A stretch of DNA of 64,000 bases from NCBI GenBank assembly GCA_009761415.1, contig QUOL01000033.1, positions 1 to 64,000 of the forward strand, given 5' to 3'. Shown in pieces: positions 1 through 64,000 of the stretch (the first letter of the stretch is position 1; every line of letters starts with the position of its first letter). The stretch is from Sarcomyxa edulis (taxonomy: Eukaryota; Basidiomycota; Agaricomycetes; Agaricales; Mycenaceae). The notes under the pieces were generated by a model that saw nothing but the letters and a program-made list of their open reading frames with translations, was not told the DNA's origin and made no database searches. Position numbers and translations under genes: made by a program.

Positions 1-156
1 TCAGTTGGATAGCACGGACCGGATTTCAAACTCCCCACACTCTTATTTTTTTTGAACCTCTCCACGGCGGCTGGCATATAACACAAAGTAAACACGTTCT
101 CAGCACCACCTCAACGCGTCGCATTTTTGTACCTACCTACTCTTTGTACTGCTTCA

Positions 157-584
157 ATGGCATCTCGCGACCAACTTAATGCTGTTATTGCAGCTCTTGA
201 GCACTATGACTTAGCTGCATCTAATTTCATCCTGTCTCTACTTAAAAATTCGCATTACCAAGAGCAAGCTTGCCTCAAAGACCTTCTCGAACACTCCGGA
301 GAGATACTGTCCGCATTTCTACAACATCCCAAGACATCAGACTCCACTCTTGCATGGGCCAACAATATAAAAAGAAGAAATATGCCGAGGCCATCAAGAA
401 ATTAGCAAAGACCGAGAATGGATGGCACTTTAGTGCCCTTTGTGCTTCTGCAAAGCAATTGCAGGAATTCCGCATCGAAGAAATGGCAGAACTAGAAGGA
501 AATCAGCCACTGAACGTTGGGCTGCACTCATTACCATTGCAATGTCGCATTGCCTCCGTATTTTCCAGCAGCTTTACTGATTGA
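157..584 (+). pseudogene. broken hypothetical ORF (frameshifted)
   Basis: An ATG at 157 opens a helical-looking reading frame (MASRDQLNAVIAALEHYDLA...) that breaks near 360-400. It continues in another frame as ...YAEAIKKLAKTENGWHFSAL... to a stop at 584. The two halves read as one protein if a small shift is allowed in the A-rich stretch at 365-382. I do not recognise it with confidence. The style (helical N-terminus, WHFSA motif) recalls the start of large repeat-family proteins in mushroom genomes, but that is inference. No downstream continuation is readable, so this is probably a truncated relic outside the left inverted repeat. Confidence 0.35.
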
Positions 585-1640
585 TTCTCTGTAGAAAAAA
601 GTTGTGATAATCAGTCTGATGATGCAGAGCACGACTCAAAAATGTAACACTTTCAAAAGTATCTTCGGCATCTTCCTGCATGCTTCAAATACCCTGGAGA
701 AAGTCATCGAAGCCCTCGCACACATAGGGATTTCAATCTTGATTCAAGCTATCCACAACACAATCTGCTCACTATCGCGCTGTGAGGATGCCAGCATCCC
801 CAGCCAAGGAATCAACAACTATACAACAACCTACTCTTATGCGACTCCCCAGACATAGCTAACTACAGAGATATTGGTGATATTACCACAAACAACTTGC
901 TTTTTGAATGTCCGGACACTGAAAGACACCAAGTACCCGCGACTTGACGGTTTCTCCCCGAAAGCGGCCTCTTCATCCACTCACAAAACGCTAACCCGCC
1001 TTCGGTCACGTCTCAGAACGTTTTGGAATACCTGAAATCACACACGAACAACTTCTCCGAAGGAAATCTACCACCAGAACCCAATTCCCTATCGTCGTTT
1101 CACCTGACCGAAAGCCCAATGTACTCGATCACCTCTCCGCAGCCCCCTAGATCCTTCGGACAGATCCCAAATCGTTTCAGCAGGCTCCCTTTCATCTCTA
1201 GAAGACCTCATCGAGAGATACTTCACCGACAAAACATTGCCACCAGTCGACATACGCCAACGTGATGCTTGCTGCCCTGAGCTGTTCTTCCCTATCAAAT
1301 CGGACATATTCCCTTTACATTACAATCTCAATTCACACCTTTCCATGCATCTGGACGCCTCGTTAAGGCCTCCGTTCACCCTGACCAAGTGGTGCTACGG
1401 AATATGCTTCCCTCTGTGTTTATCACATGACACAGCACTTGTAAGCGAGGTATCGCCCGCTAACAAAGACACTACAGGTCTCCGCCTAGCAACCCACATC
1501 AAATTCACTCTTCTCGGACAACTTTGGCCGTCGTATCTTGGAAAAATCTATCGGAAGCTCCCTATCATCCTGCTCACTCGGACATGTTTCATCCCTTCAC
1601 AAATTCACCTTGCAACACTTTCAGAGAGCCATGGTGGTAA
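585..1640. other. no convincing gene
   Basis: Only short open frames occur here (for example 604-858 and the start of one at 1237) with no recognisable motif. The stretch may be decayed remains of the gene at 157-584 or plain flanking sequence of the mobile unit that begins at about 1641. Confidence 0.4.
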
Positions 1641-1714
1641 TATACAGTCTAACAGTCCTGGCTACAGCCAGTGGAAATTTTTTATTAAACATGGCTGTAG
1701 CCAGGCCTGTGGCT
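1641..1714 (+). repeat. left terminal inverted repeat (candidate)
   Basis: Starts TATACAGTCTAACA, contains the near-palindromic GGCTACAGCCAG and ends CAGGCCTGTGGCT. It pairs with the reverse complement of 15839-15911 at roughly 60 of 74 positions, with one gap. The core words AGTCTAACA, TGGCTACAGCCAG, GAAATT and AGCCAGGCCTGTGGCT are identical in both. Confidence 0.65.
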
Positions 1715-1884
1715 GTGCATGCTCCTCAGAGGTCCAGCACCCGATTTTCCCTCAGCTTGGTCAGCCAAAGTCCGGGACTTCCACCCTGGCCTTACACATG
1801 TACAAACAGAAGACCATGAATATAATAATAATAATATTCGGGCTGGTAGGCTTCCTACACAAAATGAATGCTATTAATGGACTT

Positions 1885-1960
1885 TCTTCTTCGGCTTGTT
1901 CCGATCGGATTCAGCTAGCCACGCCGCCGATTTGGACCTTTGGCTAGGTCCGAGTTAGCT
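1885..1960 (+). repeat. subterminal direct repeat, copy 1
   Basis: About 75 bp containing TTGTTCCGATCGGATTCAGC and GCCACGCCGCCGATTT. It is nearly identical to 2243-2317, 358 bp away. It lies just inside the left inverted repeat, where DNA transposons often carry repeated transposase-binding motifs (inference). Confidence 0.7.
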
Positions 1961-2242
1961 AGCCAGCGCTCAATTTCTCCTCTCTGTCTCGGACAGGTCA
2001 CAGTGGGTTGGCTCTGCTCCGGGTTCCACAATACAGGTCAGGTCCATCTCCGCCAGCTCGGACTTGGCCAAACCTGAGGAACTATCCTATGGCTGGTATC
2101 CGGGGAGGTCTTGGTAGCTGATCCCCTGGGGGGTACATTTGTGGCATTTGTGGCGCACTGGCTGAGTTGGACCTGGCCAACCATCAAAGTAGAGCCTCTG
2201 GCTAACATTTTTCCCATCAGATCTACGCTATTTACGGATTGC

Positions 2243-2317
2243 TCTTCTCGGCTTGTTCCGATCGGATTCAGCTAGCCACGCCGCCGATTTTGACCTCTGG
2301 CTAAGTCTGAGTTGGCC
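2243..2317 (+). repeat. subterminal direct repeat, copy 2
   Basis: Second copy of the 75-bp repeat at 1885-1960, roughly 90% identical by eye. The sequence between the copies also repeats the words TTGGCCAA/CTGGCCAA. The interval 1715-2467 otherwise holds no gene. Confidence 0.7.
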
Positions 2318-2467
2318 GACAGACCCACATAATCCGTGGCTCTCGGAGATCATCTTCGAAGAATTATTCTAAGTCCAAATTTCGAAAATTTCTTGCTGGA
2401 TCTTCAGTCTCTCTGTTGAATGACACTGAAAATATAAAATGGCATTGTACATTGATATCTTGATACG

Positions 2468-5400
2468 TTATATGCTGCCTCTACAGGCTAGCATTCCCCA
2501 GAGTGTCCAGCCTACATCCAGGACAGCTTCTTCCCAATCCACAATAGGGCCTACAACTTTCACTCCGTCGACTTTACCTTGCACCGAACATCCCCACCAA
2601 TAAAGACAAGCAACGACCCCTAAGAAGCCGTTAGCCCCAGGGCAGTTCAGTGACTCCCAGTCGTCGCCGTACTCCTCAATCTTCGAGGGCCAATCCGATG
2701 CACTCTCAAGTTCGCGCCACTTTGGCTGCAACGAAATCCACCACTCAAGCCACGTATTTCCGAACGACTCGGTATTCGTCACCAGTGTTGACGCACCGCC
2801 GCGCCCGCGTCCGTCTATTATCCAGACCGTGAGCTGAGCGGGCCTTCCAGCCTTTGGAAACCCGCGTTTTCCATTTTTGAAGTCGTTCGAGACTTCGAGC
2901 TTGATGAGCAAATCTATTAAGTTGCGGAAGGGTTGCCCGAGGTCAATGGACGTCAGAATTGTCAATGGTGTCCGTAGCCAGTTGGGTGCGTTGTCGGGAA
3001 GCTTGATCTCCTTCCCTACCGATTCCTTGTTGCGGTCGTTGAAGAAACGTTTATCGACACTAGGAGAGTCACGGAGGCTCTCGTCGAGAGGGGGTGGGTT
3101 TCCGACGTCGCCAGCCGCAGGTTTGCGGACGTTTAGGGAAGAGGTGTTGGAGCTGTCATTGTGCAGACCGTCTTCACGTTCGAGAGTGGAGTCGAGAGGA
3201 GTTCCAGAATCGACACCAGGGTTGCGAACATCAGGAACAGGAGTGGGAACATCCCTGAGTGCCGGCCTTCCAAAACCAAGATGTCGCTCCCTTTCGGCAG
3301 TGCGACGAAAGGTGTTAACACGTTGGAGATGGCTGGAAACGTTTCCAAGATCGACAAGGCCGGGGCAAACCTCAGGGGAATCTGGCCGGTCGGTGTGAAC
3401 ATCGAGGGAGTTGGTGCGAACATCAGGGGAATTGGTGCGAACATCAGGGGAACCTGGCTGGTCGGTGCGAACATCAGGTGATTCTGATTGTCCGACGCCA
3501 ACTTCAATGGAGGAGGGTTCGGGAATGGGGGGAACTACACTGCTGAGTCGGGAAACATGAACATCAGAGGGGAAAGAGTGACTTCCTGCGTTCGTGCCCG
3601 CGAGAACAGTCCCCTCGCCCGTATCCACATTCATGGCTGTGTCGTCCAGCCCTCTATCGCTGACGCTAGGCTCTAGCATGTCTTCATCGCCGCCGTTCTC
3701 CGTATCCTGCCTATCGTGTTCAGCCGTTCCTCCTCTATCAGCTGCCGTTCCCTGACCCCCCTTCTCCCCAGAGCCGCTTGCTGCCCCTTCTGTGGACGGT
3801 ATAGACTGGAGCCCTCGTGTAGACCGTCTTGGAGGCTCTGTCGGTACGATTCGTTCCCTCCTCCTTGGTTTTGGCCTCGGCTGTTGAACGTCGTCTGCAG
3901 CCTTTGTCTTTCCAGATATAAAACTGGCGGCGTGCCTAAGCTCGAGCTCGTCCAGAAGGCGTTGATTGGCTGCGATGTTTTCGTTTCTGATTCTCTCGTA
4001 CTCAGAAATGATGGGGTTGGATCTGGATGTGCTGGGTTTGGGAGAGGCGGTCTGCGACGACAGGCCTTGAGTCGATGGTGCATTTTTTGCCAGGGATGGG
4101 GTCTTCTTCACTGCCGTCGTCTTCGTCTTTGCTGCCGTCGTCCCCTTCAGCACCGTCTTCCCCGCCATTGCACCTGCAGGCATGTCTCCCAACTGTGCTC
4201 TTTTCCTCTTTTTTGTTCGCTTTTTCATCGCCTCCTCCTCACTATCGACGTCGTCGTCGTTGTCGTCTGAGGATGACGACGAGTTGCTATCGGAGTCGCT
4301 GTGCCCAGGCACCATATCTTCGTCGTCTTCGTCCAGATCCATACGGTATTTGGCTTGCAACAATGGGTCGTCCGGAGCTAATGCCGCTGCAGCTTTATCC
4401 TCATCAGCTGTTTTGCGTGTAGTTAGTATTGAAGTCTAGACATCGAATGAATACATGATGTACTTACTGAAGCAGGTCTGCAGGTAGCCCTCGAATAGCG
4501 CGCTAACGTTCTTTTGATAGCGCTCAGGCTGCCATCCCGCAAATGAGACCGGATTCAGTGAATTGTTGAGCGATTTGGTTATGCTGAAGCACATTATCGA
4601 ATGAGCACATCAATTTAACCGTAGCGAACAGAAGAAAACTTACGTCAGACAACCAATCTCCCCCCCTTGATCCGGCATGCATCCACCGACGAGTACCACC
4701 ATATGCATCCCAGTGAAGTCCTTGACGCCTTGGAAGATCGGTGTGAAGAATGCTCCAAGTCGATTGATACATCTGAGAGATGCAGAGTTAGCCTTGAGAT
4801 CGAAGATACACGGATGAAGGAGACGCTCACCTTTGTCGATCTGCTGGTGCCTGCGATGGAGGGGTGGACATGGCCGTCTTATACTGCGCATTAGCCTGAT
4901 CACGATCTGCTTCTGCCCTTTCCACAAGACACGCCTTCTGGTCCTCTGGTAACGCGTCGTATAGCTCCTTGGCAATTTTGCAACGAAATGCAGCGGTAGG
5001 GTTGCCAGTCGTGCTCGGGTTTGCAGCCGTGTGCTCTGCCCATTGTTCCATGACCTTCGGATGAATCTCCTGCTTTTGGTTCTCGTGCATATATTGCTGA
5101 TATCCCTGGCGTCGTTTCTGGGGAGGAGCTTTGACACCGGACAACTTCGCCATCAACAATGCTAGCGGATCGTCTTTGAAGTTCACGCGCTTGGCCATCG
5201 CGATTTTTTTCATCCGCTGTACGCGGTATTGAAGCCAACGTCGGATAGCCTGATAACACTAGCATCAATCTTTGCGATAGAACACGCGCCAAATGATGAA
5301 AAGAGAACGCACCTTATTTTTCTGGCGTATATGGTCTCCTCGTGCAACTTGCTCTTCCGCTGTCAACTCCTCTACCACAGGGGGCGCGTTGATGTTGTAG

Positions 5401-5633
5401 ACAGGCAGAGGTAAGTCCGGTTCTTCGTCGTCCGAGAGTCTCCAAGAGATGAGAGTATGATATTCGTTGCAGACGCGATTGAAGTAATCTCGTTCGGCTG
5501 TCCATCCAAAACGCATCGAGTCCGCGTACTTCTCAACATGAGGTAACAGGATGGTCTCACGACAACCTTCGGCCCATAGCTTCTGATTGCGCCGCTCCTT
5601 TTTGGGGATGCGCTTGTATTTTCGGTTTCCCAT
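2468..5633 (-). CDS. HMG-box-like protein with conserved Trp-rich C-terminal domain (transposon cargo)
   Basis: Five exons on the minus strand splice exactly in phase: 5633-5313, 5249-4831, 4772-4644, 4583-4468 and 4407-2468, giving 974 residues. The ATG at 5633 starts a basic N-terminus (MGNRKYKRIPKKERRNQ). Residues ~128-230, with ALPEDQKACLVERAEADR, look like an HMG-box-type helical segment, suggesting DNA binding. Residues ~345-480 are acidic/serine-rich with Lys/Arg runs, like a nuclear linker. A short PDVRT-type tandem repeat lies at ~635-670. The last ~200 residues form a compact domain rich in Trp (LEWWISLQPKWRELE, CPGANGFLGVVACLYWWG). I have the impression this recurs in agaricomycete repeat families, but I know no function for it. 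The gene is transcribed away from the viroplasmin gene across a 220-bp gap. It is intact, so likely expressed or recently mobile. Confidence 0.75.
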
Positions 5634-5853
5634 TCAATGTAGACACTTTGTTCGAATCAAGTTCAGCAACAACAATTAGATGTTAAGAGAACTCACAATT
5701 GATTTGATCCACTGAGCTGATATGTAGTATTTTATGTCTTAGAATTTGCTTGCAATATGCACGGATGCAGCCACGTGCGTACTGCTCGGAGATTCAAGCT
5801 CCGCCCCTTCATCATCGATTCAGATCAGATAACGATTTTCAGTCCCCACCACG
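5634..5853. promoter_or_regulatory. shared divergent promoter interval
   Basis: These 220 bp separate two head-to-head ATGs (5633 minus, 5854 plus), so both promoters must lie here or overlap the genes. I see AT-rich words (AGTATTTTATG near 5728) but no certain TATA or operator. Confidence 0.45.
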
Positions 5854-7218
5854 ATGGATCTGCTTGTAGCCTACACAAGCGCCATCCGTCTTGACTCCTC
5901 CTCACAGCATGAATATTGCATGCCCACGTATTATCCTGGATCAGTCACTGGGAACGCGCGCTACTACGTTGTTACGTTTGGACGCGTCACTGGGATATTT
6001 CGAAGCTGGTACGTTCTCTTCTTCTCTCTCAGATTAGCACAATCTTGATTCCCAGCAAGGCTTATCGTCAAGCCACTTGTCCTTGGCTTCTCTGGCAGTG
6101 CTCACAAGAAGTTTAGTACTGCAGACGAGGCTATCGAGAGATGGCGAGAAAATTGTCTCGTATACCACGCGGACGGCGATCACCATCCTGAGCAGGCCGA
6201 ACTCAGAAAGGCGAGAAAGTTCTCCGTCACATTACCTCCCCCTGTCTCCCTTGAGGAACTTCGTGAGCAGATTATCGAGCGACAAAATCGTCTAGCAACA
6301 CCCTTGACTCCTACAAAACCACCCCCTGCCTACCGTACCCCGACTTTCCCCACTCCTTCCACCCCGGTCAAAACCCCGACTCCTGCTTACACTCGCTCTG
6401 ATTCCCCAACACCTCCCCCCCGTACTCCTTTGAAAACCGTGGTCAAACCGTTGCCGTCCGTCATCAGTGCTTCAACTTTACCTGCTCGACGTGATCCAAC
6501 ACTACCAACTCCTACAAAACGATTGACATCAGTACATGGAAGAGTCCTGTCATCCGGATCATTAAGGTCGCCATCGCCAGCGCTGATGCAGCAGCCATCG
6601 TCAAGCCCAGCCAGGAGTTCATCGGAGAGCCTCACTCGTAGCTGGAGTCAGTCTACAAGTCCCCCTAGCTCCGCTGTTTCTTCTAGCCCTACGGTTACCC
6701 AACCTCAGGGCAGGTCTTCAGCACGAAGGCCTCCGAGGAATGTCTACGGAGTATCGTTTGGGTCGTTCCGCAATGCGATATTCAATAATCGGTATGTGTA
6801 TTGTTCCCCGATATGCGCACACTCAATGCTTACCTCCATTTCATATTAGAGAGTCAGCCTATAGTTTATACAGGCTATTTTATCAGTCGTCCTCCCGTCC
6901 AGGCTTCCATGTGGGTTCCTTTGAGGATGTCGTTGCCGATATGACACGAGGTTGGGACGACACATTTTTCTCCTTCGTTCAGGGTGAAGGTCACGTCCTC
7001 ACCTATAGCAGCATGTAAGTATCTCGTACCCATTCCGCGCGTATGTTATACTAACCGTACTTTACAGTGATCTCGCCCATGCCAAATTCGATTATCTCTG
7101 CTCAGAGATCGAAATCGTCGAGATGCTGCTCGATGAAACCTTGCAGGGCACGGAGAGACACGAGGAGCACAACTGTGAAGATCATGATTGGGTAAACTGC
7201 CCTGAGACTTACAGTTAG
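5854..7218 (+). CDS. viroplasmin / RNase H1 N-terminal-domain-like protein (transposon cargo)
   Basis: Four exons (5854-6008, 6060-6791, 6850-7014, 7068-7218) splice in phase to 400 residues. Residues ~35-85 read ARYYVVTFGRVTGIFRSW, then VLGFSGSAHKKFSTADEAIERW. This fits the viroplasmin/RNase H1 N-terminal fold (YaVxxGrxxGIFxsW, VxGFsGaxxKkFxtxxEA), which in RNase H1 binds RNA:DNA hybrids and dsRNA. There is no RNase H catalytic domain. A Pro/Ser/Thr-rich linker (~110-285) follows, then a short globular C-terminal part (NVYGVSFGSFRNAI..., GFHVGSFEDVVADMTRGWDD). The acceptor of intron 1 (CAAG|G at 6059/6060) was chosen because it restores the Trp codon and the frame. A nucleic-acid-binding role is inferred from the domain; the partner is unknown. 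Confidence 0.7.
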
Positions 7219-8229
7219 ATGGGTTCCGTAGGCTCGTACTGGCGTTTTCCCTCCCCCTCTATACAAGTAGATATGCATCGTAGCAATATACATCCCTTCT
7301 TCGTCACTTCTGGTCTCTCAATTAAGCTTGAATATCGCCCGCCTCATTGACTAGTTTACTGCATCTGCCCATAGGCATGTCATGTAATGAAACTGTATAG
7401 AGATTGTATTTCGTGCACTCTCAGTCTGTAGAACTAGTTCAAAACAAAGTGAATGGTGTGTAGGTTTTGTAGACGCTCCCCTCGACGCTCGTAGACGCTC
7501 CCTCATCTTTTGATGGTTGGAGCAGCCCAAGCAAGATATGCAGTCTCAGCGTCTGTGCGAAGCCTTTGCCTCCCGACCCCAAACTGTACGGTGCAAATGA
7601 GTATATGGTGCCAATAATCGTGACATTGGCTAACCAAGTGAGCTGGGTATCCTGCGACCCCTGCAAATTGGGAGGAGTGTAGGTCTGAAGTCGACTAACA
7701 ACATACTTGAACTCACATACCGTTGCGAGCCACTGTCAATCCTCCCTGAAATTATGTCTTCAACATGGATCTAAACCCTCAAAGCGACAATCCAGCACAA
7801 ATGATGCCTATGAGAGAGGTTGTACGTATACGCTCGAGATGCGATTGAAGGTATGTGAAGGCGAAGTGTGGATCTGGTGTAAGAGCAAGAAGCTAGGTTG
7901 TGAGAGCAAGAAGCGATGTTGGTGCATTCAATTCCCCTCTAGAAAGACACATGAATGATTAGAATTGCAGAAATCGAAGGGTACATTACCTGACACGGTG
8001 ACGATGCGATGTATATGGTGTATAGTACAAGAGAGAGGCTGCGAACACGGTCACATAAATGGTGCGAACGGACGCGAACAAGGTGCGAACGGGCTCCAGA
8101 CGCGACACTTGTTGCGAACAAAAGTCGCGAACACGGACAAAAATCGCTGCTTTTTCCATACATTCCCCTTGCGGAATGCCAAACACACTTTGATCTCCTT
8201 CAGCTCGCTCGCTCATTCATTTCTAGCTC
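7219..8229. other. 1-kb interval without a supported gene
   Basis: Several short frames exist on both strands (for example 7439-7666 minus, 7707-7958 plus) but none carries a recognisable motif or a convincing splice chain. Its notable content is the GCGAAC cluster just upstream of the next gene. Confidence 0.4.
8040..8136 (+). promoter_or_regulatory. cluster of six GCGAAC motifs
   Basis: Six copies of (T/C)GCGAAC occur within about 100 bp, roughly 95-190 bp upstream of the ATG at 8230, all in the same orientation (for example GTGCGAACGGACGCGAAC). This density is far above chance for a 6-mer. It could be a protein-binding array controlling the downstream gene or a transposase-site array; no factor is identified. 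Confidence 0.45.
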
Positions 8230-9321
8230 ATGACATCCTCAACGTCAAGGAAGTCAAACAGGGCAAAGGCAAAAGCTAAGGCCAAAACAAAGACTAAAAC
8301 AAAATCGAAGGGGAATTCTCAATCAAAAGGGACGACGAACTTGAATGATAGTTCAGGGAGCAACAAGAGTCAGTCTGCTAGGAAAAGCGCCGCATATTAC
8401 GCCAAGTACGTTGTTATGACTTCTCCTCAACCCTTCATTTCTCATCATTCTTGCACTAGTAATGCAGCTATGCTACGAGAAAAGGCGAAGCTTCGGATGC
8501 GCAATATTCGAGCTTCTCGAGCAGCAACGGTGCAGCCTCAAGCTCCAGCTCCAGCTCTCAATCAAGACCTTCCTCAGGATCCCGAACCGACACCTCTGCC
8601 AGTGCATCTACACCATTCCCCGTCCAGTCGCTCCCCTAGCTCCTCTCCTCTTCCTGAAGATCTAACTCGGGAATCATCTTTATCTTTGGATCTTCATCCA
8701 TCTCGGTCTCTTCAATCCCGTCAACTCCCTCGTTCCCCTTCCCCTGATCTTCCACCTCGTTCCCGATCTCCCTCTCCAACTCGTAGGTCGAGACAAGTGG
8801 ACGACCGTTTTATAGATCCTCGCCTCAGGTTGACTCGTATGGAGCTTGACGATTGCGACCTACAGGGTGTCGATCTGGATCTTGAATTCGATCTCACAAA
8901 ACTTCCATATGAATTCGATATCCAATTCGATCACTTCAACCTGTCACACAACGCTGACCTCCTGGACCATTTCGACCCGGAGGATGAGTTCTGGATGGTT
9001 ACTCATAGGCGATGTGTTGGAGAATGGGCCAGTAGATGGGGACACACTTCTTGCTGGGCGCAGGAGATCAAGTGTGGCTACCATCGTCTTCGTACAGAGC
9101 GGGACAAGGAACAGTTCGTAACCACCGTATCAGCCCACGCTTTACAGGGCCGTATAATTGTCCACCAGCTCAAGGGTATATTAGATATGCGAGACCCCCC
9201 GAAGGAAGACTGGCATTTGAGGGAATTGTGGAGGACTTCGATGGAGTTGTTGGACCCCATGTATCGCGGGCTTGGGATCATCGATGCTTGGTTGGATTTT
9301 CTACGCGTAGTCGCCTTCTAG
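8230..9321 (+). CDS. hypothetical basic/acidic protein with YYAxN-LREKAxxRM motif (transposon cargo)
   Basis: Two exons (8230-8405, 8460-9321) joined by a 54-bp GTACGT...CTAG intron give 345 residues. The N-terminus is a Lys-rich repeat (AKAKAKAKTKTKTKSK), followed across the splice by AAYYANNAAMLREKAKLRMR. That motif looks like a short basic helix; I believe similar motifs occur in other mushroom repeat-element proteins, though the role is unknown. Then come a Pro/Ser-rich, SR-like linker (~115-195) and an acidic, aromatic C-terminal domain (~200-345) with FDPEDEFWMVTHRRCVGEWA. It lies 455 bp upstream of the TET/JBP gene on the same strand. The intron is a multiple of three and open, so a retained-intron form would also be translatable. 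Function is not known. Confidence 0.6.
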   Translation: MTSSTSRKSNRAKAKAKAKTKTKTKSKGNSQSKGTTNLNDSSGSNKSQSARKSAAYYAKYVVMTSPQPFISHHSCTSNAAMLREKAKLRMRNIRASRAATVQPQAPAPALNQDLPQDPEPTPLPVHLHHSPSSRSPSSSPLPEDLTRESSLSLDLHPSRSLQSRQLPRSPSPDLPPRSRSPSPTRRSRQVDDRFIDPRLRLTRMELDDCDLQGVDLDLEFDLTKLPYEFDIQFDHFNLSHNADLLDHFDPEDEFWMVTHRRCVGEWASRWGHTSCWAQEIKCGYHRLRTERDKEQFVTTVSAHALQGRIIVHQLKGILDMRDPPKEDWHLRELWRTSMELLDPMYRGLGIIDAWLDFLRVVAF

Positions 9322-9776
9322 TCAATGTAGCATCTATCTGTATTCCATACCATATGAGTCCAAGGGACATAGATCGATCGCCCACGCACTGCAGCTGGAA
9401 CTACTCAGCTCGAGATGTTGTAGTGTGGACGCGACTTGATCACGTGTGCGTGTCCATACCGTGATCTCCGAGTCCGAGTTTAATTTTTTTTGCATCTTCC
9501 TGATTCTTCCAAGTTCCAACTCTCCTTGACCGGTCTCAACGAGCTACCTTCTCGCACACTTTCTTTATTTCTCCACAGGCTAGGTATCTAGTGGCAGGTG
9601 CCCACTGAGGTAAGTTGATTTTATAGCTGCAATATAATCTGGTGAATTCCTGAGTAACCCGTACACTGAGCCTAACCCATGGGTACTACGGCGGGGAGCT
9701 TGGGGGTTGTGCCTTCTTATATTGATGTGAGGTGCTATCCAGACTGACTTCTTACTTCACAGACAAGTACCTCAAA

Positions 9777-11693
9777 ATGCCTCGAACTGTAAGAGCCCTA
9801 CCCTCCACAAAACGTAAAACTGACTCCCAGGGGATTTAGACGCATAGAGGGACCGAATTCTCGCCTTTCTCGCTGGAGGGCGTCCTTCCTTTACGCGTAG
9901 ATGTACATTTGGGCTCCTTAATCAAACGCGCCAGACAGGACGAAATTCAGCGAGACATCCAAGGCGTAGGGGATAATGAAGGCATGCCTTTATCATACGA
10001 ATCGCAGTGCATCTCGCCCGCTGCATCCAGGCGTTCCTCAACGTCATCCCTCTCCGACTGCCTTTCTGAAATGTCCCTTGATCGCGCCGTTGAGACATTG
10101 CCGCCACACTCCTTATATTCAACCCCAGACGAGATCGACGCGTTTTCATCCCCCATTCCTCCGCAATCCAGCTCCCCTATCCCAAGCTCCCCTGTGGCAT
10201 ACGTGTGTTCATCCCCTCTACGTCCAGCTTCCACCATGTCACGCTCGGTTTCTCCAATCCCTTCGTCCTCGCAGCCAGCATCTCCCATGTCCTCTCGAGC
10301 GTCGCTGGGCCCAACTCTACCAACTCCTGCCAATACACCTCTCTACTCAGGAATTGAGCGATCTCGTGCAAGAGCGCAAGCACACAAACGACGCCACCAG
10401 AAGGCGATGAAACGCGCAGAGCGCAATTCGCAGCCGTCCTCTGCCGTCAGGTATTGTGTTCGCTCATCCACGTCAATCAAGTACGCCAAACCTACACAGA
10501 TCAAGTCGGCCTTGAGCATCAACAATCTGCCCACCACTCGCGGCTCATTCACTGGGCTGCGCCAGAAGGTGGTGAGGAAGCGGCCTTTCCAGGTCAACGA
10601 GTTGATCAATAGGGGATTTAGTCTTCGCAAATGGGATGGGCGGTAAGCCGCACTGGCCATTGTTCCCCCCTTCTACTTGTACTAATACAGTCTCACCAGA
10701 TCAACACACGTCATAACAGACGTGGCGCAACGCATCATGGTCACCCTCGTAGGCTATCCCAAGGATAATCCTTCGTCGACTTCAAAACCTTGGACTGACG
10801 TAGCAAGCGGGGCTGCGGAAGTCATCGATTTAACTCGTACAGAGGAGGGCATACCTCCGCGTCGCCATCGTAGAGGTAATTTTGCGGCCTTGGCATGTGG
10901 CGTTTCGTTTGGTGGAGGGCAGGAGGTAAGTTTGCTTTCTCTTGCCCTCTGTGCACATGTAGGGGTTGACGTTGCGTTCAAATAGCGCCCAGGAATTCTG
11001 CAATACTCGGACAGATCGTCGTACAGGGCAGTTCAGGTCCTGCGAGGGAACTCGGACATTAATCGGATTGCAAGGTTCCAGAACAGCAAGTGTATTCTCA
11101 TCAACGCCTTGAGCAGTACTAACAAACTTACAGGTGCATTTGCATATTACTATCCGAGGATACATGAGTACTATGAGACGTCCCTGAACAAACTGTACGC
11201 GCACCATCCAGAACTGACGCGTAACTTCAGCGGGAGTGTCTTTCCTGCTGCTACTATCAACGCTGGTCCGAACACAGTCTCGGTAGTCCATGTCGACTCG
11301 GGTAACCCGCCTGGTGGCATATGTGCCCTGACAGCCTTAGGAAACTACGACTATGTCAAGGGCGGCCATATAGTCCTTTATGATCTGAAGCTTATCATCG
11401 AGTTTCCGCCGGGTGCTACCATCCTTTTACCATCAGCAAGCCTTCGCCATGGGAATACCCCCGTCGCTCGTGGAGAGTCAAGATTTTCGATGGCGCAGTA
11501 CTGTTCAGGTGGCCTTCTACGTTGGGTTTCTTACGGCTTCCGTACCGCAGCTGATTTGTTGAAGTCAGAGGGAGGCGCGGAGGCTAAGAGAGCTATAGAC
11601 GGTGAGGATGACTCACGATGGAAATGGGCCGTTGGACTTTTTTCGAAGCTGGACGAATTGGAAGCAGATCATACAGAGGTACGTTCTCATTGA
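9777..11693 (+). CDS. TET/JBP-family 2-oxoglutarate/Fe(II) dioxygenase (5-methylcytosine oxidase candidate)
   Basis: Five exons (9777-9788, 9840-10642, 10700-10925, 10986-11085, 11134-11693) splice in phase to 566 residues. The first exon encodes only MPRT. Residues ~20-180 are disordered and Ser/Pro-rich. The catalytic domain runs from ~265 (DVAQRIMVTLVGYPKD, then CGVSFGGGQ, RIARFQNSAFAYYYPRI) to ~525. The HxD iron pair is HVD at residues 433-435. The distal His is in ASLRHGN at 486, and the 2-oxoglutarate-binding Arg is in GESRFSMAQY at 497. These match the fungal TET/JBP pattern. TET enzymes oxidise 5-methylcytosine in DNA, and a Coprinopsis member is reported active. Activity of this copy is inferred. 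Intron 4 (11086-11133) is a GC-AG intron with a perfect TACTAAC branch point. The stop lies 163 bp before the KDZ transposase ATG. No stop or frameshift is seen. Confidence 0.85.
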
Positions 11694-11856
11694 CCAATAC
11701 ACCTGTCGGAGTCGAATACGCTGTGATAGACCTACATATAACTAATGAAATGTCAAATATTGAGATCGGATTCGAGAAATCTTCTAAGTCCAATCCGAAT
11801 TCCGAGCCGACGTTGCTTTTTTCCAGCTTCCTCCGGTCCTCTCCCACGCCTGTCAA

Positions 11857-14800
11857 ATGTTATCCCCAAGTAAACCCCGACGTCGAGGTCGCGTTGCTCG
11901 CGTCGACGATGGCACTGTTTCTAGGTCAACAACTAATGCAAGCAGGCCAGCTCACCAGACGATCACAATATCAGCCGATGGTCTTCGTCAAACAATCACT
12001 GGAAATCACTCTACGAAAAGACAACGAATAAACCCTGAGGATCTCAGCGATCCATACGCAAACTGGGTCCCGGGACATCTTGACGCGGATACAAACGACG
12101 AGGGGGAAGGACATTATGAGTCAGATGACGAGATAGGCTCAGTGCCGGAGGTGACGGTGAACATCGCTAAACGGAAGCGGTACCTTAGTTCGGTGAGCAT
12201 CCCCTTTCAATTCCCTGAGGTCTGCTAACCATTGCAGCCTAGGATAACCCTATGATGATATGGCGCAGGTACGACCAGGAGTTCTTGGAGGAGCTACTAC
12301 AACACGAAGGTCTTGGATCGGACACTCCCTCCTGCTGCTCTTGTTCCACTGGCTCTGAGTCACGTCCCTCAACGCCTGGCCCGGATAACGACCGGGGGGG
12401 TTCGTTCATTCGCTGTCAAGATTGTTGCGCAGGGTTCATTGAATGCACTGATTGCTGTATCACCCGCCACCAGCACCTCCCTTTTCACCGCATTGAGGTA
12501 CGCTCTATATTGTTCCACTTGTTTCTGCTGCCTGACATTTTTCTTATTACTTGCACAGAGGTGGAATGGTTCTTTTTGGGAAGGAACAACGCTGAAGACC
12601 GTCGGCCTCGTGTACCAGCTAGGGCATCTGGGTGGAAAATGCCCTGCTCCAATCCTACCCTCCCTCGATCTCGTCGTAGTGGAAATCAACGGCATACACG
12701 AAATCTCTGCTCAAGAGTGCGGCTGCCAGCACTCAATAGCTGCAAAGTACATACAATTTCTCCGAGAACGTTGGTACCCTGCTACCGTCAGCAATCCCCA
12801 AACGTGCGCGACGTTTCGTGTTTTGGAGCTTTTTCACCAGCTGAATCTATCAGGCGGTATAAACGTCGCGGATTTTGTCGGGGCTTTGGAACGCCGGACA
12901 GATGGTACAGGGGTAAAGTCAACGCCGGTAAGATCTACCATATGTATATTGAGAGTGTTCTAATGATCTGAATTACCTAGGACAGATACAAGGCTGTTGG
13001 GCGAATGTTCCGACAGTGGACGTATCTTTTGCGCGCGAAACGAGCGGGGCGAGGTCACACATCAGAGGGCTGAAAAAGACAGGAGCAGGAGCATGCGCCG
13101 TCTTATGTTGGGCTTGTCCACATAACGGGATAAATCTACCAGCGGATTGGGAGTCGGTGGAACCGAGATGGAGGTACAGCCCTTACTTTTTAGCGCGTGT
13201 GTTTATTTATCCATGCTGCTTCGTTAACATAGGTTTCTCTATATGCTCATCCTCGCCATGGATGCGAACTTCCGGCTAAAAAATCGAATGAGTTCGACGG
13301 ACGCTGCTGATCCTGCCTTGGGACCTGGGTGGGCGTATTTCGTTAAGGACGAGCCCTACAAGGAACACCTCAAGAACTACGTATCCGAAGCTGACGTGAG
13401 TACACTCGCTCTCCTATCGATGATCTCACTAATTTGAGATCAGATAAGCACATGTATCGCATTCCAAGCGCTTCTGCAGAAGGACAGTAAAATGACTACA
13501 GGACTGCGCAGTTCAGGAGTTGGTGCATGCGTATGCGCTCGCCATGAATTGATTCGGGCACAGGGAATAGGAGATTTACAGAAAGGCGAGAGGTAAGTTT
13601 TTCATGATGCGTCAGGTGCTGGTACTCACCTAGGAATATCAGGTACAGTAACATGGACTACATATTCTTATCCGCCATCATCTGCATCTCGCTTTTATAC
13701 CTCACAATATCGTACGATGTCGCATGCCAGTGGAAGGTCAACTTGTGGGCACGTATCGCGAACATGCCCCAGGCTCTCCAGATCGACGCCACGAAGATCC
13801 ACGTACAGTTTGGTGTGCCAATATGGCACGCGTCGGCGCACGAGAGCTCTTGTCAGGCGGAGAATTCTCTTGGGTATCAGAAGGGCGTAGGACGAGCCTG
13901 TGGTGAGGGGATCGAAAGGACGTGGTCGAAGTTGAACGGAAGATCTTCGGCTACAAAGGAGATGGGCCCCGGTGGACGGCATGATACATTGGACGACGCC
14001 ATTGGTCGCCATAACTGGGAAAAGAATATCGGATTCGGTAAGTTTCTACAGACAGTTATGAGCGTATGCCATCGGTGCTGATCTGATTGAATTTAGGAGA
14101 CTCGCTTTCACGAAAGCTCCTGGTTGCAACAAGCGAACGAGCTCACCAGGTAGCCTGCTTCCTGGAAGTAAACTCGACATTATCGAAGGATTTGTCTCTC
14201 GAATGGAGGGGAATGGTGGATACTTGGGAGGCAGACAGGACTCAGCCCAACCCTTATGTGTCAGGCCGCAAAGGTACGAGGCCGTTTTTTGACCGTTATA
14301 AGCTTCTGACGACCACGCTCCCAGACGATTTGACGGAACCTCAGGTCCGCTTGCAACTGAAGGCCGACGAATTACAGGCAGCCCAGGATGGTGTCGAGCA
14401 AATATCAGGGTCAAGTGCGACAGCATTTCTTGTAGCAGGTCTCCAGCTCGAGGATACTCAGTAAGTAATTTACCTCATGCCGTGAAAATCCAGCTCACCA
14501 AACACCTAGACGTCGCATCCATGTGGAAGCTACGGGGGAAACTACCCTCACTGCAGATCAGGCGGCCGTTATCGTGGAGAAACGTATATCATTTCTAGTG
14601 AAGCTGAAGAGGTTTCGACAGCTGCAGAGGATCTACATGCCAGCTGCTGCTGAGATCCTTGCTGGTGAAGAAGCTCATCGTGATTCCACCACCGTGCCCC
14701 CTAGAGCAGAAGACGTCAAGTTATGGTTCCCATCCGATCTAGGTGTCGCAACTCGGGAGGGAGGGTGTCACAAAGGACTCGGAGACATGGAGGCAAAGCT

Positions 14801-15593
14801 ACGTGAGGCTCAATGCGCGGACGCATTAACGACCTTGCGTACACGTCTCCATGCTAAATCCCACCTGATCCTCTTTCGCAACGCCAACATGGTGGGTCAG
14901 GTAGCTACTACACGCTCTTGCAGCCTGATCTCCGCCATCAGCGACCGCGTCACTGCCTGCGCTATCAAATATCGACGTAGCCGAGAGGCCCTGCTCAGTC
15001 TCCGAGGACCCGACATGTACAAAGACCGTTTTCTGCCCCTGCTGGCATCAGACCTGCAAATGGATGCTCCGGACACCAGTGACATTGCGGCCCGACAAAA
15101 GCTATCCAGGGCTGGTGGAAACCGGGGCCCTCGTGCAACCAACAGCGCCCACAAGGTGCTATCGTGGATATGGACGGTGGAGGGCGGACCTTCCGTCGAT
15201 GAAAACGTTGCGCTGCACACATGTACGTGATCGTTTTGATTTTTTGTCCGCAGATAACTGACAAGATATCTAGCCGTTCGTGTTGAGTGGGCAAAGGCCC
15301 GCGCTCGTATGATGAGATGGAAGGAAGAGGTACACCTGCTACGCGAGGAGATGCGACGGGTGCTGCGATTCTTAGAGTGGCGGGTTACTTGGTGGGAGAC
15401 ACGCGAGGTACGATGGGAAGGAATTAGCCAGGAGGTCGGGGATGGACAGGTGGCATATGCGGCTCGACAGGCAACGATTCACAGGGAGATAGCCTTGTCA
15501 TTCAAGATGAAGTGGGACATGCCAGCAGCGCTTGCCGCCCGACATGCTGTCCTTGCAAACGACGTTGGGCTCGATGATACAATATTTCCGTAG
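11857..15593 (+). pseudogene. KDZ-family transposase with CxC2-like cysteine cluster, one-base frameshift
   Basis: Ten exons: 11857-12192, 12244-12497, 12559-12930, 12981-13173, 13233-13395, 13444-13592, 13643-14037, 14096-14460, 14510-15222 and 15274-15593. They total 3,260 nt, one short of 1,087 codons. The only break is in exon 4, where RGHTSEG runs into a TGA at ~13063 while LKKTGAGACAVLCWACPHN continues one base out of frame. The N-terminal part has a Cys/His cluster (CCSCSTGS, FIRCQDCCAGFIECTDCC) of CxC2 type. The middle carries LAMDANFRLKNR and YDVACQWKVNL, then WHASAHESSCQ and GEGIERTWSKLN. These are hallmarks of the KDZ RNase H-fold transposase, with the DxxCQ Asp and GIER Glu as likely catalytic acids. 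The C-terminal ~350 residues are helical. A single deletion or a sequencing error would explain the break. Confidence 0.88.
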
Positions 15594-15838
15594 TATTTCT
15601 TTAAAACAAATAATGTCTGCTTTGGGTTATATTCATGTCAAAAAATGGATTTTAATGCATATTTTCCCGGGAGTGGACATTTGGATATAATCTATTTGAA
15701 GGTCTGGAGGAGATATCCCTAAACGGGAACACAGGAGAGCATGGTACAAGAGGTGGTCCAGCATGTCCATGACTCGTATGGTGCATGCCTGACTAAGCCA
15801 TGTCCTGGGTACAGCCAGTGGACCACCGAAATGAACAT
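15594..15838. other. noncoding right subterminal region
   Basis: These 245 bp lie between the transposase stop and the right inverted repeat. They contain further copies of the CAGCCAGTGG and CATGTCC words also found in or near the repeats. No gene is seen. Confidence 0.5.
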
Positions 15839-15911
15839 AGCCACAGGCCTGGCTGCAGGCTTGTTAAATGAATAATTTCGGCTGGCTGTAGCCATGGTGT
15901 TAGACTTTATA
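15839..15911 (-). repeat. right terminal inverted repeat (candidate)
   Basis: The reverse complement reads TATAAAGTCTAACA...GGCTACAGCCAG...AGCCAGGCCTGTGGCT and matches 1641-1714 with about 80% identity. It ends 8 bp before the ATG of the next ORF, so the element end abuts or overlaps the start of the Gag-like gene. Confidence 0.65.
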
Positions 15912-15919
15912 ATACAGCC

Positions 15920-18037
15920 ATGGGTGCCCCTGGAGCAGAACGCGTCGCCGACTCCATAGCGGCGCCTAGAGCGCTGCCACCCACCCCTTCAGCAACGGCT
16001 CGTCCGACCACGACAACTGCCCCTCGCATCACTAACGCCAGGGGAGGGTACAATAACAACGTAAACAGAGGCGGATACCAGGGCTCCCCAGAACCACAAT
16101 CGCTATCGCGCGATCGTCAGACTGGGAGGCGATCTTCATCCCCTCCAAGGAGATACGCAGACGTAGTCAGTGGACCCAATCGTTCACGAGACTACCCTCC
16201 AATGCGGCCGCGTTCCCCAGAACGAGGGCCTCGATGTCGTGCATCCCCCGATAGACTGTCGGAGCGCCGGATTAGAGACAACGAGCGAACACCCCGATAC
16301 ACAAATTATCGGGAGGACAGTCGCGAACGTGAAACACGCCTGAGGAACAACGCCATGGACACTATCCGCGACCGGGACAGACGTGACGGTCAGTATGGTA
16401 AGAGACCTGAACGTGGTCCCTATGCCGCGGACAGATCTCCAGTCCGACCCACACAAGCGCCCGCTGCTGCGGTAGTACAACCAGTACCAAATCCAATCCT
16501 CGCGCCAGCAGACATCAGGAAAGCTGCTCGTAACGACGACGGCCACCCTGTCGGCCCTTGGTCTAAATATCGCGGAACCAGTTACTCGGCGGGTGAGGTC
16601 CCCGACAAATCTGACTACGGTTCAGAGGAGTCGGACGACTCGGCAGTGGGGGAATCTCTCCGCGCTAACAAACGTCTCCGGCTCCACGCCGCGGAGAAAC
16701 GTAAGCGCGCCATGGAACGGGATGGCAAGACCATCAGCACTACAACGGTAGCTCCCATGGACCCAGCCAAAGTCGGTGTATGGTTTGGCCTACGCGTCAA
16801 TACCATCCCTCACGCAAAAAACTTGCTGGACTGGGTAGCCAGCGGTGACGAATCGTCTTGGGAATTCTTCCTATACTTACGACATAAGATGGGAGTCGAA
16901 CACCTGTACGAGAAAACCGTTGGCGAAGCCTGGGTCAGCAAACATCAAGGGAGGTACCAGAGCTTGCGCGAACAGGCCACTGGTATACCGTTTGAGTCAA
17001 AATCCAAACGGAGCCAGCGACGCCGCGCAGCTGAATCTCGCCAGTCCCGGGATGGATCCTCTCGCAGTTCGACAGCAGCTAGCTCTGCAAATGTGGCGGC
17101 TCACGAGCGCGAGCTGGGAGCTACCCTACGCTCGTACGACCGTCCGGAACCAATTACTGAAATTTTGGACGTACCAACCGTCAAGAATACGCATCCCAAC
17201 ATTGATGCTTCCCCGGCGGTTCTCAACGCCTACTACAATGAGCGAAAGGCTAGTACGTGGCCTAAGGGGATGCGCAATGAGGACTACAACTGGTCTACCC
17301 TGCTCTACGACCGGGTTCTAACTGATGATGCACACGCGTGGCTCATCATACAAACCCTCGCTCCCGGGGATGTGGGCGGGTCATTCAGGTCCCATACCCA
17401 CCATAACTTCGTGACGATTACCACCATCCTCTTTTCCATCCCAGGGCATTACACCCGCCTCGTCAACCTTGGACAGTACCCAATCTTGACTACGGCGCCA
17501 GAACATTTCCCGTTCCTTACCGAAAATCTGACGACATGTCAGGCCGCTGCATGGTTTGCATCCCACGGCGTTACGACCGAGGGGTATGACTATCACTGTC
17601 TGCTTGAATTCTGTCGCTCCCGTCGCAATGCGGTGAACGGCAGCTCCAGCCCCAACCGTGTCGAGTTCAAAGATAATATACAGCCACGAACAGTCACCGA
17701 CGTCCTGCGCATCAGGGACGAGGAAGTGACTGCGTGGCGGGATATATTATACGACGCCATTGCACCAAAGATGTTGTCTACATATCCTCGCCGTCCGAGT
17801 GAGATGACCGGTCTGGAAGGTCCGAAGTTACTACCGCCCCTTCCTGCGGCCACTGTCGACAATATCGATATGGCCGACGCCACGAAGGTTATACCGGCAG
17901 CCCCCGTGGGTGGCGAAGTTGCAACTGAATCCGCGGTGACACACTCGGCAGCCCCACCTGTAGTCACCCCCGTCATTGACGATGTCGAGTCCAACGTATC
18001 CGGATCATTGAGTACACCCAGCGGTGATACTCTGTGA
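15920..18037 (+). CDS. Gag-like ORF of an LTR retroelement (non-autonomous candidate)
   Basis: A single uninterrupted 705-codon frame. Residues ~1-165 are very rich in Arg, Ser and Pro (RDRQTGRRSSSPPRRY, SRDYPPMRPRSPERGP), as in an RNA-binding Gag tail. Residues ~230-560 are helical (DWVASGDESSWEFFLYLRHK; DDAHAWLIIQTLAPG), and the C-terminus is disordered. No CCHC knuckle, protease or reverse transcriptase is present. The Gag label rests mainly on context: 145 bp downstream come a polypurine tract and an LTR in the same orientation, which places this ORF inside an LTR element without pol. The ATG sits 8 bp beyond the right inverted repeat, so the true N-terminus and any 5' LTR may have been displaced. 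It could instead be an unrelated host-type repeat protein. Confidence 0.5.
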   Translation: MGAPGAERVADSIAAPRALPPTPSATARPTTTTAPRITNARGGYNNNVNRGGYQGSPEPQSLSRDRQTGRRSSSPPRRYADVVSGPNRSRDYPPMRPRSPERGPRCRASPDRLSERRIRDNERTPRYTNYREDSRERETRLRNNAMDTIRDRDRRDGQYGKRPERGPYAADRSPVRPTQAPAAAVVQPVPNPILAPADIRKAARNDDGHPVGPWSKYRGTSYSAGEVPDKSDYGSEESDDSAVGESLRANKRLRLHAAEKRKRAMERDGKTISTTTVAPMDPAKVGVWFGLRVNTIPHAKNLLDWVASGDESSWEFFLYLRHKMGVEHLYEKTVGEAWVSKHQGRYQSLREQATGIPFESKSKRSQRRRAAESRQSRDGSSRSSTAASSANVAAHERELGATLRSYDRPEPITEILDVPTVKNTHPNIDASPAVLNAYYNERKASTWPKGMRNEDYNWSTLLYDRVLTDDAHAWLIIQTLAPGDVGGSFRSHTHHNFVTITTILFSIPGHYTRLVNLGQYPILTTAPEHFPFLTENLTTCQAAAWFASHGVTTEGYDYHCLLEFCRSRRNAVNGSSSPNRVEFKDNIQPRTVTDVLRIRDEEVTAWRDILYDAIAPKMLSTYPRRPSEMTGLEGPKLLPPLPAATVDNIDMADATKVIPAAPVGGEVATESAVTHSAAPPVVTPVIDDVESNVSGSLSTPSGDTL

Positions 18038-18171
18038 TCCACTACTACAGACACATGGGGATACGCATTACCCCACGTCTTTCGTATCCTGGGACTGTAG
18101 GCGGTTACCCCACGTCTCCCCCACAGTCTTCCTTCATATTATAACTATTGGACTCGTCGCGACTCGTCCTG

Positions 18172-18182
18172 GGGGGGAGGTG
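18172..18182 (+). other. polypurine tract
   Basis: A run CTGGGGGGGAGGTG directly precedes the TGTTAGG start of the LTR. This is the usual position of the plus-strand primer for reverse transcription, and it supports calling 18183-18400 a 3' LTR. Confidence 0.6.
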
Positions 18183-18400
18183 TGTTAGGAGCCACTCGCG
18201 CGTTACCAGACTCTTACTCAGATAGGACCGCTTTCGGACAAACCGACAACACGTGACTACGCGTGTTGTCTTATATGATATAGTAGTTACCTTTGTTTGT
18301 ACCTACATAAAAAGACGCTCGAACGGATAGTTGTGGATCATCCAACAACTACCCGTTCCCTAAGCCGTCGAGACTCTATTCCAATATAGACCTTGTTACA
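18183..18400 (+). repeat. LTR (218 bp), plus orientation
   Basis: Begins TGTTAGGAGCC and ends ATAGACCTTGTTACA, so it has TG...CA ends with a short inverted match. It contains ACATAAAAAGACG, a plausible TATA-like box. It directly abuts the truncated end of the minus-strand gypsy pol. No matching 5' LTR is seen upstream of 15920. Confidence 0.65.
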
Positions 18401-18402
18401 GT

Positions 18403-20508
18403 TTACTTCGGGTCTCCTGTTCGGACAACATTCAACCACTCAACAAGGAGCTCCTTGTCATGTATCTCGTAGTTGCGCTCCACGGAGCTTAAGCTCTTGG
18501 AATAGAACGCAACCGGGTGCCATTTCCCATCTTCGTCGGATACCTGTTCCAGAACACCACCTGTCGCACGATCGGAAGCATCTGCCTCGACTCTGTATGG
18601 CTTCGAGTCGTCAGGCATGATGAGTACTGGGGAGGAAGTGATCATAGCCTTGATGAGGTCAAACGCTTGCTGCTCGGACTCACTCCAGCTGAATTTACGT
18701 GAGAGCTGGGTGAGATCGAAGAGGGGACAAGCATGCTTAGAGAAGTTCCTGATGAACCGACGGTAGAAGTTAGTAAACCCCAGAAAGGAGGATACTTCCT
18801 TCTTGTTACTTGGTGTCAGCCATTCAGCAACTCCAGCGACCTTGACCGGATCCATCTTGACTGTGTTCTTGGAGATGATCACGCCCAGATACTCTATCTC
18901 GAGCTTCTCAAACTCGCACTTGTCGGCTCTCAGGTAGAGTTTGTGTTCCCTGAGGCGTTCAAGAACGAGCCGAGTGACGCGGCGGTGTTCTTCTAGGGTT
19001 TTGGTAAAGATGAGGATGTCGTCCAGATAGACACAGACTACACCTTCCAAGATCAAGTCTTGGAAGATGTCGTTCATCATCGTCTGGAAGGTAGCCGGGC
19101 TGTTGGTTAGTCCAAAGAACATAACCAGTGGTTCAAACAGCCCTCGGTTGGTGCGGAAAGCTGCCTTCCATTCGTCGCCTTCGCGGATCCGGACGTTGTT
19201 GAAACCCCAGCGTACGTCAAGTTTAGTGAAGTACTTCGCACCTTTCAAACGATTGATAAGATCGTTGATGAGTGGAAGAGGGTAGCGGTTCTTCACTGTG
19301 AATGAGTTGAGTACGCGGTAGTCTTGTACGAGACGTAGGCTTCCATCCTTCTTTTTGACAAAGAAGACTGGAGAGGCCATGGGGGATTTCGACGGGCGGA
19401 TGCGTCCGGATGCGAGGTTCTCGGTGATGAACTCGTCTAGAGCTTTCTGTTCGACCGGAGACATAGGGTACACCTTGCACCTTGATGTTTCGGCCTCAGG
19501 GACGAGTTCGATAGCATGATCCCAGAGTTTCCGGTCAGGGAGAACGTCAAAGGAATCTTTTTGGAACACGTCCTTGAAGTCGTAAAAGTGCTCAGGGAGG
19601 CCGTCCAGTGTACTCTTGGCACTTGCCTTAGCATGAGCCTCGGCAAGGCGTTGAGATACAGTGGTGGTGGCTTGGACAAAGTCAGCCTCCGGTGCAAGGG
19701 ACGTGACAAATACACGATCTCCATTCTCAAGAGAGTCTGAAGGATCATGATCGTCGTCGGGTCCCTGGTCTCCAAACTCATCTTCGCTTTCATCGTCTAC
19801 CTCGTCATCATCATCAACCTCCTCTACCGTAGGCTTGGGAAAGGGGCCAGTCCGTGCTTCAGCCGCTCGTCGTACCTCTGCCTTGAGAGCGGCACGCTCT
19901 TGTTTGGCAGAAGTTCGACAGGTGGAACAGCGAGCTGGGCAACGTGACATAAGGACTTCCCCGGTCTCCCAGTTAACTTCGGGGTTGTGCTCCCGAAGCC
20001 AACCGTGCCCTAGAATCATCTTCTGCGTACCGAGTCGAGTGACAGCAAGCTGAATCCTCTCCGAGTGATCGCGATATCTGAGAACAGTATCAACAATCTC
20101 GGAGATTGATCCGGCTTCGTTGGGGGTGCCATCGACATTGAAAACTGGAATGGGGCGCAGAAGCTTTCGGGTAGGGATGTTGTTGGTAGTGACGAACTCT
20201 TGGTCTGCATATCCCATACTGGTTGCCCCACTGTCGACTAGGGCTTCAACGCCGACAATGGTTGCGTTCAACGTCGACTCGAGCTCTACCTTGAGACAGA
20301 GGGATCGGGAGGACGGAACGGCAGCAATGAGACGTCGTGGTAAACGACGCTCCCAGCGGGGTAGCCGAAGGGGAGGAGAAGGAGGAGGGGATTGCACGGC
20401 TGCAATTACTTCAGCAGGGTCATCGATAGGGGGAGAAATGTTATTGGGTTCTTCTATTGACAAACAAGCAAAGTAACTGTTACCGGGTCGCGAGGGCGTG
20501 CGGTTCAC
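18403..20508 (-). pseudogene. Ty3/gypsy Pol: protease, reverse transcriptase, partial RNase H
   Basis: The open 701-codon frame starts at 20508, overlapping the gag end by 4 bp. Residues ~70-200 form a retropepsin-like domain with VDSGATS. Reverse transcriptase spans ~330-560, with RLVQDYRVLNSFTVKNRYPL, FGLTNSPATFQ and the catalytic VYLDDILIF. The RNase H start (RVEADASDRATGGVLEQ; FYSKSLSSVERNYEIHDKELL) follows. The family normally continues through RNase H to an integrase, but here it ends as VEWLNVVRTGDPK after the conserved EIHDKELL, so about two thirds of the tail are gone. There is no stop within protease or RT. The loss is one 3' truncation, pointing to a fairly young insertion. Confidence 0.9.
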
Positions 20509-21664
20509 TCGCGACGTCCCGGAAAATCCTCTTCTTCTTCTTCCTTCGGCAATGCACCAAGATCAAGACGGGCATGGTAATCTGCGACAACCTCCTCAAT
20601 ATCTTCTTCCGACAGGACCGCCCGGATGTCACGAGCGTTAGGGCAATTTCGAGAGAAATGCCCCATCTTACCGCATCGGAAACATACGACAGTAGATCCA
20701 GGACGAGTATTGGCACGGCGAGCGGCATCGATATCCATCGGATCACCCGGTGGAAGCGATGCCTCTGCGACAGGAGGGATTGGGGCAGGAAGGCGTGGAT
20801 GGGCAGGAGCTCCATGAAGGAGACCTGAACGAGCGGCGGCTGTCCTGGGCGCGGCTCGAGAGAAGGGAGCAGAGCGTCGGAAGGAGTCGAAGGTCTCAAC
20901 TTCAGCCATGTTCGTCTCAAGAGTCCTGGCTCTCTTGATCCATTCGTCGAGGTCGGACGAGCTAGGTCGGTGGACGTCTTCACCAATCAGACGAGAGAGG
21001 GAGGCCTTGAGGCCGCGACGGAAGCGTAGGACCACAGTTTCCTGCGATCCGGTGCCATCCATCAAGCCGGCAATGGTGGCAAGATCAAGGAACTCGTCGG
21101 TGTAATCGTCGACAGAGCGGGACTGCTGATAGTAGTCCGTACCTTCTAACCTGAGGAGAGCCTTTCCCTTCTCATCCTCTTCGCAAAACCTCTCGACGAA
21201 CATCTGCTCGAAGGCTTTCCAAGAGGGGAAACGGGGAGTGTGGTGGAGGGACTCGTAACAAAGGACTTCCTGAACGAAGGTAGCAGCGCGTCCAGACTGG
21301 AAGAAGGCTAAGGTCCACCTTATCCTAGCATCCTCGGACGCAAAGGAGACGGTAGAGGCGTACAGGACGGCGCTCGCGAGGAAGGCACGACCACTCTTCC
21401 TGCTACCGTCATAGACAGCAGGGAGGGGGACTCGAGCATGGGGAAGGGAAGGGGGAGCAGCAGGAGGGGGAAGAGGGATAGGAATTGGAGCTGGGGGAGG
21501 GGGGGAGGAGCAGTATTCTGCGTACCGCTCTGCAACTGCAACAACTTCAACATTGCGTCCAACTTCTTTTCTAGGTCATCTAGCTTGACCTCTCTGCCCA
21601 TATCGCGATGATGGAGGTCTTCCAGCTTCTCCTGGATGGAGCTGAGGGTGAGATCAGTGTCCAT
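20505..21664 (-). pseudogene. Ty3/gypsy Gag with CCHC zinc knuckle, frameshifted
   Basis: The ATG at 21664 opens MDTDLTLSSIQEKLEDLHHR, a coiled-coil start. The frame changes in the G/C-homopolymer stretch ~21340-21500. It continues as EDARIRWTLAFFQSGRAA...FPSWKAFEQMFVERF, the typical gypsy Gag core, through DYYQQSRSVDDYTDEFLDLA to a single CCHC knuckle CFRCGKMGHFSRNC. The stop at 20505 overlaps the pol start by 4 bp, consistent with separate translation or frameshifting as in related elements. Gag packages element RNA. The frameshift may be real or a homopolymer error. Confidence 0.8.
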
Positions 21665-21841
21665 TGATAAGGAGATGTCAGGGAGATCGGATCTGATAAG
21701 GGGCAGGGGTTAGGAGGGGGCTGCAGGAAGCACAGAGGGGGATGAAGGAGGAGAGGGCGAGCTTGTAGTGTCGCTGTCTGGGGCTCCAAATCGACCTATG
21801 GTGCTAGACAGACCGGTCCTTGTTGGGAGATCCTATTCTGC

Positions 21842-22175
21842 TGTAAGGGCAACCTCAAGATGGCAGCAATCTGCACAACAACAGAGGGGAATCCAAAGAT
21901 ATATAGATCAGATAAGGTAGATACAATAGAGAAGTAGATGTACTGCATACCTGCACAACAACAGAGGGGAATCCAAAGAGAATAGGATAAGGAAACCCTT
22001 GCTGCTGGCAGGCTTGACCGCTTTGCTGGCGCGTGACGCGTGACGTCACGTCACGCGAAAAGCGCGAGATAGAATGAAGGGGAAAAGGGAAGATAGGTAC
22101 AGGTAAGTAAGAAGGAAGGAAAGAAAAGAAAAGAAAAGGTATAGTAGATTGTCCGTTAAGGGGAGTCCCCTTACA
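21842..22175 (-). repeat. 5' LTR of the minus-strand gypsy element (334 bp)
   Basis: On the minus strand it runs from TGTAAGGGGACTCCCC to GTTGCCCTTACA, giving TGTAAGGG/CCCTTACA terminal inverted repeats. It holds an internal ~29-bp direct repeat (21868-21898 and 21951-21981, CTGCACAACAACAGAGGGGA) and the perfect palindrome CGTGACGTCACG at 22039-22050. Confidence 0.7.
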
Positions 22176-22573
22176 GCCACCGATGCTGTCAAGTTGGGGA
22201 AAGTGACGTAGGATAGGTGCCGGATGGTTTTTATCTGTAAATAGACCAATTTTGGGTGATGAAAAGTGAAACTTGAGTTGGAGAGAGGTTCAGTATTGGG
22301 AGGCTTGGAAATATGAGAAGGAAGGCAAAGAGGCTCGGAAATATGAGGAGAAGGAAGACGAAGAGATTCAGAAGACTGCGTGATGTGCTGGCGGGTTAGG
22401 GTAGGTTTTTTCGGACTTGGAAGAATTTCAAGGTCGAGTTATGATAGTGGGGGTGTGTGTCCCAGAGACTATACAGATCTACATATCTACAAGAGACTAT
22501 GCAGAGTGGGAGCTACTATGAAATGTGCGGGCGGCTACAAGTGTCTATGGAAAATCTATGGGGTCTATGGGGT
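22176..22573. other. no gene seen
   Basis: About 400 bp of AG-rich sequence (GAGGCTTGGAAATATGAGAAG occurs twice in variant form near 22300-22350). No reading frame or splice chain is convincing. Confidence 0.4.
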
Positions 22574-23208
22574 CTATGTTTTTGCTTGTTTACTATAACC
22601 GTTTACGGCAGAAAGTCTGGTTTGCTGATGCATACCTTTGGCCTGCTCGACTTCATGCACTATCTGCATTTTTGCAGCAGCACCAGCCTCTTGCATGATA
22701 CGCGCAATGCTTCTCGCACTTATATCATCCTTTACAGTGATACCCACACCTTTGGCAACAATGTGCACTACATTATTGATGCTATCCACGGGAACATTGT
22801 GAATCACCAACTCTGTGACCATCTCTTGTGAGGCTTTTGTAACACCCCTTTCTCCTTCATGCGATGCTCCCCTGGTACTGCATTGACCTGTGCAAGTCCC
22901 TCCTCGTAAGCCTGTTTCTTCTTTCTCAGTGTGCGCAAAGCCTGAATATTGTGAGCTTTCCGAAGTTGATTCTTCTCAACGCGAAGGAGGTCACATGTCC
23001 TTTTGGCGCGTTTGGCTTTGCGAGTCTTGTTGTAGAGCTTGCGTGCATTGTCGTCGGCTCGAGACCGTTGCTGTTCACCTTCCTGGTGAGATACCAGGAG
23101 CTCGGAGGACATTCGAGAGACGAGAGGATCCGGATTGTGATTTTCTTTTTGTCCAGAGAATCCACCGGCGGCGGCGGTGTCAAGGTTCAGTTCTGAACCG
23201 TGGTTCAA
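22574..23208 (-). pseudogene. fragment of an unknown coiled-coil repeat-family protein
   Basis: Two minus-strand pieces in neighbouring frames form one helical protein. The first is NARKLYNKTRKAKRAKRTC...HNIQALRTLRKKKQAYEEGL...EHRMKEKGV. The second is TELVIHNVPVDSINNVVHIVAKGVGITVKDDISARSIARIMQEAGAAAKMQIVHEVEQAK. A good donor (AAAG|GTATGC, ~22639) ends the second piece, and no matching next exon is visible. The apparent N-terminus (MNHGSELNLDTAAAGG) lies in or at the end of the adjacent hAT-like element and is not original. I recall similar coiled-coil proteins in agaricomycete repeats but cannot name a family. It is probably a truncated relic disrupted by the neighbouring insertion. Confidence 0.45.
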
Positions 23209-23802
23209 ACCGAACTTTCCAGAACTGGACCGAAAGTTTGGTTCGAAGTTCAGGTGAAGCCCTGAACCAAACCATTGGTCCAGCCCAAGGTTCAGGCAAA
23301 GAGTGATTTCTTTGAACCAGTTCGAACTTGTCCGAACTTGTCAGAATCTAGGCTGAAAATTATATGTTCAAGACTTGTTTGGACTCAAATATTCTTATTT
23401 TATGGCTTGTATAACAGAACCTTTGTTGAGACAAAATATTAGTTAGCTGTGTATGATTCAGAGCTGCTTTATCAACTTTCCCACAGCTCTGACATTATCT
23501 AAATCCTTAAGAATCAGGTTATCTGGGTAAACTGGTGTATATTTGCTATTTCTAAGTAGTGATGTATAGAAAACAATAGCTATAGATTCATATAAACTCC
23601 ACAAATTTTTTTTTGAAAGAGACTAGACAAGAAAAGGTTCGGTTCTAGGTTCAGACCACCCAGAACCTGAACCGAACCTGTCTGAACCGAACCTATGGTC
23701 AAGTTCAAAGTTCGGCCTAAGACCTGAACCGGACCATTGATTCAGTTCGGGGTTCAGGAAATTGTGCCCTGAACCGGACTGAACCGGACTTTGACACCAC
23801 TA
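23174..23802. mobile_element. hAT-like non-autonomous element (MITE-like)
   Basis: About 620 bp ending, on the complementary strand, TAGTGGTGTCAAAGTCCGG; the left end reads GGCGGTGTCAAGGTTCAG. This is the hAT-style TAGNGGTG(T/C)AA end. Both ends are packed with inverted copies of GGTTCAG/CTGAACC (23185-23320 and 23635-23790), and the centre is AT-rich without a gene. Flanks TCCACCGG and TCCGCCGC are similar but not an exact 8-bp target duplication. Confidence 0.6.
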
Positions 23803-24410
23803 AGGTCCGCCGCGATTGTGTTTTTGGGCATTCAGTTTTTGCAGATTATTCAGATATTGAGCCCGCTGCAGGGGATTCCGGCCTCGACCCATCTACAGCG
23901 GACTCGGAGCAACGCCAGAGCAGTAAGAACGATATCGATTGCCAGTGGCGTCGACGTGTTTGACCCCGACCACATTTCAAATTCGTGAATTTCCTTTTTC
24001 AGTCACAAATCTCAGCACATCTACGAGAAATCGAGTTGGGCAGGTGGAGTGTATCTGGACCTCAAACAAAGCTCGGAACCATGATATTGAATGATTTAAA
24101 TGAGATTCTCCGGTGCAGAATTTTTTGTTACTTCCTGGCACCTGTTGGGCACCTGCAAGTACCGTATATTGTCTCCGAATCACCAGAATCGAGCGAACAA
24201 GGGCATTTAGAAAAAATCTACTCTGGAGACTTTCTTTAGACTATAAATCTGATTTGTTTCTCACACTATAACTATACCTGAAAGTGACTGTGGAGGGAGG
24301 TACAGAGGCCTACCGTGCGTACTGCCAGTGTCGGAGTTTGAATTCCGCACCCAGTGTTTAAGTTCAGTGAACTTCGCTCTAATACTTCTACATTCTTCCA
24401 TCTTCCAACC
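23803..24410. other. no supported gene
   Basis: A plus frame (RRDCVFGHSVFADYSDIEPA...) just right of the hAT-like element is open for ~55 codons and could be a relic. The rest is AT-rich upstream sequence of the gene at 24411. Confidence 0.35.
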
Positions 24411-26691
24411 ATGGCTCACAGAACACCATCAAAACATCGAGACCGTGTTCAGTCGCGGATGTCAGTTCCCAAACGTGTCATGCCAAATTCAAGTGCGCAT
24501 CCGCCTGCGCAACCCACCGATCCTCGACGATCAGCTGTCCCTAATCTCTTTACAGCTTCTTCAACAAGCGTCTCAATTCCATCTGTCGCCTCGTCTTCTT
24601 CATCTGTACATCATCCTTTGGAATCACCTGTCTCCTCCTATTCTCCTGTTCCTGCTCCTGCTCCTGCTCCTGCTCCTGCGCTGTCCTCCATCCCCGTTTC
24701 GTATCGAGTTTCTGGAGAGGATTTCTCGTTCTCAACTCTCCCTCCCCCATTCAAGGTAGCAGAGGCTGAGATTCGAAAAGAATGCGTTCAGTGGGCTTTC
24801 GAGTATTATGGAATTCCTTCTCGAATTCCTTCATGGGTACACAGAATACCGATTCTCGACAAGGAATGTTTTCTTGCACTGAAACACTTTCCCTCTATTC
24901 CGTTATGGGCTCTCGCATCTCTCAGCTATCCTCAAGAGGCACCGTCGTCCCTTCCCAATATTACCGTTGACAGCGATCCCCCAGTCTTGCCCTCGACAAC
25001 ACCTGCCCCTACTCCAATTTCTCCCCCAACAGTTCCTGTCATTCCTGAGACAGGTTCAGCACCAACTGACACTCCAAATACCTCAAATTTTCAGGAGAGC
25101 AATGCACAAGATCAGATGGAAGAAGAGAACGTAGTTCCAGTAGCGCAGCTGGTCGCTGGAGGTATGGAAGCTCTGGAAGAAGATTTATCTGCTGCTACCG
25201 ATTTTGCTCGTGTCCTCGATCCTTCGATGGATCTGGACACTGGCTACAGCAATCTCACCTTCCAGGAGATCGAAAACATAATGAATGCCATTTCTGATAG
25301 TAAGCTTAATCTCTTCCTGGCCTCTATACATACTGATCAGTTATCCTGTTTTCTATGGGTAGACGAGGAACTCATCGGCCAGATAACTCAACCAATCGCT
25401 GGACCACAGGTGAACCAAATGACGTATTCCCTCCCCGAAATCACCGTTCTTATAGTTCCGCAGTCTTCGCCGCCGCAATCGTCAACTCCTCGAACCTCTA
25501 GAATCTCTGAGGTCATTGACCTCAATACTCCTGAAGGTCTTCCGCTCGCCCCATCAACAGGCAAGGGAAAGGGGAAGCGACCTCGATCACCATCGCCTGT
25601 TGCCAGAAAGAAGGGTAAGGAGAAATATGACATGTCTCCTCAAGCTACACCGGAGATTGTGCTCAGTGATTCTGACGACGACGAAGTGATGCAAATCGAC
25701 CCCCCTCCTGCCGTCCTCAAGAAGCGTGGTCCAAAACGCTATAACAGGGAATGGACACGGGTAGGAGTAAGTATTCTTTTCCTGTCTTCCTATCTTTTGT
25801 AGGTGTCCGTATTCTACAGGCTCACTTCTTTTGTTGTAATAGAATTTCAGGTGCAAGATGTGCAAAGAGAGGGGACTCTCTTCCTGTGTCGGTCTTCGGA
25901 ACCAGTACTGCAATCGATGCAATGCCCCTACACGCTCCAAGTGCTCTCTTTCGAGGCAAGAAGGTCATCTTGACGAGTCCGAACTCGTCAGGAAGAAGCA
26001 CATCACTGTACGAGAAATCCCTCCTGAGGAATTAGGCAACTATAAGGAAACCATGAGACTCTTGGCTGCGTCTTCGTCAAAGAAGCGCAGGAGGATCGTG
26101 AAGGAGGAGATAGGAAGTGGCGAAGGTCCGTCATTGCGTGCTCGTCGTGCGTTTTCCTTTTTCTTGGGTATCCTCCACCCACTCTCTGAATATGCAGTGC
26201 TTATTTTGCACTTTGATTGCCCATCATCAGGAAAAAGTGTCACCTCTCCTAAGCCCGTGTCTGGGAAATCAAATCAGGGAGCCCCTTCGGAAATGGATTC
26301 TTCTGTAGCGCATTCTTCAACGGTTTCCTTCGTCCAGCAACGCGCCTTGAAACAACGTCGAAAGCGCTGGACTGACGCTGAGAACGAGTTCACCGACCTA
26401 GTTGCCTCTTCTGTAGTTGCTGCCGCCAACGAGCGCATTGCGCAATTCATCAACATTCTTGTTAGGGACAGCATAAACAGCCACCTTGGCGTCTTCCAGC
26501 ACGTATTCAACACCATCATTGGTGAAATCAATGACGACGATGCCGACAACAACGATGCTGATGTTGACGACAACACTCCCAAAGTTGCCGATAGCGGATC
26601 ACAAGCTACTGCTGAGCCGTCTAACTCTGGTTCCTCAGATGAAGAAGATGACGAAGACAAAGACAGTGACAAAGACGAAGAACCGGTGTAG
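24411..26691 (+). CDS. hypothetical protein with six-cysteine zinc-binding motif
   Basis: The ATG at 24411 follows a pyrimidine-rich leader. Two introns (25300-25362 and 25767-25842) give ~713 residues. A third possible in-frame intron, 26127-26231, would shorten it to ~678. The N-terminus is Ser/Pro-rich with a PAPAPAPAPAP run. A small domain follows (KECVQWAFEYYGIPSRIPSW). After an acidic/Pro linker and a Lys-rich stretch comes CKMCKERGLSSC...CNRCNAPTRSKC, a duplicated CX2CX7C unit likely to bind zinc. Then comes a helical region (QRRKRWTDAENEFTDLVASS) and an Asp/Glu-rich tail. The architecture (charged linkers, Cys unit, acidic tail) looks like nuclear repeat-family proteins of mushrooms. 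Function is unknown. Acceptor 25842 was chosen because it restores NFRCKMC in frame. Confidence 0.65.
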
Positions 26692-27989
26692 GAAAATTCA
26701 ATGCTAGTAAGCTTTTTACTTAGTACAATTTGTTCCTTCAATTACCCGGTATTCTGTCTCCTTTTGTTGGTGGACATACTCAAGCCAGTCGCTTCCTTTC
26801 TCTGTGATGTCCCATACCTATCTTGTGTACTATAGCTGCTCGACACCACTTTGTGGTGTCTGTAACATCTGTACGGTTGTCTGTAGATATAACAAAAATG
26901 TATTCTCAATCCGTAAAATTAGTTCATGACAGTCAAGGTTCGTAGATTTCAAGACATTTGAGAAATTCGAGGGCCTTTGCATTGAATATGAGGCAATTGA
27001 AGATAGTCCGGGATGTGCAGAACATGCAGATAAAAACCGAGGCGAAATCATGAAGTATACGAAGACAAGTGATTTCGATTGCGTCTTCGGAAATCTAATC
27101 TTCGCGTCTCTTCCCCCCACCACAATTGCAACCATTTCCTCGACAAATAGTCCATCCTCTCGGTCTCGTTTCTACGTTCTACGCACCATTATCTGCGAAC
27201 TTCAGGGCACTTCAAATCCAATATCTTTCGCGTGAGTACTGAATACACTGGATTCGTCCTCGACAATTTGAACTTGTATAAGTCTGCGACTTGTGATCAT
27301 ATCCTCCCCGCTTGTTGGTCCACCGCATTCCCACTCAGAATCCCAAACATCGCAGCCTCCCACTCCAAGTAGCATGTCACGTTCAAGCCTCCTCGCAACA
27401 TTCTATCCAAATGGACTGGTAAGTACTCTCCCATCGCGTAATTGTCTGGCGCTTCCTTTCAAGCTCAAACACCATCTCAGAGAACACGAAAACGCGGGAG
27501 ACACTAGCTGGATGGCATGCAGATGGTCGGATACCAGACGGAAAACGGTGCATGAGAAGACAAGCTGCTCGATGCTCTTGGGTAAATATGGTGGGAACAG
27601 GTATTAATGGAGTGCAGCGACAAGGTGAGTAACAAGTCTAACGATATAATGGCTACAACTTCATTTGACTCCTTCGTGCGTGTTCGCTCTCAGGCTGTTT
27701 CCCTTTTCCATGATATCCACCTCGCTGTCCGTGACTTCTACAACTCCCTCAAAATCCTTGCGCGTTGCTCTTCGTCGTCATCGGTTAGAGATTGTGCGAG
27801 TAGAATTAGATGCAGTACAGGGAGAAGGTCAGTAACGACGCCGTTCATGTAGCTAGGTATGTGAACACCAGTTTATGCTACCGTATTCTTCGATCTAATG
27901 TTGTTATATTGTTTGATTTGATTTCTAGCTTTCAATAAACCCCCCCCACACACTCTTGGCCGACTTCCACGAAACGAAACGACACCGAG
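26692..27989. other. 1.3 kb without a supported gene
   Basis: Short frames only (27050-27235, 27293-27607, 27607-27852), none recognised. The latter two may be the decayed 5' part of the kinase-like relic downstream, but I cannot align them to it. Confidence 0.35.
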
Positions 27990-28610
27990 GTCTTTCTATT
28001 TAGGCCTTCAAGAGATCATCGCGATCGTCTTAGGACAAATTGAACAGGGCCAATGGATGGGCATCCCGCTCAACGCACGCTTCTGCGTCAGTCCCGATGC
28101 CAGGCTGCATATGTGGTACGGAAGGAGGTCACAGCTCGACGTGGACGGGGGACCATGTACGTCACTCTCTGCCTTTGCTTTTGTTGAGTTTTCCGTAACT
28201 AATCGAGACTATAGACGTCAACGCCAAGGCAGTGCTCGTAGCAGCAGCTCGCAAGGAGTTGGCATATCTGGAAAGGTTCGGTCGACCACTACTACTATTC
28301 CGGCGTGAAAGAAGGGTGGCATACGGGTATAAGGAGCAGTCACCTTCGGACCACATCAAGAATCTCGAACGCTACTTTCTCATTGCACCCTCACTCGTTC
28401 CCGAGAACTCAGCCCTCCATCAGTTCCGTATCAAGCATCCCGATCTCCAGCCCAGCAACGTCATCGTGTCGACACCGCCCAACTCCGACGAGTTGAAAAT
28501 CGTGGGCCTGCTCGCCTGACGGCACGCCTCGATCCTGGGAGAACGCGGGTTTATTGCATGTTCTGGGCTTGACATCGTATATGCCAATCATGTACCTGGC
28601 GAAACGTGAG
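27990..28610 (+). pseudogene. kinase-like (APH / AIM9-like) phosphotransferase relic
   Basis: Readable pieces are GLQEIIAIVLGQIEQGQW...CVSPDARLHMWYGRRSQLDVDGGP and, after a splice near 28214, AVLVAAARKELAYLERFGRPLLLFRRERR...YGYKEQSPSDHIKNLERYFLIAPSLVPEN. The catalytic-loop equivalent HPDLQPSNVIV follows. Next the sequence reads GLLA-stop-RHASIL where the family has GLLDWQHASIL, so the Trp codon is now TGA (28517-28519). Nothing follows after ~28600. The pattern fits the large fungal family of aminoglycoside-phosphotransferase-fold kinases. It lacks an ATP-binding N-lobe and is plainly broken. Confidence 0.7.
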
Positions 28611-28719
28611 TCGTCTGCATCGGCTTTGGCTCAAATCGGATAATAATTGATAGATGAGTTTTCGACTAGATACGAGGGTTTGGGGCTTTGTAGTTTTATA
28701 GGTGAGAATTTTTCCCCAT

Positions 28720-29480
28720 AATCCCACCGAATCTCCCCCAGTCCTTCGTCGTACTATCTGCGCCTAGCCCACAAACTCTCTGTTCGGATTGGACGTCACC
28801 CGCCCACCCCTCTATACCTGAAAATATAGATAAAGACATCCCCATTCCCCTCGATGCACTCATGTCACTACCATCCCCAGATCGTTCTCGCAAAAGAAGG
28901 ATCGACAACCACGAACGAGACGGCCATCCACCCGCAAAGGGCCCTCGAATATCCACCGACGGCCAGTTCTCCCGATAAAACTCTAGCAGTAGACCTGCAA
29001 TCCAAGACCCCAGATCCACAGGCGGTTGGAGTGCACGAGTCGAGAGACTACCCCTCAACGGGAATAGAGACCCCACCATAGCCCAGATGGGCATCATGAA
29101 CGGCATGGGTCCACGACAACCCCAGCCATATCGTCCACCAGATCAGAAACGGGGTATATGTCATGATTACCACAGTACGAGTATCCTCTGCATCTACTTC
29201 CGTCACCTCTAATCCTTTTCACAGATGATGGTTAATGAACACCCAAGGAAATAGCAATGGAGGATACCGAAACAACAATAACAACCGCCAACCCGACCCC
29301 GCGGCACAGTCACCCCTGAAGTCCACACCTTCCGCCCTGAACGCCGCAATGACAAAACCCTCGTCGTCGAGAAAATCCCCGATGACAAACTCACCCTCGA
29401 GCACGTGAATGGGTGAACTCAAGACTATAGTTCTCAACCAAGACATAGAAGGTTCAAAAGCGCCTTGTCTACAAGGAGGT
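28720..29480 (+). pseudogene. RBM26/27-like CCCH zinc-finger and RRM protein relic
   Basis: Plus-strand pieces in several frames read in order. First is RKRRIDNHERDGHPPAKGPRISTDGQFSR, then a stop (TAA ~28977). After a frame change come MGPRQPQPYRPPDQKRGICHDYH (the start of a CCCH finger, normally continuing xxGxCxRGxxCKYxH) and, past a gap, TFRPERRNDKTLVVEKIPDDKLTLEHVNG (the start of an RRM), then a stop at ~29416. The order CCCH then RRM matches fungal RBM26/27-type RNA-binding proteins. The finger has lost its later Cys/His and the RRM its body. Confidence in the family is moderate. Confidence 0.6.
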
Positions 29481-29649
29481 CTCACAAAAGCAGGTATCCA
29501 CGGCGTACAGGAGCTTGAGTGAGGAGGCTTTGTCGATAAGCCAAAGTCTGGTTGTATGAGGGCGATGCTTGCGTCTCAGGAGATTCTTGTAGGAACCGCC
29601 GGTCTGATTTGCTTTCTACATGGTCTTCACTGTTGGAAGATTCCTCACG

Positions 29650-29730
29650 CCTTTGTGGAAATTAAGTCGCTTCAACTTTTGTTCAAACTTTTTGAACAAA
29701 AGTTGAAGCGACTTTATTCCTACGGAGGCA
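29650..29730. repeat. hairpin-forming inverted repeat, copy A
   Basis: AAGTCGCTTCAACTTTTGTT on the left pairs with AACAAAAGTTGAAGCGACTT on the right around a tiny loop. The inner 24 bp of each arm pair perfectly and the outer ~15 bp are degraded on the left. It is the same hairpin as 54295-54378, and the two share right-hand flank (GAATTGACCA, ATATTCTGCAGACTT). Confidence 0.85.
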
Positions 29731-30170
29731 TTGCCGCACGGATTATTCTTTCCAAGTATGTGAATTGACCAGATATTCTACCAGTACTCACGAGATATTC
29801 TGCAGACTTCCAAGCAAACAACGTCCCTCAGAGGCATAAGATAGCAGAACGATAGTGCGAGGAACATGGCAGGCAAGTAAGGAGACTGGGAGGGAGTGTT
29901 CAAGCTCAAGCACACAAGGTACATAGTAGTATCTCTGATCTAACATAATCGTAATCTTTGCACACAGGACTTTACATCTCGATACTCTAAATAGCCTTGA
30001 ATATGTAATTCAAGCTCTCGAACGTACCCCCCACCTCGCTCAGGCAAATGATGGAGACAGAGAGATTTTTTCACGCTGCCACCCCTCTTCGCTCGTCACC
30101 GTTAGCAGCTACACATGTATCTTCTTTCTTAGACTCAAGGGTACACAGATTGTCTGTAGTAGGGAGGTTC
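29731..30170. repeat. duplicated noncoding segment, copy A
   Basis: Blocks of this stretch recur at 54379-54780. They include CAGAGGCATAAGATAGCA, TTTTTTCACGCTGCC and GATTGTCTGTAGTAGGGAGG. The copies differ by indels, so this is an old segmental duplication that includes the hairpin. No gene is seen. Confidence 0.7.
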
Positions 30171-30497
30171 TTGCATGTAGAATACACACAATAATATCAT
30201 TTTATGATCTTTTGATCTACATGTACATCTCGTCGCCACATCTCATTCTGTTCGCCAATGAATATTGAGAGTTATATATGATATCGTCTCTCCGTCCAAC
30301 TCCCGGTCTCTCTGTCCGTCTCTCTGTTCATCCCATAGTCTCTCCGTCTGAAATGAAGGTATTGGTTGTCTGTTTCGATGACGGTCCGGGGTATGATTGA
30401 TGTTGCGGGGAATAATATTGACAAAAAGAAATATGTGCAGAGGGGCGACGATGCGAGGGACATACAGAGCACAAAGGGAGTCGGGCATTATTGACGA

Positions 30498-31560
30498 TCA
30501 TGAGCGGTCGAAGTTGAACAGACGTTTGAGTTCAGGATAGACCTCGACCTCGATGGCCCTTTCGACCTTGATACCATCATCGCCGATCTCCTTGACTGTG
30601 CGTTTTTCTTTTCGGGGGACGGGAGGCATGACTGGGTAAGTCTTGGTGGGAAGGTGATCGCATGACCACAAACGTGCTGTGGCAATATATGTACTGATCA
30701 GCAAACTGAAACGGTATGAATGGATGGTAATAATTACTCACGTTCTGCGGCGGGCCTCCAATAAGTCTTGAGTGCTGGAGGAAACGATGACGTTGCGACA
30801 ACAGATGCACTCGACGCCACCTCTGGACTAGCTGCATCCCCATCACAGCCCAACAGCAGACTACGCATCTGTCTCGACGCACTGGGACCTGAGCATCCAC
30901 TTGAGAGACTCAATCGTCGACTACCACAAATTGCACCTTTCGTAACTAGCTTCCCTTCTGCGACCGAGGCAAGTAATGGAAGACTTGTTTTTGCCGACGG
31001 TCGAGTAAACGCCGCGAGACGACCGATGCGATGAGGCGATGTATGAGCCATAGGCTTTAGGAGGAGTGGACTCGCCGTTGGCGTCGATCGTGTGTTTCGA
31101 CGAACTGAGACTGTAGGCCTCTGCCCTTCACGCGTTCGAACCGTCGTTCCATCCTGGGAGAATCTTGTGTTCTGGAACGTTGTTCCCGTAGTTGCCAGGA
31201 CCATAGGGAAGCTTCTTCGCGGGCTTTGGACACATCTCTGCAAGGCGGCGCCCAGCCATCATAATACCGCTCGTGTATTCGTTGGTGGGGTAATCAAAAT
31301 CAGAAGATGATTCCTCGAAGAAGGTGGGGGCAGGTGGAGGGAGGGGAGGGAAGTTGTACTTGGCGGCGAGAGTAGCTAGGGAGGGGGAGATTTTAGTGGT
31401 GGGGGCGGTAGAAGAGGAGTTGAGCGAAGCCGAGTCATACCCGCTGCTCGTGTCGCTATCGGCCGAACCGAAAGACTTTGGGGGAACAGCAGGGAGAGGA
31501 GGTTCTTCGTATGAGATGCACGTCGTCCAGCCATGCAAAAAGACGCGAGAGAGAGAGATT
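30498..31560 (-). pseudogene. Ecl1-like life-span regulatory factor relic, copy A
   Basis: The minus strand reads PPLPAVPPKSFGSADSDTSS, then TKISPSLATLAAKYNFPPLP, SGIMMAGRRLAEMCPKPAKK and PEHKILPGWNDGSNA. After decayed or intronic sequence comes a C-terminal exon YPVMPPVPRKEKRTVKEIGDDGIKVE...YPELKRLFNF ending at 30498. It is paralogous to 45140-46000. The zinc-binding part (LYCSDECQ) that identifies the other copy is absent here, replaced upstream of ~31500 by unrelated sequence. Fungal Ecl1 proteins are small zinc-binding regulators of chronological life span. This copy is N-terminally truncated and probably nonfunctional. Confidence 0.55.
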
Positions 31561-31589
31561 AGATTAGATTCTGGACTGCGATTGTGATC

Positions 31590-31770
31590 GTGATCGTCGA
31601 AGACGCCGACTTTAAATTTAGACGCCAACCAGACGCCAATCTTTGATCTGAACGTACCAGTTTCGACATCTATACCCACAAATCCTACCCAATCCCACTC
31701 AATATCAGCCAAGGAAAACAACCTCGACAACCCAATGTCGTATCGTAATCAGTGCCATCGCTGCTCATTG
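31590..31770. repeat. dispersed repeat, copy A
   Basis: Matches 56220-56400 in order (AGACGCCAA, ACCAATTTCGACATC-like, CCCACTCAATATCAG, AAGGAAAACAACC). It also shares the GCGAGAGAGAGA and GATCGTGATCGTC words with 53660-53740. Confidence 0.65.
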
Positions 31771-34131
31771 ACCGTAAGTTCGATGGTCTTTTTCTAACCA
31801 TCGATACACTGATTTACTATTAAATATCGCAGTGGGTTACACGATAATTGCTTTCAACCAAACCAAAAAACGCACGTTAACGTCCTCGACGGCTTCTCCG
31901 ATTCAAAAAATGACCTGTTATCGCGTTTTTGAACGCTTCACTTTTCCTAGACCAAGGCAGCGAAAAAAAAAGGTTTCGGTCTTGTAAGTATTGCATAACC
32001 CGAGTGCGTGTGGATGACGAGAGGTGTCGTTCCAAGGTTTCGAGCGCTCATAAGGCGATATGTGAATACGGGACCACAGAGTCCTATGCAACCGAGCCGG
32101 TATGTATTTACATCTGTGGCATATTGTCCTTCTCTCAAATGCGTACTTTGATCTGTTTTAGGAGGAACACGAGCCTCGGGTCTCCAAAACACCATGGCTG
32201 AGCTTGAAGGAAATCCATGCTTCCATTTTAACTCTTAGTCACAATCACAAACTCGTCGTCGTCTGTAAGCTTGCCATCTTCACTCCCTACCGCCCCCACT
32301 CGTCTTCGTTCTTTCCTTTCACAATACTTACTCATGTTCACTCATCATTGGTCCCGTCATTGGTTCCCTTCTCATTCATTCATCTACTGTTCATCTTTCC
32401 TCGTTTTCCATCCCGACTAACTCCAACTCACACCTTCACCCCGCCCCAGACACCGCTAGATACAGAAGCACTCACACCCATCGGTTTCATCCCCACGCTT
32501 CACCTCCACTTTGCCTCCCCTTCACCACCACCGCGGTATGCACGTTCGGACGTTCAGCTTCCTCTCACTCGTCCATTCTTCCATATTTGTCCAAAGATTG
32601 TTCCTCGTTCCTCGTTCCTCGTTGATGCTTCTATATTCTTTGCTTACTCATTCACCTTCTTTCCTTACATTCACTGTACCCCATCCGAAACCCTACACAA
32701 CCACCACTACCGTTCGGATCTGCGGTGTCGTATGGTGAGCGTCGGGGAAGGGAACGGCGTAAAACGACTTTGTAGATTTGTTGATTGGGAAGGAGGGTTG
32801 AGTACGGGGTACGGGGTATGGCAGCTACTTTGGAAGGAGGCGTGGATGCGGATGTGGTTCAACCTGTGACGTTGAGGTAGAGACTTGGAGCGCCGAACGG
32901 AAGACCCAGACCCGCGGCACCTCACGCTGCACTCGACTCTAATACTGGTACAAATGTAACTCGAGGGGCAGAATTGGAAATCACATTGCCACGGTGCTTA
33001 CGCCTGCGCCTATGGATGTAAAGGAGCTTTGGTGTTTTTGGTTTGCTGAGTTGTTATGATTATGGTACGTCAATAACTGTATTGGTTTCTTGCTGTTAAT
33101 ATTATTTATTCGATGCTCACGCGTACGGTACAGTAGGTGTTGGATGGGAAGGTCTGTAACAAACGATACGCCCCTACAGTATTAGCCAAGTTATGTTGAA
33201 TTCTCATACGAGGATTTCGATTCAAGACAGTTGGTCTGGAGTTGAGCATCATTATACCCTATGATACCCATTCCGACCGACCGACCAACCGTCCTCCTCC
33301 GTGGGCTCTACCCTCTCCTCGGTGTGCATCTACAGAGTTCTATATCATCTATTTCAGACGAAATGTCTGCTGACGGCGCCTCACAAAGCGCACTACTCTC
33401 CTTTTCTCAGATTTTCTCAGGAAGGGAGGGATATTCAGTGACAGGAGGAGAATAACGCTAACGACTAACTTACTGTACCACTGTCTGCGTTATCGATTGT
33501 CTGCCCCACCTTCCAACGAGTACCCAGAAACGTCTCGTCATTCGTCCAATCCCATACATCCATCTCGCATCTCTATATCGATCGATAGTCAGACACCGTC
33601 CTCATCTCACGGAACGTATTCCGCCGGTGCTGCACTTTCGGGCGACCGATGTTGCCATCCAGACTATCCTAGGCAAAACTTGAAACATGGGGCGAGACAT
33701 TTCATTCTTGTAAGTATCTTATTAACTTTCTGACCGTCAGTGCGCGATTGGATGATACTTCGCTCAACTTTTTCGTCCGCAGGCAGTCTGGATAACATAA
33801 AGAGCAAGCATACAGTCCAAGCAGAATGGTATAAGTTCGTCTGAGAGTTCACGAGCTGCTGTGGAATTTAGATCTCGAAATACCGCACAACTTCAACACA
33901 GGACGCCATCCCATCTGGCTCATGTCCCCGTCTATCTATCAGTGGGAAGATCGTCGTGAAGACTCTTGATCCATGACCGAGATTCAGGTACATCTTCCAC
34001 CAGTTTTCTGGAGTTCAGGTGGACGTTACTTAGGAGATCCCTATATAACTGATTTGTTGTAGAATTTTATCAGGTCCAAAATCTTTGCTGAAGTTCGAGA
34101 CTTCTGCAGTGTTAGCTTGACTACTTATCTA
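31771..34131. other. 2.4 kb without a supported gene
   Basis: A long pyrimidine-rich frame at 32204-32869 looks like low-complexity noise. 33497-33733 is open but unrecognised. No splice chain or family motif was found. Confidence 0.4.
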
Positions 34132-37100
34132 CTACGCTACCGGCTTCAGGTAAATATCAAAGTCGTGGTTTTCTAATGATCCGTGCAGAGAATTTCCTAG
34201 TAAGACATGGTCCTGCTGCAACCGTTCGACATAGTTTTTCCATGATAGCTGACGGTGGCTTCGGAACGAAATAATTTGACGTGCAAAGCCCTCTACAATT
34301 TCTGACCAACTGGGACTTGACAACACAATGGAGCCTTGCAGGGGTTCGATCGTTCCAGTTGCCCATTCCGAGATTGCGGTGAGAATCTGCAAAATTTGGT
34401 CAGCATATCGCGTTTCGTCTATAATCTGAATATTCGCACTAGAGTGGCAGCGCAAGCAGTGCAGGTTTGTATCGCCAAGTCGTCCTTTGGAAGACCCCCC
34501 TGTGGAATTGTTGGGCCAAGGAGCAACGCAGCAGTAACCTGTATGAGCACAGGGTCCCCTATCGCTGTGAAATCCTTCGGTTCATCACTGCTATACAAGA
34601 ACGGGGTAGTCCGATATAATTGTCTAGCTTGAAGCATGGCTGCTTCCTGGGAGAGGGAGGCAAGGCCATACTCCTCTACCATGTGGCTGCGCGCGACCAT
34701 CATAGCGTAATCGGTGTTCACATACAGCCTTTCGGATAGCGGATTGTTCTGGAAGGGCATGTCGGAGGGATACTCTGGCTGGATGCCAATGATGGGCGGC
34801 AGAAGGTGGTGAAACGCGTGCATTGCCCGCATGACCAAGATCTGCTTCTCAAATGCCGTATACTGAGTGCCGGTGACTTGCTGTAGACTTTCCACAGCAT
34901 AGTGTTTAGTCGCTGTGCCAGAGCTGTGCTGGGATTGTTCATCAAGAACGGATACCTTATCCACGCGTTGTAGAAGCGAAGAGAAGTGCCTGCGGAGCAA
35001 CGCTGAGAGTAGAATACGGCAAGCGTTTGCCTCCATCTGTAACCCATCTGATTTCAGTAGATGCTCAACATTTTCGGAGCTCCATCTCCTCGACTTCGAC
35101 CTTCGACCTGGCTTCCAGAAGATGTAACTTCTGAGTTCCTCGTGCGGTACCCCAGGATATTCCTTCTCGGCAAGGGAAATCTCAACAGGTCGAAATATTG
35201 CCAGGTACAGCAGCAAAGGAAGCATGACTCTGGATGGAAGGAGCCACAAAGAACTGTCGTTGCGAGGTATCAAGCGAAAGGTCGCTGACTGCGAAACTCT
35301 GGGGTTGACCAAAGCACCTTGACCATCTATGAGCCTGAGATTACGTGGTAGATGGCCGTCGGCGGCATACCGCAGATCCGTCGTTTGCCAACTTCTAGGG
35401 GGGACAGAGACTGCCCCAGAGTACAAACAGAGCAGGAACATGCGCAGAAAATTCTGTCCCCGCTCTAAGACGTCTTTTGGCGTCAGATTTCCGGCCGCAA
35501 TGTCCACTTCGAATGCATGGCGTAACGAGTTGGACAGCGATTGCATGTAGCCACTATCATTGGGCATCTGGAAGGGAGAATCTGCCGCTGCAGAATCGTC
35601 AAACGCCTGAAGGTTGATACCCAGAATTTGAGTGCCTATATCCGAAGGGAAAAGACACTTAAAGGTCTCCTCAAACCGCAGGATCTGTTTCGAGGGAAGC
35701 TGTCGCAGCGCCTCGTGCTCGAATTTACGCTCCTCGATAAATGCCCAGGATAATGTCAACGAGTCTCCTCGCGAGCTCCATAGGATGCGTGCGGAGGGTT
35801 GTTCCTTGTCTACAAACTTCAAAGACTCCGTCCATAATGACATTATGCGCCCATATGTGTAGGATTCGGTATTCCTGTCAACAATGCGACTGTTGTCCTC
35901 CATCTGCCTAGCATGGACAATGAGTTCGTACATCGTACAGTTACAACTGAAGAACTCACCTGGCCATGTAGCTGAAGACGTTGTTGCCCATGGAGCGGGA
36001 ATCGGGCACAACGGTGGTATTGCCGCTCTCGGCGTCACTCAGATCTCCAGGATATTGCTGGAGTTCCAGATCCACGTCGAGTGCTTCAACATCCTGATCC
36101 TCCTCCATCTCCTCCTCCTCCTCCATATTCGTCGACAAGGTGCCCTGTAGCGGAACATATTGGGCAGATGCACTATCCAGAAAGGCTAGCTGGACCAGTA
36201 CTGAGCGGGCCATCCTGATAACTTGGGTGCATGTTGACATGACGCACTTAGCCGACTTCCACTTCTTCTCCGGTGTCAAACACGCGAGCAAAATAGACTG
36301 TTCCAGTATGTTCGCTATGTTTTCCGAGCATTGTTCAGAAGTGAACATATCGGTGAGGAAACTGTGAATGAAGACCATTATCGTCAAGAGGTCAAGGCAT
36401 TTGGGGCTGGAGTTGGTTTGCGTGATGAGGTCCTGGACCATCAGCCGCTGCGTGGCAGTCAAGATAGGACAAAATTTCCCTAATGCTGACAGCTGGGTCT
36501 GATCTTTTGAAAGGTTGAGCGCATAATAGCGCAGTGCTATTGCAAACATCTTTGTGAAAACTGACCGGTATGCATGCAGGGTTTCGGGAAGAAGGTCACG
36601 AAAATATCCGTGATGTCTAGAAAGGCAGTTCAATAATAGAATATACTCAAGATGTACATGCCACAACGTACTTAGGATCTGTCATACGGGTGATGTGTGA
36701 CCGGAGAGACACGTGTGCGCGAGACACCCTTATTTCAGCCTCTTGAAGGTAAAGATACAATCCAAGGTGAATCTGCGTGAGAATGATCTCAATCCGTTGT
36801 GTAAGATCACGTTTTTCCGGCCAAACGTTCATCTTGTGTGATGGTAGTTTCGAAAGGCGGAAAATCGGGTCGAGGTCCTTGATCGCCCAGGAACTGACAT
36901 GTTCAGCAAAGCCAAACTGCGCCAAATGAGGTGCGCTGGTGTATGTCAAAGTCACAGAGCGCAAGGGTGTTGGATGGTTAAATTTGCCCCAGCTGGACTG
37001 CATGGCGATTTTGTAACCAGCGAATTTATTGTCCGTCCATAGTTGTATAGCATAATGCTTTTCTGTGGGGGTAGGTAGAGAAGCTCCAGGATGACGTGTA

Positions 37101-38724
37101 AGATGAGCCTTCATCGCACTGAGACAGAGTGTGATAGGGCATGTTGAGACTGGGCATCGAACCTGCTCGATAGGATCGGCAAGGCCAGGGATACCCTCTT
37201 CTAGACGCAGATCTTGGTGAATGTCATGATATAGAGTTTCCGGTGTTTGCCGTACCATGGGACCGACCAAGGCTGTGAGGTGGTCCAGCAGATGTTCAGA
37301 CTGATACGAAGTCTTGCGCGATTTTAGCGTGGTTTCCAGCGTTTTGGAGTGTAGAAGTGTGCTGTGTTTCGGAGATACGATGGCATTCATCAGTGGTGAT
37401 AGGTAAAGCTGGAAGAACGATAGCAGAGCACAGCCAGTGTAAGCGATGCTGCCTGGGTCCGGTTTTTCGATTTCATGTTGGCATTCGACGACCATACCGT
37501 TTCCGGTGAACCAGAAAACATCCCGGCCCTCCCGCTGCAATAGCTTCGCAGCTGATTTTCCGCGCTGATTGTGGTAATCCAGGGACATCCAGTGGGAAAT
37601 GACTTCTGTAGAGGTCAGAGATGGGGGCAGTGATGCATGTGAAGAGTGATTGGTAGACTTCGAGAATTGTACTTCAGGAACAAGGAGCTTGACCCTGAAG
37701 GCTGACCGTTCCTTCGTTGATTTTCGTGACAAGTAATTTGAATACAGGCTGATATTGAATTGACGACCGGGTGATTGTTTACCTGACTTGCATCCTGGGG
37801 AGAGTTTAGCATGCTTGGAGTGCGAATGTACCCAGAAGGCGCAAACAATGCACTGGTAGGATCTTTCGGGCTCTGGAAGGCCTGGAATAGGATGGCGAAC
37901 TTCGATGTTGCTCTGGCAGCGCTTAAAGAGCTCAAGAGCTGATTCGTTTTTGCGGAGACTGAAGGCGCCAAGAATGTGAGAGGACAGAGTGGTCGTGTCA
38001 ACGTCAACGATGGCAGCTTGCAACATGTCGTCAAGCTCAGGTGGAAGCAATAAGCTACGTCGCGAGGGTGATACCATTGCCTGTAATAGCGGACTCCAGT
38101 AGAGCCCCAAAAACGAAAGCGCGGCGCAACCAGTGTAGACAATGGACTCCCCGTGGATATCCGAGTCTGTGTGTTGACACTGACTGTTAGAAGGGTGTCC
38201 GACGCCATATGAGAGCGTATAGACGCTGTTCTGGCCCGCAAAGTGGCAAGACAAAGTGGCATTCTTGGATGTCTCAGCAGAAGGGTCGTTAACGGTGTGA
38301 AGAGCACTGGCAGCCATTAAACCCTCGTAGGCAGCATCGGCGTCAAGGACTGAACAAGGTCAGAAGACATCACGATTTACGAAGTGTCTGAACCTACCCC
38401 ATCTATCGGAAGTCTTCGTCATTAGGGGACGGGAGATTCCTGGAGCTCCCTTGCCAGGTCTGGCTGTCTCCTGCGGTGCAGTTGCGTCATGATTATCTTC
38501 TTCATACTCACTGCAGGTATCTATTTGCCTATAAGTCATTGACAAGGAGTTCGAAGAAGAGAGGAGTCTTCACCATCTATGCCAGTGAAAACTTTTTTGT
38601 GGGAAGTCATTCGGCGACTGCGGCGTAGGACTGGAGAGGCCCGAGACGATCTTTCTCGTGCAACCTTTTGTCGTTTAGTACCCTCACTCACTCCAGAAAA
38701 TCCTTTTGCCTTTCGTTTCGGCAC
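34132..38724 (-). CDS. large protein with two zinc-finger-like modules and a possible tyrosine-recombinase-like C-terminus
   Basis: Six exons (38724-38574, 38520-38398, 38349-36672, 36616-35960, 35907-34440, 34386-34132) splice exactly in phase to 1,443 residues with no stop. The N-terminus is basic (MPKRKAKGFSG). Two related modules follow. Each has a GIPGL-P pattern before a Cys/His group: YQCIVCAFWVHSHSKHAKLS (~257) and VRCPVSTCPITLCLSAMKAH (~495). This is loosely reminiscent of the OrsD/DUF3505 zinc region of fungal telomere-linked RecQ genes. The rest is helical with an acidic insert (~830-870). QHSSGTATKHYAVE at ~1193-1206 resembles the GHS...T...Y end of tyrosine recombinases, but I cannot place the other catalytic residues. 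No helicase domain is present. It is the only clean gene amid relics, suggesting recent mobility or selection. Confidence 0.7.
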
Positions 38725-39619
38725 TGGGTTATTTCACAGTTAGCTCTCAACAACGTCACGCTATACGAATGCGGGGCACCTGATCCCGAGGGTATCTCAT
38801 CGTCATCCTCTTCCTCAGAGGCGCCGGGTAGTGAGAGGGGGTTTTGTGAATTAGTGCCGTCGGCGCGGAACGTGCGGAACAGCGAGCTGGGGCTGCCTTC
38901 GCGGATAGAGCTCATTTGAGGACAGCTGAGTTGGACCAAGGGAGTGCCAGCTTCAAATATTATACCAGGTGTCGGTTTATGTTTTTTGGAGCTCAGAGGG
39001 GAACTGACTTACATAATTACCCAATATGGGAATAATTCGCTTAAACGGAACAATATTGGGGACGAAACCTCAATGGTGAGCAGCACCGGAAGTGTCGAGG
39101 TAAGCCGACCACACTCACTGCATTGTAGTGATACAGCTAGGAACAAACTTGGATTTGAGGATTTCCTTCGTCAACCCCGATTCAATAACCTTCCCAACAG
39201 CTCTCGACCCATGCCTTGACACTCCTTCGCCACTTCCATTCACATCCTCACCATATCCGGGTGCTCAGAGTCCCGTTGCCCCAAACCGAGATGAACAGCA
39301 ACTTCCCCCGCTCTGGCAGCAACACGATAACACTGCAGCGCCTTGCTCGTTTGACCGAGTGCATGCCCAAATTGTCCGTAGTGTAGCGTCATCATGGGAG
39401 TGTATGAGTCAGAGAGCGAGTATGTGCGTGTATGGGCTCTCAAATCGGCTAGGTGCTGTTTATTCAGTCAGCTACAATATACCAGAATGAAGTTGAGGAT
39501 GCTCGAGCAGTGATTGAGAGGGGAGCGAGATGGGAGTTATCGAATGGTTCCGTGACGAGGCTTTGTGGGACTGGTAACGGATAGATTCAACGTGGAAACC
39601 AACAAACAAAAATGAGAGC
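38725..39619. other. no supported gene
   Basis: Contains a plus frame 39128-39490 and a minus frame 39443-39240 (HYGQFGHALGQTSKALQCYR) with a TPR-like look. Both are too short and isolated to call a gene. Confidence 0.35.
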
Positions 39620-40635
39620 TTACGTGTTCGTGGGTGTTGACCTCATCGTCCATGAATGTCGATACAGACTTGGAGTCTCTCCTGAGAGTTTGAGTGACAA
39701 CCTAGAAGAGGTCGTCAGACGGATAACAGATTCCTTCGCTAGACAGCTGCTCACCGTCTTGATCTCTGCGCTGACGGTAGCCAAGAACAGTAGCGCCTGT
39801 ATCGGTGTAGCAACCTTATCCCGCAAGAAATACATGATTTTGTCGATCCAACAACCTATCAGCCATTGCATCGTAGACGACGGTTTAGACATTTGCTAGT
39901 GTGGATGCAAGGTTGAAGTTGTTAAGATCGAGGGGGTGGTGACGAGGATGTCGTATTGCTTGTGTATTATACGGGCTTTTTCAGTGGTGACGCTGAAAGA
40001 ACGTCAATCGAGGTGAATAGTATCCATGATCGATAGACTCACTTAGGGTTAGAATGTTCTACTTTGAAGGGGAGGCGTTTTAGGAGAGCGGTAGCTTGGT
40101 CTTTGATTTGCATCCCCAGCTCTCTCCTTGGCGAAAGGACAAGGATGGCGATGAATTTTTCATTCCGGCTGATTCTGCATAGATGCTCGATAGCGAGTAG
40201 TACGAAAGCGTCTGTTTTTCCTGTTCCAGTTTTAGCAAACCCCGTCTAGATGGCTGTCATTTATATTGACTGTTTTTCCGAAAGACTAGAAGTGAAGAAG
40301 GCGGTGACGGGCTACTCGGACACGCATACGAGATGGACGAGCCTAGAGAGGGTCTCCTGTGTAGAGTGTTGTTGTCAGCGTGTATATTGTTGAGAGAATA
40401 TGTGGATGAAGGTGGAGTTGGTGTCGTCGTGCGTGGTACGAGTAAGTCATCTCACGAGTCGGTGGTGGTGGTGAGAGTGGTCGTCGTGATTGTACGAGAA
40501 CGAGAGTATGGGACAGACTCTTCCGTCCCCACATCAACGTCTGCGAAAGAGATAGATGAAAGAGACGACGCAGCAGATTCCAAGGAAGATTTCGAATGTG
40601 ATTTTGCGCGTGCTTTTGCGTAGTCTGACTTGGGA
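39620..40635 (-). pseudogene. DEAD-box RNA helicase relic
   Basis: On the minus strand a Ser/Thr-rich N-terminal part (KSHSKSSLESAASSLSSISF) with a stop is followed by motif I in FAKTGTGKTDAFVLLAIEHL. Motif Ia is ILVLSPRRELGMQIKDQA, with TPTREL altered to SPRREL. Then come DILVTTPSI and a damaged motif II (VVYDAMADRLLD, where the family has VVLDEADRLLD) and a motif III-like LLFLATVSAEIKTV. Pieces sit in different frames with stops (for example in the DILVTTP segment). The AKTGTGKT plus ALLFLATVS style fits mitochondrial MSS116-type or related DEAD-box helicases that unwind RNA. The loss of DEAD and the frame breaks make it nonfunctional. Confidence 0.7.
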
Positions 40636-40949
40636 GGTGGGGGAGGTGGGAGGGGCTGTAGGCGCTAATAAGGACGTGTGCATAGAGTATGCAGTGGTGT
40701 ACTCACTTTGTCGCGAGAAGCGCTAGTATTAGCTGTGTGTGTATTCCTAGTGTGCTGGTCGTTCAGCCAGGAATGTACGTGCGTGTGCATGCCAGTGAGA
40801 TGACTGCATGTCAAGCGTGGTTAGTGTATGTATATACGAGTATATGGTGTTCTTACAAAGGGTAGGGTTATTCCTGTAGTCGTACTGTATGACTTAGCAC
40901 TATTGTTGAGAGGGTAGCCTTGAGAAAGACCGGGACCAAAGACTAGATC

Positions 40950-42400
40950 TCAGGATTGCTGATAACTTCCCCGAATTGTTTCAGACTCTTGCTGGCAGCT
41001 CTTGTACTTGTGGATGGGAATTGGTAAGAATGTCGCTGAAGCGAGGAATGACGATGGGCAGAGAAAGTGAACGTTGAGTCTGAGTGAGCAAAAGGTCATC
41101 GTTCCAAGAGGCTCGATGGACGAACTCGATGGGAGGATCGAAAGTTGTCCAAGGGTTTTGGAGAGCGTCTCGAGTGCGGACATAGCTGTTTGTCAAGGTT
41201 CGTAACATTCTTGTGAAGATCGCTTATTGCAGCCCGGACGATAGGAAGGTATTAAACACAGATTGTTACCAGGTTGAAATGTCGAGCAAGCGAGTGAATT
41301 CATCGATCTCCGTCTGTCAGAAGGACATGAAAAGTTCATCATACATGGCTACGAGAAAGGCAAGGGGGAAGATAGATGAGATGAATGACGGTGCTTACAT
41401 GACGTCAAAGCGTCATCATCCTTCCATACCTCGAACAAGACTGCGGCTTCGGAAACGCTTGCGGGAACAGCAAAATTTCGGAGGCCTTGGGTGTACTCAA
41501 CGACCATGGGTTGACGCCAAGGGTATCCTGTATTTGTGGGCCTTTGGCAATGCTCGCGCCAACGGTTCTTGACGAGGAAACAGGATGGCTCGACAAGTTC
41601 TTCGCCTAGAGACTCGCCGATAGACTCGTCCGTGGAACCAGATAAAGATGTGTGCGGGGTAAAGGACAGGGAAACATAGAGTGAACGGACAGAGTGGGAA
41701 GGCTTGTCGTATGAGATGCCGAGCGCTGCGCACAATTCAAGGGGTATTGAGAATTGAACGTTTGAAGCGTTTATGGCACCTACGACGGCTCCACGGTGCT
41801 GTGGGTGAGAAAGAGTGAGAAATAGAAGGGACTGTGATAGATTGGAGCGCGCACAAAGACACGTTTACCACTAGCAAATTCTAGGAGCATGCGTGGGATA
41901 GACAGGTGCCATGGTCTAATAGAGGGAAAATGTGGGTCTTTGTAAAGAGACTGGAAGTCGTCTATAGATATCCGCACGACACGGTGAATAGTTAATCAAG
42001 ATCGATGTTGGGAAATGCGTACTTTGTCTGTTTCTGACTCGGAAGTTCCTGTATCAACATCTCGAGTATCACTGGCGCCAAAGGACGTTCCTTGAGAGCG
42101 ACAAAGACAAGTTCGTGAAGAGAAGTCCCCGCTGAGATTCAGGACGTTTCTCGAACTCGTGGAGCTCTGTGGTTTCCAGATTTAATGAAAGTGCAGAGTT
42201 CGTGTCCATGAATTGTTCGGTTAGGGGGTTGGCTGTATGTTTGGGTAAGGATATCGTAGGTGTACTGGGCAGTAGAGTTGACGAGATTGGCAGCTAAAGA
42301 GTCGTGAGGAAAATGGAGCAGGATGCGATGATGACGGTTACCTCGTGGGATGTAAAGCACAATCTATTCTTTTGATCGTTGTAATCGTGGGTTCCAAGGG
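40950..42400 (-). pseudogene. unrecognised multi-exon gene relic
   Basis: Protein-like pieces on the minus strand in order are HDSLAANLVNSTAQYTYDIL...TFIKSGNHRAPRVRE (42350-42140), VALKERPLAPVILEMLIQEL (~42100-42040), and HRVVRISIDDFQSLYKDPHFPS...WHLSIPRMLLEFASGKRVFV (41990-41850). Then come LCAALGISYDKPSHSVRSLY...VKNRWREHCQRPTNTGYPW (41735-41420) and ALQNPWTTFDPPIEFVHRAS (41180-41100). The splice-like junctions and conserved-looking composition suggest one former gene, but stops and frame changes interrupt it. I do not recognise the family and assign no function. It lies directly upstream of the helicase relic. Confidence 0.45.
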
Positions 42401-44219
42401 TAAGGAACTCCCGAGATCAATCTGAGTCGGACTGTAGGGCAGTTCTTTGAGCGGTCGATCCGGAGCTTTGAGGGGAGGTTTTTGTAATAGCGGTAACCAC
42501 CCTCCAAGGCCCATAATTATCGGGCTTCGAATAGTTGTATATAAATCTAAAAATATAAGCTTTTTCGGTTTCGAAAATCGGATCCCGATCCAATCTTCCA
42601 GGTAGTAGTACAGGGATTTTCGGGATTATCGACGGCTCGGAAGCCCGTGCCAAACACTCCTCCACAAAAAAAAACATATCAATTCCACGTGATCAGATAT
42701 TACTCGCGTCTTGAGAAAAAAAGTCGCGTCGCGCGGCACAAATCCAAACGTTCAAACGTTGGACAACTAGGTACGTCCGTTCTCATCCTTATTCGACGTG
42801 ACCGTGACCAAATCCAACTCCATCCACAGCTACTACCACCACCATCACCACTACTACCACTACCAACCCAGGTATGTCGATCCTCCGTCGAATATCACCG
42901 CGAATTTGTTGAGCTTACTGTTCTTCTTCAAATCAGCTATAAGAAAACCCAGGTAAGACGATTATTACTGACTTTTTGAACGCGTTTCGACGTACCTATT
43001 CAGCATGTGCCCCGGACTCGTCATCACCTACCGTTGCGGCCGGCGTCGCTGGAGGACCAATTTCTGCGCGAATCGTACTCTTACTCGTCGCCGTCGAGGA
43101 TCCCGTCGCCGCCGTCAAGCCTGCGGCGTGCCCCCGCGCCTCAAGCTCCACACTGACCACTTTTGTGGCGCCATCGGATGCCCCCTCATCCCTGGCACTG
43201 CGTCGGCCCCGTCTCACTAGGTACGTTGTTAATCAGTTCGTGGTTCTTACTTCACCCTTGACTCGACTTGCGTAGGCGTTTCTCGACGATCTAACGGCTC
43301 AAAAAAGGGTGAAAGAAATGTTAGGGTTGAGCGATAGTTTGGGGGCGTCGTTTTAGCAGTTGCGATCTTCCGGGATATATTGAAAGGCCAATTTTTGATA
43401 GCGAGTCTGTGCGGTGATTAGCGATATTCCAGCAAATTAGTTTTCGAATTCTCGAGGTGTTCAGTGAGAAATGTTGGATGTTACGAACGGCTCGTAGAAT
43501 AGAGTCGGTGATATGATTACTATACCAAATAAATGTGAGTAGACGCTGGTAACTGCAGAATCGCGTACCCTAGTGAGCAAAAGTCAAGCAGGAAGACAGC
43601 AGATTGCGCGAGATCAGTGCGAGTCGGAGAGACGTGCTCGCAGCCTGAGAGCGTTTTGTGTGTGTGGAAACTCGAAGGGTGAGAGGCCACAGCGCGTTTG
43701 GTCTATACTCTTGGTCTGAAAGATAGATCTGCGTGTGTGCGTGAGTGAGTGGTCTTGAGTGAGTGTGCGTGAGAGAGTGTGTGTTCAGGATCGATGAGCC
43801 GCGGAGGTTTACGACATCTAAATATAATCTAAAATATAGAAATTTATCGACTATAGTTCAAGTTGCCCGTGAGTCTTACTCATCTGCTTCGTTCGGCGTA
43901 CTAGCCTCTCGTTGAAGTTCTGCGATGGGTAAGCCTCGAGTTTTACTCTCTTCTGATTTACTCGGCCATCCTTGAGGAAGGCAGGGTTGTTAGATTGTAC
44001 GTAGTGGGGAAGATTGATACCCAGCGCATATATGTAGAACGCAAATACAGCTTTTGGTTGATTTATGTGGATCTATATCTCATTTGTCACATCCCCTCCG
44101 GATCTCCTTGATGAAAGATGAGGCCGTCGACTCCCAGTCCCTCTGTTCCTCTGTCTGTCCGTATAACTATTGGTCCGTCCATCTATCTGTCCATTTCACC
44201 ATATGGCCGTTCATCTATC
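42401..44219. other. 1.8 kb without a supported gene
   Basis: Short frames around 42976-43275 on both strands are Arg/Ala-rich and probably compositional. The stretch 43640-43800 is GT/GA-rich (GTGTGTGTG, GAGTGAGTG words). No motif is recognised. Confidence 0.4.
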
Positions 44220-45000
44220 GAGTACTATGCATGTGCAACGAGTCCGATTATTGCAGAAGTTTCCTCCACGTTGTTGGCGTTGGCATAGGCATTGGGAGTA
44301 ACATTGTCTGTAAGGCGTACAACGATTCGAAGAGGGCGCTCTATTGAGATCGGGGTTTTGATCAGAATGAAGCGGAATTTGCTGGATTTGCGAGGCGTGG
44401 ACCAGAAATATGTGGATCCAGGGATGATATCGAAAAAAAAAAAAAGGCCAATAAGAAACTACCACTGGCAAGACTGGTCATGGTGGGGTCTATTCATGAA
44501 TTCGAATCGGGTGTGAATCGCTGATGCCAGAACATGGGAAGTTTGATTATATATATCAAGGCATGCGATGACAGTGACAGGGTGTGTCGAGAGTGTCTGC
44601 TGTTATACATAGGCGATTGCAAGATGTGGTACGGCAGTGTTGGGCATGTGAGAAACACCAAGGTCGATGAGGCTTTCTGGTGGTGTGGATGAGCTCTGAG
44701 ACCCTAAAGTACTCCTGGGTTTGTCGGGATTTCTTGAAGAGGTCGTGAACGATGCTTGTCGCGTAGAACGACTGCGAGTACAAAATGAGCGAGGAAAATG
44801 CTTACCTCAAGATCCAATCTCCCGCGTGTCCTGATTTCCCCTAGTATATCCTGCCTGTATCCTAGATACAAGATAGGACCTGTTATAAGGGTAGGAACAA
44901 GGTCAATATAGTATAGATACGTGTAGAAGACGGTAGGACTTACCGAGATTCGTCGTGGTCGATCAGAAACCACAGATGTTCTGCAATGTGGGAAATAGAT
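44220..45000 (-). repeat. inverted duplication, left arm
   Basis: The reverse complement matches 48115-48900. The most similar block is 44810-45000 versus 48115-48325 (TAAGTCCTA, CTTCTACAC, TATCTATACT, AGGATACA, CAGGATATACTAGGGG). Both arms include apparent exons with proper donors. The arms read LWFLIDHDESR (left) and LWFLVDHNKTR (right) before a GTAAGTCCTA intron, so a piece of an unknown gene was duplicated in opposite orientation with ~3.1 kb between arms. Confidence 0.75.
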
Positions 45001-45139
45001 GGTAGATTTAGTGGAGGGAATTGTGCGGTGCTCGTGCTGTCGTGGCGCTCCTGTGGTACCTAGAGTGAGCGACGATGGGGCGGAGAATGATAGAGAAGCC
45101 CGGGATTCAGACCGGCTGGTGAAAGAAAGCGAGTACTTG

Positions 45140-46195
45140 CTCATGAGCTCCTGGGTCTCCGCCGAGTGCTGCCGTTGCAGACGCTCGGATTCCAGAGACT
45201 TGGGTGTGACATAGCTGCTAGAAGACTTGTTTTCGCCGACCGTCGAGTAAATGCCACGAGAAGACCGATGTGATGAGGCGATGTAAGCATGAGCCGTAGG
45301 CTTTTGGTAGAGTGTACTTGCCGTCGGCATCGATTGTGTGTTTCGACGAACTGAGACCGTAGGCCTCTGCCCTCCATGCGTTCGAACCGTCGTTCCATCC
45401 TGGGATGATCTTGTATTCTGGAACGTCGTTCCCGTAGTGGCCAGGACCGTCGGGAAGCTTCTTCGCGGGCTTTGGACACATATCTGCAAGGCGGCGCCCA
45501 GCCATTATGATACCGCTCGTGTATTCGTTGGAGGTGCTCGGAATCAGAAGATGATTCCTCGAAGGGAGGGAAGTTGTACTTGGCGGCGAGAGTGGCTAGG
45601 GAGGGGAAGATTTTAGTGGTGGGGGCGGCAGAAGAGGAGTCAAGCGATGATTGTGAGTCGAGCGAAGCTGAGGCATACCCGCTGCTCGTGTCGCTATCGG
45701 CCGAACCGAAAGACTTTGGGGGAACAGCAGGGAGAGAGACCTGATCTCGATCAGGTCGATAGTTCAGTGGGAGACCACCATGTGTATTGTGGAGGTCCGC
45801 CATTTGGCACTCGTCGGAGCAGTAAAGTGGGAGAGGACTTGTGTCAATGACCTCTCGGTACTTTATCAGCGGTGCGGATTTAGGGGGTGCGGTGGTGGTG
45901 GAGAATTGTGAGGACTTGGAGTTTGTTGAATCTGAACGTTTTAGAGCGCCACGGCGGGGGATTTACAGCCCTGGGAGAGTGAGATTGAGAGGCCTTCCCA
46001 GGGGAAGAAGATGGAAGACTGGCAAGAAGGCTATCCAAGAACGAATTACCTGCATATTCGGAGGGGCCATCAATGCCGCTTATCGGATCCACACGATAAG
46101 CTGCATGATATTCTGCGACACGATGCTGGTGTTCGTTGGTATTTTCATGTCTGGCAGTATGGGTGAAATCTACGATATCGCAAAATTTAGTCACT
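45140..46195 (-). pseudogene. Ecl1-like life-span regulatory factor, copy B
   Basis: The minus strand reads APPKSAPLIKYREVIDTSPL then PLYCSDECQMADLHNTHGG, the Ecl1-type zinc-binding YCSxxCxxxD motif. It continues with LPAVPPKSFGSADSDTSSGY, PSLATLAAKYNFPPFEESSS and, after a frame change, MAGRRLADMCPKPAKKLPDG...IIPGWNDGSNAWRAEAYGLSS. Family members are small zinc proteins linked to chronological life span and metal/nutrient signalling. The expected N-terminal CxxC half is not readable, and the frame shifts near 45510-45540, so the copy is likely broken. It retains more than copy A at 30498-31560. Confidence 0.65.
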
Positions 46196-46390
46196 CATAG
46201 AGCAGAACCACTGGGGGGGGATCCGTCACAGACTTACGCTCGAGGCCTCTCATTGCCAGTCATCAGTCTGATACTGCCGATTATGACTTGCTATGGTATA
46301 GAGCTCGAGGGCAGTACGAGGACAGCCCTGAAGATACTCGATATCGAGCGGATTGCGATTTAAAGCCGTTTTGAAGTCCGACCATGCGAC

Positions 46391-46432
46391 AGCCACTGGT
46401 GGCTGTGATGAAAGACTGTCTTTCATCACAGC
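46391..46432. repeat. short inverted repeat
   Basis: GTGGCTGTGATGAAAGA pairs with TCTTTCATCACAGCCAC around a ~3-base loop, making a 17-bp stem. No neighbouring gene end is clear, so a terminator role cannot be argued. Confidence 0.7.
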
Positions 46433-47439
46433 CACTCGATCCAGCTTCCAGACTTCTCTACTTCTTGACGTTTTTGGAGACACAGGGCACAGAGTCAAAT
46501 CCTCCGTTTCTTACGACTCTGTGGAATATATCTCGCCGCCTGCTTTGTTGTATACCATCTCGTCACGGACGCGATGACTGCTAGACTTGCCACTAGTCTG
46601 CTAGGACACGTTCTTTTCTCAAAAAATCAGGTTGCATTGTGATTTTCTCCTCAGATCTGGTTGTAAATATTCTGAACTAGTAGCAGTCCTATCGTGCAGC
46701 TAAGCCGCATCCCAGGAGGACAGGTAAATTATCTAGTCATTCGATCGAGTCCCTTTGTTTTGACATTCAATTTCTCAGTCTAGTACCCATGCATCTAAAA
46801 CTACGAAACGAACTTGTGGCATCATTCGATACTCTCTCGTCTCATCTTAACACCACATTCAGATCGCTTTCTACGTCCCTAGCGCTTAGAGCAAGCAAAA
46901 CAAAACCGTCCGGTGCTCGGACATATCTTGTAATCTTGTGATCTTGTTGGGCCCGAGTAATTGGATCTGCGAAGGTGAGGGTGATGTTTGCGTTGGCAAA
47001 GATGAGGAGTTTGCCTAGTATTGGATTAGGTGTTGGTGGTGTTGGTGGGTATCGAGGCCCAACACAGGACCGTCCTCGAGCGTCGTATCAATCACAACCA
47101 CGATATCCTCGAGTTCCGTACCAAGCATCAGAAAACAATCCCGACGCTGACGAACGCAAACTCGAAGACGACGACGACGGAGAAGAAGAAGAAGACACAC
47201 GCCTCGACGAACCCATGAACACCCACATCCCATCCGCATCCCGACGGTCACTCACCTCTTCCCTAGTTCTTGACGAGTCTAACGCTTTGACGCGTCCACT
47301 GGCACAAACCCAGATCTTGGGGTTGGGCGTGTTGGGTTCGAGTGGTGGTGGGCTTGGGTCGAAGTTGAGGTTGTCTCTGCCTAGCAAGGGGAAGGGGAAG
47401 GGCAAGGTACGATGATAAAGCGTCCCCGGCACCTGAACG
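46433..47439. other. no firm gene; one open frame at 46975-47415
   Basis: The 146-codon plus frame at 46975-47415 (Asp/Glu-rich middle, KGKGKGKV end) may be a piece of the UTP20-like gene that follows, but I cannot match it. The rest shows nothing. Confidence 0.35.
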
Positions 47440-47970
47440 TGGGGCTCTCACTCGCGGTCATTGCGCCTCAACACCCTCCACCTCCTCTCCTCATCCAAAT
47501 TGGTCGCATCACCGCCTGATGTGCACGAGGTCGTCAAACGGTGTGAGGAAGTGGCGTTGGATGTGCAAGGCGTTAGAGAGAGGCTCTTGAGGATTGGAAG
47601 AGTTGGGTTGGTTGTTATCTCGAAATTCTCAAACACAACAGCATTGTATTCCACAGAAATCCTCCATACCCTATACATCACGCTTCTATCCCATCCCGAT
47701 CGCGCCATGCAGCTTCTATCCCTATCCTCTCTCTCCACCTACAAATCGCCACACCTCGTAGCTCACGATAGCAAACTTCGTACACTCCTCGATGATACTC
47801 GGTGGAGAGACGAGCTCACGTCCCTGGATCTGGCTAACATCAAGCCCGCAGAACCGTGGTGAACTGGTAGACGTCGTCATTCGAGTTTGATGTCGGAGAA
47901 GAGAGGTCTATCTCGAGGGGCTGATCGGAGAGCGGCTGTTCTGTCGTCCGGCCTCAAGCCCAAGGGTTTG
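47440..47970 (+). pseudogene. UTP20 (U3 snoRNP component) fragment
   Basis: The plus strand reads HTLYITLLSHPDRAMQLLSL, SLSTYKSPHLVAHDSKLRTL and LDDTRWRDELTSLDLANIKP. After a one-base slip come GELVDVVIRV and MSEKRGLSRGADRRAAVLSS. The sequence of HEAT-like helices, DELTxLDL, then VVIRVxFGLM..KRGRSRGADRRAAVL is typical of fungal UTP20, a ~2,500-residue nucleolar scaffold for 18S rRNA processing. Only about 160 residues remain here, with a frameshift near 47865-47890, so this is a dead fragment. An intact copy must exist elsewhere because the gene is essential in yeast. Confidence 0.6.
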
Positions 47971-48114
47971 TTTATTCACATTGATATTGAGCTCGCGCCA
48001 AAACCCTTCCACAACCGACGCTATCTAGTCGCAGTCCCCTCCTCTCCTTGCCGCTCAACGTTCAACCCTAACCCCACAGCAACACCACGACATCACCAGC
48101 ACCTCGCAATCACC

Positions 48115-48900
48115 TGCGTCAAATCTACCATCTCTTGCCCACATTGCGAGACATCCGTGGTTTTTGGTCGACCACAACAAAACTCGGTAAGTCCTATTGT
48201 CTTCTACACTTATCTATACTGTACTGACCTTTCTGGAATCCTTATAACAGGTCCTCATATCTAGGATACAAGCAGGATATACTAGGGGGAATCAGGACAC
48301 GCAGGAGATTGGAACTTGAGGTAAGCATTTCCCCTCACTCACTTCGTACTCGTAATCATTTACTGCGACAAGCAGCGTTCATAATCTCTCCAAGAAATCT
48401 CGACAATTCTGGGTGTAGTTTAGGGTCTCGGAGCTCATGCACACCATCTCATCGACCTCGGCGTTCCCCACATGCCCGACGCAGCTGAAGTACATCTCAA
48501 CGACCAGAACCCTATCTTGCAATCACCCATGTCTAACAGCAGACACTTTCGACGCACCCCATCACTGTCATCGCATGTCTTGATCTATGGACCTACACTT
48601 CCTATGTTCTGGCATCAGCAATTCACGCGCGATCGTTCCAAATGCATGACAGACCCCATGTTTGGGAGCACGACCACGACCAGTCTTGCCAGCGGTAATT
48701 TCCCATTGGCGTCTCCTTCTGAAATCATCCCTGGATCCACATTTTCTCGTCCACGCCCCGCAAATCCAGCAAATTCTCCTCATTCTGAATAAAACCCCGA
48801 TCTCGGTAGAGTGCTCTCCTCAGATCGTCGTAAGCCTACCAACAATGCTACTATCTATGCCAATGCCTATATCAACGTCAACGACATGGACGAACCCTAG
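48115..48900 (+). repeat. inverted duplication, right arm
   Basis: Counterpart of 44220-45000. It carries the apparent exon ending LWFLVDHNKTR, a 63-bp GTAAGT intron, SYLGYKQDILGGIRTRRRLE, and downstream the shared coding-looking block FGSTTTTSLASGNFPLASPS. The encoded protein is not recognised. Confidence 0.75.
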
Positions 48901-49390
48901 CCACGCGTTTTGAGTCAACAGGAACCCCCTCCCCTGCTACAAGACACTATAAGCATCATCGAATCTCTCTAAAACAACGCATCTAGCTCGGTCCATGCAT
49001 GCCCACCATCATATCATGTTAAGTCAATCGTGTTTGCCCACCCACGTAGAGAAACGGCAGAGTATCTGAGATCTCTTCTCAATTAGTCCAATCCTCTCGT
49101 CTTCGAGCTCCCACTGGCACATCATGTTGGAAATACTCACTTGATTCGAAGACGAGGTTCCAGTCAACGGTGAGTTCTCGTCTATTTCTCACCTTTGTAT
49201 TTCAATTTTAGTACTTTGCACGCTCCTAGGTACTTTCGGGACAAGACGAGATGAAGGTCCACCAAAACAACTCTCGCACTACTCCCTTCACCCATTCTCA
49301 CACTCAAATGTCGCATCAAGCAGAGTCAAACTATTTATATTAGGCTTGTTTCTTCCGTTCTTGCAAGACTCACCTCCTCTACAAATCAAC
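48901..49390. other. no gene seen
   Basis: About 490 bp without a supported reading frame. It is presumably decayed flank of the ABC-F relic. Confidence 0.4.
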
Positions 49391-49895
49391 GAGTCGAGTG
49401 TCTTGATTAGATATGGGACATCAAAGGTACGTTTCTGTATTCTCGAAATCGCCCTAGCGATAAATCTATATGACCTGTTGTTTTCGTTCGCTAATCCGCT
49501 GCCAGTCCACTTTCCTTAACTCTGTCGGTGTACCAGATATCGAAATCTTGGAACACATCGATATTTACCTGATCGGCGGTGAAGCCGAGACGACGTTGAC
49601 AATGTAGCACTCGACGCTGCTTACAGATAACTCGGGGAGCTCGACCCCATCACATTCGAAGTCATAGTCGGCAGTATCCTTTACAGTCTTGGCTTCATGA
49701 TGAAAAACCCAACCAAAGACATGAGTGGTGGATGGCGTATGCGTGTCGCCCTCGCCAGAGTGCCCTTCATCAAGCCTCATCTCGTCCTTTTCGGCGAGCC
49801 TACGAATAATCTCGATCGCGGCGCCATTGTATGGCTCGAGGCCTACTCCTGGTCGAAGCTGCAACGGAGATTGGGGGATGGCGCGAGGCTGGAGA
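49391..49895 (+). pseudogene. ARB1-type ABC-F ATPase fragment
   Basis: The plus strand reads VPDIEILEHIDIYLIGGEAE; then, after damage, NVALDAAYR, stop (TAA 49628-49630), LGELDPITFEVIVGSILYSL. Finally GFMMKNPTKDMSGGWRMRVALAR carries the ABC signature SGGWRMR, and LVLFGEPTNNLD is the Walker B motif with the catalytic-neighbour Asp replaced by Gly. ARB1/GCN20-like ABC-F proteins act in ribosome biogenesis and translation. Only the part from just after Walker A to Walker B of the first ATPase domain survives. The stop, the frame slip and the Walker B change show it is dead. Confidence 0.8.
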
Positions 49896-50083
49896 TTGGG
49901 TGAGTAACGTCAAGTCGATATTTTCTACTTATAGCCTCGACAAAGCCGGTTTTCCAACAGGATCTTCTCGACATGGCTCCCCACTCCCCATCTCGTCTGT
50001 AGATTACACGATTTCACGATCACAACGCTTCTGGGTTGATGCTGAAACCGAGATTGGGAAATGGCGCGAGGCTTGGTGATGCA

Positions 50084-51260
50084 CTGCAGAGGTACGAAAA
50101 ACTGTCTTTCAATCCCACTCGTCATTGTGGCCATGTACATGGTACTGTACCGAGACTCAGACACCTTGTATCTTTGAGTACCCGTTGGAATCGAGTGCAA
50201 GTTGACTGTCTGCTCAATCTGCAAGAGTGGAAGGGAATGCGAGACACGTTCAAGAGCATGTCGACACACTGCTCTCTACTGAACTCACTGCTAGCTACTG
50301 TACTGGCAACACCAACACCAACGACATCGGCATCGACATCGCGGACATCCCGAAGGCATCCCGAATCGAACCCCACGCACGACTTGCATCTCAAACTGAG
50401 GTCAAGAGTCAAGAAAAACGGCGACAGAACGATAACACATATATTTCAATCTACTAGTCTACATACCGCCCATCACCAGCTCCACTTCGCCCCATCTTTC
50501 AGTCGACTCCTTGAGATCGAACTACGAAAACTCACCCACTTACAACGTCGTCACCTGCTGCCGCTGTCGCTATCAAGGGTTGACGACGAGTTCCCCAGCC
50601 GTCGACGCACGCATAACTTTCCCAGTCAGCACCTCCAATGGACACATAATGTTGGAACGGACTTTGTGAGATGTAGTCAGGCTGGAGATCGGGTGATAGA
50701 CCAAAGTACGAGAAGTCGTTGTTCTATCTCGTCGTTGCGGCCATGTACCCAGACTCACTCACTTTGTGTATTCGAGTACCCATTGGAATCAAGTGCAGTT
50801 GACTGTTTGGTCACTCTGCAAGAATAGAAGACACCCGAAATCGAATCGACACACTGCTAGCTAGAGAACTGTCACCACCAACACCAACGATATCGCGAAG
50901 ACATCACAAATCAGTCATCGAGAACCTCACACGCGACTTACATCTCATACCGAATTTCATACTGAGGCCAAGGATAAAGCGACGAAAAAACAAGATATAT
51001 ATTATATTTCAAACTACTACAGACTACAGCAGTCTACATACCACCCACCAGTAGCTCCACTTCCCAATGTCCGTAGACAGAAGGTCCTTCAGTCGAGTTC
51101 CTGAGATGAGTTGAGCTACGGAAAAAATACTCGCACCCTGCTTCTACTGCCGCTATCCTCCAGAACGTACTAACGAGCTGACGACGAGTCCCCCAGCCGT
51201 CGACGCATACATACTCCTGCCAGTCAGAACTTCCATTTCCATCGATGAACGCATATGCAT
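50084..51260. repeat. ~600-bp tandem duplication (two units)
   Basis: Unit 1 (~50084-50660) and unit 2 (~50690-51260) share ordered blocks: TTGGAATC(G/A)AGTGCA, CGACACACTGCT, ACCAACACCAACGA, CGACTT(G/A)CATCTCA, CAGCTCCACTTC-like, CCCAGCCGTCGACGCA. They diverge by indels and many substitutions. Exon-like frames occur (ARLGDALQRYEKLSFNPTRH) but no family is recognised. Confidence 0.7.
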
Positions 51261-51289
51261 TATTTGATTGTCGAAGAGGCTTATCCGCA

Positions 51290-53130
51290 GGTGCGCGGCG
51301 TTCTCATCATGCAAGTCAGAAGCACCTAGAAGAAAAGAGAAAAGTACAACGACAGTTTAAGTTTTCGAACGTTAGACGTTAGACGTTAGGCATTAGTAGA
51401 AAGACTTACGGGGTAAGTGAGGGAGTGAGATGCACGCCGCTGAGTCTCGAGGAATTCAAATCGAAGTCGAAGTGAGCTTCGGGCGGCGGATGTATGGAAA
51501 AGGACACGGCCTGGAGAAAAGGTCAAAGGTCAGCGAGACGACGATGAAGACGATGAGCACATATTAGGAGAACTTACAAGCCATGTATAGTTTTGTTTCG
51601 AACGGTATGTTATGCTTACTCACGTTGATTTGTCCGAGTCGCAAGCCAGACAGTGGACATGGTGACTGGTCAGGTCAAGGCGGAGGGACCTACCATTGGA
51701 GATTTCAGCAGGACGAAACGGATCCCTACTCGCCTCAATTGAAGACTTACAGGCCAAGATGTGTCGTCGTGCGATAATACTTACGATGAAGCCATTCAAA
51801 TTAGTAGAGCCTAGACGGCGAACACACTGACTGGTTAGGTCAAGGCGGAGTCGCGAACAAGACTTGGAGCTTGGAGAGCGAGATCAGCACGACGAGGCGG
51901 AGATATGAAGGAAATACGTACGGGGTGTGAGTATTGCGCGATGCCTTTCTCTAGATTCTACGGACTTAAATGAGACGGGGACTTTTCCTTCTGTCCTGTC
52001 CTTTCCCGTGAGAAGTTCTGGGTTCACGGAGGATTCGAAAGTGGTCTCAGTCAGACTCAAGACATCTGAGGCGGCATCAGCAGCGACGAGCTACCAGTGC
52101 TTGTATCAGACAGAGATGGCGGTCATGTCGACTGGTTAGGTCAAGGCGGAGGGTCCCAAAGAAGAAATCAGCGGGTCGAAACGAGTTTATATCTATCCAT
52201 ATCCAAGACTCACGGATTTATACACATAACAGTTTTTGAAGTGCTTTGTGATCTGTTGATACATGACTGGTTAGGTGATGTGGAGATAATTTACAAAGGA
52301 ATGCACGGGGTGGCTTGGCAAGATCAAGGCGGAGAGACTGTTCGAGGGATCATAATGCGGTGCTTTGCTTTCTAAAGAGATATATTGAATGAGCAATGTG
52401 AGGGTTTCGATTCATCGAAACGACGTACAGGTTGGCGTTGGCAACGGGACTGTACATCGTCGAGAAGGGTGGAGATAGATGTTGATGACCGTCAGCTTGA
52501 GCTATAGAGAACGAATAGGGAAGAGAATGGATAGCTCACAGGGAACATTACCCCCGACTATCACGAAGGCGACGAAACGAACCGACGAAAGAATTCTGTC
52601 ATTACAGCACAGGGACCACAAGGGAATGAGGTACCCACTGTGACTTGATCGGAAAAAAAGCCGATGTCTACGGATCCGAACCATGGAAGACTCAGAGGAC
52701 AGAAGCACTAGCCGAGAATGCGAACCAGATCAGCCAGCTCAAGGAAATGAACAGGGGACGACGTGCGCTCACCTTGGAACGTCGACGAAAACACTGAGCT
52801 GGATTGCAGTCATGGTGAGCAAGAGTCGATGACGAGAAGGATGTCAAAGACTCACGTCGTAAATGCGCGTGATGCACGAGCGGAAAGATGGAGAGGAAGA
52901 GAAGAGAGAACGAGGGGGATGGAGAAAAACAAATATCACCGCTGACTTCTATACAACGACAATATACGACCCTGTCATTCATACATCAGCACCAAATAAA
53001 AGGGAGGAAAAGATCGAGAAAATCTGGACTCACGTTTCGGCGGTACTGACGACTGGAGTATGTAGACGGACGATCCATCGCTTAACGCATGATTGGATTT
53101 GGTACCCTTGAAATTGGAATGATGGGGACG
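51290..53130 (-). pseudogene. unrecognised minus-strand gene relic with repeated exon/intron modules
   Basis: The plus strand shows an unusual density of ACTTAC/ACTCAC words (51407, 51571, 51746, 51780, 52211, 52850, 53031), which are 5' splice donors when read on the minus strand. Five copies of a motif with core GGTTAGGTCAAGGCGG (51664, 51829, 52129, 52264 partial, 52312 variant) are, on the minus strand, a pyrimidine/CTAACCAG 3' splice-site-like module. Together this looks like a gene with many short exons, some duplicated. No protein motif is recognised and several exons contain stops. Confidence 0.4.
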
Positions 53131-53400
53131 CCGCTGTATTGTGTCGCCTTGGGTTCTGCATCTGAGGATCTGCGGATCTTCTTTGAAGTCTGCCCATCGT
53201 GGATATGTGACACGGTTTCTGACCCATCTAGTCCACTACTCCCCGGTTCTCTTCGTGGATCGGTAGACGAGACAATATTGACATGGTCTGATGGGCATAC
53301 CTGGACCGAGGTGAATGCGTTGGCTTTGAGGGAATTTAGGGCTACTGCTGGTGTTTCGTGCCAGGAGAAAGGATGTCCGTCGAGTGAACGCGCGAGGATA
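53131..53400. repeat. dispersed repeat, shared with 55740-56180
   Basis: The minus strand carries MGQKPCHIST at 53227, matching MGQKSCHIST at 56058. Plus-strand blocks GATATGTGACA, TTTCTGACCCATCTA, CGGTAGAC/CGGTAAAC and GTGAATGCGTTG occur in the same order at 56033-56140. It is an old duplication of a fragment of an unknown minus-strand gene. Confidence 0.6.
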
Positions 53401-54294
53401 GTCGTATCATCTGATTTCGAGAGGTTAGTCGGAGGTCTTCCGGACTACGAGTCAGTTTCAGACTGGTTAATATCGAGAACGCACCATTAGATAGACCCTG
53501 AGCCTCCGGGCTCGTCTCTTTTGAGGCAATGTACAAAGTTGAAGACCTGGAAACAGGACATATGTGAAGAGGAGACGCCTACCAAGAGGATTTGACAAAA
53601 ATTCAAGCCAAGCCTAGTGCGACTTGCATAGAGGGGAGGAGGAGATCTAGATAGTTGATGGGAAGACGCGAGAGAGAGAGACTCAGACTCAGAGAGACTC
53701 AGATCAGTCCTGCGATCGTGATCGTCAGAGACACCGAGTTCAGACACCGACCACATGCCAAGCCACTCAATCAAGTTCCCGTCCAAATTGTAACCCCTGT
53801 CAAACTCGTCCTCGGGCGGATGGTCTCCATTGTTCCTCCCTGCCTTGTCTGTGCGGATATACACTGTTTGCACCGCGTAAGCTATGGCCACTGTTATCGC
53901 ACTTGGGACATTTGGAGGGTGGTGGCTGGTCGTCCCAAGCTGCGTGGGCGGTGATTTCTTTTTTGTTCTTAATATGTCCAAATGAGCTAAGCTGCTTACC
54001 TTCTACCAATCAATGTCCTTTGTCCTTGTCCATTTTGCGCTGACTGGTATCCACAGCACCCTAGTGACCATACCCACCGCTCACCTCTCCAAGAACCTCA
54101 TTCTATTTGCCAACTTGAAGGGACTCGGAGCAAGAAGTTCGTGATACAAAATTCCCGGGATAGCTATACGTATGTGATTCTCTTCGACACTATACTCCAT
54201 AAACACTGTTTCCCTTATCTGATCAGATTGATATTGTAGTGTTCAGCCTCCGAGTCAATGTCGCTACACACAAGCTACACGACGCCCTCCCGGT
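53401..54294. other. no supported gene
   Basis: Contains the GAGAGAGAGACTCAGACTC stretch at ~53668 and scattered short frames only. Confidence 0.4.
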
Positions 54295-54378
54295 TGCCTC
54301 CGTGGGAATAAAGTCGCTTCAACTTTTGTTCAACTTTTTGTGAACAAAAGTTGAAGCGACTTTATTCCCACGGAGGCA
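54295..54378. repeat. 84-bp perfect hairpin repeat, copy B
   Basis: Arms 54295-54332 and 54341-54378 are 38 bp each and pair without a mismatch (outer end TGCCTCCGTGGGAATAAAG, inner end CAACTTTTGTTCA), around the loop ACTTTTTG. The same hairpin, degraded on its left arm, lies at 29650-29730 with the same right-hand flank. Confidence 0.92.
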
Positions 54379-54780
54379 TTGCCACACGAATTATTCTTTC
54401 CAAGTATGTGAATTGACCATATATATATTCTACCAGTACTCACGAAATATTCTGCAGACTTTACCAGCTCCTTTTAACACGATATTCAGTCCACCGCGGA
54501 TCATCGCCTATTCTCCAATCTCGGACCATCTTTTCTTCGATCCGAGCAAACAACATCTCTCAGAGGCATAAGATAGCAAAACGATAGTTGAAGGAACATG
54601 AAGAGGTACAAGGCAGGAGGTGGTGTGAATAGTATGGTACACATTTTTTTCACGCTGCCCAGACATGCTGCCGGCTCTCTTTGCTCATCATCTTTAGCAG
54701 CTACATATGTATCTTCTTGCTTAGACTCGAGGGTACGCAGATTGTCTGTAGTAGGGAGGTTCTTACAAATTCTCATTCAT
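54379..54780. repeat. duplicated noncoding segment, copy B
   Basis: Partner of 29731-30170, carrying an extra ~85-bp block (54462-54545) missing from the other copy. No gene is seen. Confidence 0.7.
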
Positions 54781-56219
54781 TGATATACAAACTCTATGCT
54801 TTGCTGGCTGGCTGGCAATTATACACTCGTTGACTCTCGTGTGTAGTAAGTACATAGCGTATCGGACATGCTTCCTCCTCTCATTCGATTTCAAATGGAA
54901 ACAACGAGGAACAGAGGCCATACAGACGAAACTCACCCCATCGAGTGCCCACTCGCCTGCACCTTCTACCATAACCCACTGGGACGACTGCGACTACGCG
55001 TCTCCAGAACCAGCCTGACCACTAAGAACCAAAGACCGAGTATCCTCCGCATCCTTCCTTGGCATTCTCATCGGACTCTCACCACCACTTTACGAGACGG
55101 GGGACTGGGGGAACACTTGTGTTGTTATCGCGATGAAGCTGGAGGGTAGCAATGTGTCTATTCGGGACATAGGTGTTGGGTGATTGACGGACGTGGCATT
55201 TTACGGGGATAGGCTGTTGGGCAGGTTAAGTGGGATGACTGGTTTGGGATTTAGATGCAGAGGCAAGGCCGGTGGGAGGGTGCGGAAAAACGTACTGCTG
55301 AGGATGGTCCAAGGGTGTACTCTTCGTGTGTCCCATTCCTTCAAGGCCGTGTTCCTTTTGATGACGCATGACGCGACGGTCGCGGTGTTTTGCAAGGGAA
55401 GACGGATGGCTGCGAGGGGGAGACATGAGCTTTGATGTATGATAGGTGCATCGGCTGTATATATACCATGCCTTTCAATTTGGTCGCAATTCTTAAACGG
55501 GAGTTTCTTACCTAGCAGCTGAGTCAAAAGGCCTCGGGGGTCGATGCACCAGCAGTCATCAGTATCATTTGTCACGACCGAGAAACAGCCGCAGACATTA
55601 GAATATATGGCACGCTGATTGAGATGGCATGCCTCACCTTCTAGTGCCTGCTCCTTCCACAATATCAGACAAGAGGAGACTCATCATGACTCGAAGAAGC
55701 CGAAGCTTCGGAGACGGAGATGGATGACTACGCACGTTGGGTGTATGTGTCCCACTCGTTTCTCCATGAGCTTGGAATAGACGAAGAAACTAGGATAGAA
55801 GATACATACCTTTGATGTCCAGTACTACCCAAGACTTCCGAGCCGTCGAGTTAGCCTGGAGGTGAGTGATGTGATGTCAAAAGAGCAGAAGCAGAAGAAA
55901 CGGGGCCTGATGGGATAGTCGACGCTGCTTGATGCAATGTCCTGGAGAGCGAGCAGGGAGTATACTCGTGCTGGATTGTCGTGTCTCAAAAACACCAGGA
56001 AAGAAATAAATGGAGAACGTGAGCGTACTGTTGATATGTGACATGATTTCTGACCCATCTACTCCGATACTCCCTGTCTCTCTTCATAGGCCGGTAAACA
56101 AGACGATGTTGAATGGAGGTGAATGCGTTGTGTTTGAGTGGAATTGAGGCTGCGGCTGATGTTTTGGTGGCAGGAGACATTATGTATGGCCATCGACTCG
56201 CGGCTGAGAGGAGACGCCA
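54781..56219. other. 1.4 kb without a supported gene
   Basis: Short frames on both strands (54868-55149, 55662-55201 minus) show no recognisable family. 55740-56180 is the partner of the repeat at 53131-53400. Confidence 0.4.
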
Positions 56220-56400
56220 TTAGACGCCAAGCCACTCAAGATGTATTTTGATCTTGTTTTGATCTCAACATACCAATTTCGACATCTCCCACACATCCTA
56301 CCCAATCCCACCCAATATCAGTCAAGGAAAACAACCCCGACAAGCCATTATTGTATCGTACACCCCAGCACAAATCGAGGCTTGTGTAACGCTGCTCGCT
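56220..56400. repeat. dispersed repeat, copy B
   Basis: Partner of 31590-31770. Here it lies immediately upstream of the Ca2+ ATPase relic. Confidence 0.65.
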
Positions 56401-56619
56401 GTCCGTGCAGGACAATCACATAGGAAAAAAGGGAGTAACGCCACATTCGCCTCTGATACCACTGGTGCGGATGGGGGCGCTGCGGGTATGGAATTGCGTA
56501 ATATCCAGTCGAACAATACGAGTATTACCCAGGTCGATTCGAATCCGCGGTCACGATCTCATTCACGCGCTACAGACCCCGATACCGATACAGAGAGACG
56601 AAACGGTTCTGCAGTGGTT

Positions 56620-59345
56620 ACGATCCACTCACTTCACCCACGCAGACTCTCCACGCACACGCTTCGTCTAAATCTGAATCCAAATCCAAAACTGGCGGCG
56701 GTGGTGGTGCCGGCGACAGCGCGAAAGAGACCACCCCGCACACACCTACCCCCCTCCCAATAGCCACAGACACAACCGACACGCCCACCGGACCCTTCCC
56801 CCCTTCCTTCCAACCGTACGGCTTAGCGGGGATGTTGGATCCGAAGAGTTTGGATGTATTGGAGGGGACGTTTGGTGTGGTTAGGGGGTTGTTGAGGGGG
56901 CTTGGTGTTAGGGCTGGTGTTGGTGTTGGTGTTGGAGGAAAAGGCAGAGGTAAGGATACTGTTGGAGGCAAAGATACTAATGGATTGGGAATGGGAGAGG
57001 GATTAGGAGAGGGAGACGGAAGACCAGGAGCGGGGACCGGCGCTTCGCATCGTCACGATCCAGAGAGAAAGAGAAAGCGTCGATGGATATACCGGGTATA
57101 GTCGTCATTCCCGCTGACCACCACCACGACGCGACGTACCCCCACGACGCGACCTACCTCCACGATCACCCTTCCCCTCCGAACGACGAAGACTCGGACT
57201 CGGACTCGGACGACTTCTCCTCAGGAGCATACACCGCCTCACTAGAAACACGACGTGAATTCTACGGACATAACGGGTTGCCTATCCGGAAGAGTAAAGG
57301 GTTGTTTGCGTTGATGTGGGCTGCGTTGAAGGATAAAGTTTTGGTGCGTCTCTGCTCTCTCTCTCTTTCTCTTTCTCTTTCCCTCGAACGAATCAATCGA
57401 CTGACCTAACCCCACTCTCCCTTCTTTTCCTGCTACGTCGATAGATCCTCCTAGCAATAGCAGCAGTCGTCTCCCTCGTCCTCGGGTTCGTACAAGATTC
57501 CGGGACGCCCAGAGCAGCCGATGCCGCTCCGCCTGTTGGGTGGGTCGAAGGTGTGGCTATTATGATGGCTATTTTCATCGTCGTACGTGTTTCCTCTTTC
57601 GTCTTCTCTTTCTATGTTCTTTGTATTGTACCCCTCATCAATGGACGCAAATCTTGTGCCACCCACACCCACTTCCCTCTTTTTCACGAACGACAGTTCT
57701 GACGCATATACTCACTCACTCAACAGGTAATAGTCGGTTCCATCAACGACTGACAAAAAGAACGTCAATTCCAAGTCTTGAACGAGAAGAAAGAGGAGAG
57801 AGGAGTCAAAGTCATTCGGGATAGGGTTGAGTGTGTCGTTGATATCAAGGTATGTAGCTTACCTCGTTTACATCTATTCCACCCAGTACACTGATCCGAT
57901 CCCTGCCACTTCCCCACTCCACTCCACTCCACAAACACAACCAACCCCACCAACAGGAAGTAGTACGCTCCTCGAACCAGGCAACATTATCCCCTGCGAC
58001 GGGATCTTCATCTCGGGGCATGATGTCAAATGCGAAGAATCGATGGGGGAGAGCGATGCGATTCAGAAAGTGTCGTATGAGGAGTGTTTGAGGTTGAGGG
58101 GGAAGGCGCTTGGGAGGATTCGGGAGGAGAGGGAGAGGATGAGTGGGGAGGGAGAAGGAGAGGAGAAACATCGTGGTAGTAGTGGGGAGGGCGAGGGTGA
58201 TAAGAAGGAGAAGGAGAAGGACGGAGCGGATCAGAAACAAGAGAAGGAAGATCTGGAAACGGCAGCAGCTGCAGGTCATACGGATTGTTTCGTGGTGAGC
58301 GGGAGTAAAGTCCTCGAGGGTGTTGGGTCCCTATGTTGTCGTAGTCGTCGGGACTAGGAGTTTTAATGGGAGGATTATGATGGGTGCGTCTATCGTCTCC
58401 TCCCCCCTTTTGGATGTTCATACAAACAAGTCTGATTACTGATGTTACTGTTACTTCCCCCCTCCCTCCTCTGCCAGCCTTACGCGGAGACGCCGAAAAC
58501 ACGCCTCTCTAGCTGAAGCTGAACGATCGCGCGGAGCTTATTGCTAAATTGGGCAGTATGGCTGGTCTCATTCTTTTCTCGGCTTTGATAATTAGGTTCT
58601 TTGTACAGCTTGGGAAGGGTGATCCTGTTCGGTGCGTTTGCAAGTTTCTTTTCGGTTATATTGTAACAGCTATTTCGACGGTTTTTTTTGCCTCCACATA
58701 TTCTCTACAGCTTTTCTGATTTGGAATATTGATTTTATAGCTTGGCAAACGAGAAAGGCATCGCATTCGTTAACATTCATCATCTCCATCACCCTTGTCG
58801 TCGTGGCTGTTTCCGAAGGTGAGCATTCACGTTCCCTAATATCTGCATACTCGTCTCTCAACTGCAACACACAGGTCTACCCCTTGCTGTCACATTAGCG
58901 CTAGCCTTCGCCACGAAACGAATGACCTACGAAAAGCTCCTTGTCCGAGTCCTCGGTTCCTGCGAGACCATGGCCAATGCCTCGGTCGTGTGTACAGATA
59001 AAACGGGTACCCTCACGCAGAACGTCATGTTCCTCACGCAGAACGTCATGTCCGTCGTCGCCGGCTCCGTAGGCATCCACGGGAAATTCGTCTGTCGGGT
59101 CCAGGAGAACAACGCTCGTACGAACGCAGACGAAGAACTCACCGTCGAACCCACGAACCTCCCCAATCCCAAAGGCACATGAAGACACGTGGACGATTTC
59201 TCCATTGACCAAGGTGATCTCAACACGGTGTTGACGCCCCAACTTCGGGAGTTATTCAACAGCGCGATATGTGTCAATTCGACTGCATTCGAGGATACGG
59301 ATTGGGAGAGTGGGCAGACTGTGTTTGACGGTCATTTCCAAAACC
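56620..59345 (+). pseudogene. PMC1-type P-type Ca2+ ATPase, broken
   Basis: Exon-like pieces read in order along the plus strand: PPSFQPYGLAGMLDPKSLDV, RREFYGHNGLPIRKSKGLFA, an M1-M2 region (ILLAIAAVVSLVLGFVQDSG, WVEGVAIMMAIFIVVIVGSI). Next is ND, stop (TGA 57751, normally Trp), QKERQFQVLNEKKEERGVKV, then LEPGNIIPCDGIFISGHDVK with MGESDAIQ lacking part of the SGATGESD loop. SMAGLILFSALIIRFFVQLG, GLPLAVTLALAFATKRMTYE and CTDKTGTLTQN follow, with the phosphorylated Asp at 58997. A 21-bp tandem duplication (59012-59053) repeats LTQNVM. FNSAICVNSTAFED is the last readable part. Family members load Ca2+ into the vacuole. The nucleotide-binding half and M5-M10 are missing. Confidence 0.85.
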
Positions 59346-60189
59346 ATCCATATACTAATTCACTAGGTCTTGTAAGCCGTGGTACCCACTCCCTCTATAC
59401 TTATTCATCCACCAGTTCCTTGACAAACGCACGCACCGATTCCGAATCCCTACGACCTACGCGCTCTCACATCAACGACAGCCGCTACTTCCTCACTCAC
59501 ATGTCTAACCCACTGACAGCCCACACAATAGCCCTCCCATTGACATGGCTCCAACTTACTTACCACTTCAGCCACATGCTCGTCCCCATCAGAAACAGTA
59601 CGGTCTTCCAAATAACTTAAGTCGGTGCCCTTGGTGGGGAGAACAAAGATATCTTGTGGAGGCCAACGCAGCGGAGAACGGGCCTGGTGTCAAGCGCAAC
59701 TGATGATCGGCAGGGACTTTTGTAAGTGGTAGCATTGTTGCAGAGGTAAACCTCAGAGCACCGAATTTGGGGAAACTGTGAGTACCTCTAATGGTCCGGA
59801 GTTTCAAGATACTAAATGAGTTCCATAGAATATCACTGATTGGGATTCGGATGCTGCTCCACCGAACGACCCATCACGATCTCCTCCATCTTGGATTATT
59901 CACTCATCTACAGCATATGGTCTTCTTGATGATCCGAGAACTGGGGGTTCTAGGATGGAATAAAGGACCCGTTGTGCGGTACGTTATGATTCAGTTATAA
60001 ACCATCCGAGAAGCTTCCTAATCGCCCTCACTCAATTAGTCGGCTCCACCTGTCACTGCAAAATGTCGAGCGTCCAAGTCGAGACTTTCAGCGTGAATGC
60101 TGTGAAGCGAGACCGTGGCGGACTTTGGCCGTTATTTGGTCCATTTCACACGGTCGCCTTTTGTTCCTGAATCAGAACTTGCAGTCTTG
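59346..60189. other. no supported gene
   Basis: Scattered frames (59189-59620, 59791-60000) probably include more decayed exons of either neighbour. Nothing is recognisable. Confidence 0.35.
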
Positions 60190-61909
60190 CACATACCCCA
60201 GTTTTTCGACAGTCATACATATCGAGGCTCGTAAGTCTCATATAATTACCATTGGTACGCTGATTTCCTACTAAACATCATACAGTGGTATCTGTTCGTT
60301 GATGATCAGTCTAGATCAGGACAGCGAGAAGTTCAAGGGGTTGAGTTTGTGAGTCTGTAATGGGATCTCGTCGAGGAATTTTGGTATTCAAGTCATGAGT
60401 CTCAGCTTCTTCGATTGGTCACCTTAGAATTCAATTGATTTTCTATATCCAATTTTTGCGACGATATCGGATATAATCGTGTATCCGCCGAAGGGACCGA
60501 CGGAGAATGCGATCAGGCTTGCAAGGCGGTTCAGAGGAGCGATTGAGAAGAAGAGGAGGGAATGGGCTGCTAGGTCTGGTTTGAACGCAGAGAAGGACAA
60601 GGAAGGGGCAGAGAAAGAGAACGGGCTACTGTGGTACAACGTCTTCGTGTTGGATGCAGGGGAAAAGGAGATGAGAGACAAGCTGGAGTATCTGATGATT
60701 CGGACGGGTAAGGGAATCAATGGTGCGTGTTGTTCTCTGTTCTCGACACCTTGGTGTTGATATGATGTCTTGGGCTATAGACACCACCAAGCTCGTTCTG
60801 ACACGACCTCGCCGAACACTGCAGCAGGGCTGGACCTCTCGACGACGCGAACACACTGGGATCCGATGTTGGGTCAAGTGTTTCTCGGGAATTCAGACGA
60901 TGTGCCGCTTGGTTCCGATTTTTGAAGGGGAGATGGAGAGGGCATGCCGACGGCAGCAGACAAAGAACCATCCTTCCACTTCCAGCACTTCGACAAACCT
61001 CATGTCGACAGTGAAGTTAAGCCCAACAGATCCATTCAATTACTCGTCGAACGACCCAACATTAGGATACGGGTATGATATACGTCTGGAATGTCACGAT
61101 ATGGCGCCGTTCCCTGGCCCTTCGCATCTGAAAGCTGCATGTTGAGTGCGTTGTGGGCTGAATGCTGTCAGGAGGATGCGGGTGGACAACAGCAACGGGA
61201 ACTTCCACCTCGGCCCGCCAGACGCTAATGCGGTGATACATCTACCGTTCCCCAGCTCGCCTCCGTGTAATTTGGCTACGATGACTGTGTTGATGCCTGT
61301 GATCAATTTTCTTGAGAAATGGTTGCAGCCCCCCGTTGTCTCTCCCTCCCCTCCTGCACCTACTCCCCTTCTGCCTCAATTCAATTTTTGTCTTCCGCTG
61401 AGACTGGCGCCGGCGCCGGCAGTGACGCCAACGACGCCAACGACGCCAACGCCAACAACACCAACTCACAATCCTCCGCCCGTCGTTGGTCCTCCGTCAC
61501 ATCCCTGATCCCCTCCTTCGCTCCCTTCCCCCAAGTCGCCGGAGGCTCATCATCCCTAACCGGAAACCGCGCCTTCACCTCTCCAACCCCCTGCAACCCA
61601 CCATTCCCCCCAACATGCACACGACCACTCAAAATTCTCATCTACTCCTCCGACGGCTACACCGAATCCTCCGTACCCACCCTTTGTATCCTAATGGCTG
61701 TGAAAACTCTAGCGCTCCCTGAAGCGTATTTGGAACTGCAGGTGGTGAAGAAACAGAGCTTTTTTGTGTATATAAGTGATTTTGGGGTTTTGAGGAGGGT
61801 GGAGCGGAGGTTGGTATTGGAAAGGGAGCAGGAGAGGGATAGGAAGGGCGGTGGGGTCGGTGCTGGTGCTGGTGCTGATGGTAGCGGTGGAGTGAAGAAG
61901 GGGCGGTGA
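60190..61909 (+). pseudogene. PPS1-like dual-specificity phosphatase relic
   Basis: Pieces on the plus strand: PSFSTVIHIEAR, ICSLMISLDQDSEKFKGLSL, YPPKGPTENAIRLARRFRGA and NVFVLDAGEKEMRDKLEYLM. Further on are GYDIRLECHDMAPFPGPSHL, ANAVIHLPFPSSPPCNLATM, and the last part PLKILIYSSDGYTESSVPTL then ILMAVKTLALPEAYLELQVV, KKQSFFVYISDFGVLRRVE. The SDGYTESS segment sits where fungal PPS1 proteins have their CxDGYTESS phosphatase loop. Here the first residues read IYSSDGYTE, so the nucleophilic Cys is not seen; this may be genuine for an inactive subtype or a loss. Stops and frame changes (for example TGA near 61078) interrupt the chain. The final exon is the best preserved. Confidence 0.55.
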
Positions 61910-62261
61910 ATCAGAATCTGTATACTGTAAATCAAATTTTAACTTCGACACCGTCCCCACCAACGCCACCACTACCGACTCATCATCCTATCGCTGATTC
62001 ACCTCCTCGTCATTCTCATTCGTCTCATTCTCTCGCAGGAGGACGCCCGAGCGCTAAATCTGTCTGGTTCGCTCAACCTCCGCCTTCAGTTTATTCCATA
62101 CTCTTGTTCTCGTACCACTACGACAACCACTCTGACAACCATCACCACTAGCGACTCGCGAGATGACCCACTGGTACCGCGCAGGACGACGCCAACTCCA
62201 CCTTCATTCACACATTCTCTTATACACGTGAACAACACTACACAGGAGACCCTCTCTAGCC
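61910..62261. other. no gene seen
   Basis: About 350 bp, Pro/Ser/His-rich in translation, with no splice chain or motif. Confidence 0.4.
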
Positions 62262-63253
62262 TTGTTCATCTCGTATGCGTGTCCGAGTAGCCCGTTACTG
62301 CCTTCTCCTCTGTCTCCGTCGCTCTCGCGTGAACCATTCATCCTCGCCTCGCAAGATCACGCCTCAGAAGGCCCTGGACACGGACATAGCCAGTCACGTT
62401 CGGGTGCGCATTTCGTGCCAGGGAAAGGGCCAGACGGACAGGGATTGTTGTGGACACAACAACCACTGGCAAATCATCCCCACCAAAGCAATCTCGAAAC
62501 CGGACAAGGCCGGGTCTTTCGATACGACGACATGGCCCCACTCTTGCACGTCAACACCGACACCTTCCTTCTCCCGCACGACGTTGCTTCCCCCCTCATG
62601 CCTACCAACCAAGAATTTACCACCTGGCCTAAACACGATCTCAGTCGATACAACGAGACTCTCTTTTATCCGAGCCTGAATGACGGACATGATGGGGAGG
62701 CGTGGAAGTGCAAATCTGGGCATCTCAGACTCACACATGGGAAGACGAAGGTTTCGATGTGGACTCATTCAAAACAACTTCTGGGGTGGGCTTTCAAGCA
62801 GCAAGAAATCATACGAAACAAAAATCCATTGGACAAGACAGCGACATGGTATGCCGAAGAGATTGTCAATACTCCTGGTAAGTCGGAAAATTGCTACATC
62901 TTGTTTCAAGATCCTGAGATCAATCCATATGTAGGTGAAGAGGATTTCTTGAACCGAACATCACCCCCAGCACCTAAAGAACCAAAATTCATGGACTTCT
63001 TGAAGAAATTCCAAGAGCTCCGACTTCTCATGATCGTCTTCGATCTACTGCTTTTCGCAATGTGTCTGTACATGGCGCCGTTGACTCATGGGACACCTGG
63101 GTGCGTTTTCCATCCTTTTTGGATGACGTTGAGGCATTACTGATAATGATATTGTTTTGCTACAGACTGGACGGAGATGCTCTGAACAGACACAGAATTC
63201 TAGCCTCATGGACCCTTCGTTCCACGGGTAAAAAGGCGGCGGAGGTATTGTAG
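62262..63253 (+). CDS. hypothetical two-exon protein with one predicted membrane segment
   Basis: A frame open from 62262 to the donor at ~63102 (CCTGG|GTGCGT) joins in phase to an exon at ~63166-63253 (LDGDALNRHRILASWTLRST...AAEVL stop), giving up to ~310 residues. The first ATG in this frame is only near 62532 (MAPLLHVNTDTFLLPHD), so the start is uncertain and an upstream exon is possible. The middle part (AWKCKSGHLRLTHGKTKVSM) looks globular. A hydrophobic stretch (LLMIVFDLLLFAMCLYMAPL) near the end could span a membrane. I do not recognise the family. Given the many relics nearby it may also be a fragment. Confidence 0.4.
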
Positions 63254-64000
63254 GGAGGGAGTATGGACGAGGGTTTGAAATGAGTGCGACCGGCACTAGC
63301 GACTGTCCCCTAACTCCAAGCCCAGCCGCTCAGGCACGTCAGAGTCCCAGAATGAGACAACTTCGACGGTTGTCGTTTCTCTTCCAATCATGTTAACGCT
63401 CCTCGCCAACCCAGAGATATGTCGCAACATCTGGTAACGGATTTGCCGGAAGCTTCATAGACAAGAACCATCTCGCCGGTTCAGCTTACCATGGTCTTGA
63501 CCCATGGAGTGCAGCCCCGAGTCCATTGCCCCCTCCACCGCCTCCAGCAGCTTCTGCCACCAGACCCAGGGGACACCGGCAACCCCCAACACTCAAGTGC
63601 CATCCTCGATCATGCGCCCTCACCGCTGGAACTCTTTGCAAAACACCCGACGTTGCAGTCCCCATGATGCGTCGATCTGTCCGAGTTGGCTAGGGAGAGC
63701 AAGGGGGAGAGAGTAAATCGGGGATTCAGAAAAGAAATCGGGATGATATGAAATGAAATAATTGGCGGTACATATAGCGAAACAAAACCTACAGCAATAT
63801 GTACTTGTTAGTATATCAATATAGGTAGACCAGGATGAGTCGGTATGTTCGACATGCTCAAATTTAGGTTCACACGGTGTTCTCTGCCAGCTCGCAAGTC
63901 TTGCTCTCATCCTTCAACAAAACCGAACTCTTTCTTGCTGGTGGTATGTCATCCATATTCCAAGACACATTTGTAAAGCAAGAAAACTCATCATAGAGTA
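63254..64000. other. possible gene fragment, unassigned
   Basis: A plus-strand reading GFAGSFIDKNHLAGSAYHGL followed by DPWSAAPSPLPPPPPAASA at ~63440-63550 has the look of coding sequence (Pro-rich linker after a small domain). It is short, and frames break on both sides. The remaining ~300 bp to the window end show nothing. Confidence 0.3.

What the first reader, a model, noticed from the sequence alone, without database searches (positions are those of the whole stretch)
1641..15911. A 14.3-kb KDZ transposon that carries a TET/JBP DNA-demethylase-type gene and three further cargo genes
Seen directly: ~74-bp imperfect inverted repeats at both ends; five genes inside; a recognisable KDZ transposase and TET/JBP dioxygenase in tandem 163 bp apart. 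Known: TET/JBP and KDZ genes co-expanded in basidiomycetes (Iyer and colleagues, 2014). Inference: the whole block moves as a unit, and the cargo (HMG-box-like, viroplasmin-like, basic YYAxN protein) is an accessory kit, perhaps to erase host cytosine methylation over the element or to bind nucleic acid. The complete cargo set and boundaries may be undescribed.
Basis: partly seen in the sequence, partly recalled or inferred. Interest (0 to 1): 0.9.

Follow-up and report, generated by a model that had tools for sequence, protein, structure and literature searches.

The report
Five-gene mushroom transposon carrying TET enzyme
This stretch of a mushroom-type fungal genome is a 14-kb jumping gene element that carries, besides its own transposase, a DNA-demethylase-type enzyme and three further conserved genes, and sister copies show that the whole block has moved recently as one unit.

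Summary
The element spans window 1626-15926 (14,301 bp), not 1641-15911. It has ~92-bp imperfect terminal inverted repeats and five genes: HMG-box-like A, RNase-H1-N/"viroplasmin" B, basic "YYANN" C, TET/JBP-like D, CxC2-KDZ transposase E. Unit mobility is shown by sister copies: 6 of the 8 complete copies examined sit in their own exact 7-bp target duplication, and two 16,182-bp copies at different sites differ by one base. Three colinear families show purifying selection on all five genes. The window copy itself has mismatched flanks and a 1-bp transposase frameshift (real, or an assembly error), so it is a poor exemplar.

TET-carrying Kyakuja transposons are already published (Kojima 2025; Iyer 2014, recalled). 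What looks additional: these inverted repeats, A+C cargo conserved in a divergent family, TET-less siblings that keep A+C and also moved, and a TET with Asn and Cys where CcTET has Gly331/Asp337. Anti-silencing is the likeliest role of the TET but is inferred, not shown; CpG content gives no support. Verdict: real, a new variant of a known kind.

The parts
1626..15926 (.). Whole KDZ (Kyakuja-like) element, 14,301 bp, 5'-GAGCCATGG...CCATGGGTG-3'
   Evidence: Ends fixed by where homology between independently inserted sister copies stops; colinear with C1a, C2a/b
1626..1717 (+). Left terminal inverted repeat, ~92 bp, with two palindromic GGCTRYAGCC motifs (1660, 1693)
15836..15926 (-). Right terminal inverted repeat, with one exact GGCTRYAGCC motif (15884)
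1870..2316 (.). Left subterminal non-coding region with two 90-nt direct repeats (1870-1959, 2227-2316; 84% alike); the left ~1.38 kb, which includes the end of gene A, is 80-84% identical across families
2468..5633 (-). Gene A, HMG-box-like protein, 974 aa, exons 5633-5313, 5249-4831, 4772-4644, 4583-4468, 4407-2468; conserved C-terminal domain encoded at ~3010-2468
5854..7018 (+). Gene B, RNase H1 N-terminal ('viroplasmin', PF01693) protein, 351 aa, exons 5854-6008, 6060-6791, 6850-7018
   Evidence: spliced ORF; PF01693 46.1 bits vs cut-off 21; dN/dS 0.25/0.30
8230..9321 (+). Gene C, basic 'YYANN' protein, 345 aa, exons 8230-8405, 8460-9321; no Pfam match at E <= 0.1
   Evidence: dN/dS 0.20/0.15
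9777..11693 (+). Gene D, TET/JBP-like dioxygenase, 568 aa, exons 9777-9788, 9840-10642, 10700-10925, 10986-11091, 11134-11693; Fe/2OG residues HxD...H...R, Asn at H+5, Cys at H+11
   Evidence: dN/dS 0.13/0.07
11857..15593 (+). Gene E, KDZ transposase with CxC2 cluster, 11 exons 11857-12192, 12243-12497, 12559-12927, 12981-13173, 13233-13395, 13444-13592, 13643-14037, 14097-14273, 14325-14460, 14510-15222, 15274-15593; 1-bp deletion near 13066 relative to C1a, C2a, C2b
   Evidence: dN/dS 0.06/0.04
1619..1625 (+). Left flanking 7-mer TTTCAGA; read through uninterrupted in two other copies of the host repeat, but not repeated at the right end
15927..15933 (+). Right flanking 7-mer CCCCTGG; does not match the left one, so no target-site duplication in this copy

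Best explanation
The block is one copy of a cut-and-paste DNA transposon of the KDZ superfamily, Kyakuja-like by its 7-bp target duplication. SHOWN: five genes lie between ~92-bp inverted repeats; sister copies of the whole block inserted at independent sites with exact 7-bp duplications; all five genes are kept by purifying selection; TET and transposase have mostly been inherited together across loci. INFERRED: the CxC2-KDZ transposase binds palindromic motifs in the inverted repeats, cuts, and inserts with a 7-bp stagger. The HMG-box-like protein A bends DNA or chromatin to bring the distant ends together or to expose them. The TET oxidises 5-methylcytosine (possibly N6-methyladenine) over the elements, so that their genes are expressed and their ends cut despite host methylation. 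It can work in trans, because TET-less siblings also moved. B and C are accessory nucleic-acid-binding proteins. The window copy is rearranged at its right flank and, if its frameshift is real, cannot make transposase.
For: Exact TSDs at C1a CGAGAGA, C2a TGGCGGC, C2b CTTTGAG, C40 GAAGGAC, C38 GAGAGAT, C34 CCGAATA. C2a vs C2b 1 difference in 16,182 bp. Colinear families, 67-86% identical in the aligned pieces. dN/dS 0.04-0.30 for all five genes against two families. TET within 5 kb of a KDZ match at 18 of 24 loci where ~1.4% of the genome lies that close; C within 5 kb of A at 13 of 13 loci; A within 10 kb of KDZ at 12 of 16 (loci include near-duplicates). TET and KDZ distances correlate over 14 loci, r 0.83, Mantel p 0.0002. 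TET fold best matches CcTet, NgTET1, CMD1, TET2; HxD kept in 13 of 14 loci, Asn at H+5 and the 2OG Arg in 14 of 14. TET-less siblings C38 and C34.
Against: The window copy and its duplicate lack a TSD and share a 1-bp frameshift in the transposase. TET-less copies moved, so TET is not needed in cis. CpG observed/expected is 0.92-0.93 in TET+ elements, 0.95 in a TET-less one, 0.93 in the adjoining repeat, 0.83 in the whole left flank and 0.88-1.03 in the rest of the window, so there is no clear mutational sign of heavy methylation or of relief from it. The TET scores under Pfam's cut-off and the whole-genome Tet_JBP search does not list it. The TET and KDZ trees are not fully congruent: the C21 locus groups with C3/C10/C16 by TET but not by KDZ. 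The HMG model is low confidence (mean pLDDT 57) and Foldseek gave no match at E <= 0.001 for it. No expression, methylation or activity data exist here.
Confidence: 0.8

Rival explanations
1. The TET is not an anti-silencing tool of the element but a base-marking enzyme: it oxidises DNA so that element ends or new insertion sites are recognised by the transposase or shielded from nucleases, and methylation relief is incidental.
For: The substrate loop differs from CcTET at Gly331 and Asp337, so substrate and product cannot be assumed; Kojima also leaves other DNA modifications open for diverged types.
Against: TET-less siblings with inverted repeats of the same type moved, so the mark is not needed in cis. 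The fold is closest to 5mC/6mA oxidases.
Confidence: 0.2
2. The cargo genes are passengers caught between the ends; only transposase and inverted repeats matter, and the cargo persists because copies are young.
For: B is found only in this subfamily; the TET gene is missing from C38 and has no match within range at C34; C1a's gene C has a stop codon.
Against: All cargo genes show dN/dS 0.07-0.30 between families with dS above 1; A and C persist in the divergent C40 family and in TET-less copies.
Confidence: 0.1
3. The window block is a segmental (subtelomeric or haplotig) duplication of a dead composite, not itself a clean transposition product: left and right halves were joined by recombination between two copies.
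For: Flanks are shared over ~19 kb with C1 (99.6%) and partly with C19; left and right 7-mers do not match; the left site is intact elsewhere, and the right flank is found only at this locus and its duplicate apart from weak partial hits.
Against: It explains this copy and its duplicate only; six other copies are clean insertions.
Confidence: 0.6

Closest known systems
TET+ Kyakuja DNA transposons of Agaricomycetes (Kojima 2025, PMC12730594; parts 1-5 of 7 of the text read, supplements not seen)
   Same: KDZ transposase plus TET/JBP gene within one element; 7-bp target duplications
   Different: The two Laccaria families are described with CA..TG termini and no TIRs; here GAGCC..GGGTG with ~92-bp TIRs. 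Kyakuja TETs there keep Asp337 and Gly/Ser331; here Cys and Asn. Gene A, B and C types of cargo are not mentioned in the main text ('HMG', 'viroplasmin', 'cargo' 0 hits).
KDZ-TET/JBP-HMG elements of basidiomycetes (Iyer et al. 2014; not held, recalled abstract only)
   Same: TET linked to KDZ transposases with an additional divergent HMG-domain protein
   Different: As far as recalled no TIR/TSD-delimited element and no B or C gene; could not be checked
KDZ1-3 of Cryptococcus neoformans (PMC12810828, passages read)
   Same: Mobile ~9-11 kb KDZ elements with long TIRs (139-241 bp)
   Different: 8-bp (4-8 bp) duplications, CxC1, no TET mentioned in the passages seen
KDZ elements of Marasmius oreades (PMC8290104, passages read) and Pleurotus ostreatus (PMC7641404, passages read)
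   Same: M. oreades: TIR motifs of KDZ and Plavaka elements were characterised in a supplementary figure; P. ostreatus: intact KDZ transposases are preceded by a CxC2 cluster, as here
   Different: The M. oreades TIRs could not be seen, so likeness to ours is untested; no cargo of this kind in the passages
CcTET of Coprinopsis cinerea (PDB 7vpn, 7w5p, 8jkk)
   Same: Best fold match of the TET homologue; HxD...H...R
   Different: No significant sequence match of the window TET; loop Gly331/Asp337 replaced by Asn/Cys
Helitron HELPO1.3 capE cargo in Pleurotus ostreatus (PMC4289320, passages read)
   Same: A PF01693 'viroplasmin' gene carried by a transposon
   Different: Helitron, not KDZ

Membership tests
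KDZ superfamily transposon | KDZ transposase domain (PF18758) | tested here: met
   123.9 bits, cut-off 26.6
KDZ superfamily transposon | Cysteine cluster N-terminal to the catalytic domain | tested here: met
   CxC2 PF18803 119.3 bits, cut-off 27
KDZ superfamily transposon | Element delimited by TIRs and target-site duplications | tested here: met
   TIR alignment; exact 7-bp TSD in 6 of the 8 complete copies examined; the window copy and its duplicate C1b lack one
Kyakuja | 7-bp target duplication | tested here: met
   as above; Kojima gives 7 bp for the two Laccaria Kyakuja families
Kyakuja | CA..TG termini without TIRs, as described for the two Laccaria families | tested here: not met
   GAGCC..GGGTG with ~92-bp TIR; the text read does not say that this is required of all Kyakuja
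Kyakuja | Transposase clusters with Kyakuja in a tree | not tested
   no reference transposases at hand
Zisupton / Dileera | 8-bp target duplication | tested here: not met
   7 bp in 6 of 6 copies that have one
TET/JBP dioxygenase | TET-like double-stranded beta-helix fold | tested here: met
   homologue P0003 (53% identical over 87% of the region) model, pLDDT mostly above 90 in the core; CcTet E 2.7e-14, NgTET1, CMD1, TET2 next
TET/JBP dioxygenase | HxD...H iron ligands and 2-oxoglutarate Arg | tested here: met
   window HVD, H, R; H, D, H invariant in the 28-row alignment (27 homologues plus the window), R in at least 90%; HxD in 13 of 14 own loci
TET/JBP dioxygenase | Tet_JBP Pfam score over the curated cut-off | tested here: not met
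   19.1 bits vs 34.9, 17.6 for the spliced domain; 9 of 28 rows match at E <= 0.01; 0 genome matches over cut-off
AG-type TET of Kojima | Asp at CcTET 337 and Gly/Ser at 331 | tested here: not met
   Cys and Asn, both invariant in the 28-row alignment; CcTET letters
PE-type TET of Kojima | HxE in place of HxD | tested here: not met
   HVD
TET/JBP dioxygenase | Oxidises 5mC or 6mA | not testable with these tools
   none
HMG box (gene A) | Three-helix HMG-box fold | tested here: inconclusive
RNase H1 N-terminal domain (gene B) | PF01693 over cut-off | tested here: met
   46.1 bits vs 21

The most novel reading that the evidence does not exclude
The A (HMG-box-like) + C (YYANN) + TET set is a co-inherited, element-encoded anti-silencing module: A and C bind the conserved subterminal repeats and bring a TET of a distinct subtype (Asn/Cys loop instead of the Gly331/Asp337 pair of CcTET) to the element's own ends. 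It would be the fungal counterpart of the sequence-specific anti-silencing proteins of plant Vandal elements, but acting through direct base oxidation; TET-less siblings parasitise the module in trans.
Probability: 0.2. Interest if true: 0.85.

Novelty: new variant of a known kind. Interest (0 to 1): 0.52.

Why it matters
It gives a fully delimited, recently mobile element in which a demethylase-type gene travels with a transposase and conserved helper genes, together with natural TET-less relatives of a sister family. That set makes the open question of whether transposon-borne TET enzymes protect their own element, act in trans on all elements, or do something else directly testable by methylation mapping and reporter assays in one fungus.

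Tried and rejected
Inverted repeats as chance or as MITEs: rejected. The 15 genome places found with either end are all ends of these elements. Five copies are complete; C19, C3 and C35 are cut by contig ends; C32 and C33 are near-duplicate loci (99.7%) of a fourth family truncated inside the TET gene (of C32 I held 20,000 of 35,599 bases, but the genome searches list no TET, KDZ or right end on it).

CA..TG ends: at first I read the ends as CATGG..CCATG (1630-15922), from the paper's rule; the sister copies moved them out to GAGCC..GGGTG.

Stops in the KDZ gene of C1a and C2a: rejected as damage; they fall in an intron I had missed, with GT..AG in all three families. The KDZ dN/dS therefore includes 17 intron codons. 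C1a's gene C does have a stop.

Frameshift in the window transposase: left open. The duplicate C1b shares it, but C1b differs from the window copy at 37 alignment columns, 24 of them a missing C, 23 of those in runs of two or more, which looks like long-read assembly error.

CcTET relationship by sequence: no match with the single sequence or a 28-row profile; only the fold shows it. YYANN protein in other species: 2 unnamed hits only, so its spread outside this genome is untested. CpG depletion as a trace of methylation: uninformative. Nested insert boundaries in C2a: no clear duplication found. VIA list for gene A: absence of other families is not evidence against them. Literature: no listed paper was seen to describe B or C as KDZ cargo or these TIRs, in searches (listings, and passages of the papers I opened; one found nothing). 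The Iyer 2014 paper and Kojima's supplements could not be read, and the M. oreades paper says KDZ TIR motifs are in a supplement that I could not see.

Errors of mine: one search translated the KDZ exon in a wrong frame and is void; one search replaces it. One search's C2a intron line failed; one search replaces it. One search used 14 of the 18 TET-KDZ pairs (C1b, C2b and C39:1620k as near-duplicates, and C38:346k, left out).


Full report
WHAT WAS CHECKED. The window is contig C27:1-64000 of a 35.6-Mb, 40-contig assembly.

BOUNDARIES. The left end occurs ten times and the right end five times in the genome. Five copies are complete: C27 (window), C1b (C1:4120541-4134813), C1a (C1:166906-181096), C2a (C2:391115-407296) and C2b (C2:359162-375343, minus). 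Comparing their flanks, homology starts at GAGCCATGG and stops at CCATGGGTG in each, so the element is window 1626-15926. C1a, C2a and C2b each have an exact 7-bp duplication (CGAGAGA, TGGCGGC, CTTTGAG). The window copy has TTTCAGA at the left and CCCCTGG at the right. C1b has the same flanks, being a 99.6% duplicate over ~19 kb. The left site reads through uninterrupted in two other copies of the surrounding repeat; the right flank (15890-16700 searched) is found only at this locus and its duplicate, apart from weak partial matches. I infer that the right flank was rearranged after insertion.

MOBILITY AS A UNIT. C2a and C2b are 16,182 bp long and differ at one base, lie about 16 kb apart in opposite orientation, and have different duplications: the whole five-gene block moved recently. 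C27, C1a and C2a are three families that are colinear from end to end, 67-86% identical in the aligned pieces, with unaligned stretches between.

THE TET. The Pfam score is below cut-off, and the genome-wide Tet_JBP search lists six other places but not this one. The model of homologue P0003 is confident in the core, and its best solved matches are CcTet, NgTET1, CMD1 and TET2. The catalytic HxD...H...R residues are present. Aligned without gaps to the CcTET letters, Gly331 becomes Asn and Asp337 becomes Cys; both are invariant in 28 rows (27 homologues plus the window), and in this genome Asn is kept in 14 of 14 loci and Cys in 13 of 14. From recall, TET2 has Asn1387 at the same spacing, contacting the methylcytosine. 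I therefore expect a TET2-like contact in place of CcTET's Asp337, but this is inference. Kojima reports Asp337 as conserved and Gly/Ser at 331 in Kyakuja TETs, so this TET does not meet that AG-type hallmark.

OTHER FAMILIES IN THE GENOME. There are 48 KDZ loci and 24 TET loci (lower bounds, near-duplicates included); 18 of 24 TET loci lie within 5 kb of KDZ, where 1.4% of the genome does. TET and KDZ distances correlate over 14 loci (r 0.83, Mantel p 0.0002), so they were mostly inherited together; the C21 locus is discordant. A divergent complete element, C40 (13,781 bp, TSD GAAGGAC), carries A, C, TET and KDZ between similar ends. B was not found there; a second basic gene stands between A and C, and C is inverted. 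C38 (10,871 bp, TSD GAGAGAT) and C34 (TSD CCGAATA; only its ends were fetched, 381 of 383 left-end bases identical to C38) are siblings of C40 with A, C and KDZ but without TET: the C38 alignment to C40 jumps over the TET gene, and no TET match lies within range of C34. So A and C are tied to the transposition core more tightly than TET, and TET can be done without in cis.

HOW IT WORKS. The transposase acting on the TIRs and the 7-bp stagger follow from anatomy and the KDZ family. The copies of this subfamily share palindromic GGCTRYAGCC motifs confined to the ends; this motif was picked after seeing the data. A as a DNA-bending cofactor, and TET as an anti-silencing oxidase that also works in trans, are inferences. 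No clear CpG depletion is seen in elements, flanks or the rest of the window.

KNOWN OR NEW. TET+ Kyakuja transposons with 7-bp duplications are published (PMC12730594, parts 1-5 of 7 read). KDZ + TET + HMG was reported in 2014 (recalled, paper not held). Mobile KDZ elements with TIRs are known in Cryptococcus (passages), and KDZ TIR motifs were characterised in M. oreades in a supplement I could not see (passages). PF01693 cargo is known in a Helitron (passages). These 92-bp TIRs, the conserved C and B genes, moving TET-less siblings and the Asn/Cys TET loop were not met in the listings and passages I saw. I rate it a new variant of a known kind.

Noticed in passing
window 778-1625: A high-copy repeat (33 further ~850-bp copies among 40 scored hits, 92 candidates; 96-98% identical) ends at 1625-1627, where the element begins; its kind was not identified.
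   Followed up: partly
window 15872-18037: 721-aa open reading frame directly right of the element, first ATG inside the terminal repeat; no Pfam match; its first part (to 16700) is present only here and at the C1 duplicate apart from weak hits.
   Followed up: no
L020/L021, C2a element positions 5695-8371: A ~2.7-kb insert with 904-bp inverted arms (94.7% alike) lies between genes B and C in both C2 copies, so it was carried along in the recent move.
   Followed up: partly
L016/L017 (C1b) vs window 1626-15926: 24 of the 37 differing columns between the two duplicates are a missing C in C1b, 23 of them in runs of C, pointing to uncorrected long-read error.
   Followed up: partly
C14:272054, C12:112496, C30:22259, C9:559007, C4:310971, C37:1832563 (L044-L047 for four): Further TET-like places found by the Tet_JBP profile, none within 5 kb of a listed KDZ match; the C30 reading frame matches CcTET (E 2e-7), the C12 one matched no solved structure.
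   Followed up: partly
L053 (C40:73845-74426): TET copy with the iron-binding Asp replaced by Tyr and the loop Cys by Ser: probably inactive.
   Followed up: no
C38:346623, C21:93402, C3:1084779, C16:48295, C10:410319: Here TET and KDZ are back to back (divergent) instead of in tandem; the four sampled (C38 was not) form one TET clade, but C21's KDZ falls outside it.
   Followed up: partly
L035/L036 (C40 element): The C40 family has a second basic gene with a MARPRLY...RHYER motif between A and C, where this subfamily has B.
   Followed up: partly
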